A DNA stretch of 64,000 bases from Berberis thunbergii (lineage: Eukaryota > Streptophyta > Magnoliopsida > Ranunculales > Berberidaceae), in the NCBI GenBank assembly GCA_003290165.1, contig QNQO01000643.1, positions 62,001 to 126,000 on the forward strand, in the 5' to 3' direction. Under the pieces are notes generated by a model that saw nothing but the letters and a program-made list of their open reading frames with translations, did no database searches and was not told the origin of the DNA. The first letter of the stretch is position 1, and each line of letters opens with the position of its first letter. Made by a program: the position numbers and the translations under genes. This document shows positions 1 through 64,000 of the stretch, one piece after another.

Positions 1-3000
1 ATGATTCTGGGGATTAAATAGTTGGCGACTTTAGGGGTACTTACACAAATTGGAAGACTCAAATCATGAGGTTCGAAAGTGAGGGGGTAACCAAAACATT
101 ACGGGGAGATCCAACACTAGGGAAGTCTTTGGTTTCCTTAAAGGCAATGTGGAAGACCCTCCGCCGGGAAGAACAGGGTGTGATGTTAGAATTGGGGAAC
201 ATGGTTGCATTTCACTTGGGGGTGAAATTGGGAAGGTGTTGGAAAGGTTTCAGGCAGTGTTTAGTACGATTCCAGGTCTACCTCCTTTAAGAGGGCATGA
301 ACATGCCATATGTCTACGTGATGGGGCTTCTCCGGTTAATGTCAGACCCTACCGGTATCCCCAGTTCCAAAATGACGAGATTGAAAAGTTGATTAAGGAG
401 ATGATGGCGGCAGGTATTATACGACCAAGTAAGAATCCTTTTTCAAGCCCCGTATTGTTGGTTAAAAAGAAGGATGGTAGTTGGAGGTTCTATGTCGACT
501 ATTGAGCGTTAAATAAAGAGACAGTCCCTGATAGGTTTTCAATACCAGTCATCGACGAACACCGTGAAGAGTTACATGAGCAAGTTGGTTTTCCAAGCCG
601 GATTTAAAGTCTGGGTATCACCAAATTTGAATTAAGGAGGAAGACGAGAACAAAACAGTGTTTCGAACACATGAAGGGCATTATGAATTTTTGGTAATGC
701 CCTTCGGATTAACGAATGATCCCGCAACTTTTCAAGCGTTGATGAATGAAGTCTTCAAGCCCTATTTGCGGAAGTATGTCTTAGTCTTCTTCGATAATAT
801 ACTGATCTACAGTTCATGGTTAGAGGCTCACCTGGAACATCTTTCAACGGTGTTGGCTTTGCTGGAACATGAACTTTACGCCAATAAAAAGAAGTGTGAA
901 TTTGACAAGCGAGAGTTAGCTTATATGGGACATGTGATCTCCAGTAACGGTGTTCCAGTAGACCCATCCAAGATTATAGCCATGTTGGAATGGCCGACGC
1001 CTAAGAGCATCACAGAATTAAGAGGTTTTCTGGGATTGACGGTTATTACAGAAAATTTGTTAAGGGGTACAGTGTCATGGCTTGGCCACTAACTCAGTAG
1101 CTTAAGAAAGACAATTTTGGGTGGAATATTGATGTCGAAGCTGCTTTTCAATCTTTGAAGCAGTAGATGACTGAAGTTCCTGTTCTTGCAATGCCCGATT
1201 TCTCGAAGGTATTTGTGAGTGAAACCGATGCTTCGGGCTATGGGTTGGGAGCAGTATTAATGCAAGAACAACGGCCTATTGCCTATTTTAGTCAAGTGTT
1301 GGGGCAGCAAGCTAGACAAAAATCGGTGTATGAAAAAGAATTGATGGCAATAGTGTTTGCTATAACCAAATGGAGGCCATATTTGCTTGGGTAGCGATTT
1401 AGTGTGCACTCATCAGAAAAGCTTGAAATTTTTACTGGAACAAATGGTCATTGAGGTCGAATATCAGAAATGGATAGTAAAGCTCATGAGTTACAACTTT
1501 GAGATTCATTACAAGGCAGGGAAGACTAACACGGCAGTTGATGCCTTATCTAGAGTTCAGCCCTTGCCCGAATGTTCAACATTAGTGCTTCCCCAATGGA
1601 GGGACTGGGATAAATTGAGGGACAAATTAGAAGTTGATGATCAACTTCAACAAATACGAAATGATCTTCAGAATGGAAGCAGCACCTATGTGGGGTTTGA
1701 GTTACAACACGGTTTGTTATTATATAAGGAGCGGTTAGTACTTTCTCGGAAATCATCTTTCCTTCCTCTTATTTTTGAGGAATTTTATAGTTCACCCATT
1801 GGGGGTCATTCCGGGAAAACGAAAACTTATCAGTGTTTGGCTAGGGAATTGTATTGGGTTGGTATGAGGTCTGATGTTGCTCGAATGGTGGCAGCGTGTA
1901 AAGTTTGTCAAAGAAATAAACACATGGCCACTTCACCAACAGGTTTGTTGCAGCCAATTCCTTACCAGCTCAAGTGTGGGATGACATCACGATGAATTTC
2001 ATCGAAGGATTGCCGAAATCAAATGGGATAGATACGATTTTGGTGGTGGTTGATCGCTTGAGCAAGTACGCTCACTTTATTGGGCTATATCACCCTTTTA
2101 CGGCTGAGATAGTAGCTAAAACTTTCATAAAGGAGATTGTGCGGCTTCATGGTGTTCCACTATCAATAATTACGGACCGTGACAACGTCTTTTTAAGTCA
2201 TTTCTGGAAGAAAATCTTTCGCTTACAAGGAACGTTCCTGAAGCGAAGCACCGCGTATCATCCTCAAACTGATAGGCAGTTCGAAGTGGTTGATCGTTGT
2301 TTAGAAACTTATTTACGATGTTTCGCTTCTAGTAAGCCCAAGCAGTTTGCGAAGTGGTTGATGTAGGCAGAATATTGGTATATACTTCTACTCACTTCTC
2401 TCTTGGGTGCTCCCCTTTTTCAAAGCTTTATATGGAAGAGACCCTCCTAAGTTATTGAAGGTGGACCAAGGAAGCACTTCAGTATCTTCGGTAGAACAAT
2501 CTGTTGGAAAGGGATGCTACCCTGGATGATTTGCAGATGCAATTGCTTCGAGCTCAGCAAAGGATGAAACGTCATGCTGATTTATCTAGGCGGGAAGTGA
2601 TGTTTACAATAGGTGATCTGGTTTTTTTAAATTAAGGCCCTATCGCCAACAATCTTTGGCAAAAAGAGGGAATCAGAAACTTGCAGCAAGGTACTATGGA
2701 CCTTGCAAGGTTCTTCAAAAAGTGGGTGAGGTGGCCTATAAATTGGAGTTGCCCACATCATCACAACTCCACCCCAGTATTCTATGTTTCCCAATTGTGT
2801 CGGGCAGTAGGGAACTGTATTACATCAGCCACACTTCCTCCTCAGCTAAGTACAGAATTAGAGATGTTGGTTACTCTGAAAAGGTATTGGAAATTCGCTT
2901 CAAGTCATTGGAAAACAGTTTTCCTGATGAAGTTTTAATCCAGTGGAAGGGGTTGCCTGTTTTTGAAGCTACTTGAGAGGATTATGCGTTAATCCGACAA

Positions 3001-3053
3001 CAATTTCCTGAGTTTCACCTTGAGGACAAGGTGGTTGCTTTGGGGGGAAGAAT
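1..3053 (+). pseudogene. Degenerate Ty3/gypsy chromovirus pol (RT-RNase H-integrase-chromodomain)
   Basis: Remains of a retrotransposon polyprotein spread over all three plus frames. In order: a protease/RT linker (about 30-290), the RT finger block ending KKDGSWRFYVDY (about 300-505), the RT palm MPFGLTNDPATFQ and FFDNILIYS (658-900), RNase [16 protein letters not shown] (about 1220), the integrase HHCC zinc region HSGKT...CKVCQRNK (about 1810-1920), the integrase core (1974-2366) and a chromodomain VLIQWKGLPVFEAT (about 2935). It is dead: there are several stops and frameshifts (near 505, 1092, 1395, 1970, 2366 and 2976). The second Asp of the YxDD box is Asn, and the first integrase Asp (normally MDFIEGL) is Asn in MNFIEGL. 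Domain order and the C-terminal chromodomain place it in the chromoviruses; the exact clade is not decided. The 5' part lies outside the window. Confidence 0.93.
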
Positions 3054-3573
3054 TGATAAACCTCCAATATATCATACATACCAGAGACGCGAGCATAAGC
3101 AGTAGCACATGGGACAGCAATGAACCAACAGGAAGTCAAGACAGCTTGTATAAGAAGTCAGTTGCTTTGTTAGTATTCTGTTAGTAAGTTTGTTACTCTG
3201 TTACTCTGTTTGTAGTTAGTAAAGTTGCTTAGTAAGTTTGTTACTCTGTTAGTATTCTGTTAGTAAGTTAGTTAGTATTCTGTTAGTAAGTTTGTTACTC
3301 TGTTACTCTGTTTGTAGTTAGTAAGTTGCTTAGTATTCTGTTAGTAAGTTGCTTAGTAAGTTTGTTACTCTGTTTGTAGTTAGTTTGTTGTTTTGTTTGT
3401 AGTTTGTAGGTTGACAGTAGGATGAAATCCTATATAACAGAGAGTAGTAAGAAGAGGTCATTCATTCATTCAATATAACAATGTTGTACAAGAGCTTTTG
3501 CTCAACTTGGAGAGTTTTACAAGCCTCTCGAATTGCTTGTATACCTAATAACTGGATCTTTCCTTTGTCTACA
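3054..3573 (+). repeat. 3' LTR of the decayed chromovirus, with internal subrepeats
   Basis: A G-rich stretch TTGGGGGGAAGAAT just upstream looks like the polypurine tract. The LTR probably opens at TGATAAACC (3054), although TGTATAAG (3147) is a possible alternative, and closes near TCTACA (3573). The U3-like part (about 3155-3410) is built from reiterated pieces such as TTAGTATTCTGTTAGTAAG and TTTGTTACTCTG. A TATA-like CCTATATAACAG lies near 3430. No 5' partner is in the window, so both edges are estimates. Confidence 0.6.
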
Positions 3574-4320
3574 ATTCTCTTGATAGTGTATTCTTCTGTT
3601 CTTCATTAGTTCCTCTTCTAGATACATCAGTTACCAACTTCGCACTATGTTCCGGGATCCTATAAAAACCCTGCTTGCCTATCAAAAAAAAAAAAGTGTA
3701 GACCAGGGAATGAAAGTATATTATTGAGAAGGGGTTATTGTTGTATAAAGTTTCATTATTTGGTGTTTTATGAGTGTGTATCAACACTTTCAATACTATA
3801 AGATGGCACACAACTATCACAAAAATGTTTAATTTCATAACAAAGTGAGGAATATTTATATAGTAAAAAAATATTCAAAACTTTTTCCTTATCTTCGACA
3901 AGACCAAACTTCTTGAGAACCGAATTTCCTCTTAGCCATTATGGTGTACATAAGCATTGTGGTTATGAGTTCATAGACCACTGCAAGTTTTAATCAAGGA
4001 TTATAATCCATCCAAAGACTTTGGAAACGTTTGGTGAGGAAGAAAAAATTAGAAAAAAATGGAGATTTTAAATTTCAATTTTTCCCCCTTTTCTTAGAGC
4101 GATTAATGAGTGGATTTTTTTGCCAAGTATTATCAAACTGATTGGGTGGACAAATTTCTTTGATGAGAGATTTATATTTTTTTATGATGTTTTCAACAAT
4201 TATAGAGTGATTTTAACAAATTTATATCAACTTATTGTTGGGGGAGATAATTGGAAGTACTGCATTAGTCACGGAAGTCTTGTTTATGTAGACCATCATG
4301 TGCCACGGCGAGAATGCCAC
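3574..4320. other. Non-coding spacer, nothing recognised
   Basis: AT-rich sequence between the chromovirus LTR and the MITE. It has short poly-A tracts (near 3690) and only short chance reading frames. I see no gene, RNA gene or element end. Confidence 0.5.
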
Positions 4321-4323
4321 TTA

Positions 4324-4640
4324 GGGTGTGCTTGGTTGCAAGGAATCCTATTTCATGGGAATCCATGAGCAGAACACCTACATCTAGGCTAATTTGAGGT
4401 TCTCTCACCAATTCACCATTAGATTTTATGATCAATGGTGGAAATGGAAGTCCCATGAACATGGAAATCACATGCTTTGGGGACCAAGGAGTGTGATTTT
4501 CATGTTCATGAGACTTTCATTCCCACCATTGATCATAAAACCTAATGGTGGATAATGAGTGTTATATCAATTTAGCCTTAAATGTAAGGATTCCCTCATA
4601 GATTCCCATGAAATAGGATTCCATCCAACCAAACACACCC
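4324..4640. mobile_element. Tourist-like (PIF/Harbinger) MITE, 317 bp
   Basis: Terminal inverted repeats of about 45 bp. The left end is GGGTGTGCTTGGTTGCAAGG and the right end, read in reverse, is GGGTGTGTTTGGTTGGATGG; both continue with AATCCTATTTCATGGGAATC. A TTA trinucleotide flanks both ends (4321-4323 and 4641-4643), which is the usual PIF/Harbinger target duplication. There is no coding capacity. Confidence 0.88.
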
Positions 4641-4643
4641 TTA

Positions 4644-5416
4644 GGGGAGAGGAAAAGAGTTATCTAGGGTCTCTACCTTAGCATAAAAGTAAAGGAAGTT
4701 GTCTAGTCTAATCATCATCATCATCAAAGCCTCCCAATGAACAATAAACCTAAAACTAGTGGCACAAACCAAACACTTGAGGTACTCTGAGAGATTACTA
4801 AGGGAGATTAATCACATCTTTCTGGATTGTATTCTTCTTAATTCTGTTTTGAACGGTGAGACTCCAGGCCTTACTTTATGGACTTGAAGCAGGTTAAGAA
4901 GAAGCTGTTGCATTTGTAGATAAAAACAGATCTCTAGAATCCATGATAACTGAACCAGCTCCAGCGAGATCGAGATCTCAGAATCTGGTGGACAGCATTA
5001 AAAAGTTTGTAACTCTTTCAGTTCTTCAACATTAAGTATGTCAATAGGCAACAGTAACAAGGTGGCTCGCCACTTAGCCTCCTTCGAGGTCCTCTATGTT
5101 AGTTAGGTTCAAATTTTCACTTGCCCATCAATTATTGATATTGTCATTTCATTTTTCCTAATTATCCATAAAATAAATGCCACATGTAGGACAGACTGAA
5201 CTTAGACGACACATAGGTTTAGATGCAATCTGCTAATTTAAGTCCTTTAAAGATAAATAATAATATAAATGAGTCAATCTCAACTATGTTTGAAGCATCA
5301 GCTAAAAGGTCAGAAGAACCAAGCAAAGAAAGCGATTATAAATTTTGTAATATATCAATCACTATCCTTTGATGACTTCTCTGGTAGCTAAAAAAAGCTA
5401 AAACGGAGAAATGTAC
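4644..5416. other. Non-coding stretch downstream of transporter exon 2
   Basis: From the transporter gene's viewpoint this is its second intron, or a post-truncation junction. I searched the minus strand for the next membrane-spanning exon of the family and found none here or further left, where the MITE and chromovirus lie. Confidence 0.45.
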
Positions 5417-6773
5417 CTCTGCTGGATCTAAATGGAGGTCATCCTTTAAGTAAAAGCTCACGGCAAGCCTTGAAAGGCCTAAAACTCCCTGAACAAAATA
5501 TACCATTGCGACCGCAATGTTGTCTGGTGATAGATCCACCCCGAAGATTGTTAAAGAACTTGCGTAAGACCTCTTTTTACGGGCATTGGTATTGGAAGGG
5601 AAGGCTTCACCTTCCACATCTGTTTGTAATAGCTCTTCTTCTTCCATAAGTATCTCATTCCTTGATGCAGTGTCACCTGTGTATCAACAATCAAGTTTTA
5701 TCAGAAAAAAGAATGATTTTTCACAACTCTCTCTTTCTGATTTTTACCAATAGATATTCGCACATTAGGGAAAAAAAGCATTTTGACTGCCAATTTAGGA
5801 CCTCTTGGGTTAGTAAAAACCATTTTTTGTTTCTAAACTGCAAATGGCCGTTTTACTAATCAAGGATGAGAAGGTAAACAAGACGACTTATATTCAACAA
5901 CGAAAGCTAAACAAGTTTGTTCATGGACAACAGAACTGAATTGAATTTTCCAAAATTCAAACTTGTAAGCTTTTACCTATAATAAAAGAAGAATTGAGAT
6001 CAATTAGACCAAAGTGTAGGGTGTAAACTCGCTGCTCTGCATATCACTTCAGGTTAAATCTAACCATGTGTTTCCAACATTTAAGCTATAAAAAGCTCGT
6101 GTGACACATTTTTTTGTGGGTGCCGACCCTCTAGGCTCAAAGAAATAAAGACCATATAGACTCAAAGAAATAAAGACCATCAATTCCCTCAGCCCCAACT
6201 ATTTTTAATCTCTTTTACAATCACACCATAAGCCCTTCCGCTCAATTCTTGATCTCTTTTACAATTACACCATAAAGTCCATCCATTCACTTGTCCATCT
6301 CTTTCACAATCACCCCATAAACTCCTTCCATTCAAGCTAGTAAAGCAAACTTGAAGGGAAAAAACAGGCGAATAATTTGGTTCATTACAAGAGATTAAGA
6401 AGCAAAAGCAACTACCCCATTAGTTAAAATTACTGAAATTTAACTATTAGACAAGAATGGGTGCTATATAACGACACAACTACACTTCAGCGGAAACCAA
6501 TCATCGCAATAATTCGAAACCGTAACTAAATTTCACATCTTTACCACTAACTCCAACTTAACCATCCAAATTTATTACCAATTTAATGTGTTATAGCAAA
6601 TTGAGTATAGGGATAAGATCTTATCCATAAATGGGGCACTTTTACAATCCACAGATATAAATAAACCCAAAGAAAACTAAAAAAGACCGACCATTTCTTG
6701 ATTCTTGAAAAGCTTCTGCATCCCCATTCTCCTGCATGCGAGATTGCGCCGGAATCTGGACACTGACGGACAT
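5417..6773 (-). CDS. Folate-biopterin transporter (BT1/FBT family), first two coding exons only
   Basis: Plant BT1-family proteins are multi-span carriers of folates and pterins; one subgroup sits in the plastid envelope. Exon 2 (5676-5417) encodes [20 protein letters not shown] and [18 protein letters not shown], the hallmark first transmembrane region of the family. Its acceptor is TGATACACAG at 5677 and its donor GCAGAG/GTACAT at 5417. Exon 1 (6773-6692) starts at ATG 6773 ([10 protein letters not shown]) and ends AAATG/GTCGGT. The phases match: one base plus two bases make a Gly codon, giving 114 codons from this ATG. The next exon (the family continues with TAVISG-like sequence) is absent from the remaining 5.4 kb, so the gene is either truncated by the left-hand insertions or has a very long intron. 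Family assignment is confident; whether the gene works cannot be judged here. Confidence 0.8.
5677..6691 (-). other. Intron 1 of the transporter gene, with a small tandem repeat
   Basis: Bounded by the GT donor at 6691 and the AG acceptor at 5677. Near 6208-6335 three imperfect units of about 47 bp repeat the pattern TCTCTTTTACAATCACACCA plus a TCCATTCA-like tail. Just before it (about 6137-6180) the segment CTCAAAGAAATAAAGACCAT is duplicated. Otherwise unremarkable. Confidence 0.6.
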
Positions 6774-6996
6774 GTCTTTCGCCGAAGGTTTGGGTCTGGA
6801 TTTCCTGCGGGCCCGCTTGGAGGTTCCGGAGAAACCGATGACGAGTGTGTCAGGTTTCCGGAGAATCTGAGAAGGAAAGAAGGGAGTTTGGGAGGGTGAA
6901 AGAAAGGAAGAAGAGGCAGAGGGTGAGGCAAGAGAAACTGAAAAGTCAACGCACGGATCTCGAGGGAAATGAACGGCTCTCACCTCGCCAGCTCAT
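6774..6996 (-). other. Ser/Arg-rich open frame upstream of transporter ATG (5' UTR or transit peptide without ATG)
   Basis: The transporter reading frame stays open from 6773 back to a stop at 6993-6995. It encodes a Ser/Pro-rich then basic stretch (SLASPSASSSFLSPSQ and GTSKRARRKSRPKPSAKD), which looks like a plastid transit peptide. No ATG occurs in this frame. An ATG at 6996 is in another frame and stops after 16 codons. Either this is a 5' UTR, or a small indel has separated a transit-peptide start from the body. Confidence 0.45.
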
Positions 6997-7113
6997 TTCC
7001 CTCGCTGAAATCCTCGCCCTTTCCCTCGACATTTAGAATTTCTCTTTAGTATGATGGAAGCCATACAAAAGTAAAGCCGTGTGTTGTGGTGCGATGCTAT
7101 TTGACGTTTAAAA

Positions 7114-7712
7114 GGCTTAGACTTTTTGACACCACCAAATTCACTTTTTAACACCATTAAATCTCTTCTTTTTTACACTATCAATTCATTTTGCCTGTGA
7201 AATTACATTGTCAATACAATGGTTATCTCTTCTCTTTCACCCTCTCCCCTTCTCTCTTCTCAATAAGAGTCACCCACCCTACCACCGTTGGCTTCCCTGT
7301 GCCCCCTTCTTTCTCTCATCCCATCTTTTTTTATCTCCTCTTCTTATTCTCTTTTTTTCTCCTTCGCCCTTGTACAAACCTAAGCTTTCATCCTCACATA
7401 GGCTTGTGCGGGGGGCGAGGAGGAGCAGTGCAGCTAGTAGGCGGGGTGGATGATGTTGTTTCGCTATTCTTGAGAAAAGAGAATAAGAAAAAGGAAGAGA
7501 TGAGAAAAATGTGAGGGAAAGGGGTAGGTAGGGTGGAGGCGACAACTCTGTGATGCTTGTATTGCTGTCGTTCTTAAGAAGAGATGAGATGAGAGGGTGT
7601 GAGAGTAGAAAAACCCATTTTATTGGTGATGTTAAATAACAGGTGGTGGCGTTAGACAGAAAGATGGAGTGGTGTCAAATAAGGAAATTGGTGGTGTAAA
7701 AGAGTAGGGGCC
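7114..7712. mobile_element. Inverted-repeat DNA transposon, non-autonomous, ~599 bp
   Basis: The left end GGCTTAGACTTTTTGACACC pairs with the right end, which read in reverse is GGCCCCTACTCTTTTACACC; both continue into a similar CACCAA..TT segment. Pyrimidine-rich DNA near 7220-7370 and purine-rich DNA near 7465-7545 let most of the element fold back. TTTAAAA lies directly left (7107-7113) and again one base beyond the right end (7714-7720), a candidate target duplication. Superfamily not decided (hAT or Mutator). It lies about 120 bp upstream of the transporter's 5' exon, in the promoter position. Confidence 0.7.
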
Positions 7713-8031
7713 TTTTAAAATGTAGCTTAATTACCTGTGTTTGTTGATTTAACTCATCATCTAAATGATTTACAAATGACTAAAATGCCCTTTAAACGAT
7801 ATTTGATTATCAAAAAATTGTCGTGGAGATGATTTTTCAATCTTTAACATGTAAATAAATAAATGAAATTTTAAGTGTTTGGGGGGCAAGTAGTTAAAAT
7901 AATGATTGTCGTGTAATTTTAAATAACCAAAATTACATACATGAAGTTCTTGAACAGGTGTCATTCTTCTTAAACCTTATTTGAAGTATGGTCACAAGGT
8001 TAATCCTAACCATATATTAGCTTGCATTAGC

Positions 8032-8055
8032 TAGATACATATTACATCCATGTAT
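8032..8055. repeat. Left copy of 24-bp direct repeat flanking the viral insert
   Basis: Begins TAGATACATATTACATCC and is identical to 21485-21508. It may be a target duplication from integration, or a short terminal redundancy of the viral genome. The next few bases are also similar (ATTGCAAT here, TGTAAT there). Confidence 0.75.
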
Positions 8056-8059
8056 ATTG

Positions 8060-9099
8060 CAATACTTGTTTTTTTAGTTTACAAAAGGTTATGTTTCAAT
8101 CTAATGCAAATAACCCATTTTGGAAGAGAAAGTTCATTTATGGTATTCCTCCTATCTTTGCTGAAGCTGTTAGAGAAAAATTACAAGAAAACTACAAAGA
8201 TGACATTCCTTATGAACGTCTTACCTTTGGAGATATAATTGTTTTTATCAACAAATGTGTTCTGCATATTTGTAATGATTTATCAACAAATGTGCTCAAA
8301 GCCCAACTAAAGAAACAAAATATCCATGGCCCAAAAAAGCTAGGTGATTTCTGTCAACAGTATGGCTATGATGAATTTAAGATTCCTAATTATCATAAAC
8401 CATCCCAATCCAAACTCAAATATAGGTCTCATCCTGCTCGTCAATTTAAGTCCAACAAACCTTATGGACCTAAGCAACTCAAACCCAAAGAGTACAATCA
8501 ATATTACAATAAACCCAAAAACATGGTACGCATAAGCCCTAGCCTACCAAGCATTTTAAAAGAGTTTGGCTCAGTCCCATTCAAAGCCCGTTTGCTTTAA
8601 ATGTGGTAGATCAGGACATTATGCTAAAAATTGTAGAACAGCCCAAAAGATTCAAGAACTTCAGGCTCTTGAAGACATTAAACAAATGTTTCTCCAAGTT
8701 CTGATGAATTCTGAATCTGAATCTTCGAACGAAGAACTTCAAATTTACAATTTGAATCATTCTTCTGATTCTGATCAATATGATCAGATTGAAGATGATC
8801 ACTGTCTTGAAGCATGCCATTGCCATGCTCTTCACAGTATCAATATGTTTTCCAAATCAAAAGAATCAAGTATTCTTTTAGATTTTGTTGATCGTATTGA
8901 AGATCCCAATCTTAAAACAGAATATCTTCAACATATCAAACATAATTTAACTTCAAAACCATCACCTGAAGTCATAAATACATTTTATGATCACAAAGCT
9001 ATAATTGACAAATTTAAAATATCAAGTTCTTCTATCCCTGTCGATTTATCTGATCTTCAGCAAGAAGTCAATCATATCAAAAAGGATATTATGATTTAA
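8060..9099 (+). pseudogene. Viral coat protein, C-terminal half with zinc knuckle (defective)
   Basis: The first part (from about 8060) carries the caulimovirid coat core signature FIYGIPPIFAEAVREKL and IPYERLTFGD. A basic, Lys/Pro/Tyr-rich tail follows (about 8390-8560), which suits nucleic-acid binding. After a frame change near 8570-8600 the second frame gives the CX2CX4HX4C knuckle CFKCGRSGHYAKNC, then an acidic Ser/Glu/Asp tract and a Leu/Ile-rich segment to 9099. In living relatives this region packages the genome. The frameshift breaks the polyprotein, so it is non-functional. Confidence 0.88.
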
Positions 9100-9610
9100 A
9101 ACAAAATCAGTTTGTTCTTGATATTCGTGTTCAAAGTTTGCAGACAACTTCCTTACCAGATATGCCTTCTTCTTCTGAACCTCAAATGGAAATTAATCCT
9201 CCTATTTTCTTAATGAAATCAACAAAGTTAAGCTCCAGAAATGGTATGTTTCTGTTAAATTAGTTATCAACAAAGAACTGGTGATTTCAACCACTGCTCT
9301 TGTTGATTATGGTGCTGATCTTAACTGTGTTGCTGAAAGATTAATTCCTACAAAATAATTTACAAAACAAAAATTGTATACCACTAACAATAAAAAGTTA
9401 GATATACAATACAAATTAACCAACGTTCACATCTGTTAAGGTAAAGTCTGTATCAAACAGGATTTTTTGCTTGTACAAGATATGTACCAAAAAATGATTC
9501 TTGGAACTCCATTTTTTGCTGCAATTTATCCGTTTTCTGTTATAGAGTCTGGCATTAAACCCAGATCCTTGGAACTGATGTTGAATTCTCCTTTCTTTTC
9601 AAACCAGAAA
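9100..9610 (+). pseudogene. Viral aspartic protease region (defective)
   Basis: The frame contains TTALVDYGADLNCVAE near 9300 and MILGTPFFAAIYPF near 9500, the two flap/active-site landmarks of caulimovirid proteases. The catalytic D-S/T-G triplet reads D-Y-G, a change expected to kill activity. Several in-frame stops occur (for example near 9357). Confidence 0.8.
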
Positions 9611-10920
9611 TGATAGAAATCAATCACATCAAAAGATATGCTTGTTTTCTAAATCTCATTTCTCAAAAACAACAACATTTACAATCCCTTAAAGTTGACA
9701 TTGCGTATAAACGCATTGATAGACAAGTTCAAGATTCTAAACTCCAAACTCAAATTGTTCAATACCAAGAACATTTGAAGAAAGAGTTATGTTCTGAACT
9801 TCCTAATGTTTTTGGCACCGTAAACGCCATGTTGTTCGTCTTCCCTATGACTCATCTTTTAAAGAAACAATGATTCCCACTAAATCTCAGCCAATTCAAA
9901 TGAAAGCTGAATTAATGGAATATTATGAACAAGAAATCCAAACTCTGCTTTCTAAGAACCTCATTCGTCATTCCAAGTCCCCCTGGAGTTGTTCAGCCTT
10001 TATGTTAGAAAAGTTGTTGAATTAGAAAGAGGAAACCCTCGTTTGGTTATCAATTACAAGCCTTTGAACCAGGCTTTACAATGGATTAGGTACCCCATAC
10101 CTAACAAGAGAGATTTACTCAAAAGATTACACTCTGCTTGTGTTTTTTCTAAGTTTGATCTCAAATCTGGATTTTGGCAAATTCGGATTCATCCATTTGA
10201 TAGATACAAAACAACCTTTAATGTTCCCTTCGACCATTTCGAATGGAATGTTATACCCTTTGGCCTTAAGAATGCTCCTGAGCAATTGATTTTTCAAATA
10301 AATTCCCAGATGAATTAAAAGATAAAAACCAATTGCAAAGGTTTTTAGGTTCCCTCAATTATGTTGCAGACTTTTACAAAGGCCTCTGTGTTCTTTTAAA
10401 ACCTTTGTTTGCAAAGCTTAAGAAAAATCCAGGTCCATGGACTGAAGCTCATTCTCAGGTTGTCCGTCAAGTCATATCTTAAGTCAAACATCTTCATTGT
10501 CTAGGGATTACAAATCCAGATGCTTTCAAGATTGTAGAAACAGATGCGTCTAACCAAGGATACAGTGGTATTCTTAAACAACGTCATCTCGATTCTACTA
10601 CCATCCAATTAGTCTGATACCATTCTGGTATTTAGAACTCTGTTCAAATCAATTACTCAACAGTCAAAAAATAAGTTTTATTAATCGTTTTGTGCATCAT
10701 GAAATTTCAAGATGATTTGATAAATCAAAAGTCTTTGTTACGAGTTGATTGCAAATATGTCAAAGAGATTTTGACTAAAGATGTTTTAAATCTCATTTCC
10801 AAACAAATTTTTGCCAGATGGCAAGGACTTATTTCAGCCTTTGATTTTGAAATTGAGTTTATAAAAGGAGCTGACAACTCTCTTGCAGACTTTCTGACAA
10901 GAGAATTCCTTAAGAGATGA
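9611..10920 (+). pseudogene. Viral reverse transcriptase-RNase H with catalytic block missing
   Basis: The RT fingers and first palm are clear: RLVINYKPLNQALQWIRYP, FSKFDLKSGFWQIRIHP and NVIPFGLKNAPEQ (about 10035-10290). The frame then stops (10316) and the next recognisable sequence, QRFLGSLNYVADFY (about 10335), belongs well downstream in the family. The whole segment with the YxDD box is gone, probably some 250-300 bp. RNase H follows: ETDASNQGYSGIL (about 10540) and, near 10890, ADNSLADFLTREF. The last codons overlap the start of the next frame as ATGA. This copy cannot make an active polymerase. Confidence 0.88.
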
Positions 10921-12117
10921 GTTCTTCTAACTCATCATCTTCTCGCCCTCCTCATTTTTCCAAACCGAAATCAAAATCCCAATATGCCATGAAGTCTTCT
11001 GCTTCAAAACATCAAACCCCTCTTTCTTATGCCCTTTCTCTTTCTAAAAAATTTAGCCCTTTGGCTCAAGAAGAAGAAATTGTTTCATCCATGACCAGCT
11101 TTACAAAGCCGCAGACTTTGGCACCCAATCCTTACATTCCAAAAGCATGCCTTGATCAAATCACCATGATCGAACCATCTTTGTATGCTTTATCCAAAGC
11201 CCCAGCTCATCGCCAAGAATTTGTTTCCTCAAAGCAACAATTTGAAGAAGCAGACAATACAAACTCACAGGAATTCTATGAGTTCATCCTCGTAGATTCA
11301 GACTCTGTGATCATCACCCATCATCATGATCAATCCCATCAAGAAAGAATCACACATTCAAAGTGTCAGATTCTTAAAGTTCTTTTAGAAGCCGATTGGC
11401 ACCAAACCCCGCGTTACCACAAGAAGCTCACTGTGAGCTATGTTCCTCATACTTACAATTATCTTGACTACAAACTTGCTTGGTCAAGAGCATTCTTCAT
11501 TCAATCGCAGAATTGTGGTCATTCCTGGCTCTTCTCATTCTGCAAAAAGTTCAATCAGAAATTTGCTCCTCTATGGTTCCAACACACTTGGTGGAATCAG
11601 TTTGGTCCAATTCAAGAGATTCTTCCCTCTGCCATTCAAGAAGGTTGGAAGATTTTTAAAGAAAAGTACCAGCCCCCAATTCCTACTTCAGAACAGGTTT
11701 TGTCTCTCTGGTTCTTCATCAGATTTGGTTTGTCTTGGATATGTTGTTGGGATTACGTCTGTACAACCCCTTGCAACTCCATTTCAATCCAAGCAAGCTC
11801 CCTTGTGGTTATGCCGCCATTTCAAGGTTAAATGGTGGGCACAGTTTGACCATTCAAAGGTTACAAAGGAAGGAGTTCTTCGCTTCTTCTCAAACAAAAA
11901 TTTGTCCCTTGCTCCACAGGCGACTCCAAATGTTCTCCCTTCTGACGCCAAGCTTCTTCGTCAACATATCAAGAAGCAGCTTCAAGGGAAACCTACCAAA
12001 GCTCAGTTGTTAGAAACATTGTCAAAGATCTGTTCAGAAGATTCAGATGGAGACGATGAATCTACAGTCCCTCTCAATGAAGACGATTGCTACAATGTCT
12101 TCTCCCTTCATGATTGA
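10917..12117 (+). pseudogene. Viral second reading frame, unknown function (one frameshift)
   Basis: Starts at ATG 10917, overlapping the stop of the upstream frame (ATGA), an arrangement that suits termination-reinitiation. The first 270 or so codons are Ser/Lys-rich at the N-terminus (SSSNSSSSRPPHFSKPKSK), then hold a Trp/His/Phe-rich block (GHSWLFSFCKKF, QHTWWNQFGP; about 11515-11610). Near 11720 the frame shifts by one; the other frame continues to 12117 with a hydrophobic piece, KVKWWAQFDHSKVTKEGVLR, and an acidic C-terminus (SEDSDGDDEST). Position and character fit the second frame of florendoviruses, whose function is not known to me. I assign none. Confidence 0.72.
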
Positions 12118-13013
12118 TGGACCCACTGTCCAATCCCTCAAAGGCAGCATCTGCCACCAGTCACTACAACCAAAAATGCTTTCGGTTCCGACAACATCTT
12201 TCTTTTCAAAAAGCATCCGCGTGAAGCTACAGTTCCATCACTACAAAAGCAGCAACAGTAGAAACATCTTCAACAGTTCCTGCCGACACTCAAAAGCAAA
12301 TTGTATTTGCGTTTTTCAAAAAGGACAAGTTGTCCCCTCTCTCCCTTATCCTCCAGCGAGGCTTATCCTCTCTTCTCCTCTTCTATTTAAGTAGTTTTGT
12401 TTTCTCAGTTAAGGGTAAACGAGTTTTTGAGACGAAAAATCTTACGCCTTTTCCATGTAAGCTTCCTTCTTTTATTTTTGTAAATTATCTTTTTTAGCAA
12501 TGAACTATTCTAGTCTGATCTTACAGATAATCCCCAAGTGTCAACCAGGAAACTGGCTTGAGGTTGTATCGATCTCTTTAATAGTTTAAAGAATAAATTT
12601 ATTTTGTAAACTCTATTATTCTGTTCATTGTTCTTCATTCCACTGTTTTGTATCTTCTATATTTGTCTTCTCTTTTGTTAGCAATCCTGGGTAGAAATTT
12701 ATATCAGAGCCATGCTCCTTTTTCTTCGGGGAAATAGTATTGATGAGTCCTAGGTACTGTTGGTCAGTCGTTGATAGCGTTGGTAAACCTATAAGGTATG
12801 TTGGTCAACCGTTATGAACCTTGAGTAAGTCGCCATGGTGAGCGTAGTGTTTACGGGTTAGGTGGTCTCATACTGGTGTTCCAGCTGTAGGTGGTCCGAA
12901 TACAGTGTTCCCAATCCTCCATCCTCAAAGATTTTGTAAGTATGTATTTGCTTTCAAAATTTACCCGAGCTTCTAGCTCTAGATCATGACAGATTCCAGA
13001 AGGTATAAACCAT
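12118..13013 (+). promoter_or_regulatory. Viral intergenic region: candidate pregenomic promoter and leader
   Basis: Non-coding between the second frame and the movement protein, where caulimovirids carry the full-length transcript promoter. A TATA-like TTCTATTTAAGTAG lies at about 12380-12393. Poly(A)-signal-like AATAAATTTA lies near 12593. The leader holds short repeats of GTTGGTCAGTCGTTG type (12755-12800) and GTGGTC direct repeats (12858-12900). Confidence 0.55.
12699..12711 (+). promoter_or_regulatory. Degenerate tRNA-Met primer-binding site of the viral sequence
   Basis: TTATATCAGAGCC matches the plant initiator-tRNA-Met complement TGGTATCAGAGC except at its first bases. Its position between promoter and movement protein is as expected. 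Confidence 0.75.
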
Positions 13014-13293
13014 ATGGAATGTAGAATATCTAATGTAGAAAAAATTTACAAAAATGGTCAATACCAGAAATTCCTTACAAAAATGTTTACAACATTTCAA
13101 AATCTGTTTCCTCAAAAAACAGAAGATCTGATCGATATGGTTGAACAAACTGTATCTTTTGATGGATCTATGGATTCAAAACAATTGTTTTCAAATGAAA
13201 CTTTACAATATTTACAAAGTCAAGAATACAAATATATCCATATTAGATTGTTTCAAATTGGGATTAAACCCTTGACAAGAACAGGATTAGACA
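13014..13293 (+). pseudogene. Viral movement protein, N-terminal piece
   Basis: The frame contains YLQSQEYKYIHIRLFQIGI and KPLTRTGLDT, the start of the caulimovirid 30K-type movement protein, which in live viruses modifies plasmodesmata. It is cut at 13294-13298 by the giant-LTR retrotransposon; the remainder resumes at 20569. Confidence 0.85.
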
Positions 13294-14149
13294 CTTGTTG
13301 TAGCACCCCATAATTTTTGTACTTACTGAAAATATTTAAATTTTTGTGTGATTGTCTTCATTAAGTTATGGGCATACGTATGAGCTATTTGTTTGACCAT
13401 GTGATGTGTAGTTTGTTTATTTAAGAATTAATTTCCTACTTACCTTCCTCTACCAAATCTCGGGACGAGATTCTTTTGAGTTGTATATATTTTAATACCC
13501 GCCTAATTAAAAAAATATATAAAAATTTCTTATTTATTAATTGTGGCGTATATTGTAATCTCATTTATTGGGAAAAAGATTTTGGTTTGTCATTACTAAA
13601 TAAAATAAAGTGTGTGTGTGTGTGTGTTTAGCCTAATGTTGATGGGTTGTTACTCAATTGTATTTGGGCTTGGGTTTAGGCTTTTATTAAACTAATAATT
13701 AGCATTTGATTTTGTGAAAGAGGGAGGGAGCATTCGAAAGTTCGGTGGGGGCAAATAGCCACCCAACTTATAAAGAGAATTACCCTATTCCTTCTTTTCT
13801 TTTCTTTTCTCCCTCCTTCTCTTTTTCCCTTCTTCTCAAATTCTTTTCCTTGGCAGTGAGCTCAATCCCACCACCCCAAGCAGGCTCCCTGTCCTTCTAT
13901 TGAGCGAGCCTTCCAATCCCTTGGTCACTTTCTTCATCTCCTAGCCATCTTCGACACTTCTTGGCGGGTCTCTTAATCACCTTTGTCTCTCCTCAGCCAT
14001 TGTCAATGGGGCCTACCTTTGACGATGATGGTATTGAATGGGTTCCTATGGATGTTCCTCTAATTCTAGTCTCTTGGTCCTCCGTGGTGGTAGTGAAGCC
14101 AGCAGTGAAAACTGCTGACAACTAGTGGTAATGGTGGTGTTGGCTAATG

Positions 14150-14660
14150 AAATGGGTGTGGAGACTCCTAATGAATGACATAAATATCATCTCTTGGAAT
14201 TGCAGGGGATTTAGCTCTCAGGAAGGCCAATCTCAAATTACTTATTTCAGATCATCATGCTATATGCTTAAAACCCTGTATCTCTCTCTCGGAACCTGAA
14301 GGGAGAACCTAAGCCCTTTAGGTTTGAGAGAATGTGGTTTGATCATGCTAAGCTCATCCTTGATTTTTTGGATTAATCTCAATGTTCAAGGTAGAAAAGG
14401 TCTTGTCCTTTGGCAGAAATTGAAGTTGCTTAAATCTTTTCTCAAAACTTAGAACAAGGAAGTGTTTGATCAACTGCATACCATGATTGATAATACTCAA
14501 TCCAACCTTCATACTCTTTAACTGAGCTTAAGGTTGAATTGGCCAAGCTTCTCAAAAGGGAACATATGTTTCGGAAAAGGAAAACAGGAACTAAATGGGG
14601 TAGATTGGAGACTACTGCTCTAAGGTGTTTCACAAGCTGCCCCATTATTTAAGAATTTCT
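14150..14660 (+). pseudogene. Internally deleted LINE fragment carried inside the 5' LTR
   Basis: NDINIISWNCRGF marks the start of a plant LINE endonuclease. After a jump come PKPFRFERMWFDHAKLI and KGLVLWQKLKLLKSFL, then NKEVFDQLHTMID, typical of the region between endonuclease and RT. Stops and deletions interrupt it. The same fragment is at 18035-18540 in the 3' LTR, so it was in the LTR before this copy moved. Confidence 0.8.
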
Positions 14661-16065
14661 AATACTATGTTACACTTGAGAATTGGTGAGTTTTCTTCAT
14701 TTCTTTCTCTCTTACTGTGAGTTCTCTTTTACCCCTTTCAGTTTGTTTTATGTGATGGTTTCGATAGTTATGTGTTGTGTGTTTAATCTACTTTGATTAA
14801 AACCTCATTTTCTTTCTTCCTGATTTTGCCCTTAACTTGGTAGATTAAATTGATGGGGTTTGATTACTTTAACTAATTGATTTGAATGAATGAATGGATA
14901 CCCATTGTAGTTCACATTGATTTTAGGCAATTGTCAAGGCATTTGGGGTTTTCCAGGTGATCATCATCATTAGAAAAACATGTGCTTGAGTAGGGTTTGT
15001 GTAAGATTAAGGAACCCCTGAGTGTTATCATGAAGAAAATTTGGGCAAATTGTATCTCATAGGTTAGATCAGATGTTACCACATTTAGGTAGTAGGTGTA
15101 TGTGCATTTTTGGATTTGTCAAATCCCATCGGGTGGAAATTGAAATTCATCATATGTGTCCATATGGTTTATTAAAGTTGGTTGTCAAAGTGTTGTGCCA
15201 CTATCATAAATATTTTTTCGTTAATTGTCAAAGGTTATATATACAATGCTCATTTGTTTGATGAAATTCCTTAATGAAATAGAAGATGGATTTTGGAAAG
15301 TTTTACAAGAATGAAATGAGTCAATTTTGCTTAGTTCTTAATGTATCTCATTGTCATATGCTCTTTTGATCATGACCTGGAAAATATTATCTTTGGAGTA
15401 TTTCTTTGGACTTATTTACATAGCTGGCGAGATTGATCCCAATTGCATAACATAAAATAGAAGAAAATTTTCTAGTAATAGATATTAGTTGAAATTTAAC
15501 TGAGCACTTGTTTTAGTTTGAGTATTTGTATTGTTATGCGAATTGGTGTGCATATTGTTTTTCATATGATGCAAAGAGATGAGATATGTGAATTGGCAAT
15601 GTGTCAAATATTTCTTGTTCCCCAAAAGAATGGTGGATACTGTGGTTGATTTATTTATGGTTGACAAAGAGTCACCATAAAAGAGTTTTGAGTTTTAGTT
15701 GATATTTTTTTATGCTCTTTTCCACAACTCCGAAGAAAAAAATGTGAAAAGAAAAGAAATTGTTTGTATACAGACTTGCTTGTATACGTGTGATATTATT
15801 ATGGGTATGCAGACTTGCTTGCATATCGGTGCACCGTTCCATGTGAGTTCGGTTGTACGTGTAGATTTAGGAAATGCTTGCCATGGATCGAACTTCGGGT
15901 GAGATGACATGTTCCTCGAGGTGGCACCTCACTTGGAACATGTACGCTTCGAGTGGTTTCGAAGGCAAGGGAGGCACACTTGGGTGAGGTGTGTTCGACA
16001 CAGGGAGGATGGTGTGATTGTGGAAAAGAAGCGAGATTTCTTATTTTTGTGTATTTGCATGATTA

Positions 16066-16130
16066 CCTTTAAGGAAGAAACTAAATGCTCATTCAACCAT
16101 TGAATGAGAACTACATGTCTTCCTAAAGGT
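16066..16130 (+). repeat. Conserved imperfect hairpin in the LTR
   Basis: ACCTTTAAGGAAGA pairs with TCTTCCTAAAGGT at the base, and CTCATTCAA pairs with TTGAATGAG at the tip around a CCA loop. It is repeated in the 3' LTR (about 19947-20010) and in the solo LTR (about 41660-41727). Confidence 0.75.
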
Positions 16131-16686
16131 AGAAAAATGTGTTTGTTTAATATTTCAATAATAGTCTAATATGATTATGAATTGTATTGTTGTTGCATTT
16201 ATGAGGATTGATAACTCATAAAAAAATTTTATTAGTAATAAATAATGTTTATTTATTTATTAGGATGATAACACATTTGCCTCATGGAGGAACTACTTGA
16301 TGTGTGGTTGTTATTGTTTATTGTTTATTTTTTATGTTGTCATATGCGGATTTATTGATTTTTGGATGAAGATTTCTCACACCAGCTTTATTGCTGACCC
16401 AAGTGAGCTTTTGCTTCTTGGGTACATTCCTTTTGGAATGTAGCCGAGTAGTCTTTCAGGTTTAGAGATTTTGAACTGCGTTACTGGAGTTTCGCTAGTA
16501 AGCTAGCCATGCCAGTCTTCTCCGGATTAGACTTATATTTGTTTCAGTAATTTAATCATGTTTAGTAGTTACTGCTATTTGTTTTTGTGTTATTGAATTC
16601 TCACGTCCCGAGTTTTGGGGGAAATGGATAATCCTACGTGGATTTTTAGGATTTTCGTTTTCTTCGAAAATCGGGGTGTGACAGTT

Positions 16687-16699
16687 TGGTATCAGAGCA
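16687..16699 (+). promoter_or_regulatory. Primer-binding site (tRNA-Met type) of the non-autonomous element
   Basis: TGGTATCAGAGCA starts four bases after the LTR end, as in plant Ty3/gypsy elements. Confidence 0.9.
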
Positions 16700-17156
16700 T
16701 TTGGTTTGCCTAGGCTGGGGTAAAGTCTATGTGATCCTCAGAATGTGGATATGGGAGAGTAGTAGTGTGACTGTCTAGAGATAAAGCGACAAGGGTGAAC
16801 CTTGAACTTTTTATTGTTTCTTTTTCTTCGTGAATCTCAATATGAGATTTATGTGACTAACTTATTTTAATGTCAATAGTGATTGACATTATTTCGTGTC
16901 GTTTTGTTGTAGTAGTTTGTTATCTTGAATCTTTAGTTAACCCTTTTCGCGAATCTCGAGACGAGATTCTTTTAAGTTGTATATATTGTAACACCGCTAC
17001 TTTTTCAATGACAATAAAAATTTATGCAACTAAAATTCAATTGAAAATTTTTATTTTAAAATCTTCTTTCGTTTGACAAGTTGCATTTTTTGAAATTCGC
17101 TTAACTTTCTTTCCTTTAACGAATCTCGGGACAAGATTCTTTTGAGTTGTATATAT
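16700..17156 (+). other. Minimal internal domain, no coding capacity
   Basis: Only short chance frames. Two copies of the motif GAATCTCG(G/A)GAC(G/A)AGATTCTT plus TTGTATATATTGTA occur here (about 16951 and 17120), the second abutting the 3' LTR. In Tekay/Del-type elements a similar motif encodes the polyprotein end and leads into the polypurine tract, so these are probably pol-end relics serving as plus-strand priming sites. Confidence 0.65.
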
Positions 17157-20100
17157 TGTAGCACCTCGTAATTTTTGTACTTACTGAAAAATATTTATTT
17201 TTTTTGTGTGATTGTCTTCATTAAGTTATGGGCATACGTATGAGCTATTTGTTTGACCATGTGATGTGTAGTTTGTTTATTTAAGAATTAATTTTCTACT
17301 TACCTTCCTCTACCGAATCTCGGGATGAGATTCTTTTGAGTTGTATATATTGTAATACCCGCCTAATTAAAAAAATATAAAAATTTCTTATTTATTAATT
17401 GTGGCGTATATTGTAATCTCATTTATTGGGAAAAAGATTTTTCGTTTGTCATTACTAAATAAAATAAAGTGTGTGTGTGTGTGTGTTTAGCCAAAAATTT
17501 ATAAACCCTAATGTTGATGGGTTGTTACTCAATTGTATTTGGGCTTGGGTTTAGGCTTTTATTAAACTAATAATTAGGGTTTGATTTTGTGAAAGAGGGA
17601 GGGAGCATTCGAAAGTTTGGTGGGGGCAAATAGCCACCCACCTTATAAAGAGAATAACCCTATTCCTTTTTTTTCTTTTTCTTTTCTCCTTCCTTTTCTT
17701 TTTCCCTTCTTCTCAAATTCTTCTCCTTGGCGGCGAGCTCGATCCCACCGCCCCAAGCAGGTTCCTCGTCCTTCTATTGAGCGAGCCTTCCAATCCCTTG
17801 GTCACTTTCTTCACCTCCCGGCCATCTTCGGCTCTTCTTAGTGGGTCTCTTAATCGCCTTTCTCTCTCCTCAACCATTATCAATGGGGTCTACCTTCGAC
17901 GATGATGGTATTGAATGGGTTCCTATGGATGTTCTTCTAATTCTAGTCTCTTGGTCCTCCGTGGTGGCAGTGAAGCCAGCAGTGAAAACAACTGACAGCT
18001 AGTGGTAATGGTGGTGTTGGCTAATGAAATGGGTGTGGAGACTTCTAATGAATGACATCAATATCATCTCTTGGAATTTCAGGGGATTTGGCTCTCAGAA
18101 AGGCCAATCTCAAATTCCTTATCTCAGATCATCATGCTATATGCTTAAAACCATGTATCTCTCTCTCGGAACCTGAAGGGAGAACCTAAGCCCTTTAGGT
18201 TTGAGAGAATGTGGTTTGATCATGCTAAGCTCATCCTTGATTTTTTTTGGATTAATCTCAATGTTCAAGGTAGAAAAGGTCTTGTCTTTTGGCAGAAATT
18301 GAAGTTGCTTAAATCTTTTCTCAAAACTTAGAACAAGGAAGTGTTTGATCAAGTGCATACCATGATTGATAATACTCAATCCAGCCTTCATACTCTTTAA
18401 CTGAGCTTAAGGTTGAATTGACCAAGCTTCTCAAAAGGGAACATATGTTTCGGAAAAGGAAAACAGGAGCTAAATGGGGTAGATTGGAGACTACTGCTCT
18501 AAGGTGTTTCACAAGCTGCCCCATTATTTAAGAATTTCTAATACTATGTTACACTTGCGAATTGGTGAGTTTTCTTCATTTCTTTCTCTCTTACTGTGAG
18601 TTCTCTTTTACCCCTTTCAGTTTGTTTTATGTGATGGTTTCGATAGTTATGTGTTGTGTGTTTAATCTACTTTGATTAAAACCTCATTTTCTTTCTTCCT
18701 GATTTTGCCCTTAACTTGGTAGATTAAATTGATGGGGTTTGATTACTTTAACTAATTGATTTGAATGAATGAATGGATACCCATTGTAGTTCACATTGAT
18801 TTTAGGCAATTGTCAAGGCATTTGGGGTTTTCCAGGTGATCATCATCATTAGAAAAACATGTGCTTGAGTAGGGTTTGTGTAAGATTAAGGAACCCCTGA
18901 GTGTTATCATGAAGAAAATTTGGGCAAATTGTATCTCATAGGTTAGATCAGATGTTACCACATTTAGGTAGTAGGTGTATGTGCATTTTTGGATTTGTCA
19001 AATCCCATCGGGTGGAAATTGAAATTCATCATATGTGTCCATATGGTTTATTAAAGTTGGTTGTCAAAGTGTTGTGCCACTATCATAAATATTTTTTCAT
19101 TAATTGTCAAAGGTTATAGATACAATGCTCATTTGTTTGATGAAATTCCTTAATGAAATAGAAGATGGATTTGGGGAAGTTTTACAAGAATGAAATGAGT
19201 CAATTTTGCTTAGTTCTTAATGTATCTCATTGTCATATGCTCTTTTGATCATGACTTGGAAAATATTATCTTTGGAGTATTTCTTTGGACTTATTTACAT
19301 AGCTGGCGAGATTGATCCCAATTGCATAACATAAAATAGAAGAAAATTTTCTAGTAATAGATATTGGCTGAAATTTAACTGAGCACTTGTTTTAGTTTGA
19401 GTATTTGTATTGTTATGCGAATTGGTGTGCTTATTGTTTTTCATATGATGCAAAGAGATGAGATATGTGAATTGGCAATGTGTCAAATATTTCTTGTTCC
19501 CCAAAAGAATGGTGGATACTGTGGTTGATTTATTTATGGTTGACAAAGAGTCACCATAAAAGAGTTTTGAGTTTTAGTTGATATTTTTTTATGCTCTTTT
19601 CCACAACTCCGAAGAAAAAAAATGTGAAAAGAAAAGAAATTGTTTGTATACAGACTTGCTTGTGTACGTGTGATATTATTATGGGTATGCAGACTTGCTT
19701 GCATATCGGTGCACCGTTCCATGTGAGTTCGGTATACGTGTAGATTTAGGAAATGTTTGCCATGGATCGAACTTCGGGTGAGATGACATGTTCCTCGAGG
19801 TGGCACCTCACTTGGAACATGTACGCTTCGAGTGGTTTCGAAGGCAAGGGAGGCACACTTGGGTGAGGTGTGTTCGACACAGGGAGGATGGTGTGATTGT
19901 GGAAAAGAAGCGAGATTTCTTATTTTTTGTGTATTTGCATGATTACCTTTAAGGAAGAAACTAAATGCTCATTCAACCATTGAATGAGAACTACATGTCT
20001 TCCTAAAGGTAGAAAAATGTGTTTGTTTAATATTTCAATAATAGTCTAATATGATTATGAATTGTATTGTTGTTGCATTTATGAGGATTGATAACTCATA

Positions 20101-20563
20101 AAAAAATTTTATTAGTAATAAATAATGTTTATTTATTTATTAGGATGATAACACATTTGCCTCATGGAGGAACTACTTGATGTGTGGTTGTTATTGTTTA
20201 TTGTTTATTTTTTATGTTGTCATATGCGGATTTATTGATTTTTGGATGAAGATTTCTCACACCAGCTTTATTGCTGACCCAAGTGAGCTTTTGCTTCTTG
20301 GGTACATTCCTTTTGGAATGTAGCCGAGTAGTCTTTCAGGTTTAGAGATTTTGAACTGCGTTACTGGAGTTTCGCTAGTAAGCTAGCCATGCCAGTCTTC
20401 TCCGGATTAGACTTATATTTGTTTCAGTAATTTAATCATGTTTAGTAGTTACTGCTATTTGTTTTTGTGTTATTGAATTCTCACGTCCCGAGTTTTGGGG
20501 GAAATGGATAATCCTACGTGGATTTTTAGGATTTTCGTTTTCTTCGAAAATCGGGGTGTAACA
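17157..20563 (+). repeat. 3' LTR (3,407 bp) of the non-autonomous element
   Basis: Near-duplicate of 13299-16683, with the same LINE fragment (18035-18540) and hairpin (19947-20010). It keeps a 16-bp segment (near 17490) that the 5' LTR lacks. Confidence 0.92.
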
Positions 20564-20568
20564 CTTGT

Positions 20569-20919
20569 GCTTTGATAGCTCTTCGTGATTTTCGGCACAA
20601 TTGGTTTGATGGTTCTCTCTTAAGAATCGCTGAGTCTGCTCTTGCGATGGGTCCAATCTATTTTGATTGCTACCCAAACTTTTTTGTGTCTCTTACGGAC
20701 CCAAATGTCCTTGAGACTTTGACTCTCAATATCCAGACCTATGGATTTGATATGCTTCCAGGATCAAAACCTTTGGCTTTGATTTGTAAGATTACCTACA
20801 AGGCCATGAAGACTCAACTGAGTCTTAAGGCTTTGATGGAGTCTGGGAAAGGATATCACATCCTCTTCCAGGCTAATAAAGAGAAAACTAGTGTTATTGT
20901 CCCAAAGACAATCCACTAG
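20569..20919 (+). pseudogene. Viral movement protein, C-terminal piece
   Basis: Resumes directly after the CTTGT duplication with LRDFRHNWFDGSLLRIAES and MGPIYFDCYPNFFVSLTD, the conserved 30K movement-protein core, and runs to a premature TAG at 20917. Relatives continue from here into the coat protein without a stop. Confidence 0.87.
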
Positions 20920-21484
20920 AACCAAGTCACCCTTCTAGTTACATGGCAGGTTCCCACAGAACCAAGAAAGTTGCTTCATTGTAGACCGAGTCAGATTTTG
21001 ACTCTAGAAGATGGTACGGTTAACTTAAATTTTCTGAGTTCAGAAAGACTAGTTTAAAACTGTCTGACTCCCAATTAGGAAGAAGATCCACTTCTTCTTT
21101 TAGAACTGCACCCTCTCAAATCCCAAGGACTCAAACACCTCATGAGGTCCTTCCTCATTTAGATCTTGCTAGTCTGAGAAATAATCTACAATTTCCTCAG
21201 ATCCTGCAACCTATTTACAATTCGGAATCTCTTACTCATTCTGAGATGGAAGATATTCCTCACCCACAATTGAATGTTTTAAAAATAGAGTTCATTCTTG
21301 ACAAAGAATGGATTAAACAAGATTTTTTAAAACCTTTCAATTATTCAATAAGAGAACAATTGTATGCTCAAACAACAGAATAACAAAGAAATGAATTAGG
21401 TAAACAATTTTATGCATTATGTGAAGAATTACAAGAAAATCTACCTTTCTTAGATTTGTGAGAAATGTCAATTTTTAAATCAGA
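20920..21484 (+). pseudogene. Viral coat protein, N-terminal part (defective)
   Basis: After stops and frame changes, one frame gives HPQLNVLKIEFILDKEWI, DFLKPFNYSIREQLYAQT and GKQFYALCEELQENLPF (about 21255-21460), coat-protein type sequence. It stops just before the right copy of the 24-bp repeat; the C-terminal half is at the far left end (8060 on). Confidence 0.75.
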
Positions 21485-21508
21485 TAGATACATATTACAT
21501 CCATGTAT
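21485..21508. repeat. Right copy of 24-bp direct repeat flanking the viral insert
   Basis: Identical to 8032-8055. After it the sequence becomes ordinary AT-rich spacer. Confidence 0.75.
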
Positions 21509-23123
21509 TGTAATTTAAATAAGATATTACATAGTTATTGATAAGATTGAGACGTTGACACCTAAATATGGAAAAAACTAATTGAAGGGGTTTTGGATAA
21601 ACTAAAGGAGTTTGGTTTTTGTTCTAATCAATTCAATTGGAGAAGAGCTAAGAAGGTTGAGCATCCAGCAGGTGAAAGTTTGTAGGAATATGATATACCT
21701 CGAAGAAAAATGTATTTATGAGCAAGGATTGTGATTTTGTTTTTCATAGTAATTTCGGTGTTTTGATTTTAAGAAATCTTTCATTGTATGCAGAAAAATT
21801 GTAAAAAATTTGAAGGTTCAAACATATATAGATATGAGAAAAAGTAAGATACAAGTAAATTAACATAATAAACACATTAAATGGAGCCTAAGTACACGCT
21901 GCACCAAATTGACATTTTTGTAATAACCTCTAAAACAATAATATTTTTTAGCTGTAACAATCCACCAAACAATTTTACGCATTTTTACAAACAAAGTGAT
22001 ACAATAATTGTATCACCATGAAGAGTATGGTGTTACAAGTGATAATATTCATGGTCATCCAATTTATTGTAACATTTTTTTAATTGTTTTTCATTTTTTT
22101 TACTAAATCTAGTTTTGACTTGAAATTGTAATATTCATATGTATAGAATTAATTTTAATAGAATAAGAAAATAAAAAAACTCTTTTAGCCAAGCCACTTA
22201 AGCAAAGGCTTATTGGCTCAACAAATTTACAATTTGGCTATTTTTGTTAGTATTCTAAGACATATATCTCATTTAAATAGAGAAAATTCAATATAAATGG
22301 AACTTAATTTTCTAAATATTATAAAATTTTCATTTAAATATGTATTTGTAGTAGATAGTATATGTGATATCATGTATTTTTTTATTAATTAAGTTCAATT
22401 TGCATATTTTTATTGTAATGTTCATTTAAAATTTACCCAAGAAAATGTGCAAAATAATAAAAGAAAATTATATAATTGAATCTATTAACCTAATTATTTT
22501 CCATTAAACTGTTACGGCCAATAATCAGTGAATTTGATCTACCAGAGGTGGAGGGCGAAGATAAGTAGTTGCAGTTGGAAACCAAGGAGGTCCCTCCTTC
22601 AATTTTCATCAACTTTTTTTAGGAGATTGGAATGATCAGAGGAAATGTAGAGAGATACAAACAAGAGACCAATACACAACATGAATACGATACTTGTAGA
22701 ACCATATGAACTCCAAAATATATAATGATGATTACTATATAAACCAAAGAAAATAATGCAAAAGGTTTTTTTCATACATAATCACCATTAAAATTCAAAA
22801 ACTGTGGAAAATCCAACAGCAATATGACCAAAATCAACTCTAGAATATCTCATCCTCTCAAACCTCTCTAGCTACAAAAGAGAGAATACACAAGTTCAAA
22901 CAAGAATGGAACAAACATTAGCAATCGTCCTTATAATCCATTATGTCCAAGCACCATCTATCAAAGATCCGCACTCAAATCTATTTCATCTAAACTAAAT
23001 CCATTTTGATTGATCCATACCCATACATCGAAAAATTGAGAGACTATATATAGATTACCCTATCAAAAGCTTTTGTAGCTCTTTGATGTAAGAGATCATG
23101 GAGGAAGATAACAACAATCAAGA
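21509..23123. other. AT-rich intergenic spacer and 3' flank of the FLZ gene
   Basis: No long frames. A short self-complementary area with GATACAATAATTGTATCACC lies near 21998-22020. The segment nearest the FLZ stop (about 22560-23123) is probably its 3' UTR and downstream region. Nothing else recognised. Confidence 0.5.
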
Positions 23124-24837
23124 TTAGGTCATAAGAGAATCACACAAGTCAGATTTCTCCAATCCCTCCTCAAGCATAATCTCTTCATGGCAACATGCTC
23201 GGCTGCAGAATGCTTTTTCGCCTCTGAAACAATAGACAAATCAATTAAAATTGTGTATTTTATAAAAATTAATGAACTAGTAATAACTGAATTTTTTGAG
23301 GATCAAGCAATCTAAGTATCAGAATAGAGCAAAGTTGTGAACCAGTTTGCTCTGGAAAAACTTGAATACCGGAGTTTGGGTATGAACTCAATAATAGTCA
23401 CACGAGATAACATGTGAAAAAGTTCAAGGGGGAAAAAATAGATGAATCGCACACCTCAGATTTCATGATAGGTAGAAGAAATACATCTAAGCTCGGACTA
23501 CTTAACAAGTGACATTCAATCAAATACAAACCAAATCATACCAAGAGCTGATCCAAAGTCAAACATTCAAATTACAATAAATTCTTCAAACATTGATGAT
23601 CAGTGTAGCACAAGAAGTTGTAGTCTCATCAAGAAAAACATTATAAGCATTCATCGGAGAACAATTATAAACTGCGAGGTACAATAGAGTCTATTATCAA
23701 CAATAGAAGACCAATATTTTGTGAGGACAAATTACTCCCCATGGGGTGATCAAGATCACAACACCAAAAAATCAGCAGTTTTTCTACTAACAGTCGTACC
23801 ACCCAAAAATTGAATTAACCACCAGACTGTTTCCAGTATCCAATCTCCTTTTCAAATGAATTAAGTTTTAGAATTCACCAATCTAAACTTCAAAGCTCAA
23901 ATATTGATCAGTTGAATATAAACATCAACAAACAAGTCGGAAATTTAGTGTCATCAACAAATTAGCATGTAAAATTCAAGAAAGAACAATTAAGTAAAAA
24001 CAGTACCATTAACTCTAAAAGACTAAATCAAATGAAATATAGAACAAACCTGTAAATATAAATGTCCTTTTCTTGTCCAAGATTCTTTCTGCAAGTGTAA
24101 CAAGAACTCAGGAAATTATCAGATGGATAATCTACCTCCTCTTTAGAGGACACAGAAAGACCAATAACTCCACAGCAATCCTCCACAATGCAGTCATCAA
24201 AGATATGGGTCGTTTTCGGGTTCGGCCCATGGGTGATCACACAAGTATAATCCTCAGAGGACTCTATCTCACTAGCTGATATACACCCAGTAAAAATTCT
24301 TGGAGAGCTTTCAACATCCGAATTCACAGACTCAAATTGGGTTTTTCTTACACTAGGAGACACTGACAATGGATCCAAATAAGAATTTCGAGGTGTTTTG
24401 ATACCAAAATCAGTTGAAGAGTTAGGGGACTCAGAGGGGGATGGTGGGTATGGTGAAAAGGGAGGAATTTGGATCTTCAAGTGTGATCCAAACAGAACCA
24501 TTGGACTATCAGGCTTGGAGAAACTTTGGGTTTTTGTTTCATCATTGAGAACATCAGCTATAGCAAGACCAATACCTCTAGATTCTAGTTTGTTCTTCCA
24601 TGGATGCTTGTTAGTAGTAGTACTAGTGATGGAATTTTTGTCAGACCAAAATGGGTTTCCAACACCAGAGAAGGTCTTGTTATCTAGTATTGAAGTTGGG
24701 CTCTTTAAACCTTCAGTTTCAAAGAAAGCCTTTGAAGAAGAGAGAGCAGTGAATAGTCTTGGAGAAGTAAAAAAAGATAGAGAGGGTTTTGTGTACTTGC
24801 TTGTGGGAGACAAAACAGAAGAACCATTATCAGCCAT
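23124..24837 (-). CDS. FCS-like zinc finger (FLZ, DUF581/MARD1-like) protein, complete, two exons
   Basis: FLZ proteins are plant-specific adaptors of the SnRK1 energy-sensing kinase. Exon 1 (24837-24050) begins MADNGSSVLS, has the usual Ser/Pro-rich N-terminus with SFFTSPRLF, then SEDYTCVITHGPNPKTTHIF and the first zinc pair CYTCRKNLGQEKDIYIYR. The donor is ACAG/GTTTGT. Exon 2 (23223-23124), after TTTCAG/AG, gives GEKAFCSRACCHEEIMLEEG and a stop, completing the C-x2-C...FCS-x2-C finger. The phases fit (two plus one bases) and the product is 295 residues. The open frame runs further upstream to an acceptor at 24888 (KHVKEEISKQTL) without an ATG, so a start in an upstream exon is possible. It appears intact and is the only complete host gene here. 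Confidence 0.9.
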
Positions 24838-25592
24838 TAGAGTTTGCTTACTGATCTCTTCCTTAACATGCTTCACTCTCAGCTCCTCTGCAAATCAAAT
24901 AAAATTTACATCAAAATTAGATTTTTTTTTCTTCATGAAAATAAAGAAGTAAATATCAAGCAATTTCTAGAACACTCACATAATGATTGATGAACCATCA
25001 AATTACAAAATCATCTCCAGTAATCAGAGTAGAAAAAAATGGGTCTTTAGCAAACCCCATATTCAACTAACCCCAAACCACAAACCCCACAAATTTCCTC
25101 AACAACCACCATTGTATCTCACTTTTTTCTCACAAGGTATCAATAGTTTCCCCAAAGTTTCACAACAAAAACCCTACTTCTATACTTCTAACCCTTCTAT
25201 CTCAGCCCACTATGACTACTAGAACCATTAATCAACAAAACAACCAAACCCCAAATTGAAACAACACCTATAAACAAAGAAACCAAGCAAGAAAAATAAG
25301 ACATGTAACCAAAAGACCCCACTTCAATCTAAAGCTCCTCTGTTGTCCTGAATGGGTATTCTATTCTCTCTAATCTTTTCACTTTTCAGGCACAGAAAGA
25401 GAGAGAGGAAGAAAAAAGTCGTTGAAGGGTTTGGCCTTTGAGAGTTGGTGGTGGCTTTAAAGAGGAACTTGTGCAGCAAAATCAGTGGTATTGGTAAAAC
25501 CACCACTTCACAACACCAAAAAAATTTAAGAAACAGAAAATTGAAAGATTTTTTTAACAGTTTTGACAAATGGGGACATGGAGTGACAGAGA
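24838..25592 (-). promoter_or_regulatory. 5' leader, putative 5' UTR intron and proximal promoter of the FLZ gene
   Basis: TTTGATTTGCAG at about 24888-24899 (read on the minus strand) is a good acceptor. Further up (about 25330-25420) is pyrimidine-rich leader-like DNA with CT repeats, suggesting an untranslated first exon spliced here. The hAT-like element begins at 25593, about 750 bp upstream of the ATG and close to the probable transcription start. Confidence 0.5.
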
Positions 25593-26512
25593 TAGGGATG
25601 GCAATGGGGTGGATTTGGACAAATCCATTCTCATCTAGTTCGAGATTACGAATATTCAAATTTGCCCCGAATATTCATTTATCATATTTTATAAAAACCA
25701 TTCCCGAACCGAACGGATTGGTGGATATCCACCCCGCCCCCAAATACCCGAAAGAAAAAAAAAATTCTCAACTATTTTCATTATCAAATCAGAGCACCAT
25801 TTTCATTCTCAAATCACAACAATATTTTCAACAAACAGGTCGAACAACAACAAATCACAACATCATTTTCATTCTCAAATATCAACCAAACAACAACCAT
25901 TTCATTACCACCAGATCGTTTGATCGAACAACCAAAACGAATTACAAAACTACCAAATCGATTGATCGAACAACAAAATCGAGCCACCGCAGACGCAGAT
26001 CGAACCACCCGATCTGACCTCCAACGATCTCACTGACGAGAAACCCTGCGACTCGGCCACCCTGCAACTCAGATCTGAGCAGATCTCAGAGCCACATGCG
26101 ACTCAGATCTCAGAGCCACATGCGACTCACCTTCGACCGAGATCAGGCCGAGATCAGCCTTCGACCCTGCGAGACCAACCTTCGACCACCATTGAGGGCC
26201 TGAGGCAGCCTTCGACTTCGACCTCGCTGTGAGTTGAGAAATGAGAAATGAGAATGAAATAAAAAAATGAAATAGATGAGAATGAGACGAGGGTATTCCC
26301 TATTTATATTTTAAGGGTGTTTTAGTAATTTAACCGGTTAAACGGATATCCGCGGGGCGGATATGGTTAAATCCGTATCTGCCCCGAATAATAAACGGAT
26401 ATAATTTGGATATCCGTATCCGCCCCAACCTCCATATACCCTTAACCAAATCCGCCCCAAATGGAGCGAGTGGGGCGGATATCCGTGAAAATCCGCCCCA
26501 CTGCCATCCCTA
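25593..26512. mobile_element. Non-autonomous hAT-like transposon, ~920 bp
   Basis: The left end TAGGGATGGCAATGGGGTGG and the right end, in reverse TAGGGATGGCAGTGGGGCGG, are inverted repeats; the TAGGGATGGCAATGGGG start is common among plant hAT elements. Subterminal GGCGGATATCCGC motifs recur near 26345-26480. Flanks GACAGAGA and GAGAGAGA agree at seven of eight positions, a likely 8-bp duplication. Short direct repeats of CAGATCTCAGAGCCACATGC lie near 26083-26120. No transposase. Confidence 0.82.
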
Positions 26513-26650
26513 GAGAGAGAGAGACGTTTGGTATCTATTATCTTTTTTTTTTTTTTTTAATTTTATCTCTTTTGAGACTTTTGTTTTTAGAGCTTGTAGG
26601 ATCTATTGAACTCTTTTTTTTCTTCTTTCCTTCTCCTTACCTCTCTGTTT

Positions 26651-26809
26651 TCAGAAATTTTAGGATGCCTGACCTTATGCTTGGTGTTATATTTGGTAGG
26701 TACCAAACACCGTTGATCTTGCCTGAAGATGGGTGTTACACCTATCCCAATGCAATATCAACGGTGCCTGACCCCATCAGGCACTGGGCTAGGCATCATA
26801 GTAGTGCTC
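26651..26809. repeat. Hairpin unit, copy 1 of tandem pair (159 bp)
   Basis: Runs from TCAGAAATTTTAGGATGCC to GTAGTAGTGCTC. Its core can fold: CACCGTTGATCTTGCC pairs imperfectly with the distal GCAATATCAACGGTG, with outer ATGCCT...AGGCAT pairing. See copy 2. Confidence 0.8.
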
Positions 26810-26847
26810 CTCTATTTTTCTTCTCTGCAACGTTTTTCAATTTTTGT

Positions 26848-27006
26848 TCAGAAATTCTAAGATGCCTGGCCCTATGCCTGGTGATGTGCCTGATAAGTGT
26901 CAGGCACCGTTGATATTGCCTGGAGATGAGTGTTACACCTATTCCGATGCAATATCAACGGTGCCTGACCCTACCAGACACAACACTAGGCATTGTAGTA
27001 GTGCTC
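26848..27006. repeat. Hairpin unit, copy 2 of tandem pair (159 bp), perfect 20-bp stem
   Basis: Same length and ends as copy 1. TCAGGCACCGTTGATATTGC (about 26897-26916) is the exact reverse complement of GCAATATCAACGGTGCCTGA (about 26949-26968), separated by about 32 nt. The flanking arms also pair imperfectly to ATGCCTGG...CTAGGCAT, so almost the whole unit folds back. Confidence 0.85.
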
Positions 27007-27374
27007 ATTTTTGTTTTACTAGAATAGAGTGTGAGTCAGATTATAAATACTCACTGCCCCCTACAAATGATGACATTTCAGCGCAATTTCGCCATTTGTA
27101 CACAGTACTTAACGACCTTGATTCGTACAACTTTACAATTCCATGATTAGTAAACTATCGTTAACCATGGTTAAAGATAGGTAAGGTTCACAACACTTTT
27201 GTACCAGTAGTGTCACAATGAGGCATTTCGTCGTTAGATGTCGTATCTCGAAGACATGGAGCGAGCTAGATTTAAAGGGTATCCATTGCATGAGCATCAC
27301 GAGTCACAATTAAGTTGTTTTGTTTATGAATGATTGGGTCAATGCATTTTACATAAAACGTCATTTTTTTTAGG

Positions 27375-28890
27375 TTGGAAAAATTTTGGTTTCTTAGTAA
27401 TTTTGGTTTTCTTGAAGGTAACCACTACCTTGCACCATCATTTCCTCTATTTCACACTATTTTATTATCTCATATCATCTACTTTCTTTCTCACGCTACC
27501 TATATAAACAAAAATCATTCATTTTTTCCCCTTCACCATTCAAATCGACAATGGTTCCTCCCTCCCCCATTCAAAATATCTTGCAAATCTATTCCAAATA
27601 TCTCCCACACTCAAATTTCTTACAAATGTCCTCTCTCTCCCTCGAAAACTCTCAAAATTTTCTTAAAGTTGAAACCCTTAAACCCAAACTTAATAAATAT
27701 GCATAACTTAACATAATAGACAAACCCAAACTCAAACTGAAAAATATGTTAACTTTCGAACCAATTTAAACCATCAATTGAAACTAATTCTCAAACTTAT
27801 CAAAACAAAACATTTGTAGTACTTTAGCTATCTAATAAACACAACTTGAATCACTTGAAAATGTTTTGAAATGAGCAAGTTATGGTCATTTTAATAAAGT
27901 TGTGCAAATCTGTCCGAAAAATGAAAACAGGATAGTGTTTTTGACTTTCGGCCTATTTATGTGCTGAATCAAGACCAATTATCAAGTTGATCAAAACACA
28001 AAAGTTGTAGTACTCTCAGTTATCTAATAAACACAACTTAAATCACTTGAAAATGTTTTGAAATGAGCAAGTTATACTCATTTAACTAAAGTCGTGTAGA
28101 ACGAGAATTGTTTTTTTGTTTGTAGAGTGCACTGCAAGGTATCTGTGATACCTCACATTCCACAATGCAATCATGAAATCTTTTTACTGTTCACATTGTG
28201 CAACTTTGCAAATATAAATTTTTTTTTGTTCTGCATGAATTTAATAAAATGACTATAACTTGCTCATTTCAAAACATTTTTAAGTGATTCAAGTTGTGTT
28301 TATTTGATAACTGAGAGTACTACAACTTTTGTGTAACTTGATAATTGATCTCGATTGAGCACATAAGCTGGCTGAAAGTCAGGAACACTATCCCATTTTT
28401 ATTTTCGGACAGATTTGCGCGACTTTAATAAAATGATTATAACTTGCTCATTTAAAAACATTTTCAAGTGATTCAAGTTGTATTTATTAGATAATTCATA
28501 GTACTAAAATTTTCATGTTTTGATGAGTTTGAGAATCAGTCTCAATTGAGAGTTTAAATTAGTTGAAATTTATCCTATTTTGTATTTTTTTGTTTTGAGT
28601 TTGAGTTTTTCTGTTATGTTAAATTATGCATATTTATTGAGTTTGGGTTTAAGAGTTTCGACTTTAAAGGGATTTTGAGTGTTTTCGAGTAAGAGAAATG
28701 AGATCTGCAAGCGATTTGAGTATGGAGAGAGATTTTGAAGAGATTTGGAAAAGGGAATTTCGAATGGGGAAGAAAAAAATGGATGATTTTTGTTTATATA
28801 GGTGGTGTGAAAAAATAAATAATAATAATAATTACTCAATGATGGTGTGAGATAGACGTTGCCTTTCTAAAAATTGTTAACGTAAAAGTG
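27375..28890. mobile_element. Long palindromic (fold-back) element, ~1.5 kb, arms ~700 bp
   Basis: The left arm (about 27375-28115) and right arm (about 28235-28890) are inverted copies along their whole length. Landmarks present in both: CTATATAAACAAAAATCAT, AACCCAAACTTAATAAATATG, CACTTGAAAATGTTTT and CAAATCTGTCCGAAAA. Each arm also holds two direct copies of a module with AATAAACACAACTTGAATCA. The loop of about 120 bp contains AGGTATCTGTGATACCT. No coding frames. A Mutator-type or Foldback-type non-autonomous element is likely; ends and target duplication are not resolved. Confidence 0.85.
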
Positions 28891-29253
28891 GGTCAATACT
28901 TATAGGCCATTGTTTAGTTTAAATTGAAAAATATGACCACTCCCATTCGAAAGGTTCCTGAAAGGGTTTCTAGAGGAAAACGGTGAGTTTGAAAAGTGTT
29001 ATTTTCTTTTTAAAATTTCTAGATCGTATGGTTAGCTTTCCATGATTATTATAATAGCTAGTGAACATCATGACTAATTCATTGTATGAGACCATATCTC
29101 ACATTTGATATTCAACTTCATAATGTTGTCGTATGTGAGAAAAAAATCAAATAAAATTAGTTTCTAGAAAACCAGCTGGAGTTCGAATCAATGTCAAGGA
29201 TACCTTATTTATCATATTTTTTAACACAGAGTCAAGACTTTTAGTTAGACTAA
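28891..29253. other. AT-rich spacer
   Basis: No gene or element edge recognised. Confidence 0.4.
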
Positions 29254-29475
29254 GGCGGTGTTGGATTTTCCCTGTGTTTTCAAGGAGAAAAACTTTATGA
29301 AAATTGCAAAATAGTGAAAATTAAACGTGTAGAATGTTGAGGTTAAAAACAATCTTCAACCACATGTTTCTCTTAAGTTCATGAAAATGAACTTTTAAAG
29401 GGTGAAGAATATTTCTCCACGAAAAATTCATGAGCTCTCATAGATTTTTTTTTTAAATTCAGTTAAACACACCCT
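29254..29475. mobile_element. Small MITE candidate, ~222 bp
   Basis: The left end GGCGGTGTTGGATTTTCC and right end AATTCAGTTAAACACACCC are imperfect inverted repeats (PIF/Harbinger-like GGGTGTG ends), with TAA on each side (29251-29253 and 29476-29478). Internal CTTTATGAAAATT and related TTCATGA motifs partly fold. Confidence 0.5.
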
Positions 29476-29906
29476 TAATTTAAGAGTTTTGTGAAATACA
29501 ATATATTTAAAAAGTAAAAAAAAATTATCCTCTGAATATTCTTCAACAAATAAAAAATGAGGTGGAAAAATATTGTAAATTAAAAGAAAATTAACTTTAG
29601 ATAAACTCATAAAGATAAGTTGAAAAGCTACTTTCATGAGGTTGAATTAGTAAATAGAGGACAGGACGGCAAACAGTTGATGTAGTTTTTCCTATGAAAC
29701 AAAGCTATAGTGCCAAATAAATTATTTTAATCTTTGCTTAGTTCACCTAATCAGTGAATTATAAACAACTTGACCTCCAAAATCATCTTTGAAAAAACAA
29801 TAAGGAAAAATACAAAGGTTGGTATCACTCTCTTGACCTAGCTTATTCACTGCTATTTGGTGGCCCAGAAGGTAAGTAAATTCGTGAGGTGTGTTTATTG
29901 TACAAT

Positions 29907-30085
29907 CAACAATTCTAGGCAGCCAGATCTGCTAGTCACTTATGGATCAGGGTTGGGATTTTTACGCTTATACCCATTTTATATATAATATTTGTGGTAG
30001 TGTTTTAAAGAGAATGAGTAGAAGAGTAAAAAAGCCCAACCCTAACCCATAAGTGGCTAGCAGCTTTGGCGGCCTAGAATTGTTG
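29907..30085. mobile_element. MITE with 57-bp inverted repeats, ~179 bp
   Basis: The left arm starts CAACAATTCTAGGCAGCCAG and runs through CTAGTCACTTATGGATCAGG. The right arm in reverse starts CAACAATTCTAGGCCGCCAA and runs through CTAGCCACTTATGGGTTAGG. The loop is AT-rich. Target duplication not resolved. Confidence 0.78.
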
Positions 30086-31389
30086 TTTCTTGATATATCA
30101 GTATATATGTTGGGTATCTATCTTAGAAAGATTTTTATTTTAATATATGTTTTTTTTATTTATATTTCATTTTATTAAGACAATCTCATAATATATAACA
30201 TATGTAAATATTAGTAGAGAAAGAAAAAGACATTTCCTTCAAATTTAATTCTCACAACAAAGTTCAACAGACCTCAAAATTTTTAGGGTTTGAGTTCATG
30301 AATTTGATGTGAGTCGTGTCCTAATTGCGGGGCTTATATATTCCAACAATCCTCATTTTAGGACTTCACTATTGAATAAATAGTGGTCTTGTTGCATGTA
30401 CGATCTCAATACAAATATAATGTAAAGAAATATATTTTACTACGGTCAATGCCACTAGTCCCTAACAAATTTGAATAAACAGAACAACTTAAAACATGCC
30501 ATTGGCAAACAATTATTGTAGTGAAACTGACTTTGCCTATCTTGTTTTGTTGTTGGTTACTAGTTTACAATTACGCGTGCAAATATTCAATAATTATTTA
30601 TTTTATTACAGCCTTTCAACAATAAGTAAAAATTATTACTGAAATTAAAAAAATAATTATTTATAATTTTAAGGGTTTATTATAGTTTACAAGTAATTAA
30701 GGGTTTTGAATAAATTATATTAAGGGCTTAGGTGTATTTAATAAATATTGAAAGGGTCTATATTTAATTATAAATAATCTAAATTTGGGAGGGCAAAATT
30801 GTAAAAATATGTAATAGTATTTTTCAATTAAAAGATATAAATACACCACTCACTATTCATTGGTCTTTGGCTTCACTATTCATTTGGGAAAGGGGAGATT
30901 ATGTTATTTACTTTCTCCCAAAAGTAATTGGTTGTTTTAAATCTTAATATTATCATTCCATGATGTTAGGAGCATTAATTATGTTTATAGTCTTAATATT
31001 ATAGTGTGTGTTTATTAATGAAACATGTTTATGTCATTATGGATAATTAGTGTTTAGTGCTAACTAGGGAATGAGGTTAGGCTATTGCCAAAGAAAACTA
31101 ATTAGTGAGCTCAGAGAATTATCTATTCTAATATCCCTTTCTGAGCATTATTGTTTGGGTAGAAATAGTAAATTTATCTTGATTAGTGGCCAACACTTGA
31201 TCAAATAATTGTGTTTATCTTTTAGTGCAATTATGCAAATAGTAAGTGGGACTGTGTACAGTGTGTAATCAATTAATATCAAAGGTAAGACCCGTGAATT
31301 GTTTGATTGGAGAATAAAATGATACGAGTAATTCTACGGGGACCATCATAGGGTATCGAGCTAGGGGCTCCCTTTCGAGGAATTATCCT
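30086..31389. other. AT-rich region, possible decayed LTR, unresolved
   Basis: Very AT-rich, no frames. AAAAGATATAAATACACC near 30832 resembles a promoter TATA, and TGTTGGGTATC near 30108 resembles an LTR start, but I found no partner repeat, primer site or duplication. Left unassigned. Confidence 0.35.
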
Positions 31390-31649
31390 TTCTAATAAAC
31401 TTGGTAATTTAACAAAAACTTTATTTGGATTACGATTTTCATCTTGCAAGGGAAATAGACAAACCGTTTTCGTGAATTTGATTTCAATGTATCCCCTTGG
31501 ATTTGGATTCCCATGAGTAGTGGGAAAATAGTCTTATGGAGAATTGATTTTCTATCAGTAACTAAACAATCAAATAACAAAAAAATTATATAATAAGGGA
31601 AATAAATTTCATTTTTCAAGGAAAATGGTTAACCAAACATACCCTTAGC
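31390..31649. mobile_element. Weak MITE candidate
   Basis: The right edge GGTTAACCAAACATACCCTTAG resembles PIF/Harbinger ends, and the inner ATTTTCAAGGAAAAT pairs loosely with ATTTTCATCTTGCAAGG on the left. The left terminus is degraded. Confidence 0.35.
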
Positions 31650-31859
31650 AGATGTATATTTTTAGTCTTTGTCTATCGACCAAGTCTGTTCCCTGATCAA
31701 CCAGCAGAATGAACTCTTAAGTTAATATTTTTCGTATATTGACAAAGTTTTTTTTTCTTTTTGGTTAATTTAATTTAACATGAATCATGTCGAAAGCACT
31801 TGCAATATCCTTTCATTATATGATGATGGCAATGCATTTTATACTTTCAAAAAAAGAAA

Positions 31860-32230
31860 TTTCATAATTATATAATATCGATGCATGTGCACATGAGAGG
31901 CACATGCACCATCTTAGTTGTACGTGAAAAATGTCGATTGATTCCAAATTTGAGTGCACAAATCAACTCTCCTTTTGATAGATCATCAAAATAGACCTTT
32001 TTTGAAGGATAAAAATGTAAGAAAGATAATAATAACATATGGGAGCACTCCATCTTTATCGAAATTAGGGAATTATTATGAAAGATGGGTTTGATTTGTA
32101 ATCTCTTTAGATATTTGTTTTTTGACACTTTCATGACGTCTTAGCATTCCTTGATATATAGGGATGGTTATATTTTGTTTATCTTTTTTTCTTCAATAAA
32201 AATCTTCGTGTTTGAACCCAGAAAAAAATA
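31860..32230 (+). pseudogene. 5'-truncated LINE 3' end
   Basis: CTCCATCTTTATCGAAATTAGG...GCATTCCTTGATATAT (about 32045-32160) and the tail CTTCAATAAAAATCTTCGTG followed by A-rich DNA match, in opposite orientation, the 3' end of the LINE at 37.64-37.83 kb. Only the 3' UTR and a little adjacent sequence remain. Confidence 0.75.
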
Positions 32231-32839
32231 TAACACACGCAATTGCAATTATAATGGTCACTAAACCCCTGACCCAAACCCCTTGAAGTCATTAAGTAAA
32301 GTGGAGAAGATGTAAACTCATGTCTTCTTTGTGTTTTTGCTCGTGGAATGTGAGGGCAGCCCTCTTTCCTTCATAGCTAGGTTCCCCCTCTTATTACCAT
32401 GGGGCTCATGCGACTTGTCCTCTCATTGCAACTTTTAAGAAATTAATAACGAGTTTCCTTGATTAGATTTATTCCACATAAATCAAGTGTGTAATGATCC
32501 AATGAGTGACTAATGAGCCTACATTTGGGATAAGATTAGGGTTTAGCTAAAATTTCTCATTAGTAGTATGATGCATTTTGATTTTCTAGTGTAACCTCGA
32601 TGATTTTCTCTTATGACCATATACCAATCAAAACTAACCATTTATGGAATTCATTTTCTCCAATTCAAAATTTTATTTGAACGAAAACCTATTGGAACAA
32701 ATTTAGATTTGATAAGACACATTAGCTAGAAATTTCATAGGACAGTTTGTGATTTATCCTTTTCTTTGCTAAAATCCAATATGAGTCCGGTAAGTATTGT
32801 AGGAATAATGTGTTTATGCAACACATTCAAATGAAAGAC
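32231..32839. other. Non-coding spacer
   Basis: No frames, repeats or element ends recognised. Confidence 0.4.
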
Positions 32840-33691
32840 CAGGGGTGAATCTACTAAGGGGCTAGGGGGTAGTGGTTGGAGGTTCAAAATATTTTTAGTC
32901 TCAACTTTCAAAATATTTTTAGTAAATACTTTGCCTTGAAAAAATCAATTATATAATATATAATATAACATGTTAATTATTTATGCAATTACTTCTACAT
33001 GTCTTTATTGGTATAGTGGTTGGAGGTTCAACATTTTTAGCAGACAACCTAAGTTCAATACTCTTTGAGCTGGCCTATTTTTTTTTCATTGAAATTTTAT
33101 TAGTACTAGCAAATATTAAAAAATTGTTTAGTTTAATAAAAAATTATTTTCGATTATCTTGAAGCGTATAATTTTTGTATGGCGATTGACAATTACTATC
33201 AGTCATTGTGACCTGCCCCATATTTTTTGTTTTAAATGTAATTTTATATGTAATTAAAAATATTTAAAATTAATATTTAAAATAATAATTATATAATTCA
33301 ATGAAAATATATACCATTAGCCAATTCATATAAAATTTGAGGCTCCTATCAACTTTTTTTAATGAAATTGTAATAGAATCTTATTGTGTTTGCAAATTTC
33401 AGATTTTTTAAACTTCAACTAGATATTTATGATATTAGTTGTATATTCTAGTTATTATGCTCATTTTCCCTTACTAAGGTTATCGATATTGTAACCTTAT
33501 TTAAGATTAAATTGGACTATACTGGATTCTATTTGGTATATGCAATGTACTTTTGATAGTTGTATTTTCTTTATTAGTTACTAGCTCGGTTAGGAAAATT
33601 TTTTGTTGCTTCGCTCTTGATAACTACTATTATCAACTAATAATTATTTGTCATTTCACCCCCCCTGACTAAATTCCTGGGTTTGCCACTG
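32840..33691. mobile_element. hAT-like element candidate, ~850 bp
   Basis: The left edge CAGGGGTGAATCTACTAAGG and right edge, in reverse CAGTGGCAAACCCAGGAATT, resemble the paired ends CAGTGGCGGA(T/C)C of plant hAT elements, followed on both sides by AGGGG(G) runs. An internal direct repeat TAGTGGTTGGAGGTTCAA occurs at about 32869 and 33016. No clear 8-bp duplication. Confidence 0.42.
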
Positions 33692-34556
33692 CGAATTAAA
33701 CCATGCAATTTTCATTTTTATCTTTAAACTCAGATTTCCGATAGAAATATGTTTTACTTGGGGTAATGGGGTCATTGATCCTTAACCCTAAAATGATCAC
33801 AAAACTCCATGCTCTTATCCAGTTGAACCATCAATTATCTCCATTGGTTTGAACTTTGAAGCGTACATGATATGTTCTTCTTGTTTAGGATAAATATTAG
33901 CATTTTTTGTGTTCAATATAGAAATCCATTTAGCCCAATAAGGTACTAAAAGCTAGGGACCCTTCTCACAATGAAGCATTATTAAGAGCCAGACCCTTGG
34001 CGTCATATGAGCCTTAAGAACGTGATGAAGATGAAGAACAGGTGAAGAAGAACAGACGAACAAATGAAGAACATAAGAAAAAGAACAATAAATGAAGAAA
34101 ATAGGATGATGGAGGGTCTTGAGGTTCCCTTGGCTCTTAAGAATTGTTGTATCACAATATAGAAACTTTAATCAAAGCTTGTTGTATCCATTCATCAAGT
34201 TATATTTTATTTAGGTCTATAGACACATATCTTTCACAATTGATGATGAAGTATCAGCCAAATGACGAGGACATGTCAAAATTTTCATGGCATTGTCTTT
34301 TTTTTTTTAAATTTTTTAAATTTTATGTTGAATGCTTATAAATTCAAAATTTTTTAATTAAGAGAAATTTGTTTGATTAAGAGAAGAGAAAGATGATCGT
34401 ATTAGATTTATATAATGGAGCCACACCATTATCCATTAAAGTGGGGTTAACGTCTTAAACAAGGCAAATAAAAAGTCGTTTTACTTCTATGTACTTGTCG
34501 TTGGATGAATGCTCAAGATTTTCCTCCAATTTTTATCCCAACTCAAGTAACTATCT
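33692..34556. other. Non-coding spacer
   Basis: AT-rich; nothing recognised apart from short simple repeats of GAAGAA type near 34026-34100. Confidence 0.4.
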
Positions 34557-35333
34557 AAGAGCATATCCAATGGTAAAGTTAAAATGAAGGATGAACCATT
34601 CCCCATTTTAATCAAAAGTTAAATTTAGGGGTCCCCCTATTTCTTCACAACTCCAACCACATCCCATATTTTAACTTTTTCATCATTATTTTAATATATC
34701 TTCAACTTTTCTATACCCATTTAATTTCAATTATATTTTTATTAATTTCAACTTAATATAATTATATTAATTAGTTTCAATTATATTATTATTAATTTCA
34801 ATTTAATTTAAATTTGACTAATTAAAAAATTTGGGAGTTTAAAAAAATAGTATGAATAATTAAATTTTTTTATCATTATTTAAATATATCTTCCACTTTT
34901 TTATATCATTATTTAGATAATTACTTTTTTAATTATACTATTATTTAAATTAGTATTAATAATTTTATCATTTTTTAAATTAGAATTAATAATTACTTTT
35001 TTTAAAATTAGTATTAAGTTGTTTTTAATTATATTATTAATTCTTTTTAATTAATTATTTATCATTATTTAAATACGTATTAATAATTACTTTTATAATT
35101 ATACTATTTATTTAGATACTTTTGTTTTTATTTTGATTTGTTTTTAATTTAGAAAATTAAATATTGAGAATACTTTATTAATATATGAGATATAGGTGAT
35201 GAATAACTTCTCCCCAAATTCAGGGGGAAGTTGGACGTGAAGATATTATAGGAGATTGTTTAGGGAGATGATTGGAAGAATAATTTTTTGTGTGAAACCT
35301 CTAAAAGTTAAGGGAATGATTGAAGATGCTCTA
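34557..35333. mobile_element. MITE-like element candidate, ~780 bp, AT-rich core
   Basis: The left edge AAGAGCATATCCAATGG and right edge in reverse TAGAGCATCTTCAATCATTC are the GAGCAT(C)TxCAA ends widespread in plant hAT-type MITEs. The interior is a run of TTAATTATATTATTAATTT-like repeats. AACTAT lies outside both ends, but an exact duplication is not visible. Confidence 0.5.
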
Positions 35334-35808
35334 TAGAAACTATTCTTACCAAACAAAGCAAATGGGTAGAGTTAACATTCTCAAAGATTCTAAAACCCCA
35401 TCTTTCGCTATTGAGGTTTGACCATTAAAATCAAGAAGCAATAGTAATTTATGTATTGATTGGTTATGGGATTTTAGAAAGATTAAAAAAATGTTAAGTA
35501 ATTTAAAGAAGATGCCTATTGTTTATGAAAAAGAAAGAAAGCAAAATAATGAGAAAAAACATAATGAAAGAAAGATACATTTTTGATGATGACCCAAATC
35601 CATAGAGGGGAGAAATGGAACCAATAAGTGCTAATATAAGAAGATGTGGGTGAGATTAATTCAAAGAAGAAAAGGACTATTGGGTTTGTCTTTGCATACC
35701 ATGCTTGACAAACCTAAGATGACGGCCAGACTAACCTAAATTGGATGTGGACATCCATTATATATAATATTAAGACATTATTCTCGATTCACTAGTATTG
35801 TAATTTTG
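35334..35808. other. Non-coding spacer
   Basis: No gene seen. Contains CTAG and ATTACAATA remnants near 35790-35805 that resemble a truncated further Helitron-like copy. Confidence 0.4.
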
Positions 35809-36567
35809 CTAGAGTATGTTTCGTGTTGTTGGCACTTCACATAATTTTATTTTTGCTAATTATTTTGTACTGAGCATCTCCGTCACTATCATCATTTTCA
35901 CTTTCAATCAGTATTAAAGTGTAAGCTGATTATTAGTGTAAGTCTGTTCAGTCAAATTTGAATCAGTTGTTGAAAAATTTTAAACGCCGAAAATGAGTTC
36001 TCCCCCAATCTTTGAATTCACCAAAACATGAAATTTATGATTTTTGTTTAAATGTGCATTAAGATACTCGACTCATTTTTTCTGGTATAATCGTCCCGCG
36101 CGTTTAATTGATTTTAAAAATATTGAAAATATTAAAGATGTGTAATACATTATATATATTTTTAATTATGAAATATATATTTGTAATATTTTGGCCCATA
36201 TATTGATCATTGATTTTGTTCGAAAGATCTTCAAAAATGCATTTAAACTATATTAAGTTTATCAAAATCCGACAATGATGTAGATAGTTATGATAATTTT
36301 CATTTTGCTAAAAGGACAACACCATATTTTTTCTTTCCTCCACATGTACATTCCACCAACTTTTTTCAAAAGTTTTTTTTTCATTATTTTTGCCCTTCTA
36401 CATATTTTATATTACAAATATGTCATCATAGGAAATGAATCTCAACCCTCAAATTCAATATATTTTCTAACTTTTAATCCTAATAATCTTTTATGTCTAA
36501 TCCTTTCGATTTGATTTTTCCTATTCAACAATTAATAGTAAAACACCACTCTGAATTGTAATATAGA
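35809..36567 (-). mobile_element. Helitron-like element, tandem copy A (759 bp)
   Basis: On the minus strand it starts TCTATATTACAATTCAGAG and ends in GTGCCAACAAC...ACTCTAG, so it has the TC start and CTAG end with a short stem-loop just before, the Helitron terminal pattern. No inverted repeats and no coding capacity. Its start abuts the CTAG end of copy B with no bases between. Confidence 0.68.
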
Positions 36568-37333
36568 CTAGAGTATATCCCATGCCGTTGGCACTCCACA
36601 TAATTTTATTTTTGCTAAATATTTTGTATTGAACACCATCATTATCTCATTTTCACTTTCAATCAGTATTGAAGTGTAACCCTATTTTAAGGCAAAAATA
36701 TATATTATAAATTTTAGGGTTAGACTCGGTCAAAATTGAATTAGCCGGGGCAAAAATTTAAACGTCGAGAATAAGTTCTCCTCCAATTTTTGAGTTCGTC
36801 AAAACATAAAGTTTAGCATTTTTGTTTAAATGTGCATTAAGATGTCTGACTCATTTTTTCTGATATAATCGATCCGTCTCATTGCTTTGAAAAATATTAA
36901 AGACATGAACTACGCTATACACTTTTTTTAATTATAAAATATATATTTTTAAAACTTTAGCACTTGTATTGATTAATGATTTTGTTGGAAAGATATTCAA
37001 AAATGCATTTCAATGATACTAAGTTTACCAAAATTCAACAACGATGTAGATAGTTATGATAAATTTTCTTTTAGTTAAAAGAAAAACACAATATTTTCTT
37101 TCTCCGCCACATGTACATTCCACCAACTTTTTTCAAAAGTTTTTTACTATTTTTGCCATTTTACAAATTTTAAATTTACAAATATGTCATTATAGGAAAT
37201 GAATCTTAACCTTCAAAATTCAATACATTTCTCAACTTTCAATTCTAATCATCTTTTATCTCTAATCCTTTTGATTTGACTTTGTTCCAATCAACAATGA
37301 ATAGTAAAACACCATTATGAATTGTAATATAGA
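36568..37333 (-). mobile_element. Helitron-like element, tandem copy B (766 bp)
   Basis: Homologous along its length to copy A. It starts A/TCTATATTACAATTC at 37333 on the minus strand and ends TGCCAACGGCATGGGATATACTCTAG-like at 36568, with the TGCC-AAC-GGCA stem. The A/T target context at its start is kept. Confidence 0.7.
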
Positions 37334-37635
37334 TTATCAGGTAACTCAATCGCGAGGCCCATGACCTGGCAACTGCAGCAGGATCACCATTTTGTAACGA
37401 TAATTATTATTAATAGCAGGTACGTTTTAACAAAATATTGTAAATTTAGACTTTCTTCCTAATAAACTTTTGTGCATTTGTTGTATTTTGTTTTACATGT
37501 TATCTCGAGATGTACACATATATGTATATTTGGTCTTTGTTATTCTCTTGAAAAAAAAAAAAAGGCCAAAAAATTTCATATAGGTCTATTCATATGCTGA
37601 CTTTAAAAGAAACATTTGCATTTGTTTGTTTGGTT
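37334..37635. other. Non-coding spacer
   Basis: Short AT-rich interval between the Helitron-like array and the LINE tail. No feature recognised. Confidence 0.4.
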
Positions 37636-38643
37636 TTTTAATTTTTTTTTGGTTGAATGTGAAGATGTTTATTAAAGATAAGAAAGGAAACAAATTACAA
37701 GAGGAATCATTCATATATCAAGGAATGCCAAGACATCGTGAAGGTGTAAAAAAAATAAGTCTCTAAACAAATTATAAGCCGAACCTATCATCCACAACAA
37801 TTCCCTAATCTTGATAAAGATAGAATGCTCTGATCTGTTGAGTATTTAAAAAACTCTCATATTTCTCTCTTTCCACACACACCACATGAGCATGTGAGTA
37901 ACCTTATGTCATAACCACTCTGCCCGCCGGGAATGATTAGCTTGAGACCACCAACTTAGTCAATCAATAAAACCTTGAAACATCAAACTTAAACCAAATT
38001 TTGACAAAAAACTGCTCCAAATAGATTTGAAGAATTTGTAGTGAAGCATCAAATGATCCAGAGTCTCGTCAGTCCCATTACAAAACACACAAAGACTTTC
38101 TGTGGGGATTTCTCTTTTCCTTAACATATCTTTAGTCAAGATACTATCATGCAACACCGACCAACCAAATAAGTTAATCGGAGGAATAAGAATTTTCACC
38201 CAAACCAGATTCTTATGAGAGGAAATGAAGGGGTTGAAATATGTCTCATAATGAGAGGCAACCAACAAATCAGAAAATTCTTTCACCGAGAAGCCCACAC
38301 TTTTACCCTTCCATACCAAACTATCAGATCCCTCCGAGAGTATCCGATTATCCAACAATGCATTGAATTGACGACCTCCTTTAGCTCCCCATTATTTAGA
38401 AGTCTCCGAAAGGAAAGATCCAAAAATCTCTATTAAACAAAAAATTGCTAACTCTTCCATTTTTTGGTTGTTAATGATAAACAACATTGAAAACATGTCA
38501 TTCAGAGGTTGGATGCTACACCAAGAATCATGTCAGAAAGAGATGAAATCACCATTGCCACATCGAAGTGATGTGTGAGAGTAGAAAACAGTTGCACACT
38601 GAAAAATGGACTTCCACAAAGAACACCCATATAGAGTGTATTT

Positions 38644-41600
38644 TGTAGCGCCCCGTAAATTTTGTACTTATTGAAAATATTTATATTTTTGTGTGATTGT
38701 CTTCATTAAGTTATGGGCATACGTATGAGCTATTTGTTTGTCCATGTGATGTGTAATTTGTTTATTTAAGAATTAATTTCCTACTTACCTTCCTCTATCG
38801 AATCTCGGGACGAGATTCTTTTGAGTTGTATATATTGTAATACCCGCCTAATTAAATAAATATAAGAATTTCTTATTTATTAATTATGGCATATATTGCA
38901 ATCTCAATTATTGGGAAAAAGATTTTTTCTTTTGTTTGCCATTACTAAATAGAATAAAAATGTGAGGGTAGTTTATAAATTGGTGTTATTGTTCTTTTGG
39001 GCTTGGGCTGAAAATTTTTTATATTTCGGACTTGAGCTAGGTCTTCATTGGGTTTGATATTGATTAGGGTTTTATTTTCTTTCGTGAAAGAGGGCGGGTG
39101 TTCTCAGAATTTTAGTGGAGGCGAATAGCCACCCACTATATATAAAAAGATAAACAAAACCCTTTTTCCTTTTCTTTTCTCCTTCCTTCTTCTTTTCTCC
39201 TTCCTGCTCCACATACTTTCGATGGCGGCTAACGGGGAAATGGGGTTTGTGCGAGGGAAGAAATGGAGGGCGAGAGGTGGTGATGGCTTGATGTGGCGAT
39301 TAGAATGGTGAGTTTTTCCATTCCCTTCATTTTTACAGTGAGCCTTCTTCTTCTATACCTACTCTCTTATCTTGATTGAATACATGATTTTTTGTGGAAG
39401 TTGAGCTGCTGCGAATTTCATGTGTGTGATAGATCGTATGTATTCTCTTGATTGTTTTGATTCAAACAGCTATTAATGTATTGAATTTCTCCATGTTTTG
39501 ATTCATTGGTTTAAATATATATGTTCGTTCATTTATTCTTTAATCGGGTCTAACAGAATGTGAGATTTTATTGGCATGAATTCTAGGGTTTTCTTTTTCG
39601 AGTTTCAATAGTCTCAAGTGTGGTTTTATGTTCCAGAGTTTTTGGAATTTCAATATCGATTTTAGGCTTTCCAATTATGTTTTGGGGTTTCATCAAATCT
39701 TGGATTGATGATAATTCTTGGATTGGAAACTATAGTTGCAATGTCTTTGAATGGATATCTTGTGTTCTGATTTGGTTATTTGGACTTTAAACTGTTGGGA
39801 AAAAAAGTGTTTTGGTGAATGTTTGTATAGGTTTGAATTTGCATGTTTGAAATATCATTTTGTGAAACTGCTCATGAACTGTTTGAAGAAATTTCCGAGA
39901 AAGAAAATTGCCATCTGAAATCTACTTGGTTATATCTTTGAAAACTTATAATCAATTAATCCAAATAATAAATTGTTGATCTAGATTCCACCTCTGCTCC
40001 TTATAATACTATATATCCAATTAAGGGAGTGTAACTTCTATTACTTTCTCTTGTTATATGCTATCTCATAGTTATACAACTCTAACTTCCAGTTTTAACA
40101 GGATTTCTCTTTGTCGGGTTTTCTTGAACTAGTCAAAATCTCCTAAAAAGTTCCTTTACGAAGTAGATAACTGAATGTAAGTGGAACTGACAAACCAATC
40201 ATATCCATTAGGAGTATCTCACTACTTGGTGTGGGGACAGTGTAAAAAGGACAAGGGTCATACAGTAAATGGGATGTTGGGGGTGTAAAGACTTGTAATT
40301 GTAGCTTTTCCGCACTTAGTTTTGGATATTCTTCTGAATGGACAATAACAGGCCAGTAGCGTGCACTACATCATTTACATATTGATTCTACAAATGGGGT
40401 GGGGGATAATTTTCAGAAAAAACATTCACAACTAGTGTGCATGCTTGGTGGAGCAAATTAACCTCCTCCCTTTCAAGTTAAGAAACTATTGGGTTCAAGC
40501 TGATTTATGCTTAGTTTAGTAGTAAAGAGGTAACTGCATGTTTGTTTGCTTCTTCATTTTTCTTGGTACTTGTAGTGTAGGTGATGCATATAGAGAAATT
40601 GACTTAACTTTTAAAAGATTTTGCATCAATTTGTGTTTATTGAAATTAGTCACCTGAAAAACTTTGTTCAATCACAATTCTGAAGTACTGTACATTCAAA
40701 TGGTTATGTGCATTACTATTTAGTAAATTATTTGAGATATTTTGTTGATGTTGTTGCTTTACACTGTTTCTTTTGTTATTTCTATCTAATGCATTGGTTT
40801 TCAGTTCCATAGAAAATTTTATGCTTCCCATCCCTTCTCCATTTCTTTCCCTGCAATTACATCCTTTGTTTTGCATTATAAGAATGATTTTTTTTTAGCA
40901 ACTGTGATATGATGTTGTATTTGTGCAAGTTTGACATTGATAATGCTACTAAGGAGATGAAAATCATGTGGACAGGAATTTAATTGAGCACTTGTTTTAG
41001 CTTGAGTATTTGTATTGTTATGTGAATTGGTATGCATATTGTTTTTCATATGATGCAAAGAGATGAGATATGTGAATTGGCAATGTGTCAAATATTTCTT
41101 GTTCCCCGAAAGAACGGTGGATACTGTGGTTGATTTACTTATTGTTGACAAAGTGTCACCATAAAAGAGTTTTGAGTTTTAGTTTTTATGCTCTTTTCCA
41201 CAACTCCAAAAAAAAAAATGTGAAAAGAAAAGAAATTTTGTATACAGACTTGCTTGTATACTTGTGATATTATTGGGTATGCAGACTTGTTTGCATATCA
41301 GTGTACTTGCCAGTGATCGACCTTCGGGTGAGATGACATGTTCCTCGAGGTGGCACCCCACTTGGAACATGTACGCTCCGAATGGTTTCGATGGCAAGGG
41401 CGACACACTTGGGTGAGGTGTGTTCGGTGCACCGTTCCATGTGTGTTCGGCTGTACGTGTAGATTTAGGAAGAATGTTTGCCATGGATTGAACTTCGGGT
41501 GAGATGACATGTTCCTTGAGGTGGCACCCCACTTGGAACATGTACGCTCCGAGTGGTTTCGAAGGCAAGGGAGGCACACTTGGGTGAGGTGTGTTCGGCA

Positions 41601-42272
41601 CAGGAGGAGAGTGCGATTGTGGAAAAGAAGCGAGATTTCTTTTTGTGTATGTGCGTGATTACCTTAAAGGAAGAAACTAAATGCTCATTCGACCATTGAA
41701 TGAGAACTACCTGTTTTCCTAAAGGTAGAAAAATGTGTTTTGTTAATATTTCAATAATAGTCTAATATGAATATGAATTGTATTGTTGTTGCATTTATGA
41801 GGATTGATAACTCATAAACTTTATTTATTAGTAATAAATAATGCATATTTATTTATTAGGATGACGACACCTTCGCCTCATTGAGGAACTACTTGTTGGT
41901 GTGTTTGTGTATTGTTTATTTTTAGTTTGATGTTTATCACGTGAAATTTTATGGATTTTGGGATGAAGATTTCTCACACCGACTTTATTGCTGACCCGAG
42001 TGAGCTTTTGCTTCTTGGGTACATTCCTTTTGGAATGTAGCCGAGTAGTCTTTCAGGTTTAGAGATTTTGAGCTGCATTACTGGAGTTTCGCTAGTGAGC
42101 TAGCCATGCCAGTTTTCTCCGGGTTAGATTTTTATTTGTTTCAGATGTTTAGTTTCTGCTGCTATTTGTTTCTGTTATTATTAAATTTTCACGTCCCGAG
42201 TTTTGGGGGAAACGGATAATCCTACGTGGCTTTTTTGAGATTTTCGTTTCCTTCGAAAATCGGGGCGTGACA
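38644..42272 (+). repeat. Solo LTR (3,629 bp) of the giant-LTR family
   Basis: Opens TGTAGCGCCCCG and closes GGGGCGTGACA, with exact TATTT duplications at 38639-38643 and 42273-42277. The first ~550 bp and the last ~1.3 kb match the LTRs at 13.3-20.6 kb. The middle (about 39200-40970) is different and lacks the LINE fragment. Formed by LTR-LTR recombination that removed the interior. Confidence 0.93.
41321..41600 (+). repeat. Tandem duplication inside the solo LTR
   Basis: The block CTTCGGGTGAGATGACATGT through GGGTGAGGTGTGTTCG occurs twice (about 41321-41428 and 41492-41600), separated by GCACCGTTCCATGTG-type sequence. The other LTRs have it once. Confidence 0.85.
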
Positions 42273-42560
42273 TATTTAGTTTTGTTATTTCAATCCCATC
42301 TATTGCGCCCATATTTATCAATGATGAGCGATCTCCATAAATTGCCTTATTCTTCTATAAATCGCCAAAGTCATTTGGAAAGTAATGCTAAGTTGAAAAT
42401 ACTCACTTGAAAAATGCTTAATCCACCTCGGGTTTTAAAATAACAATTTTTCTCATAATCTACTAATTGCATCTTTCTAAAGTTTTGAGTGGAGCTCCAA
42501 AGGAACTCACACATGATTTGCTCCATCTTGTGTGCTTAGAGTTTGGTTTTTAGTTAAAAA

Positions 42561-44158
42561 AAAGAGAGGATAAAACAAAGTAATATCAAATTGCACTTTA
42601 AAGTAATATAACTTCTGAGACATCCTTGTCTTCAACTGAATTGCTGTGACTCGTCCCTGCTTCTATTGTATGTAGTGTTCCAAGATTTCTATGAGATCTT
42701 AATTATGATTTTTCCTGAGTTATTCATTTATTACCTTTATTGCCCATGCCTCATTTCAACTATATTGTTTTGTGTATTAATAACTTCCGGTGCCCAAAGC
42801 AACTTGTAATCCTTTGCTAATTCGAAATAATGTTTTATGTTTTCTTTCCTATCCATGCTCTTACTTCCAAACAAAATAATTCTGTGTGTGGCCTCTTCAT
42901 GGGCTATCAGTAAAAATGTTGCAGCATATGTTGTATTTTGTTATTAATTTTTATCACTTTTTTGTTTCCTCCATTGTCTCATTGGACAATGCAAAATTAA
43001 TCATATGACATTAAGTCTGTCATTATTGTTTTTGCAACAAGTGAATACATTTTATATTAGTAAATCATTCCAAAATAATGAAATTGGTTTTGTAAAAAAT
43101 GCATGAAAACTTATAAAAATAAACGTGAAAAACATATTGGGGGTACAAATATATTAATGAAATTATATATAACTTTTATGTAATTTAATGAAATTAAATT
43201 ATATATAATAATGAAATTATATATATATATATATTAATGTAATTTAATTTTATGCATATAACTTTGGAGCTCTATTTGGTCACACCACCCACACGACGCC
43301 CCAAGGCCGGGCCTGATAACAACCATATTGGGGGTACAAAACTTTTGCGTTAACAAAGATTTGAATCCTTGCCTACATCTGAAAGTTAACAAACTTTGGT
43401 GTTCCATATCTACATGCATTTCCATGGTATTGGCAGAGTTGCCAACCTTGATTTTAGAGGGTGCTCCTGGTGAGTTTAACACTTTGTTTGGGTTAATCTC
43501 CAGTAGTTGTTTGAGATAATAGATTGACTTTTTTCCGTAGTCTTTCATTGGATATTCTAATGAGTTTAGTTGTGATTCATATTCTGCCAAGTTATCGGAT
43601 GGCTGACTGTTAATATTTATTGTCAAAGCTAGTAAGACAATGAGTATCATAACCTCACATCGTTAACCCTAAGTTCTGATAATAGACATTTGCAACAACA
43701 AAATTTGAAAAGATCTCAGGATTGTTAATATTGAAGGGTGAGAGACTGAATTCTTTGTGTACAAATAGTTTTCTCAACTACTCTAATATCTCACTCTCTC
43801 CACATGAGCCGAAACTTCATGTATAGTGGTGGCTTGAAGCCCAACTCAGATGGATCAACTGCCCATTAAGGTTTAATTCCAGTGGCAGGTTTGGGCCAGG
43901 AAATGTTCCTAAGCTAGCTTCACAAACTTTGGAGGTGTGCCACACACAAAATTTAAGTTAGAGAAAAGAAAAAAAAACAAAAGAAAAGAAGAAGCCTACA
44001 TCGGTAATAAGTTTCCCTTTTTGATCTATGCACCAATTGGTTTAATGAAAAAGAAGATAAATGATAAAAAAAAAAAAATTTAAAGCATAAGGTAGACGTA
44101 ACTATTTTGTGCGCGAAAAAAGGGCAAGCAAAACAAAAAAAACCTAAAAATCACTAAA
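42561..44158. other. Non-coding region, AT-rich
   Basis: AT repeats at about 43213-43235 and a small GC-rich patch CGACGCCCCAAGGCCGGGCC at about 43297. GATTTGAATCC near 43361 resembles a tRNA B-box, but no A-box is convincing. Nothing annotated. Confidence 0.4.
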
Positions 44159-44167
44159 GGTGTAAGT

Positions 44168-45644
44168 TAGGAAGCACAAACTCTTGGAAAAACCCTCCGA
44201 ATCCGAGTCAAAAGCGTGTCGGATACGGATATGCGTACGACACGCTCCCGACACGTATCCAACTCGCGGTCAACATGTCAGTCAACTTGACTTGGTCCAG
44301 ACTCGTGCTGTGCAAATGTGGTGCAAATAACATCTCTTTCAATTTCAGGTCTTGATAGAATCTAACGGTCGATATTAAATCCCCAATCAACAAACCTAAT
44401 ACTTCTCTTTCTTCTCATTTAGAACCCTTTTGCAACCGCTGCCTACTTGTTGAAGAACAAAAGAAGCCTACCTGTTTCAGAGAAGAAGAATGAGGAAGAA
44501 GAGAAGACGAAGATGACTAGAGTCGAAAAAGGAAAGATCCGACTTGAGAAGAAGGGGAAGAACTAAGAAGAGAAGATGAGTATTGTTGCGTGATGAAGAA
44601 AGAGTATTGTTGCATGATGAAGAAGCTTTCTCCATCTCTGGTTTCGCGATGAAGAAGAGTAGACGAAGATGAATATTGTTGCGTGATGAAGAAGGAGAAG
44701 GGGAAGAAGTATTGTTGTGCGATGAAGAACTTCTCTCCAGCTCTGGTTCGTCTCTCACTCTCTTTAACTTCTCTGTTGTTAATCCCAACCATCCCTTATT
44801 TAGCAGCCGACCAAATACCTGTTATGAAAAATATTGTCTAGTAAATATTGTCCGACTATTTTCAGACCCTTTCCCCACTTTCAGTGGACCACGGATGGTG
44901 AAATTCTTTTTCTTTTCATTTTCTGATGAAGAAGTTGAAATGAACATGATAAGAGATTCTTTCGATTGGGAATTTTCTGATGAAGAAGTTGAATGTAACT
45001 GGTTTTTGTTACAATTTCTTTATTTTGCATTAGAATCAATAGATCAATGTGGGATATGTCACAGAAAGACACTCACAGTCATTTTTTTTTAGCAAAACAC
45101 CAAAATTGTTGTGTAAAAATTAAAACTATGAAGAGTGGAAGACCAATTACTGATAGTGGGTGTTTATTTGGTATTTTTATTAGGAGTTCACATCCGATTA
45201 ATTGTTGTCTTCATTCTAGATGCAGCAACTGCACTTTTCCTCAGTAAGTTCTCCTCCTTGTTCTATTTTGTTTTACTTAAAATCTGATTTTTCATCATGT
45301 AAGTTCTCCTTCTTGTGCTTTCCCATTGCCATAACCTAATGACTACCTGCAACCCAATTATAAACACATGAAAAATTGTCAATTCTAGATGAATTGTGAC
45401 ATGATGTTATAGCTTATAAGCTTCTTGGATTTACAAATTATTATGTATCTAGATGCTTTATGTGTTTGAGTTATTAATTATTGTTTATATTAATAGTTTT
45501 AATTTTAACAAAAATATATACATAAATAAAAATAAGATTTGACGTGTCGTCGAGTCCCCGAATCCTATTTTTTTGGAAATTACCGAGTCGCCGTGTCGTA
45601 TCCGTGTCCGACATGACACACGTATCCGAGTCCGTGCATCCTTG
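44168..45644. mobile_element. Mutator-like (MULE) non-autonomous element, 1,477 bp
   Basis: A perfect 9-bp duplication GGTGTAAGT flanks it (44159-44167 and 45645-45653), the Mutator hallmark. The left end TAGGAAGCACAAACTCTTGG and right end, in reverse CAAGGATGCACGGACTCGG, are inverted repeats, followed by CGGATACG-type subterminal motifs (GTGTCGGATACGGATATGCG on the left, GTCGTATCCGTGTCCGACAT on the right). The interior (about 44460-44760) holds reiterated GATGAAGAAG and GTATTGTTGCGTGATGAAGA pieces. No transposase. Confidence 0.9.
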
Positions 45645-45699
45645 GGTGTAAGTGATCATTCAATCTAAACAATCAATCTTGTTTAGTGACTTAAAAGGC

Positions 45700-46153
45700 T
45701 AAGGTTATGGATTTGCCTTATGACGTAAAATGCATTCATGTTTTTTAAAATTATAAGTATTTGTATTAATCATTAGTTTTATTTTAAAAATCCGTACTTT
45801 AAAATTTTAAATGTTTGTTTTGATCATTGGTTTCATTGAAAATATCTTTAAAAATGCATTTTAATAATACCAAGTTTACTAGAATTTGACGTTACGTAAA
45901 TAGTTAGGACCATTTTTCGTTTTGAAAAAAATTAGAACACAAACTTTCTCTCTCCGCCACATTTATATTTTACACGCTCATTTTAAGTTCTATATTCATT
46001 TTCTTTTACACTTCTACATGTTTTATATTTTCAAACATGCCATTATTGAGAAAAAATCTCAACCATCAACATTTTCCATAACTTTATTCCCAACCCTCTT
46101 TTATCTCAAATTCCTTATGAATTGTAAAACTCCACTCTGAATTGTAATATAAA
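45700..46153 (-). mobile_element. Helitron-like element, copy C, truncated
   Basis: Starts TTTATATTACAATTCAGAGT at 46153 on the minus strand, directly after the CTAG end of copy D, and matches the 35.8-37.3 kb copies (CTCTCCGCCACAT and AACATGCCATTATTGAG on the plus strand). The 3' end is missing; homology fades near 45700. Confidence 0.6.
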
Positions 46154-46732
46154 CTAGTGTATTTCTCGTATCGTTGGCACGATAAAAGGTGGGTCGTGGC
46201 AATAGGTCAAACTCGGATAAAATTTTAAACAATTAGGAAAAAAACACATTTTAAAACCGTCACAATTAATCCTCCCAAACTTTAATTTTTCAAAATATGA
46301 AGTTCATGGTCTTTGCTTGAATGTGTCTTAATATTGAAAATACTTACGACGTGAAGTGCATTAGATTACAGTTTTTTTTAGAAAAATGAATATGGTGTGA
46401 AATGCATATTTAAACATTTGCATTAGTAATTGGTTTCATTGGAAATATTTTCAAAAATGCATTTCAACCATACAAAATTTACTAAAATCCGACAACTAAG
46501 TAGATAATTATGACGATTTTTATATAAAAAACACAAATTTGCTCTCTCTGTCGCATATGCATCCACAAACATTTTCATTTTTTTGTTCATTTCCTTTGCC
46601 CTTCCACTTGCAATTTATTTACAAACATGTCATTGTTAATAATGAATCTCTACCATTAACATCTTTCACAATTTTCAATCACAACAGTCTTTTATCTCCA
46701 ACCTCAAACATCATTCTAATTTGTAATATAGA
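46154..46732 (-). mobile_element. Helitron-like element, copy D (579 bp)
   Basis: On the minus strand A/TCTATATTACAAATTAG starts at 46732, and it ends GTGCCAACGATACGAGAAAT then ACACTAG at 46154. Upstream (46733-46775) is what looks like the 3' end of a further copy (GCGCCAATGACACGAGTAAT), so this too is a head-to-tail array. Confidence 0.65.
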
Positions 46733-46849
46733 TTAATAATATATTACTCGTGTCATTGGCGCTCAACATACACTCTTTTGTTACTAATTGTTATGCACTA
46801 GACAACCTCACCACCATTGCCCTCTATCAGTTATGATGATACATAAAAA

Positions 46850-47780
46850 TAGATCGATCATCATGGCCGTAGATGTGGCAGAGAATATCCATTACGAGGA
46901 TATAACGTCCAATATATTAGGCCAACTCATAAAGCCCAAGAAGAATAAAGCCAATCATAGAGTCCTAGACAAGGTCCACCAACGAGAACACGTAAACAAA
47001 GATCAAATCTAGGCTCGAATGGAACAGAGCCCGAATCCATATTAGACAGAAGTCCGAAGAGACAATACGAGAATATGACACTCGCTTTAACAATGAATTG
47101 ACAATGATCGATGGATGTCGCAACGATGCAGCCGCTGCAACATTTGTTGCCAGACTAAAGAGATGCCCCCTTCTTTGATGCCCTTAACCTGAAGCCTCCA
47201 AAAGGCATGACGATCCTGCTAAAAACAACACAAAAACACATATCCTTTGAAGAGATGAAAGCTGCGATGAGGAAAAATGATCAAGAAAGAGAAAACCATT
47301 CAAGGAAACGGAAAGGAAAGAAGAAAAAAGGTGAGATGATCGATCACGGGAAGATAACATCCAATCGAAGAAACATCGGAATGGCAGAAGGATTGATTCA
47401 AAACAACAAGAATTCGAGAAGCCACAATCAATGCGGCCTCAACACGAGTAAGTAACGAGTGTGATGAAGAATACATACAAACCATATACAACCTTGAAAA
47501 CAAGTTGAGCCAATATATTGAAGCACATAGCAAAATGGGATAACATCAACTGACCGCTTAGGATGAAAGGAGATTCGAAAGGAAGAGACAAAAATAAATA
47601 CTGTTCCTTCCATAAGGATCATGGGCACAATACCGAAGACTACTACAATCTAAATGGTGAAATCGAGCATTGGTTTCAGAAAGAATGACTCGACGAGTTC
47701 ATCGGAATGCCAAATAAGTAGCTCACATGGAAAAGAAAGCAGATAGCACAACGAGATCGAAAAAATAGCCCAAAGAGCTA
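46850..47780 (+). pseudogene. Degenerate Ty3/gypsy gag, Tat-like
   Basis: EETIREYDTRFNNELTMIDG (about 47055-47115) resembles the gag core of Tat/Ogre-type elements. It is followed by a Lys-rich region (RKRKGKKKKGE, about 47305) and SFHKDHGHNTEDYYNLNGEI (about 47610-47665), which matches the C-x-F-H-x4-H-x-TE pattern of their nucleocapsid region. Stops and frame changes throughout; no pol found. Confidence 0.65.
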
Positions 47781-48073
47781 ATATACGCATACACTGCATA
47801 GCTAGAGGAAACAAAACACACAACCTAACAAAATAAGCTTTCTGAAAAACTTCCCACTCAAACTAATTTATATCATAAGAAGAGTACTAACAAAACTAGA
47901 CAAGCCATTTCACGAATGCACAAAACATGGAGAGGTTTGCATCAACCAACTAATACGATTCAAAGATCCTACCGACATATGCAAGCTCGACTCAAATCAC
48001 TAACGACAAAACTAACAGCAACAGATTCGGCCAAACCTCGACGTTTGACATTAAACACAGAACCAACATCAGC

Positions 48074-48206
48074 ATGATTGGACAATTTGGTGTTGATGTG
48101 AGCATGATTGGACAATTTAGTGTTGACATGAACATGATCGGACAATTCGGTGTTGACGAAAACACGATTGGACAGTTTGGTGATGACGTTAACATGATTG
48201 GACAAG
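48074..48206. repeat. 30-bp tandem repeat, ~4.5 units
   Basis: Units ATGATTGGACAATTTGGTGT plus ten bases, in frame on the plus strand as MIGQFGVDVS, MIGQFSVDMN and MIGQFGVDEN, then degenerate. The minus strand is also open. Confidence 0.9.
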
Positions 48207-48530
48207 CCAACGCTACTCAGAAAGATCAAGCAAAGGAAGACAAAGCAACAAAAACATCAATCTCTAATACGATGACCAACAACAAGCAAAAAAGACAAAA
48301 CAACAAAGCAAATCATATTTCAAACCAGTGTAAATGCTTTAACAGTTAAGGCTGGTGAGAACATCAAAAAGAGAATATTAATAAGATTACGAATTCAAAA
48401 CCCCCATTTTTTGCGTGGACGACAAAATATATACATCGAAGAATTAGCCATACAAAGCAATCGATGTACCTAGTAGCAAGAAATCACGACAAAAGTCGGA
48501 TATGTATAAACATTTGATCTAATCAACCAC

Positions 48531-49290
48531 GAAGTAAAAGTTGGACACCCAAGTCAACTTAACACAAAAACTTTGAATCGACTGGAATGTCGAGTTAACG
48601 AAGTAATACTTGGACACCTGAGCCAACTCAACACAAAAAATTCGAATCGACTGATACGTCAAATTAACGAAGTAAAAGTTGGACACCCTAGTCAACTCAA
48701 CACAAAAACTTCGAATTGACTGAAATGACAAGTTAACGAAGTAATAGTTGGACACCTGAGTCAACTCAACACAACAACTTCGAAACGACTGAGATGTCGA
48801 ATTAACGAAGTAAACGTTGGACACCCAAGTCAACTCAACACAAAAACTTTGAATTGATTGGAATGTCAAGTTAATGAAGTAAAAGTTGGACACTCGAGTA
48901 AACTCAACACAAAACTTTGAATCGACTGAGACGTCGAATTAATGAGGCAAAAGTTGGACACCAAATTCAAGTAAACAAAAAAATTTTGAGTCGACTAAAA
49001 CATCGAGTTAACGAGGTAAAAGTTGGACACCCGAGTCAACTCAATACAAAAACTTCAAATCGACTAAGACGTCAAATTAACGAAGTAAAAATTGGACACC
49101 CGACTTAACACAAAAAGTTCGAGTCGATTGAAATGTCGAGTTAACAAAGTAAAAGTTGAACAAACGATTCAACTTAACACAAAAACTTCAAGTCGACCGC
49201 GACGTTGAGTTAACGAAGAAGAAGCTTAACAAACAAGTTGACTTAACACAAGAACTTTGAGTCGACAGACACGTCGAATCAACGAAGTCA
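48531..49290. repeat. 69-bp minisatellite, ~11 units
   Basis: GAAGTAAAAGTTGGACACCC recurs at 48531, 48600, 48669, 48738, 48807, 48876, 48944, 49013 and 49082, then at slightly altered spacing to about 49284. The period is 69 bp (23 codons), so a minus-strand frame stays open over 48519-48893 with units like VSNFYFVNLTFQSIRSFCVE. Tat/Ogre-type elements often carry tandem repeats in such positions. Confidence 0.93.
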
Positions 49291-49485
49291 GAATTAAAGG
49301 AAAAAATCAACATGATTCGAGGAACTACAAACGAAAATAAACTTTTTTGCAGCACATCAAGAAGGATAAAACTGATGATGAGCCAAAACACGAAAGCAAC
49401 TACAAAGGAATTCAAAGCAAAATCAAAGAAAACTACAACTGAACTGAAAATAAAAGAAATAACAAAGTTCATTTCATTGATAATA

Positions 49486-49848
49486 CTACTCCGTTACATC
49501 CGGAGAAGGAGATAAAGAAGTAGGGGAAGAAACGAAGGCAACTATAGGATCAAAACCTAGGAGAACAGGGAAATGCCTCTCTTCAGGAGAAAAGAATGAC
49601 TCTAGGGCATTCAAGAGTAGAGGAGGCAATGGCTCCTCAACTACTGGAGCAAAGTCTTCAACATCGCCGTCCTCGAAAACTTTATCAATCAAGTGACGGT
49701 ACCTGGATAAATCCTCACCGAGCCCCTCGATACAGTCAAGAATCAACCCGTCCATCAACAACTCTTTTCCAATCTTCGGCTTCGACAATATGGAGCGTAT
49801 CCTTGGCAGCAACGAGTTCATTTTTGGCCGCGACAAGCTTCCATTCAA
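49486..49848 (-). CDS. Unrecognised 120-codon frame, antisense to the gypsy gag debris
   Basis: Encodes an acidic protein piece (LILDCIEGLGEDLSRYRHL, EDFAPVVEEPLPPLL, SFFSPEERHFPVLLGFDP). Tat-lineage retrotransposons are known to carry an extra antisense frame between integrase and 3' LTR, and position and strand would suit that, but I do not recognise the sequence. It is cut at its N-terminal side by the chromovirus at 49877. Confidence 0.4.
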   Translation of the reverse strand: MNGSLSRPKMNSLLPRIRSILSKPKIGKELLMDGLILDCIEGLGEDLSRYRHLIDKVFEDGDVEDFAPVVEEPLPPLLLNALESFFSPEERHFPVLLGFDPIVAFVSSPTSLSPSPDVTE

Positions 49849-49876
49849 AGGTGGTAAGCATAATGGAAGTATCTGC

Positions 49877-50346
49877 TGTCACGGACTAGTAATCCGTGCG
49901 GCACTAGTTATCCAATCCACTAGTAAGCCTATGAGTAGTTACTTTGACGGGCACAAATATTAACTTGAGAATGCACAATATCAATCTGTAGACAATATAA
50001 CAATGCACAATAGTCAGTAAAAGCTCTCATTCACATTCAATAGGTTACAATGGGGAGGAACGTTCGGAAGGACGTTGCTCAAGACTAGTTCGATGCTATC
50101 GATCGAAGAGAATACAAGTTTGAAGTTGAAAAACAATGCAAAGAAAATAATAAAAATGCTAGCGGTACAGTCTGGCCCGACTATGCAATGGAGGCAACAC
50201 GTCCTCACAGTCAAGAGCTCAAACCTTCCCCTATAATATAGATGCTAAGCATTTGGGCACTTTTCAAAAGGGAACATTGAGTTTTGAGACCATTAGACAT
50301 TGAGTTTTGAGACCATTAGGATGGCCTCTGACCTTGAGTCCTTACA
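49877..50346 (-). repeat. 3' LTR of the young chromovirus (470 bp)
   Basis: On the minus strand it opens TGTAAGGACTCAAGG and closes CGTGACA. The plus-strand CTCTCCCACAC just beyond (50347 on) is the complement of a purine-rich tract GTGTGGGAGAG. An AGTCCGTGACA-type terminus is shared with the 5' copy. Confidence 0.9.
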
Positions 50347-50357
50347 CTCTCCCACAC

Positions 50358-53183
50358 TCAATTCGCTGACGCCCTCGCAGCGAACTTTTCCAAGTACTCT
50401 TCCAGCTTTGAGAGGTATGGCAGTAGATGCTCGACTGGCTCCCAACTGATTTCTGAAGGAGGTTCATCCTGCCACTTGACCAAATACTCTCTATCCGGGC
50501 CTGTGTTGTTGATGAGACGGTCAGCTAAGATTTCTTCCACTTCTCGATCTGGCTTAGTAGGATGTTTAGGCAATGCTCGGGTAGAGACATTTCTTGTGGG
50601 ATCAGCGGCATCGGCATGGTAGGACTTCAAGTTACTTGCATGGAAGACAGGATGGGTGAAGCGGAGCCAATGTGGTAACTTGACGCGGTAGGAGACTTTG
50701 CCAACTCTCTCAATAATCTGTACCGGTCCCTCATACTTGCGAAACAAATTGTTGTGTGCTCTAGCCGTCCGTTTATACTTGTTGAACATATCTAACTTCA
50801 CCAAAACCAAGTCCCCGACTTCAAAAGGATCGATTCGTCGCTTCTTGTCCGCCCATTTCTTCATGTGACGGGAGGCTTTCTCAAGATAGGCTCGAGCAAC
50901 TTCAATGTTTTTCTGCCAGGCTTTGACAAATTCAAGAGCTCTAGGGCTGGGTCCTTGGTATCCGGTCAGCACGGTATGTGGTGTCAATGGTTGCTGACCG
51001 GTGACTAACTGAAAGGGGCTGGAGTGAGTAGCTGAGCTCTTTTGTAAGTTGAAACAGAATTGTGCAACATCAAGTAGTCCCACCCAATTTTTCTGGTTTG
51101 CACTTACAAAATGGCGAAGATATTCTTCAAGCATAGAGTTAAAGCGCTCAGTCTGTCCGTCGGATTGGGGATGTTGGCTTGTTGACATATTAAGTTTGGA
51201 TCCCAAGAGCTTGAACAACTCCTTCCAGAACTTTCCTGTGAAGCGAGCATCACGGTCGCTAACAATGTTTTCGGGCAGTCCCCAATACTTAACGACATGC
51301 TTGAGGAACAATTGCGCCGTATCTTCGGCTGTGCAAGTCAGTCCGGTTGGCACAAATGTCACATATTTTGAGAATCGGTCGACAACTACAAGGATACTTC
51401 TGAAATCCTCCACTTTCGGTAACCCCGTAATGAAGTCCATAGAAACACTTTCCCAAGGGCGAGTTGGAACAGGCAGAGGCTCGAGTAAGCCTACTGGTCG
51501 ATCTCTTTCAACCTTATCTTGCTGGCAAATAAGGCAGGTTCGAACATAGGCCATTACATCTTCCTGTATCTGTGGCCAATAGTACCCCCTCTCTAGCAAT
51601 GCAAGTGTTCGTCTCCAACCTGGATGTCCCGCCCAATGGGTGTCATGGCATTCTCTCAAAAGTTCTTTCCTCAGACCAGAAGCTCTCGGAACATAGAGGC
51701 GATTACCAGTGGTGAGTATTGCTCCATCTTTTATCCAGAACCGTCGAGTTTTGCCCTGCTTGATCAACTCTGTAATCGCCTTCGCTTGTGGATCGGTCTG
51801 TAGACCGACTTTGATCTTCTCCAAGATGGTGTGGCTCGGACCGGTATGGGTTAGCACTGCAAGGTCCGCCCTTCTACTGAGTGCATCAGCTACATTGTTA
51901 GTGCGCCCTGGCTTGTATTCCAATACTAAGTCAAATTCTGCTAATTTTTCCTGCCATCGAGATTGCTTGGAGGTGAGCATCTTCTGAGTAAGAAAATGGC
52001 TTGCCGCAGCATTATCCATTTTAACAAGAACTTGAGATCCCAAGAGGTAGTGTCTCCACACCCGTAAACAATGTACAATGGCTAGCAATTCCTTTTCCTG
52101 AGCTGAGTAACGAGACTCTGTATCATTCAACTTTCGACTCTCATATGCTACCGGGTGACCATCTTGAAGTAAAACTCCCCCTAAGGCATAATCAGATGCA
52201 TCTGTTTGTACTTCAAAGGGCTTAGTGATGTCTGGCAAGGCCAATACTGGATCTTTCACCACGGCCGATTTCAAGTCTTGGAATGAAGCTTCACACTGCC
52301 TATCCCATTCCCATGTTCGGTCGTGCTTCAACAAATTTGTTAGGGCAACAGCTCTTTTAGAGTAGTCCCTTATGAAGCGACGATAATAGTTTGCAAGTCC
52401 AAGGAAAGAACGTAGTTGAGATACGTTCTTGGGAGAGTTCCAATCATGGATTGCCTTGACTTTCTCCATGTCCATCCGAATCTTGCCATTCCCAATAACA
52501 TGACCCAAGAAATTGATCTGGGTCTGGCCGAATGAGCACTTTTCCTTCTTGACAAAGAGATGATTATCCCTAAGGATTTGGAACACTTCTCGCAAATGAT
52601 GTAGGTGTTCTTCTATAGTCCCACTATAAACCACAATGTCGTCAAGATAGACAACTACAGACTTGTCCAGAAGGTGACGAAACAGGCCATTCATAAGGGT
52701 GCAAAATGTAGCTGGAGCATTGGTCAAGCCGAAGGGCATTACTAGGAACTCATAAGACCCATATCTAGTAGAACAAGCAGTTTTGGGTTCATCACCAGCA
52801 GCAATGCGGACCTGATGGTAACCTGATCTCAAGTCGAGTTTTGTGAAGTATCTGGCGGATCCAAGTTGGTCGAATAAATCTGCAATGAGCGGCAGCGGGT
52901 ACTTGTTCTTTATAGTGACTTTGTTCAAGGCTCTATAATCGACACAAAGGCGAAGACTGCCATCATGTTTCCGCTGAAAAAGAACAGGTGCTCCATAGGG
53001 TGCTTTAGAGGGCCGAATGAATCCCGACTCCAACAAGCCATCTAGTTGTGTTCTCAATTCAGTCAGCTCTGGAGGGCTCATGCGATATGGACTACGTGCA
53101 GGTGGCTTGGCTCCAGGGACTAACTCAATTTCGTGATCAATGAGCCTTCTGGGAGGTAGATTCTTTGGCAATTCATTCGGCAT
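50358..53183 (-). CDS. pol: Chromovirus pol: reverse transcriptase-RNase H-integrase-chromodomain, intact
   Basis: About 941 residues from ATG 53183. RT has [13 protein letters not shown] (about residue 78), [28 protein letters not shown] and the intact YLDDIVVYS box (about 178). RNase H has [13 protein letters not shown] (about 327). Integrase has the HHCC zinc region [10 protein letters not shown]...CLICQQDK (about 515-560) and a core with [20 protein letters not shown] and the catalytic Glu in [12 protein letters not shown]-terminal chromodomain [19 protein letters not shown] (about 890-910) should steer integration to modified histones. No internal stop. The start overlaps the gag stop as TGATG, so pol is in a different frame and would need reinitiation or frameshifting. 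Most chromoviruses use a single frame. Likely functional protein; clade within chromoviruses undecided. Confidence 0.95.
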
Positions 53184-54997
53184 CACTTCGCTGAAATCAG
53201 AATAACTTGGGCAATTTCTTCAGGAATTTTGCTAGTATCATCTTCCATCTCTAGCTTCGCCACAGCTAAGTATGTATCTTCTCCTTTGGCCAAGCCCCTC
53301 TTGACTTGGAGCGCCGTCAATATTCTATCATGAGTTGTTGGTCGAATTGAGGTCGGGACAATGCGTAGTCTGGGTCCGAAAAACCCCAAGGAGTCCATGA
53401 AAGGTAATGGTCCTGCTGCAGCTCCTCGGAAGAATTCTTGGCCAAGAATCACCTTAAAATCATCAAGTGGAACGGCCAAGAAGTTTGATCTTCCTTCCCA
53501 TGGACCAACCTGTAGTGGCACAGCTCTAGCCATACCCTTGATAGAGATTGCCTCAGAGTTGACAGCTTTCAACTTACCCACATCTCCTTCTAAGTTCAGA
53601 CCCACACGTCTAGCTTCATCTGGAGCAATAAAATTGTCTGTCGCTCCGGAATCCAACAATGCTTGGGAGGGGAACCCATTGATAGTGATGTCGATGTATT
53701 GTAAAGCCTTCTTGTGTGGATGCTCATACATTTCTCCTTTGACGGCATTGAGCTTGCGTAGAGCTCCCATTTGGGAGGTCTCACTGTTGGTGGGGTTCGA
53801 GCTCGATGCGGTCTGGTTAGAAGGTTCTGCTTGAAGCAAGGACATTAATGAGTGTAGAGCTGGTTTGGATGGACATTTGCCTGTTGGGTGATCTCTACTA
53901 TTGCAAAGAATGCATGGGGCAGGGGCAGATGGTCTCCACTGCCCAGAGTAGTTTTGCCCTCCTTTGTTGTTATAATTTGAGTTGCTGGAGCTGGCATTCC
54001 AATTTTTGTTGGAACTCCAATTCTGATTGGACGGCCGAGAATTATAGTTTCCTCGGTTCTGACTTGAGTTTCCCCAATTTTGGTGAGGTGAGCGAGCATT
54101 CGACCCTGAGCTTGAATTGGTACTGCCAGTTCTAGCTGTGGAGTGATTGAGCGAAGTGGATCCAGTCATGGGCATATAATCACCAAACCTTTCTGCTGCC
54201 GCAATTGCACTTGTAATGTCTGTCACCTTCTGCCTTTGCAATTCTGCTTGTAGAAGCGGATAAGCTTGTTCCATGAAACAGAAAACTTTGTCCTTCTCAG
54301 ACATGTCTCGAATATCTAGCAAGCAAGTTGAGAATTGTCGGACATAGTCTCGAATATTGCCTGTCTGTTTGATGGTGTGGAGCTTCCTCCTTGCTAAGAA
54401 ATCAGTGTTCTCAGGCAAGAATTGATTTCTGAGCTCCTTCTTGAGGTCTGCCCAAGTTCTAATAAGGATGCGACCTTCTTCCATATCTGCATATTTGGTT
54501 CTCCACCATAGCTTTGCATCACCTGCTAAGTACATGGTCGCCATGGTAATCTTGGTTTCTTCAGATTCGGGGTTCACCGCGCGAAAATACTGCTCCAGAT
54601 CAAACAAGAAGTTCTCTAACTCCTTCCCATCTCGTGCCCCAGCATATGACTTTGGCTCGGGTACTTTCATCCTAGGGTGATCGGTCGTCCCTGTGGCCTT
54701 AGTGAGCAAGCCAACCCTTGCAAATAAGTCCTCCAACTGTAATTGGAAGTCACTCATCACCTGAGCTGTGGGGTGAGGCGACTCTTCCATTGCGACTGTT
54801 CTTCCCTCTAAGTTATCAACATGCTCAGCTAGCGAATCCACTCTGTCTGCCAGTGAAAAGAGTCCATCCAACCGACTAATCTGTTCTCCCAAAGTGTTCA
54901 ACTGGTCCATTCTGCTTTCCAGTCTATGCATTCGACTGGTCTGCCGTTCCTCCATAGCGCTAAGTCGCTCATTTATTTCCTGCATCCTGGTTTGCAT
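53183..54997 (-). CDS. gag: Chromovirus gag-protease polyprotein, intact
   Basis: 604 residues from ATG 54997. The N-terminal 1-75 is heptad-like and predicted coiled coil ([19 protein letters not shown]). The retrotransposon gag core is about 115-265 ([38 protein letters not shown]). An Asn/Ser/Gly-rich linker precedes the knuckle [14 protein letters not shown] (CX2CX4HX4C, about 362). The aspartic protease carries [12 protein letters not shown] (about 452) and VILGQEFF. It ends in LISAK with a TGA that overlaps the pol ATG. The product would form the virus-like particle and process both polyproteins. Confidence 0.94.
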
Positions 54998-55010
54998 TCA
55001 ACAAGCTCTA

Positions 55011-55022
55011 GCTCTGATACCA
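55011..55022 (-). promoter_or_regulatory. Primer-binding site (tRNA-Met) of the young chromovirus
   Basis: TGGTATCAGAGC on the minus strand, two bases inside the 5' LTR end. Confidence 0.93.
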
Positions 55023-55024
55023 AC

Positions 55025-55167
55025 TGTCACGGACTAGTAATCCGTGCGGCACTAGTTATCCAATCCACTAGTAAGCCTATGAGTAGTTACTTTGACGGGC
55101 ACAAATATTAACTTGAGAATGCACAATATCAATCTGTAGACAATATAACAATGCACAATAGTCAGTA
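55025..55167 (-). repeat. Partial 5' LTR, 143 bp, cut by CACTA insertion
   Basis: Identical to 49877-50019. The remaining ~327 bp (matching 50020-50346) are replaced by CACTACACC at 55168. Confidence 0.93.
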
Positions 55168-55189
55168 CACTACACCAAAATGCCCGTTT

Positions 55190-55382
55190 AGCTACGGGGA
55201 GGTGGCCACGGCTCTAAGCCATTGGTTTATTTGCCACGGCTATAAACCGTGGATAGTGTGGCCAACGGCCAAAAACCGTGGCTAAAAAATAGTTAGCCAC
55301 GGCCCTAAACCGTGGGTGAATTAGCCACGGCCACAAACCGTTGCTGTATTGTGAAACGGCCAGAAACCGTTGCTAAATTAAA
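55190..55382. repeat. CACTA subterminal repeats, ~6 imperfect units
   Basis: Units such as GCCACGGCTATAAACCGTGG, AGCCACGGCCCTAAACCGTG and GCCACGGCCACAAACCGTTG, each nearly palindromic (CCACGG...CCGTGG). They are the likely transposase-binding sites. Confidence 0.9.
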
Positions 55383-55749
55383 TCACTTTGCACGTGCCAA
55401 ACTCCTGCGAGTGAGAGATTTGGAGAGTGCATGATTTCGCGCTCTGGCGAAAATGGGGGGAGAGTGATTTCGCGCTCTGGAGAAAAAAATTGGGGAAAAA
55501 ATTTGGCGAAAATTTGGCGAATTTTGTTTTTGCTATTTCGACCTAGATTTCGACCTAAATCAGAGAGAGGTTTGGCGCAGAGGAGAAGAAGGACGAACTG
55601 AAGAAGAAGATGAAGAACCGAAGCAGATTCTCAGATCCAGCGAGGAGCTCTCTGCCCTGATCTCAGATCCAGCGAAGAGGAGGGGTTCCAGCGAGGAGAA
55701 GAAGTTCTCGGCCTGCTCTCAGATTAGTTCAGATCTCCTTCCTGGTAAG
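55383..55749 (+). other. Non-coding leader-like region of the CACTA element
   Basis: Duplicated TGATTTCGCGCTCTGG (about 55430 and 55468), GA-rich stretches and a good donor CTTCCTG/GTAAGATG at about 55744 suggest a transposon-derived first exon ahead of the captured sequences. Confidence 0.45.
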
Positions 55750-55824
55750 ATGTTTCAGTTCCACTTAGTTATTTGCTTCTTTGAATTGGTGAGAGTTGTT
55801 TCCATTCAAACAAAAAATTGTCTT

Positions 55825-56385
55825 GCACATTATCAGATTAAGGTCCAACACCACCACCACCACCACCACCACCACCACCCTTATTTCTCAACTCTCACCA
55901 ACCATGAAATGTATCAAGCACAACTAGATAACCACAACACTGCCGAGGAAAACCATTTTGTTGCTTGCAATCCCTCACTCCCTCAAGTGTCTGAAGATGG
56001 GGTAGGAGGTTTTAGGAACTGGGTTTCAAGGAATTATTGTCAAGAAATGGAGCAAAAGTTGGATGGGGGTTCACGGTGGGTGGTGATGAAGGAGGAGGTT
56101 CTGGGTCAGTCTGTGCAATGGGGTATGGAGATTTGCAGTCACTTAGCTTGTCAATGAGTCCTGGATCTCAATCAAGTTGTATTACAGCACCCCCACCCCA
56201 GCAAATTTCCCCAACTGGAGGAGGAGGAAATGAATGTGTGGTGGCTATGGAGACAACAAAGAAGAGAGGGTCAGGAAGGAAGGTGGTGGGACAGAAACAA
56301 CCAGTTCACAGGAAGTCCATAGACACATTTGGTCAGAGGACATCACAGTGTATAGGTGTTACAATGTCTGTGTTCAAACCCGGTG
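55825..56385 (+). pseudogene. Captured AINTEGUMENTA-like (AP2-type AIL) exon 1 fragment
   Basis: AIL proteins are paired-AP2-domain transcription factors of meristems. A (CAC)10 tract gives poly-His followed by PYFSTL, then GGFRNWVSRNY. After a frame change near 56100 comes YGDLQSLSLSMSPGSQSSC and VHRKSIDTFGQRTSQ, the conserved lead-in to the first AP2 domain (56130-56360). The next residues should be YRGVTR; here they read CIGVT and the sequence leaves the AP2 domain, at about the position of the first intron. The donor that should follow looks mutated (ACAATGTCTG). Both AP2 domains are absent, so this is a broken fragment. Confidence 0.87.
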
Positions 56386-59076
56386 TCTTTAATTTATTTT
56401 ACCTTTTGTTTTTTGTATTTTTGGGGTTTCTATCATCATTTCATTCATTCATTCTTCCATGATGTTTTTTTTAATACAATTGTTGTTTCTTCAAATCAGC
56501 TCAAGTGAACCATAGAAGCTCAACAACTTTAACTTCCTCAACTCCAGGTACTCGAACAATATTTTTTTTTTGCAATAATTGATCTTTTCTTTTAATGGAG
56601 TCTCTTAAGTTTCAGTTTTTGTTGATGGGTTTTTCTTATTTTGCTTAGATTCTGTGTTTTTGTGTTAATATCTATATGAGGCAATGGGGTTTTGGTATAA
56701 TTTTATTGGATCTTGTACTCAAATAGAAATCCATTTAAAAACTAAACTTTGTTGTAGTTATGTGTGTTAATGGTGTTTTAGGACCTCAAAATTGTCAGTT
56801 TTTATCTCAAATTGAACTGGGATCTTCTTCCTCTTGGAATCCAAACAATACCCATTATGTCATTTCTTGTACATGTTCCTTAAGTTTCAGAATCTTTCAC
56901 ACCAAGTCCCTTAATTAATAATCTGCTTTAGTTTTGTGTTAGAACATCAAAAGCTCCAGCTTGACTCAAAAACACCGGATGGGGTTTTGGATTTGTGGGT
57001 TACCCTTTTTAATACAATAAAAGAATCTATTTTGTACTTGTTCATAAGAGATTAAGGGAATTCTGATTAGTACTCTGACACACTAGATCCTATGTATTAA
57101 TTATAGGGTCATCAAAGGCCAATAACAATGGAGGTGGTGGTGATCACCATCCTTATTTTTGTTATGTGCTTTTGTCATTGAAATTAGAGTCAATTCTTTG
57201 TTGCTGTGGTGGTGATCATTTGTTTGTAATATGGATGTTTATAACTAAAATTGTATCAAATGGATGTTTGGATGAAGTAATTATTGAAACAAACACGCTT
57301 TGTATTTGGTGATTTTGTTAAATCTTTGATGTGTTTTATCTTCAGATCGAGGGTTTTGGAGGTTTGGGGTTTACTGATTCTACTAAGTTGGGGTCGGGGA
57401 GTCACCAATGAATCTCAATTCATCAGATTCAAGTAAGTTTCTTCCCAATTCATCTCATTGGATACTTTCATTTGTTGATCTGATTGATGATTTCTCTCCA
57501 ATGTAGTAGATTTTAAGAAAATTAGGGTTTTTTATCTTGACCCATTTGAAATCTTATTTATATGAGCTGGTGCACCAAGCAATTTTTCATTTGTTGATCT
57601 GTTTAATGTATTCTCTCATCCTTCAATCCTCTTTACTTTTACATAATTCATTTCAAATCTTGTCCATTTCTCATTATAAGGTCGACCATGGTAGCGGTAA
57701 AGTTTCTCATTATAAGGTTGACCCTGTTTTTCTTTTTGCTGATTCTTGCATTATACATTGTACAACAAAACGTGTAAGATGTGTCAGTTCATACGTTTTA
57801 TGTATTATCGGAGTTTTGTCTTTGATTTGCTATCATGAAAGAAAAGCAGAATAATTTTTGTCTTACTTTTTGTGCTAACCTCTGTGTGTCTTCTAATGTT
57901 GGTTGATAAAGAAAAACAACTATTTAAACTTAAGACCAGGGAAATGTAGGGCAATTGAACAGACCACCCACAGGTACAAGTAGCCTAAACAAGATAAACA
58001 TAGGAAACAAAAGCTGAAACAGTCCGCCCTAAGATGCTCTAGTCAGTTGATTCCGTATATTTATTTACAACACTTATTCATATGAAGTCTCATTTGTACA
58101 ATTAGTATGTGGACAGAACCCATTTCTATCCACTTGCAAGTGCCTATCTGTTCGAGATGTTGTGCCTTTTACAAAAAAAAAACAATTCTCAAGGAGTGTT
58201 GAGTCTTGTTTATGTTGAGAAGGTAAGCCTCTTTGTTTTGAGAAGAAGACCGAAAGAAGGTAAGTCTCTGTAGTAAGACCAGAAAGAGAGGATTACCTTC
58301 TTTCGTTTCTTCTTCTTCTTCTTCTTGTTCATTCCTGGTCTTCTTCTCAAAATAGCAAGCCAATGCTACTGGTCTTACTATATAACAAATACCCAACTTA
58401 GGCCTTGAGTTGGGCTTTTGAAATTGGGCCATTTAAAACTATTCTTGGACTAGACACCTTTGGCCAAGCCTCAAACTAATTCTTGGGCCTTTTGCTCCTT
58501 GTTTTGCTCCTTTTATTTGCATGTAAGCATTCAAAGTCATGTATATGTTAAAAAAATATATTAAAAATATTAAGTTTGACCGTGTCGCCGAGTCCTATTT
58601 TTTTTTAAAATCGCCGAGTCGTCGTGTCATATCCGTGTCCGAGTCCGAGCATCCTTGCATGCAAGTCATGATGCCTTTCCAACAATATCTTAAGCAAACA
58701 TGGATATTTGTGCCTTTTGATACTGGACACTATATGCTGATGCATCTCTTATGGTATGACCTTTTTTAGTTTCTTCACATCTCAATGTTAGCCAAGTATT
58801 TAACAGGTGCCACTTGGGTCATCCCGTCTATTTTATCAAGCTATGCAGATTATTTTTTAAATCAGTTTGTAAATTATGTTTAGGTTGATAATGCAATTTT
58901 GTAATTTGAACATTTTTCTTTTGTTTCTGTCATTGCATGGTGTAGATTCTCTTCTTCCTATCATGTTGTAGATCAGCTTCATATTGCTTTAAATTGTGGT
59001 TAATTTTTTCAGTCATGATTTGTACTTTCTGCCACTATGATTGCCCTTTTAATCTGAGTGAGTTTTTAAAATATAG
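56386..59076 (+). other. CACTA interior: intron-like DNA with unrecognised exon-like pieces
   Basis: AT-rich. Exon-like pieces: 56490-56548 ending TCAACTCCAG/GTACTC; about 57108-57160 encoding SSKANNNGGGGDHHP; and about 57344-57433 encoding IEGFGGLGFTDSTKLGSGSH and ending GATTCAA/GTAAGT. None recognised. A Mutator-type end relic lies at 58560-58657. A small TTCTTC/GAAGAA fold-back lies at 58215-58350. Confidence 0.45.
58560..58657. repeat. Solo MULE terminal sequence, same family as the 44.2-kb element
   Basis: CGCCGAGTCCTATTTTTTTT, then GTCGTGTCATATCCGTGTCC and CCGAGCATCCTTG, parallel 45545-45644, the right end of the MULE. No left end or 9-bp duplication is visible here. Confidence 0.7.
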
Positions 59077-59286
59077 GATCCAAGTATAAAGGAATTAGCT
59101 GAGCAGATAGCAAAAGATCCTGCTTTCAATCAGATGGCTGAGCAGCTCCAAAAGAGTGTTCAAAATTCAAATGATGATGGCATACTTGCGCTTGATACAA
59201 ATCAGTACTACTCCACCATGCAACAAGTTATGTAGAATCCTCAATTCAAGACTATGGCCGAGCGCCTTGGTAATGCCTTGATTCAG
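59077..59286 (+). pseudogene. Captured AKR2-type ankyrin protein exon
   Basis: AKR2 proteins are cytosolic chaperones for chloroplast outer-envelope proteins. This 210-bp, phase-0 exon is bounded by ATATAG and CAG/GTATGA and encodes [29 protein letters not shown] and NPQFKTMAERLGNALIQ, the N-terminal helical repeats before the ankyrin domain. An in-frame TAG (59233-59235) sits where relatives have a codon such as GAG, the only lesion seen. No other AKR2 exon is present. Confidence 0.87.
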
Positions 59287-59555
59287 GTATGATCTTCATT
59301 ATAATTTTTCAGATGCTTGACATAATATGTTCTAAAGAGGAATGCACAGTTTAATTCATTGTTGCTATAGGATCCAGCTACATCAAACAAGCACACCCTT
59401 AATTTCATTTATATGGATTGTAATCTAAGTGGACATGCTACTATAGCTGCTACATGATGCAAAACAATGCAAAATTTTATAGTTCAATTTTCCCCCTTAA
59501 ATAAAATCTTGAGAAATCTATAATGATTCACAATTCATTTGTTCCAATGGTGAAG

Positions 59556-60147
59556 GTTTCTGGAAGTGTTACATATAATGGACACACTATGAAAGAGTTT
59601 GTTCCTCAAAGGACATCGGCCTACATCAGTCAGCAAGACCTGCATATTGGTGACATGACTGTAAGGGAAACCTTGGATTTCTCTGCTCGATGTCAGGGTG
59701 TTGGATATAGACAAGGTAATTTTTTTCTCAAGACCTCCTCTTTTACATTTTCTATATATAGTTTCGACAAACTACTTGTAATTGGTTTTGACCTTTCAAA
59801 ATAATTGCAGATGTTCTCACTGAACTTGCAAGAAGGGAGAAACATTATTCGGTCAAACCAGATGCAGATATCGACGTTTTTATGAAGGTAACAAAAGGAT
59901 ACTGGTAGCTAAGAAAAACAACTCAGCACAATTCCTTTAAAATATCGTACAATCTATGAATTTGTTACACTCCTTGCATTTCAGGCAGCAGCAATTCAAG
60001 GACAAAAGTCCAGCATCCTCACTGATTATACCTTAAAGGTAAAAAGTCTGCATTACTAGATGCATACACATTGTAGTTTAGATGTAAACATTCAAAAAAA
60101 AATGAAAAGTAAGCATCAATTTTTCAGTTACTGGGGCTAGATTGCAG
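59556..60147 (+). pseudogene. Captured PDR-type ABCG transporter exons
   Basis: PDR/ABCG full-size transporters export diterpenes, hormones and other compounds across the plasma membrane. Exon a (59556-59715) encodes [19 protein letters not shown] and [20 protein letters not shown]; exon b (59811-59887) LTELARREKHYSVKPDADI; exon c (59985-60038) AAAIQGQKSSILTDYTLK; exon d starts about 60128 with LLGLD and is cut. All donors and acceptors between them are canonical. Together they cover the first nucleotide-binding domain between the Walker A region and the signature motif; Walker A, signature and membrane parts are absent. Confidence 0.9.
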
Positions 60148-60240
60148 CTTTTTGAAACATTGAATTTGTTGTTACATTTGAGGGTCATTCCCATCTTTAA
60201 TGAAAATGATGCAATTAGTACCAGGAAATCTCCATACGAG
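60148..60240 (+). pseudogene. Captured P5CS (glutamate kinase domain) exon
   Basis: Encodes [20 protein letters not shown] and ISTRKSPYE, ending at a GAG/GTATAT donor. This matches the glutamate 5-kinase part of plant delta-1-pyrroline-5-carboxylate synthase, the entry enzyme of proline synthesis (family landmark IPIFNENDA). It abuts the cut PDR exon d with an AG acceptor at GATTGCAG. Only one exon is present. Confidence 0.85.
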
Positions 60241-62899
60241 GTATATTATGCTTCAATGCTCTCCCTGACTTGAATTTGAGTTTAAATGATTAAAAAAAGT
60301 ATTGACATGAACGGAAATCTTTCCTATTCATCTGTTTCCATATATCATTTGCTTGTGTGTAGTAAACAATTTTGTCATTTGCACTTTAGGAGTATGATCA
60401 TTAAATGTGGGGGTGTTTGTTTGATTAAGAGGCTGCGGACTGGAAGGACTGGGCACTGGTTGTTGCGGACTGTGCTGCGGCCTGGACTGGTGGTAAGGCC
60501 GTGGCGAGATGGTGGATACGCGTTAGGCTGATGTCGCCGCTAGTGTTTATTTTTTTCTAAATTGAGACGTGAGCCGATAGTATAAAGGTCAGGCCCCATT
60601 ATTAATGGAGGTGGTTTGATTTTATTAATTAGATAATTCCCTTTGAGAATTAAGAATTGATTAGTGACAGTTCTTTGATTCAATATCTCTATTGTGTTTC
60701 CATGTTAAATTTTATATTACAATGTCACACATACCTAGCTTACAAGTTCACAAAATGAAGATGACTACTTGCACCAAAAAATGTAGTAGATAGGAAGATG
60801 CCATATACTGTTATAGCCGGAATAATGGGAATCAGAGGAGATATCTTTATAGTGTCATGAAGACATGAAACCATCGTTCCTTTTGATATGAAGAATGAAA
60901 ATTAACATCACTGCTGTAGGAATTAACCTTGGCAGTGCATTTGTTTCTGCAGGTTGCTATGGAAGACCCAAAAAGGTTTCGGATAGAAATGACATTCAGC
61001 CGCGGTGCAGATCTGAGCCCTTTAGAGGTAGTGGCGGAGACTATAAGATTGTCATGATCATAATTTATCCTCGTGGCATGTCTGAACCATGAGGCTTAGA
61101 CTGTTACCTATTTTATTTATTTTTGGCTTTGTGAAATATCAATTCAATGAAACAAAATATACATGATGTTCACTGAAATAACTGTCGTTCATGTCAATGT
61201 AGTCTGGCAGCATGGACTCTTTTCCATCAGTTTGATCTCTGAACCATGTCGATCAGCCCACTTTGCAGCCATCAAAGCAGCCAAAGAAGCAGCCATGAAA
61301 TCTGCTAGAGATGGGCATGGTAAGTTATTCTGGTCTAGATGCTCATTGTCCTTACTTTATTAGCCTTTATAATGGGAGATGCATCTGAAATTTCATTACA
61401 ATAAAACAAGAACCACTAAATAAGACAATTCTGTCAATTGGGGTTCTTGATTTTTGCTGAAAATTCTTGAATCTTATCTTGTCCCATGCTAGTCAATGTT
61501 CTAAATTGGTTGGTGGAATGCATGTATCCTCTTTGTTAGATTGTTTATGTCTTCATGTGTAAGGAAAGGTAAAACAAAGCACGCAGCCTTGATAAACTAA
61601 CCTCTAATAAGACTCTAAAGTATTCGTATGAGCAATGATACTCGAAACGATATGAGTACCATACGGAATTTGCTTAATATCCAAAGCTAACAAGAATAGT
61701 GTATAGAATATGAGTTTCTCAGATTTTATTATTTGACTGGATCAAAAGGAGGTTTTAATTTGTTTTAAGACAGGAGTTATTAATATTATGTTTTGGTTGT
61801 TTTGTTTATTTGTGTATTGGTTTATTTTTATGCATTAATTTGTCCAAGGCATATGAAATAGATAATTGAAGAATTTGGTATCAGTATTGGTGTTTTTCTG
61901 TCAACATGGATGTGTTATGTATAATGGAGTGTCAGTTAGTATAAACAATGTTATGGCGTCTTATTTTCACTCTTATGGAAGGTTTTGGTATAAACCGATA
62001 TAAGTGGTTCTTGTTTTATTGTAATTTAGTGGTTAGCGACTTTCATGTTAAAAAAATTTTATTCCAGGAATTTTTTTTTCAGTTTTAAAGGTTTTTACTT
62101 GGACTGCTAGTAGAGATTCTGCAAAATACATCGTATAGCTCTTTACTAACTTTGACATCAACAGCCGCAGCATTTCATGCAATCTTTGCCACCAATGCAA
62201 TGGGCCCAGTTGCAACATCAAGCTGAGACAGCAAGTGCAGCAACAGGGAATTCAACCGGTCTGTTTTGGGGCTGACTCTGTTTTGTGACAGCAAGCTGGG
62301 GGCTGAGTTGTGACAGAAATTTGGACTGAATTAGATGGTTCAATCGTCGAATCTGTTAGCTGCCTAAGTGGGTTGGTTGAATCCTCCCAGACTGCTCTCA
62401 TTAAGGCAATTCAAAATGGTTTGGTTGTCCTCACATACTGCTTTAAGGACATTCAAAATGTTAGTATTAAGTGGAATGTTTGAATTGCTCTTGAGTATTT
62501 CAATTAAGTTCACTAAAATGATTCAAAAGCTTTCTTTTTTCTCCTAATAGTTAAGAAATAAAGGAAATATAAGTTTTTCCTTTGATAACTCATTTTGCAA
62601 GGGGTCCTAATTTTTTTTACTTTTTTTGGGGTGTGTGTTTTTGATATAGAATAACTTTTGTCTTCTGAAACTGAACTGTAACCATATTAGCACTGTGAAT
62701 CATTTTCAGATTCTGAGCTGTTTTCGTTTCCATAAATAGAAGTCTTATTTCCTTTAAATGTTATGCTGGTTCAGCGTGGCCCTTTGTAGTCGAGTTACAG
62801 ATTGATTGATTTGTGTGGTTCTATGGATAGTATTTTATTCCTTTTGAACTTTTATATTAGGGTTGAGTTGTGACGCTGCTATCATGCTTTTCTTTGCAG
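60241..62899 (+). other. CACTA interior between P5CS and HAC fragments, with unrecognised exon-like pieces
   Basis: Exon-like pieces with splice sites: about 60953-61027, CAG/GTTGCTATGGAAG to TTAGAG/GTAG, encoding [20 protein letters not shown]; about 61201-61319, encoding the Ala-rich SAHFAAIKAAKEAAMKSARD and ending GCATG/GTAAGT; about 62166-62260, encoding the Gln-rich QHFMQSLPPMQWAQLQHQAE. I do not recognise their source genes. A GC-rich patch (about 60420-60530, GGACTGGAAGGACTGGGC) is of unknown origin. Confidence 0.5.
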
Positions 62900-63752
62900 A
62901 TAGGGTACCTGGAATATTGCAAGAAGCAGGGATTCACAAGCTGCTACATATGGGCATGCCCTCCATTAAAAGGCGAAGATTATATTTTATATTGTCATCC
63001 TGAAATTCAGAAAACACCAAAATCTGATAAGCTCAGGGAATGGTGAGTCTATTATCCTCACAGAATAGTCTTTTCCGACAATTTTTTGGTGGGTAATTCA
63101 TGCATGGGATTTCCATCTCTTCTGCCTGATAGCTCTACCTGGTATGTACCTCTGTCAGGTATTTGGCTATGTTACGAAAAGCTGCAAAGGAAAATATTGT
63201 GGTCGAGCTCACGAATTTATATGATCATTTCTTTGTAACCACTGGTGAATGTAAGGCTAAGGTCACTGCTGCTCGGTTGCCATATTTTGATGGTGACTAT
63301 TGGCCTGGTGCTGCTGAGGACATGATAAATCAACTGCGGCAAGAAGATGGAAGGAAACAACAAAAGAAGATGTAAGGCTAAGTTTTATTTCTTCTTTTGC
63401 ACAGACATAATATTCATTGCTTTCTTACGACTCTATTATTCAACAGCTTGGTGAAACTATCTCCCCGATGAAGGAAGATTTTATTATGGTACACTTGCAG
63501 TATGCTTGCACTCATTGTTGTCATCTTATGGCATCTGGAATGCGTTGGGTCTGCAAGCAATGCAGTAATTTTCAGCTATGCGACAAGTAAGCATTCTTTA
63601 CCGTGTTATTTTATTTTGATTTTGTATTATTTTCAAAGTAATTTTCAGCTATGCGACAAGTAATTTTCAAAGTTATGCATTGCATTTATCCTGATCTTGG
63701 CTTACATAAGAAAATAAATAAAAATTGCAGGCAAAGACTTGAGAAAATTGAG
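62900..63752 (+). pseudogene. Captured HAC (p300/CBP-type histone acetyltransferase) exons
   Basis: HAC proteins acetylate histones as transcription co-activators. Exon a (62900-63042) encodes [20 protein letters not shown] and [18 protein letters not shown]; exon b (63159 to about 63372) [19 protein letters not shown] and [19 protein letters not shown]; these are catalytic-domain sequence. Exon c (63447-63586) encodes [19 protein letters not shown] and CTHCCHLM...WVCKQC, the ZZ-type zinc finger. A last piece (from 63731) reads QRLEKIE and a stop, unlike the family. Splice sites are kept. A 25-30 bp piece around the exon c end is repeated at about 63638-63662. The N-terminal TAZ/PHD part and the C-terminus are absent. 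Confidence 0.9.
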
Positions 63753-64000
63753 TAACTGTTAGAACCAATCCCTCTTGTTGGATTCCTTATAGGTGCGTAT
63801 GTGGTCATTTTTTTAATTACATGATTTTTCATGGCTATCTTTTGTAGTTTTGTTCCAAACATACTCATCAAAAGAACTTTATCGCTTATTTGTACACAAC
63901 TAAAGTTTTATAGCTTGTTATTGGCGCTCAAACACGGTATGCATACATAGAGAGTTGTGTTTTCATCAAGAAAGGTTGAGCAACATATTTGACGACATTT
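63753..64000. other. Non-coding end of window
   Basis: AT-rich; no transposon terminus, LTR remainder or exon recognised. Confidence 0.45.

Follow-up and report, generated by a model that had tools for sequence, protein, structure and literature searches.

A multi-copy CACTA element with fragments from at least seven host genes in a chromovirus LTR of Berberis thunbergii

How do pieces of several unrelated host genes come to lie one behind the other, in a single orientation, downstream of a CACTA terminus? The question is raised by a 64,000-nucleotide stretch of the Berberis thunbergii genome (hereafter the window), near the right edge of which a transposon end interrupts the long terminal repeat (LTR) of a chromovirus. 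Capture of gene fragments by CACTA elements is well known, and the route by which the pieces enter is debated. A first-pass annotation had proposed that the DNA from 55168 to the window end belongs to one CACTA transposon with exons of five host genes. The observation of such a transposon is confirmed here, and its interpretation as one gene-carrying element is supported.

Ends of the element and its insertion site

The source assembly is a plant genome of 2.24 Gb, in which the sequence was read rightward beyond base 64000. The terminus CACTACACCA lies at 55168 with no mismatches and is the sole perfect match on either strand of the window. The opposite CACTA end, TGGTGTAGTG, was found at 66746-66755, directly followed by GTA and then by the missing 327 bp of the interrupted chromovirus LTR, up to 67085; this was the decisive check, and each part of the right-hand arrangement that had been predicted is present. 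Since the opposite end, the GTA and the LTR remainder were all found, the CACTA element can be delimited as 55168-66755. On the left, the 144 bp before the CACTA end (55024-55167) are identical to 49876-50019 of the intact LTR, which bears out the claim that the terminus cuts the LTR at 55168. When the LTR flanks are rejoined minus one GTA and compared with the intact LTR, 470/470 aligned bases agree, with one 1-base gap in each. The host chromovirus spans 49876-67085 and is flanked by TCTGC on both sides. The features concerned are as follows.

49876-50346, minus strand: intact copy of the host chromovirus LTR, the other copy being interrupted by the CACTA element
55165-55167, no strand: GTA, the 3-bp target duplication on the left side (its counterpart on the right at 66756-66758)
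55168-64000, plus strand: left part of the CACTA element, which runs on to 66755 (L004:2755), 11,588 bp in total, with duplication GTA
55168-55180, plus strand: terminal inverted repeat CACTACACCAAAA, 13 bp, perfect (partner 66743-66755, 13/13 identical)
55202-55377, plus strand: subterminal repeats of the GCCACGGC..AAACCGTGG type (larger set near 66158-66740)

CACTA inverted ends, a 3-bp target duplication and subterminal repeats at both ends are those of the CACTA (En/Spm) group. The subterminal motif is concentrated near the ends, with 26 of 27 matches inside the first 250 or the last ~610 bp of the element, against a mean of 2.2 in all for the shuffled element. Both copies of which the two ends were read carry a 3-bp duplication (GTA at C643, the present element, and TTC at C36). 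The opposite end, the matching duplications and the split LTR together place all the fragments in one CACTA element, a point that the first-pass annotation had only surmised. None of the 30 left-end loci stops near 55.4 kb, and the exons do not run on into normal genes; the element closes at 66755.

Host-gene fragments and their origin

At least seven unrelated host genes have contributed fragments to the cargo; those identified all lie on the plus strand, as had been proposed. All five genes named at first (AIL/ANT, AKR2, PDR-type ABCG, P5CS and HAC) are present in the window as fragments; the count, however, was too low, and exons of exportin-1 (XPO1) and of a TOPLESS-related (TPR) gene beyond the window add two. 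The names HAC, PDR, P5CS and XPO1 are supported by tools; AIL, AKR2 and TPR are putative names given on the basis of sequence motifs.

55900-56370, plus strand: fragment presumably of an AIL/ANT-type gene, reaching as far as the beginning of the first AP2 domain (HRKSIDTFGQRTSQ), common to 30/30 left-end loci read, its own copy included
59077-59286, plus strand: exon that we take to be AKR2-like, bordered by AG and GT and interrupted by an in-frame stop at 59233-59235
59557-60038, plus strand: PDR-type ABCG fragment in which introns separate three exon pieces (59557-59715, 59811-59887 and 59985-60038; TIGR00956, E 1.6e-12)
60128-60240, plus strand: P5CS exon fragment, glutamate-kinase part (TIGR01092, E 1.6e-9; solved P5CS chains match too)
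60953-61027, plus strand: unnamed exon of 25 protein letters with AG and GT borders
61222-61319, plus strand: unnamed exon end with GT donor
62314-63636, plus strand: HAC histone acetyltransferase fragment with introns, matching the HAC gene at C644:139801-143000 (minus strand)
63370-63382, plus strand: templated filler of 13 bp in deletion 1 (source 63249-63261)
63637-63663, plus strand: templated filler of 27 bp in deletion 2 (source 63564-63590)

Beyond the window, XPO1 and a presumably TPR-like C-terminus were located at 64.7-65.8 kb, the XPO1 fragment matching PF18777 above its cut-off. The TPR piece is the last of the cargo and supplies a stop codon and 3' region. The layout of the cassette is the element's own 5' end, internal exons and a terminal exon with stop and 3' region. 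It was also found that most splice sites are intact, in agreement with the initial description: in a tally of 13 exon pieces, AIL not among them, 11 retain the upstream AG, which is missing only from PDR exon 1 and from the piece ending at 61319, and the GT donor is kept in 11 of the 12 that need one, the single loss being that of HAC exon 2, where a deletion removed it.

No profile or structure library used here gave a name to the AIL and AKR2 pieces, and Pfam named none of the AIL, AKR2, PDR or TPR pieces. PDB searches returned no match for TPR, AIL or the peptide of exon 60953-61027, and for the XPO1 piece a sole match, CRM1, at a non-significant E of 0.41. A protein search with the TPR piece, in a database presumed to be plant-poor, gave 26 candidates, none with E <= 0.001. 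Rfam and tRNA scans yielded no matches, and no paper turned up in a literature search for AIL-type and AKR2-type peptide strings.

In the HAC piece, PF08214 was recognised with E 2e-5 in one exon and 0.08 in the next, and ZZ with E 5e-5. Aligned to the C644 gene with introns included, the piece differs by 12 substitutions, with 3 gap columns, over a length of 1,313 columns; as the match extends through the introns, the piece was copied as DNA. In the C644 gene, TAZ domains flank the copied block to the left and to the right. The proposed transduplication is therefore shown for HAC, the one gene for which a source was compared: host coding DNA was copied and the matching gene remains on another contig. 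The first 4-kb pieces read at HAC loci (L072-L074) missed the copied part and stand outside all counts, and the fourth stretch, L075, contained it; C644 is given as a match, unranked among HAC genes. All five element copies compared with C644 have, in the second HAC exon, a base that is missing from C644, which may hence hold an assembly error or differ from the exact donor allele.

When the middle cargo and TPR were used as DNA queries, repeats of the cargo took up all 40 places scored. A P5CS exon stands alone at many other loci and the PDR part at 12; both may therefore derive from other mobile elements and not directly from genes.

Copies across the genome and routes of capture

After merging six look-alike pairs, the 30 left-end loci gave 24 distinct 12-bp flank readings, one of which (L017) is a misreading, the end motif not being found there; L001-L003, found with a guessed CACTA end, are excluded. 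Insertion has thus been repeated at independent loci. All 32 loci with two or more linked modules share one module order, the linking having been done within one strand, so that this figure speaks for order and not for strand. Copy C36 has both ends, its own TTC/TTC duplication, 99.4-99.7% identity and most of the same cargo. Copy C7430, of which only the left end was read, differs from the C643 element by 5 substitutions in 11,065 aligned bases and small indels, and has an extra 0.88 kb just before the exon end at 61222-61319. Element copies differ from each other by large internal deletions, and at least two cargo subfamilies can be distinguished. The element at this locus does not represent a single event, but belongs to a large multi-copy family. 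Pieces of HAC and of TPR each occur at 40 loci or more, and exons of PDR and P5CS are found in dozens of places; gene annotators should be aware that many of these are not genes.

With both strands of 55168-64000 considered, the longest stop-free frame has 229 aa; on the plus strand of 64001-66150 it has 130 aa. No transposase domain was detected in the 10 frames scanned. A transposase gene of the element's own was thus not found on either strand up to 64000 or on the plus strand beyond, and small remnants may be present. We consider, with a probability of roughly 0.93, that this is a non-autonomous CACTA (En/Spm) element of Pack-CACTA type, which presumably captured its cargo by gap repair and then spread by cut-and-paste. 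A transposase acting in trans would move the element, and gene pieces would have been acquired over time in the repair of excision gaps, the repair strand jumping to host templates during gap filling. The same repair process would yield internal deletions with locally copied filler, and cut-and-paste movement would then have dispersed the cassette. The HAC fragment has internal deletions at about 63369-63379 and after 63636, and their fillers copy sequence 121 bp (13-bp filler) and 73 bp (27-bp filler) upstream. Locally templated filler in both deletions points to faulty gap repair; it accounts for how the deletions arose, not for the first gene capture.

A route that dispenses with template switching has been proposed for Arabidopsis Pack-CACTA capture, as given in a review (PMC13317346) and in PMC8903248: two related CACTA elements insert on either side of host DNA, and their outer ends become mobile as one. 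Such adjacent insertion could take in long contiguous DNA, for example the ~1.9-kb HAC block of copy L054. Many short pieces of different genes would, however, need many rounds, two XPO1-like pieces, a putative one at 64.34 kb and another behind it at 64.72 kb, do not seem to follow each other as they would in the gene, and the filler at the deletion junctions is templated. Adjacent insertion is possible but on balance rather unlikely.

It is unlikely that the family keeps its fixed, colinear one-way exon cassette through an advantage in spreading or in avoiding silencing, enjoyed by copies that allow transcription and splicing throughout or that give rise to small RNAs targeting shared host genes; if so, the element would be an exon-shuffling machine maintained in many copies, its subfamilies exchanging modules. 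A selected chimeric gene, in which an element promoter drives spliced transcripts that run across the captured exons and finish with the stop codon and 3' end of TPR, is very unlikely. It would fit the single direction of the identified exons, the AG/GT borders mostly kept, the stop codon brought by the last piece and the splicing of Tgm-Express1 exons into transcripts (described in PMC1947982). Variable sites, however, are spread evenly over the codon positions (9/11/13 in AIL and 5/6/4 in pooled HAC), with no sign of coding constraint in either. Moreover, the AKR2 exon has its in-frame stop, the AIL frame shifts near 56100, and large internal deletions distinguish the copies. The cargo behaves as a passenger without detectable coding constraint.

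Several fragments with retained introns in a single orientation are typical of maize Helitrons, and a Helitron might hold the cargo inside a short CACTA remnant. This highly improbable reading is largely refuted: C36 and C643 have their ends and most of their cargo in common at differently flanked loci, each with its own 3-bp duplication, the left end is linked to cargo modules at 18/32 multi-module loci, and inverted ends and target duplications are present, whereas Helitrons have neither and insert between A and T. Ordinary genes or pseudogenes beside a CACTA end, or an assembly chimera, merit hardly any credence, for although just one CACTA end is visible within the window, the opposite end and LTR remainder were located, the same arrangement recurs on further contigs and the TAZ-flanked HAC gene exists on C644.

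Since the copies of this family are numerous and nearly identical, with cargo of at least two subfamilies, and since a source gene can be read and the deletion junctions carry templated filler, capture and erosion can be ordered stepwise in one genome.

Comparison with known gene-carrying CACTA elements

Exons and introns of unrelated host genes are also found in Tgm-Express1, the soybean CACTA element of the wp allele, which in the account of PMC1947982 has 5.7 kb, five unrelated host genes and demonstrated expression; the Berberis element has 11.6 kb and at least seven genes, is known from DNA alone, and unlike Tgm-Express1 in that account has been compared with many copies and one source gene of the same genome. 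The Tpn1 family of Ipomoea nil (339 copies averaging 7,081 bp, the longest of 40,619 bp; PMC5105172) resembles it, as far as the description goes, in consisting almost wholly of non-autonomous members whose ends are conserved, which have captured host genes internally and which show 3-bp duplications. Going by that description, the Berberis copies differ in sharing a long colinear cargo besides the ends.

Jozin elements of Chenopodium, as presented in PMC8978399, similarly carry an AP2-family gene fragment (80 bp) in the 5' region; unlike the Berberis element they have a transposase, and the four Jozin ends quoted there start with CACTAGT, against CACTACACC here. Maize Pack-CACTAs hold pieces of several loci, and the Pack-CACTA or Pack-TYPE definition, as worded in PMC8903248 and the review PMC13317346, fits the Berberis element with its CACTA ends, coding DNA and no transposase found. 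Most CACTA Pack-TYPE elements of rice and maize are of low copy number according to PMC8903248, whereas dozens of near-identical loci are seen in Berberis. Rather than being of a new kind, the element illustrates a known phenomenon in a large and well-resolved case.

Boundaries of the element and of its host retrotransposon

From a CACTA terminus at 55168, the first-pass annotation had proposed transduplication of exons from several unrelated host genes within one CACTA transposon and had predicted an opposite end beyond the window. In the assembly (a 2.24-Gb genome in 11,732 contigs), the window corresponds to 62001-126000 of contig C643; the next 40 kb to its right was also examined, and the predicted end was found there: TGGTGTAGTG lies at 66746-66755 (window numbering, continued past 64000), followed by GTA at 66756-66758 and by the predicted 327-bp LTR remainder up to 67085. 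When the two LTR flanks are joined minus one GTA, 470/470 aligned bases agree with the intact LTR copy (49876-50346), the alignment having a single 1-base gap in each sequence. The opposite end, the GTA and the restored LTR therefore establish the following arrangement, which confirms the original observation and supports and extends its transduplication interpretation:

55168-66755, CACTA element of 11,588 bp
49876-67085, young chromovirus into which the element is inserted, with TCTGC on both sides as read from the flanks

Plant substitution rates lie near 1.3e-8 per site per year and there are no substitutions in the 470 bp, so the age of the chromovirus would most likely be below about 0.25 million years; the CACTA insertion is more recent than this host. 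Just outside the chromovirus, 49003-49311 contains short repeats in direct orientation (about 107 bp).

The two ends of the element match perfectly over the first 13 bases, and a subterminal repeat motif occurs 27 times, compared with a mean of 2.2 in shuffled elements (n=200); 6 of these occurrences fall within the first 250 bp and 20 within the last ~610 bp, with 1 elsewhere. The longest stop-free frame on either strand of 55168-64000 has 229 aa, and the longest on the plus strand of 64001-66150, the one strand covered there, has 130 aa; a domain scan of ten open frames from both strands of the element detected no transposase domain.

Captured gene fragments and their sources

The histone acetyltransferase (HAC) piece matches the Pfam families KAT11 and ZZ, the PDR-type ABCG (PDR) and P5CS pieces have NCBIfam matches, the latter also matching solved P5CS chains, and the exportin-1 (XPO1) piece matches PF18777 above the cut-off. 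The AIL/ANT, AKR2 and TOPLESS-related (TPR) C-terminus pieces, which received no name from any search tool used, are presumed to be such from their motifs. Every identified fragment lies on the plus strand, the minus strand having been checked by Pfam only, in 4 frames, a search with little power for single exons. Besides the fragments named above, the cargo has two or more other exon-like pieces:

60953-61027, exon-like piece
ending at 61319, exon-like piece

An AG border is present upstream in 11 of the 13 listed exon pieces, the exceptions being PDR exon 1 and the piece ending at 61319. The GT donor is kept in 11 of the 12 pieces needing one (it is deleted in HAC exon 2), and the thirteenth, the last TPR piece, ends in a stop codon. 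The cargo also includes an unusual GC-rich stretch at 60410-60560, starting GGGGGTGTTTGTTTGATT; the impression is of a small nested transposon beginning there.

HAC genes were located by a TAZ-domain search of the genome. The one on contig C644 matches element bases (numbered from the left end) 7147-8201 at 98.8% and 8213-8469 at 99.2%, introns included; TAZ domains flank the matching part on both sides, and the stretch upstream of it is one which we take to be a PHD finger. With deletion filler set aside, the two differ by 12 substitutions and 3 gap columns in 1,313 columns, which at substitution rates of 1.3e-8 to 7e-9 would place their divergence at roughly 0.35-0.65 million years. One base of the second HAC exon, present in all five aligned element copies, is missing from C644, which may therefore contain an assembly error at that base or be other than the exact donor allele. 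The HAC piece has two internal deletions, at ~63369-63379 and after 63636; a 13-bp stretch at the former is a copy of sequence 121 bp upstream, and a 27-bp stretch at the latter is a copy of sequence 73 bp upstream. Such filler fits interrupted repair synthesis with template switching, as discussed for other transposons in PMC8277862 and PMC3260210.

A genome-wide search for the P5CS family yielded 624 candidates, of which 62 were scored and 66 matches listed, 52 of these 66 being to one exon (profile positions about 104-160). In eight of the 52 cases the next P5CS exon is close by and the locus looks like a gene; the remaining 44 stand without that exon, most of them keeping a 71-aa open frame. 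Given these lone matches, one of which (C5864:262074-262244, minus strand) lies outside a CACTA copy with its left end at C5864:263706, another mobile family may spread this exon and may have been the route by which the P5CS piece reached the element.

Copies, module order and subfamilies

Copies were sought with four parts of the element; the first-look candidate totals should not be taken as copy numbers. Of 3,457 candidates for the left 433 bp, 40 were scored and were all 92-100% identical; in all 30 of these loci that were read (window copy included), one of them (L037) with an internal deletion, the AIL block continues from the left end. For the TPR piece (383 candidates, 40 scored), all scored matches were full-length at 98-100% identity. 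Middle cargo (1,405 candidates, 40 scored) gave 12 full-length and 16 partial matches and 12 to the PDR part alone, which may belong to other elements. Among 40 scored HAC matches (237 candidates), 9 were full-length and one covered 736/866 bases, while the other 30 opened with a 474-base match (472 in one) and had a second match further on. Matches were linked where they shared contig and strand and lay no more than 20 kb apart; this linking, which tests order only, gave 117 groups, and the order left, mid, HAC, TPR was found in 32/32 of those with at least two modules. Since six pairs of left-end loci (among L008-L037) share an identical 12-bp flank, the assembly seems to hold separate haplotypes or homeologs, so that loci are somewhat overcounted.

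Over 11,065 aligned bases, the copy on contig C7430 (L038-L039) shows 5 differences from the window element, besides small indels. It has an extra 0.88 kb of cargo absent from the latter, inserted at element base 6055, which looks to include the C-terminal exon of a gene. A copy on C36, with both ends present and TTC on each side, is without 1.66 kb of the window element and has 0.49 kb of the extra C7430 stretch. In a second group (e.g. L054 1-3474; similar in L053-L071) the HAC block occurs without the two deletions and with different neighbours, namely an upstream exon-like piece with weak HEAT-repeat likeness (E 0.008, below the cut-off) and a downstream one, presumably exportin, with no Pfam match. 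Cargo modules appear to have been exchanged between subfamilies.

Probable passenger cargo and known systems

Variable sites by codon position number 9, 11 and 13 in AIL (29 copies) and 5, 6 and 4 in the three pooled HAC exons (30 copies each), window copy included in both; this comparison, a weak test, gave no sign of coding constraint in AIL or HAC. Frames are unbroken in 23/29 AIL copies and in 30/30, 27/30 and 27/30 for the three HAC exons, as would be expected of young copies as well as of constrained ones. The cargo is best regarded as passenger fragments that would have accumulated through faulty gap repair.

Elements of this kind are already known. Soybean Tgm-Express1 contains both exons and introns from five unrelated genes, spliced into transcripts (PMC1947982), the Tpn1 family of morning glory numbers hundreds of such elements (PMC5105172), and several loci contribute pieces to maize Pack-CACTA elements (PMC8903248). 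With these systems the window element agrees in all features tested; its size, the number of its genes and of its copies, and the extent of shared cargo look high.
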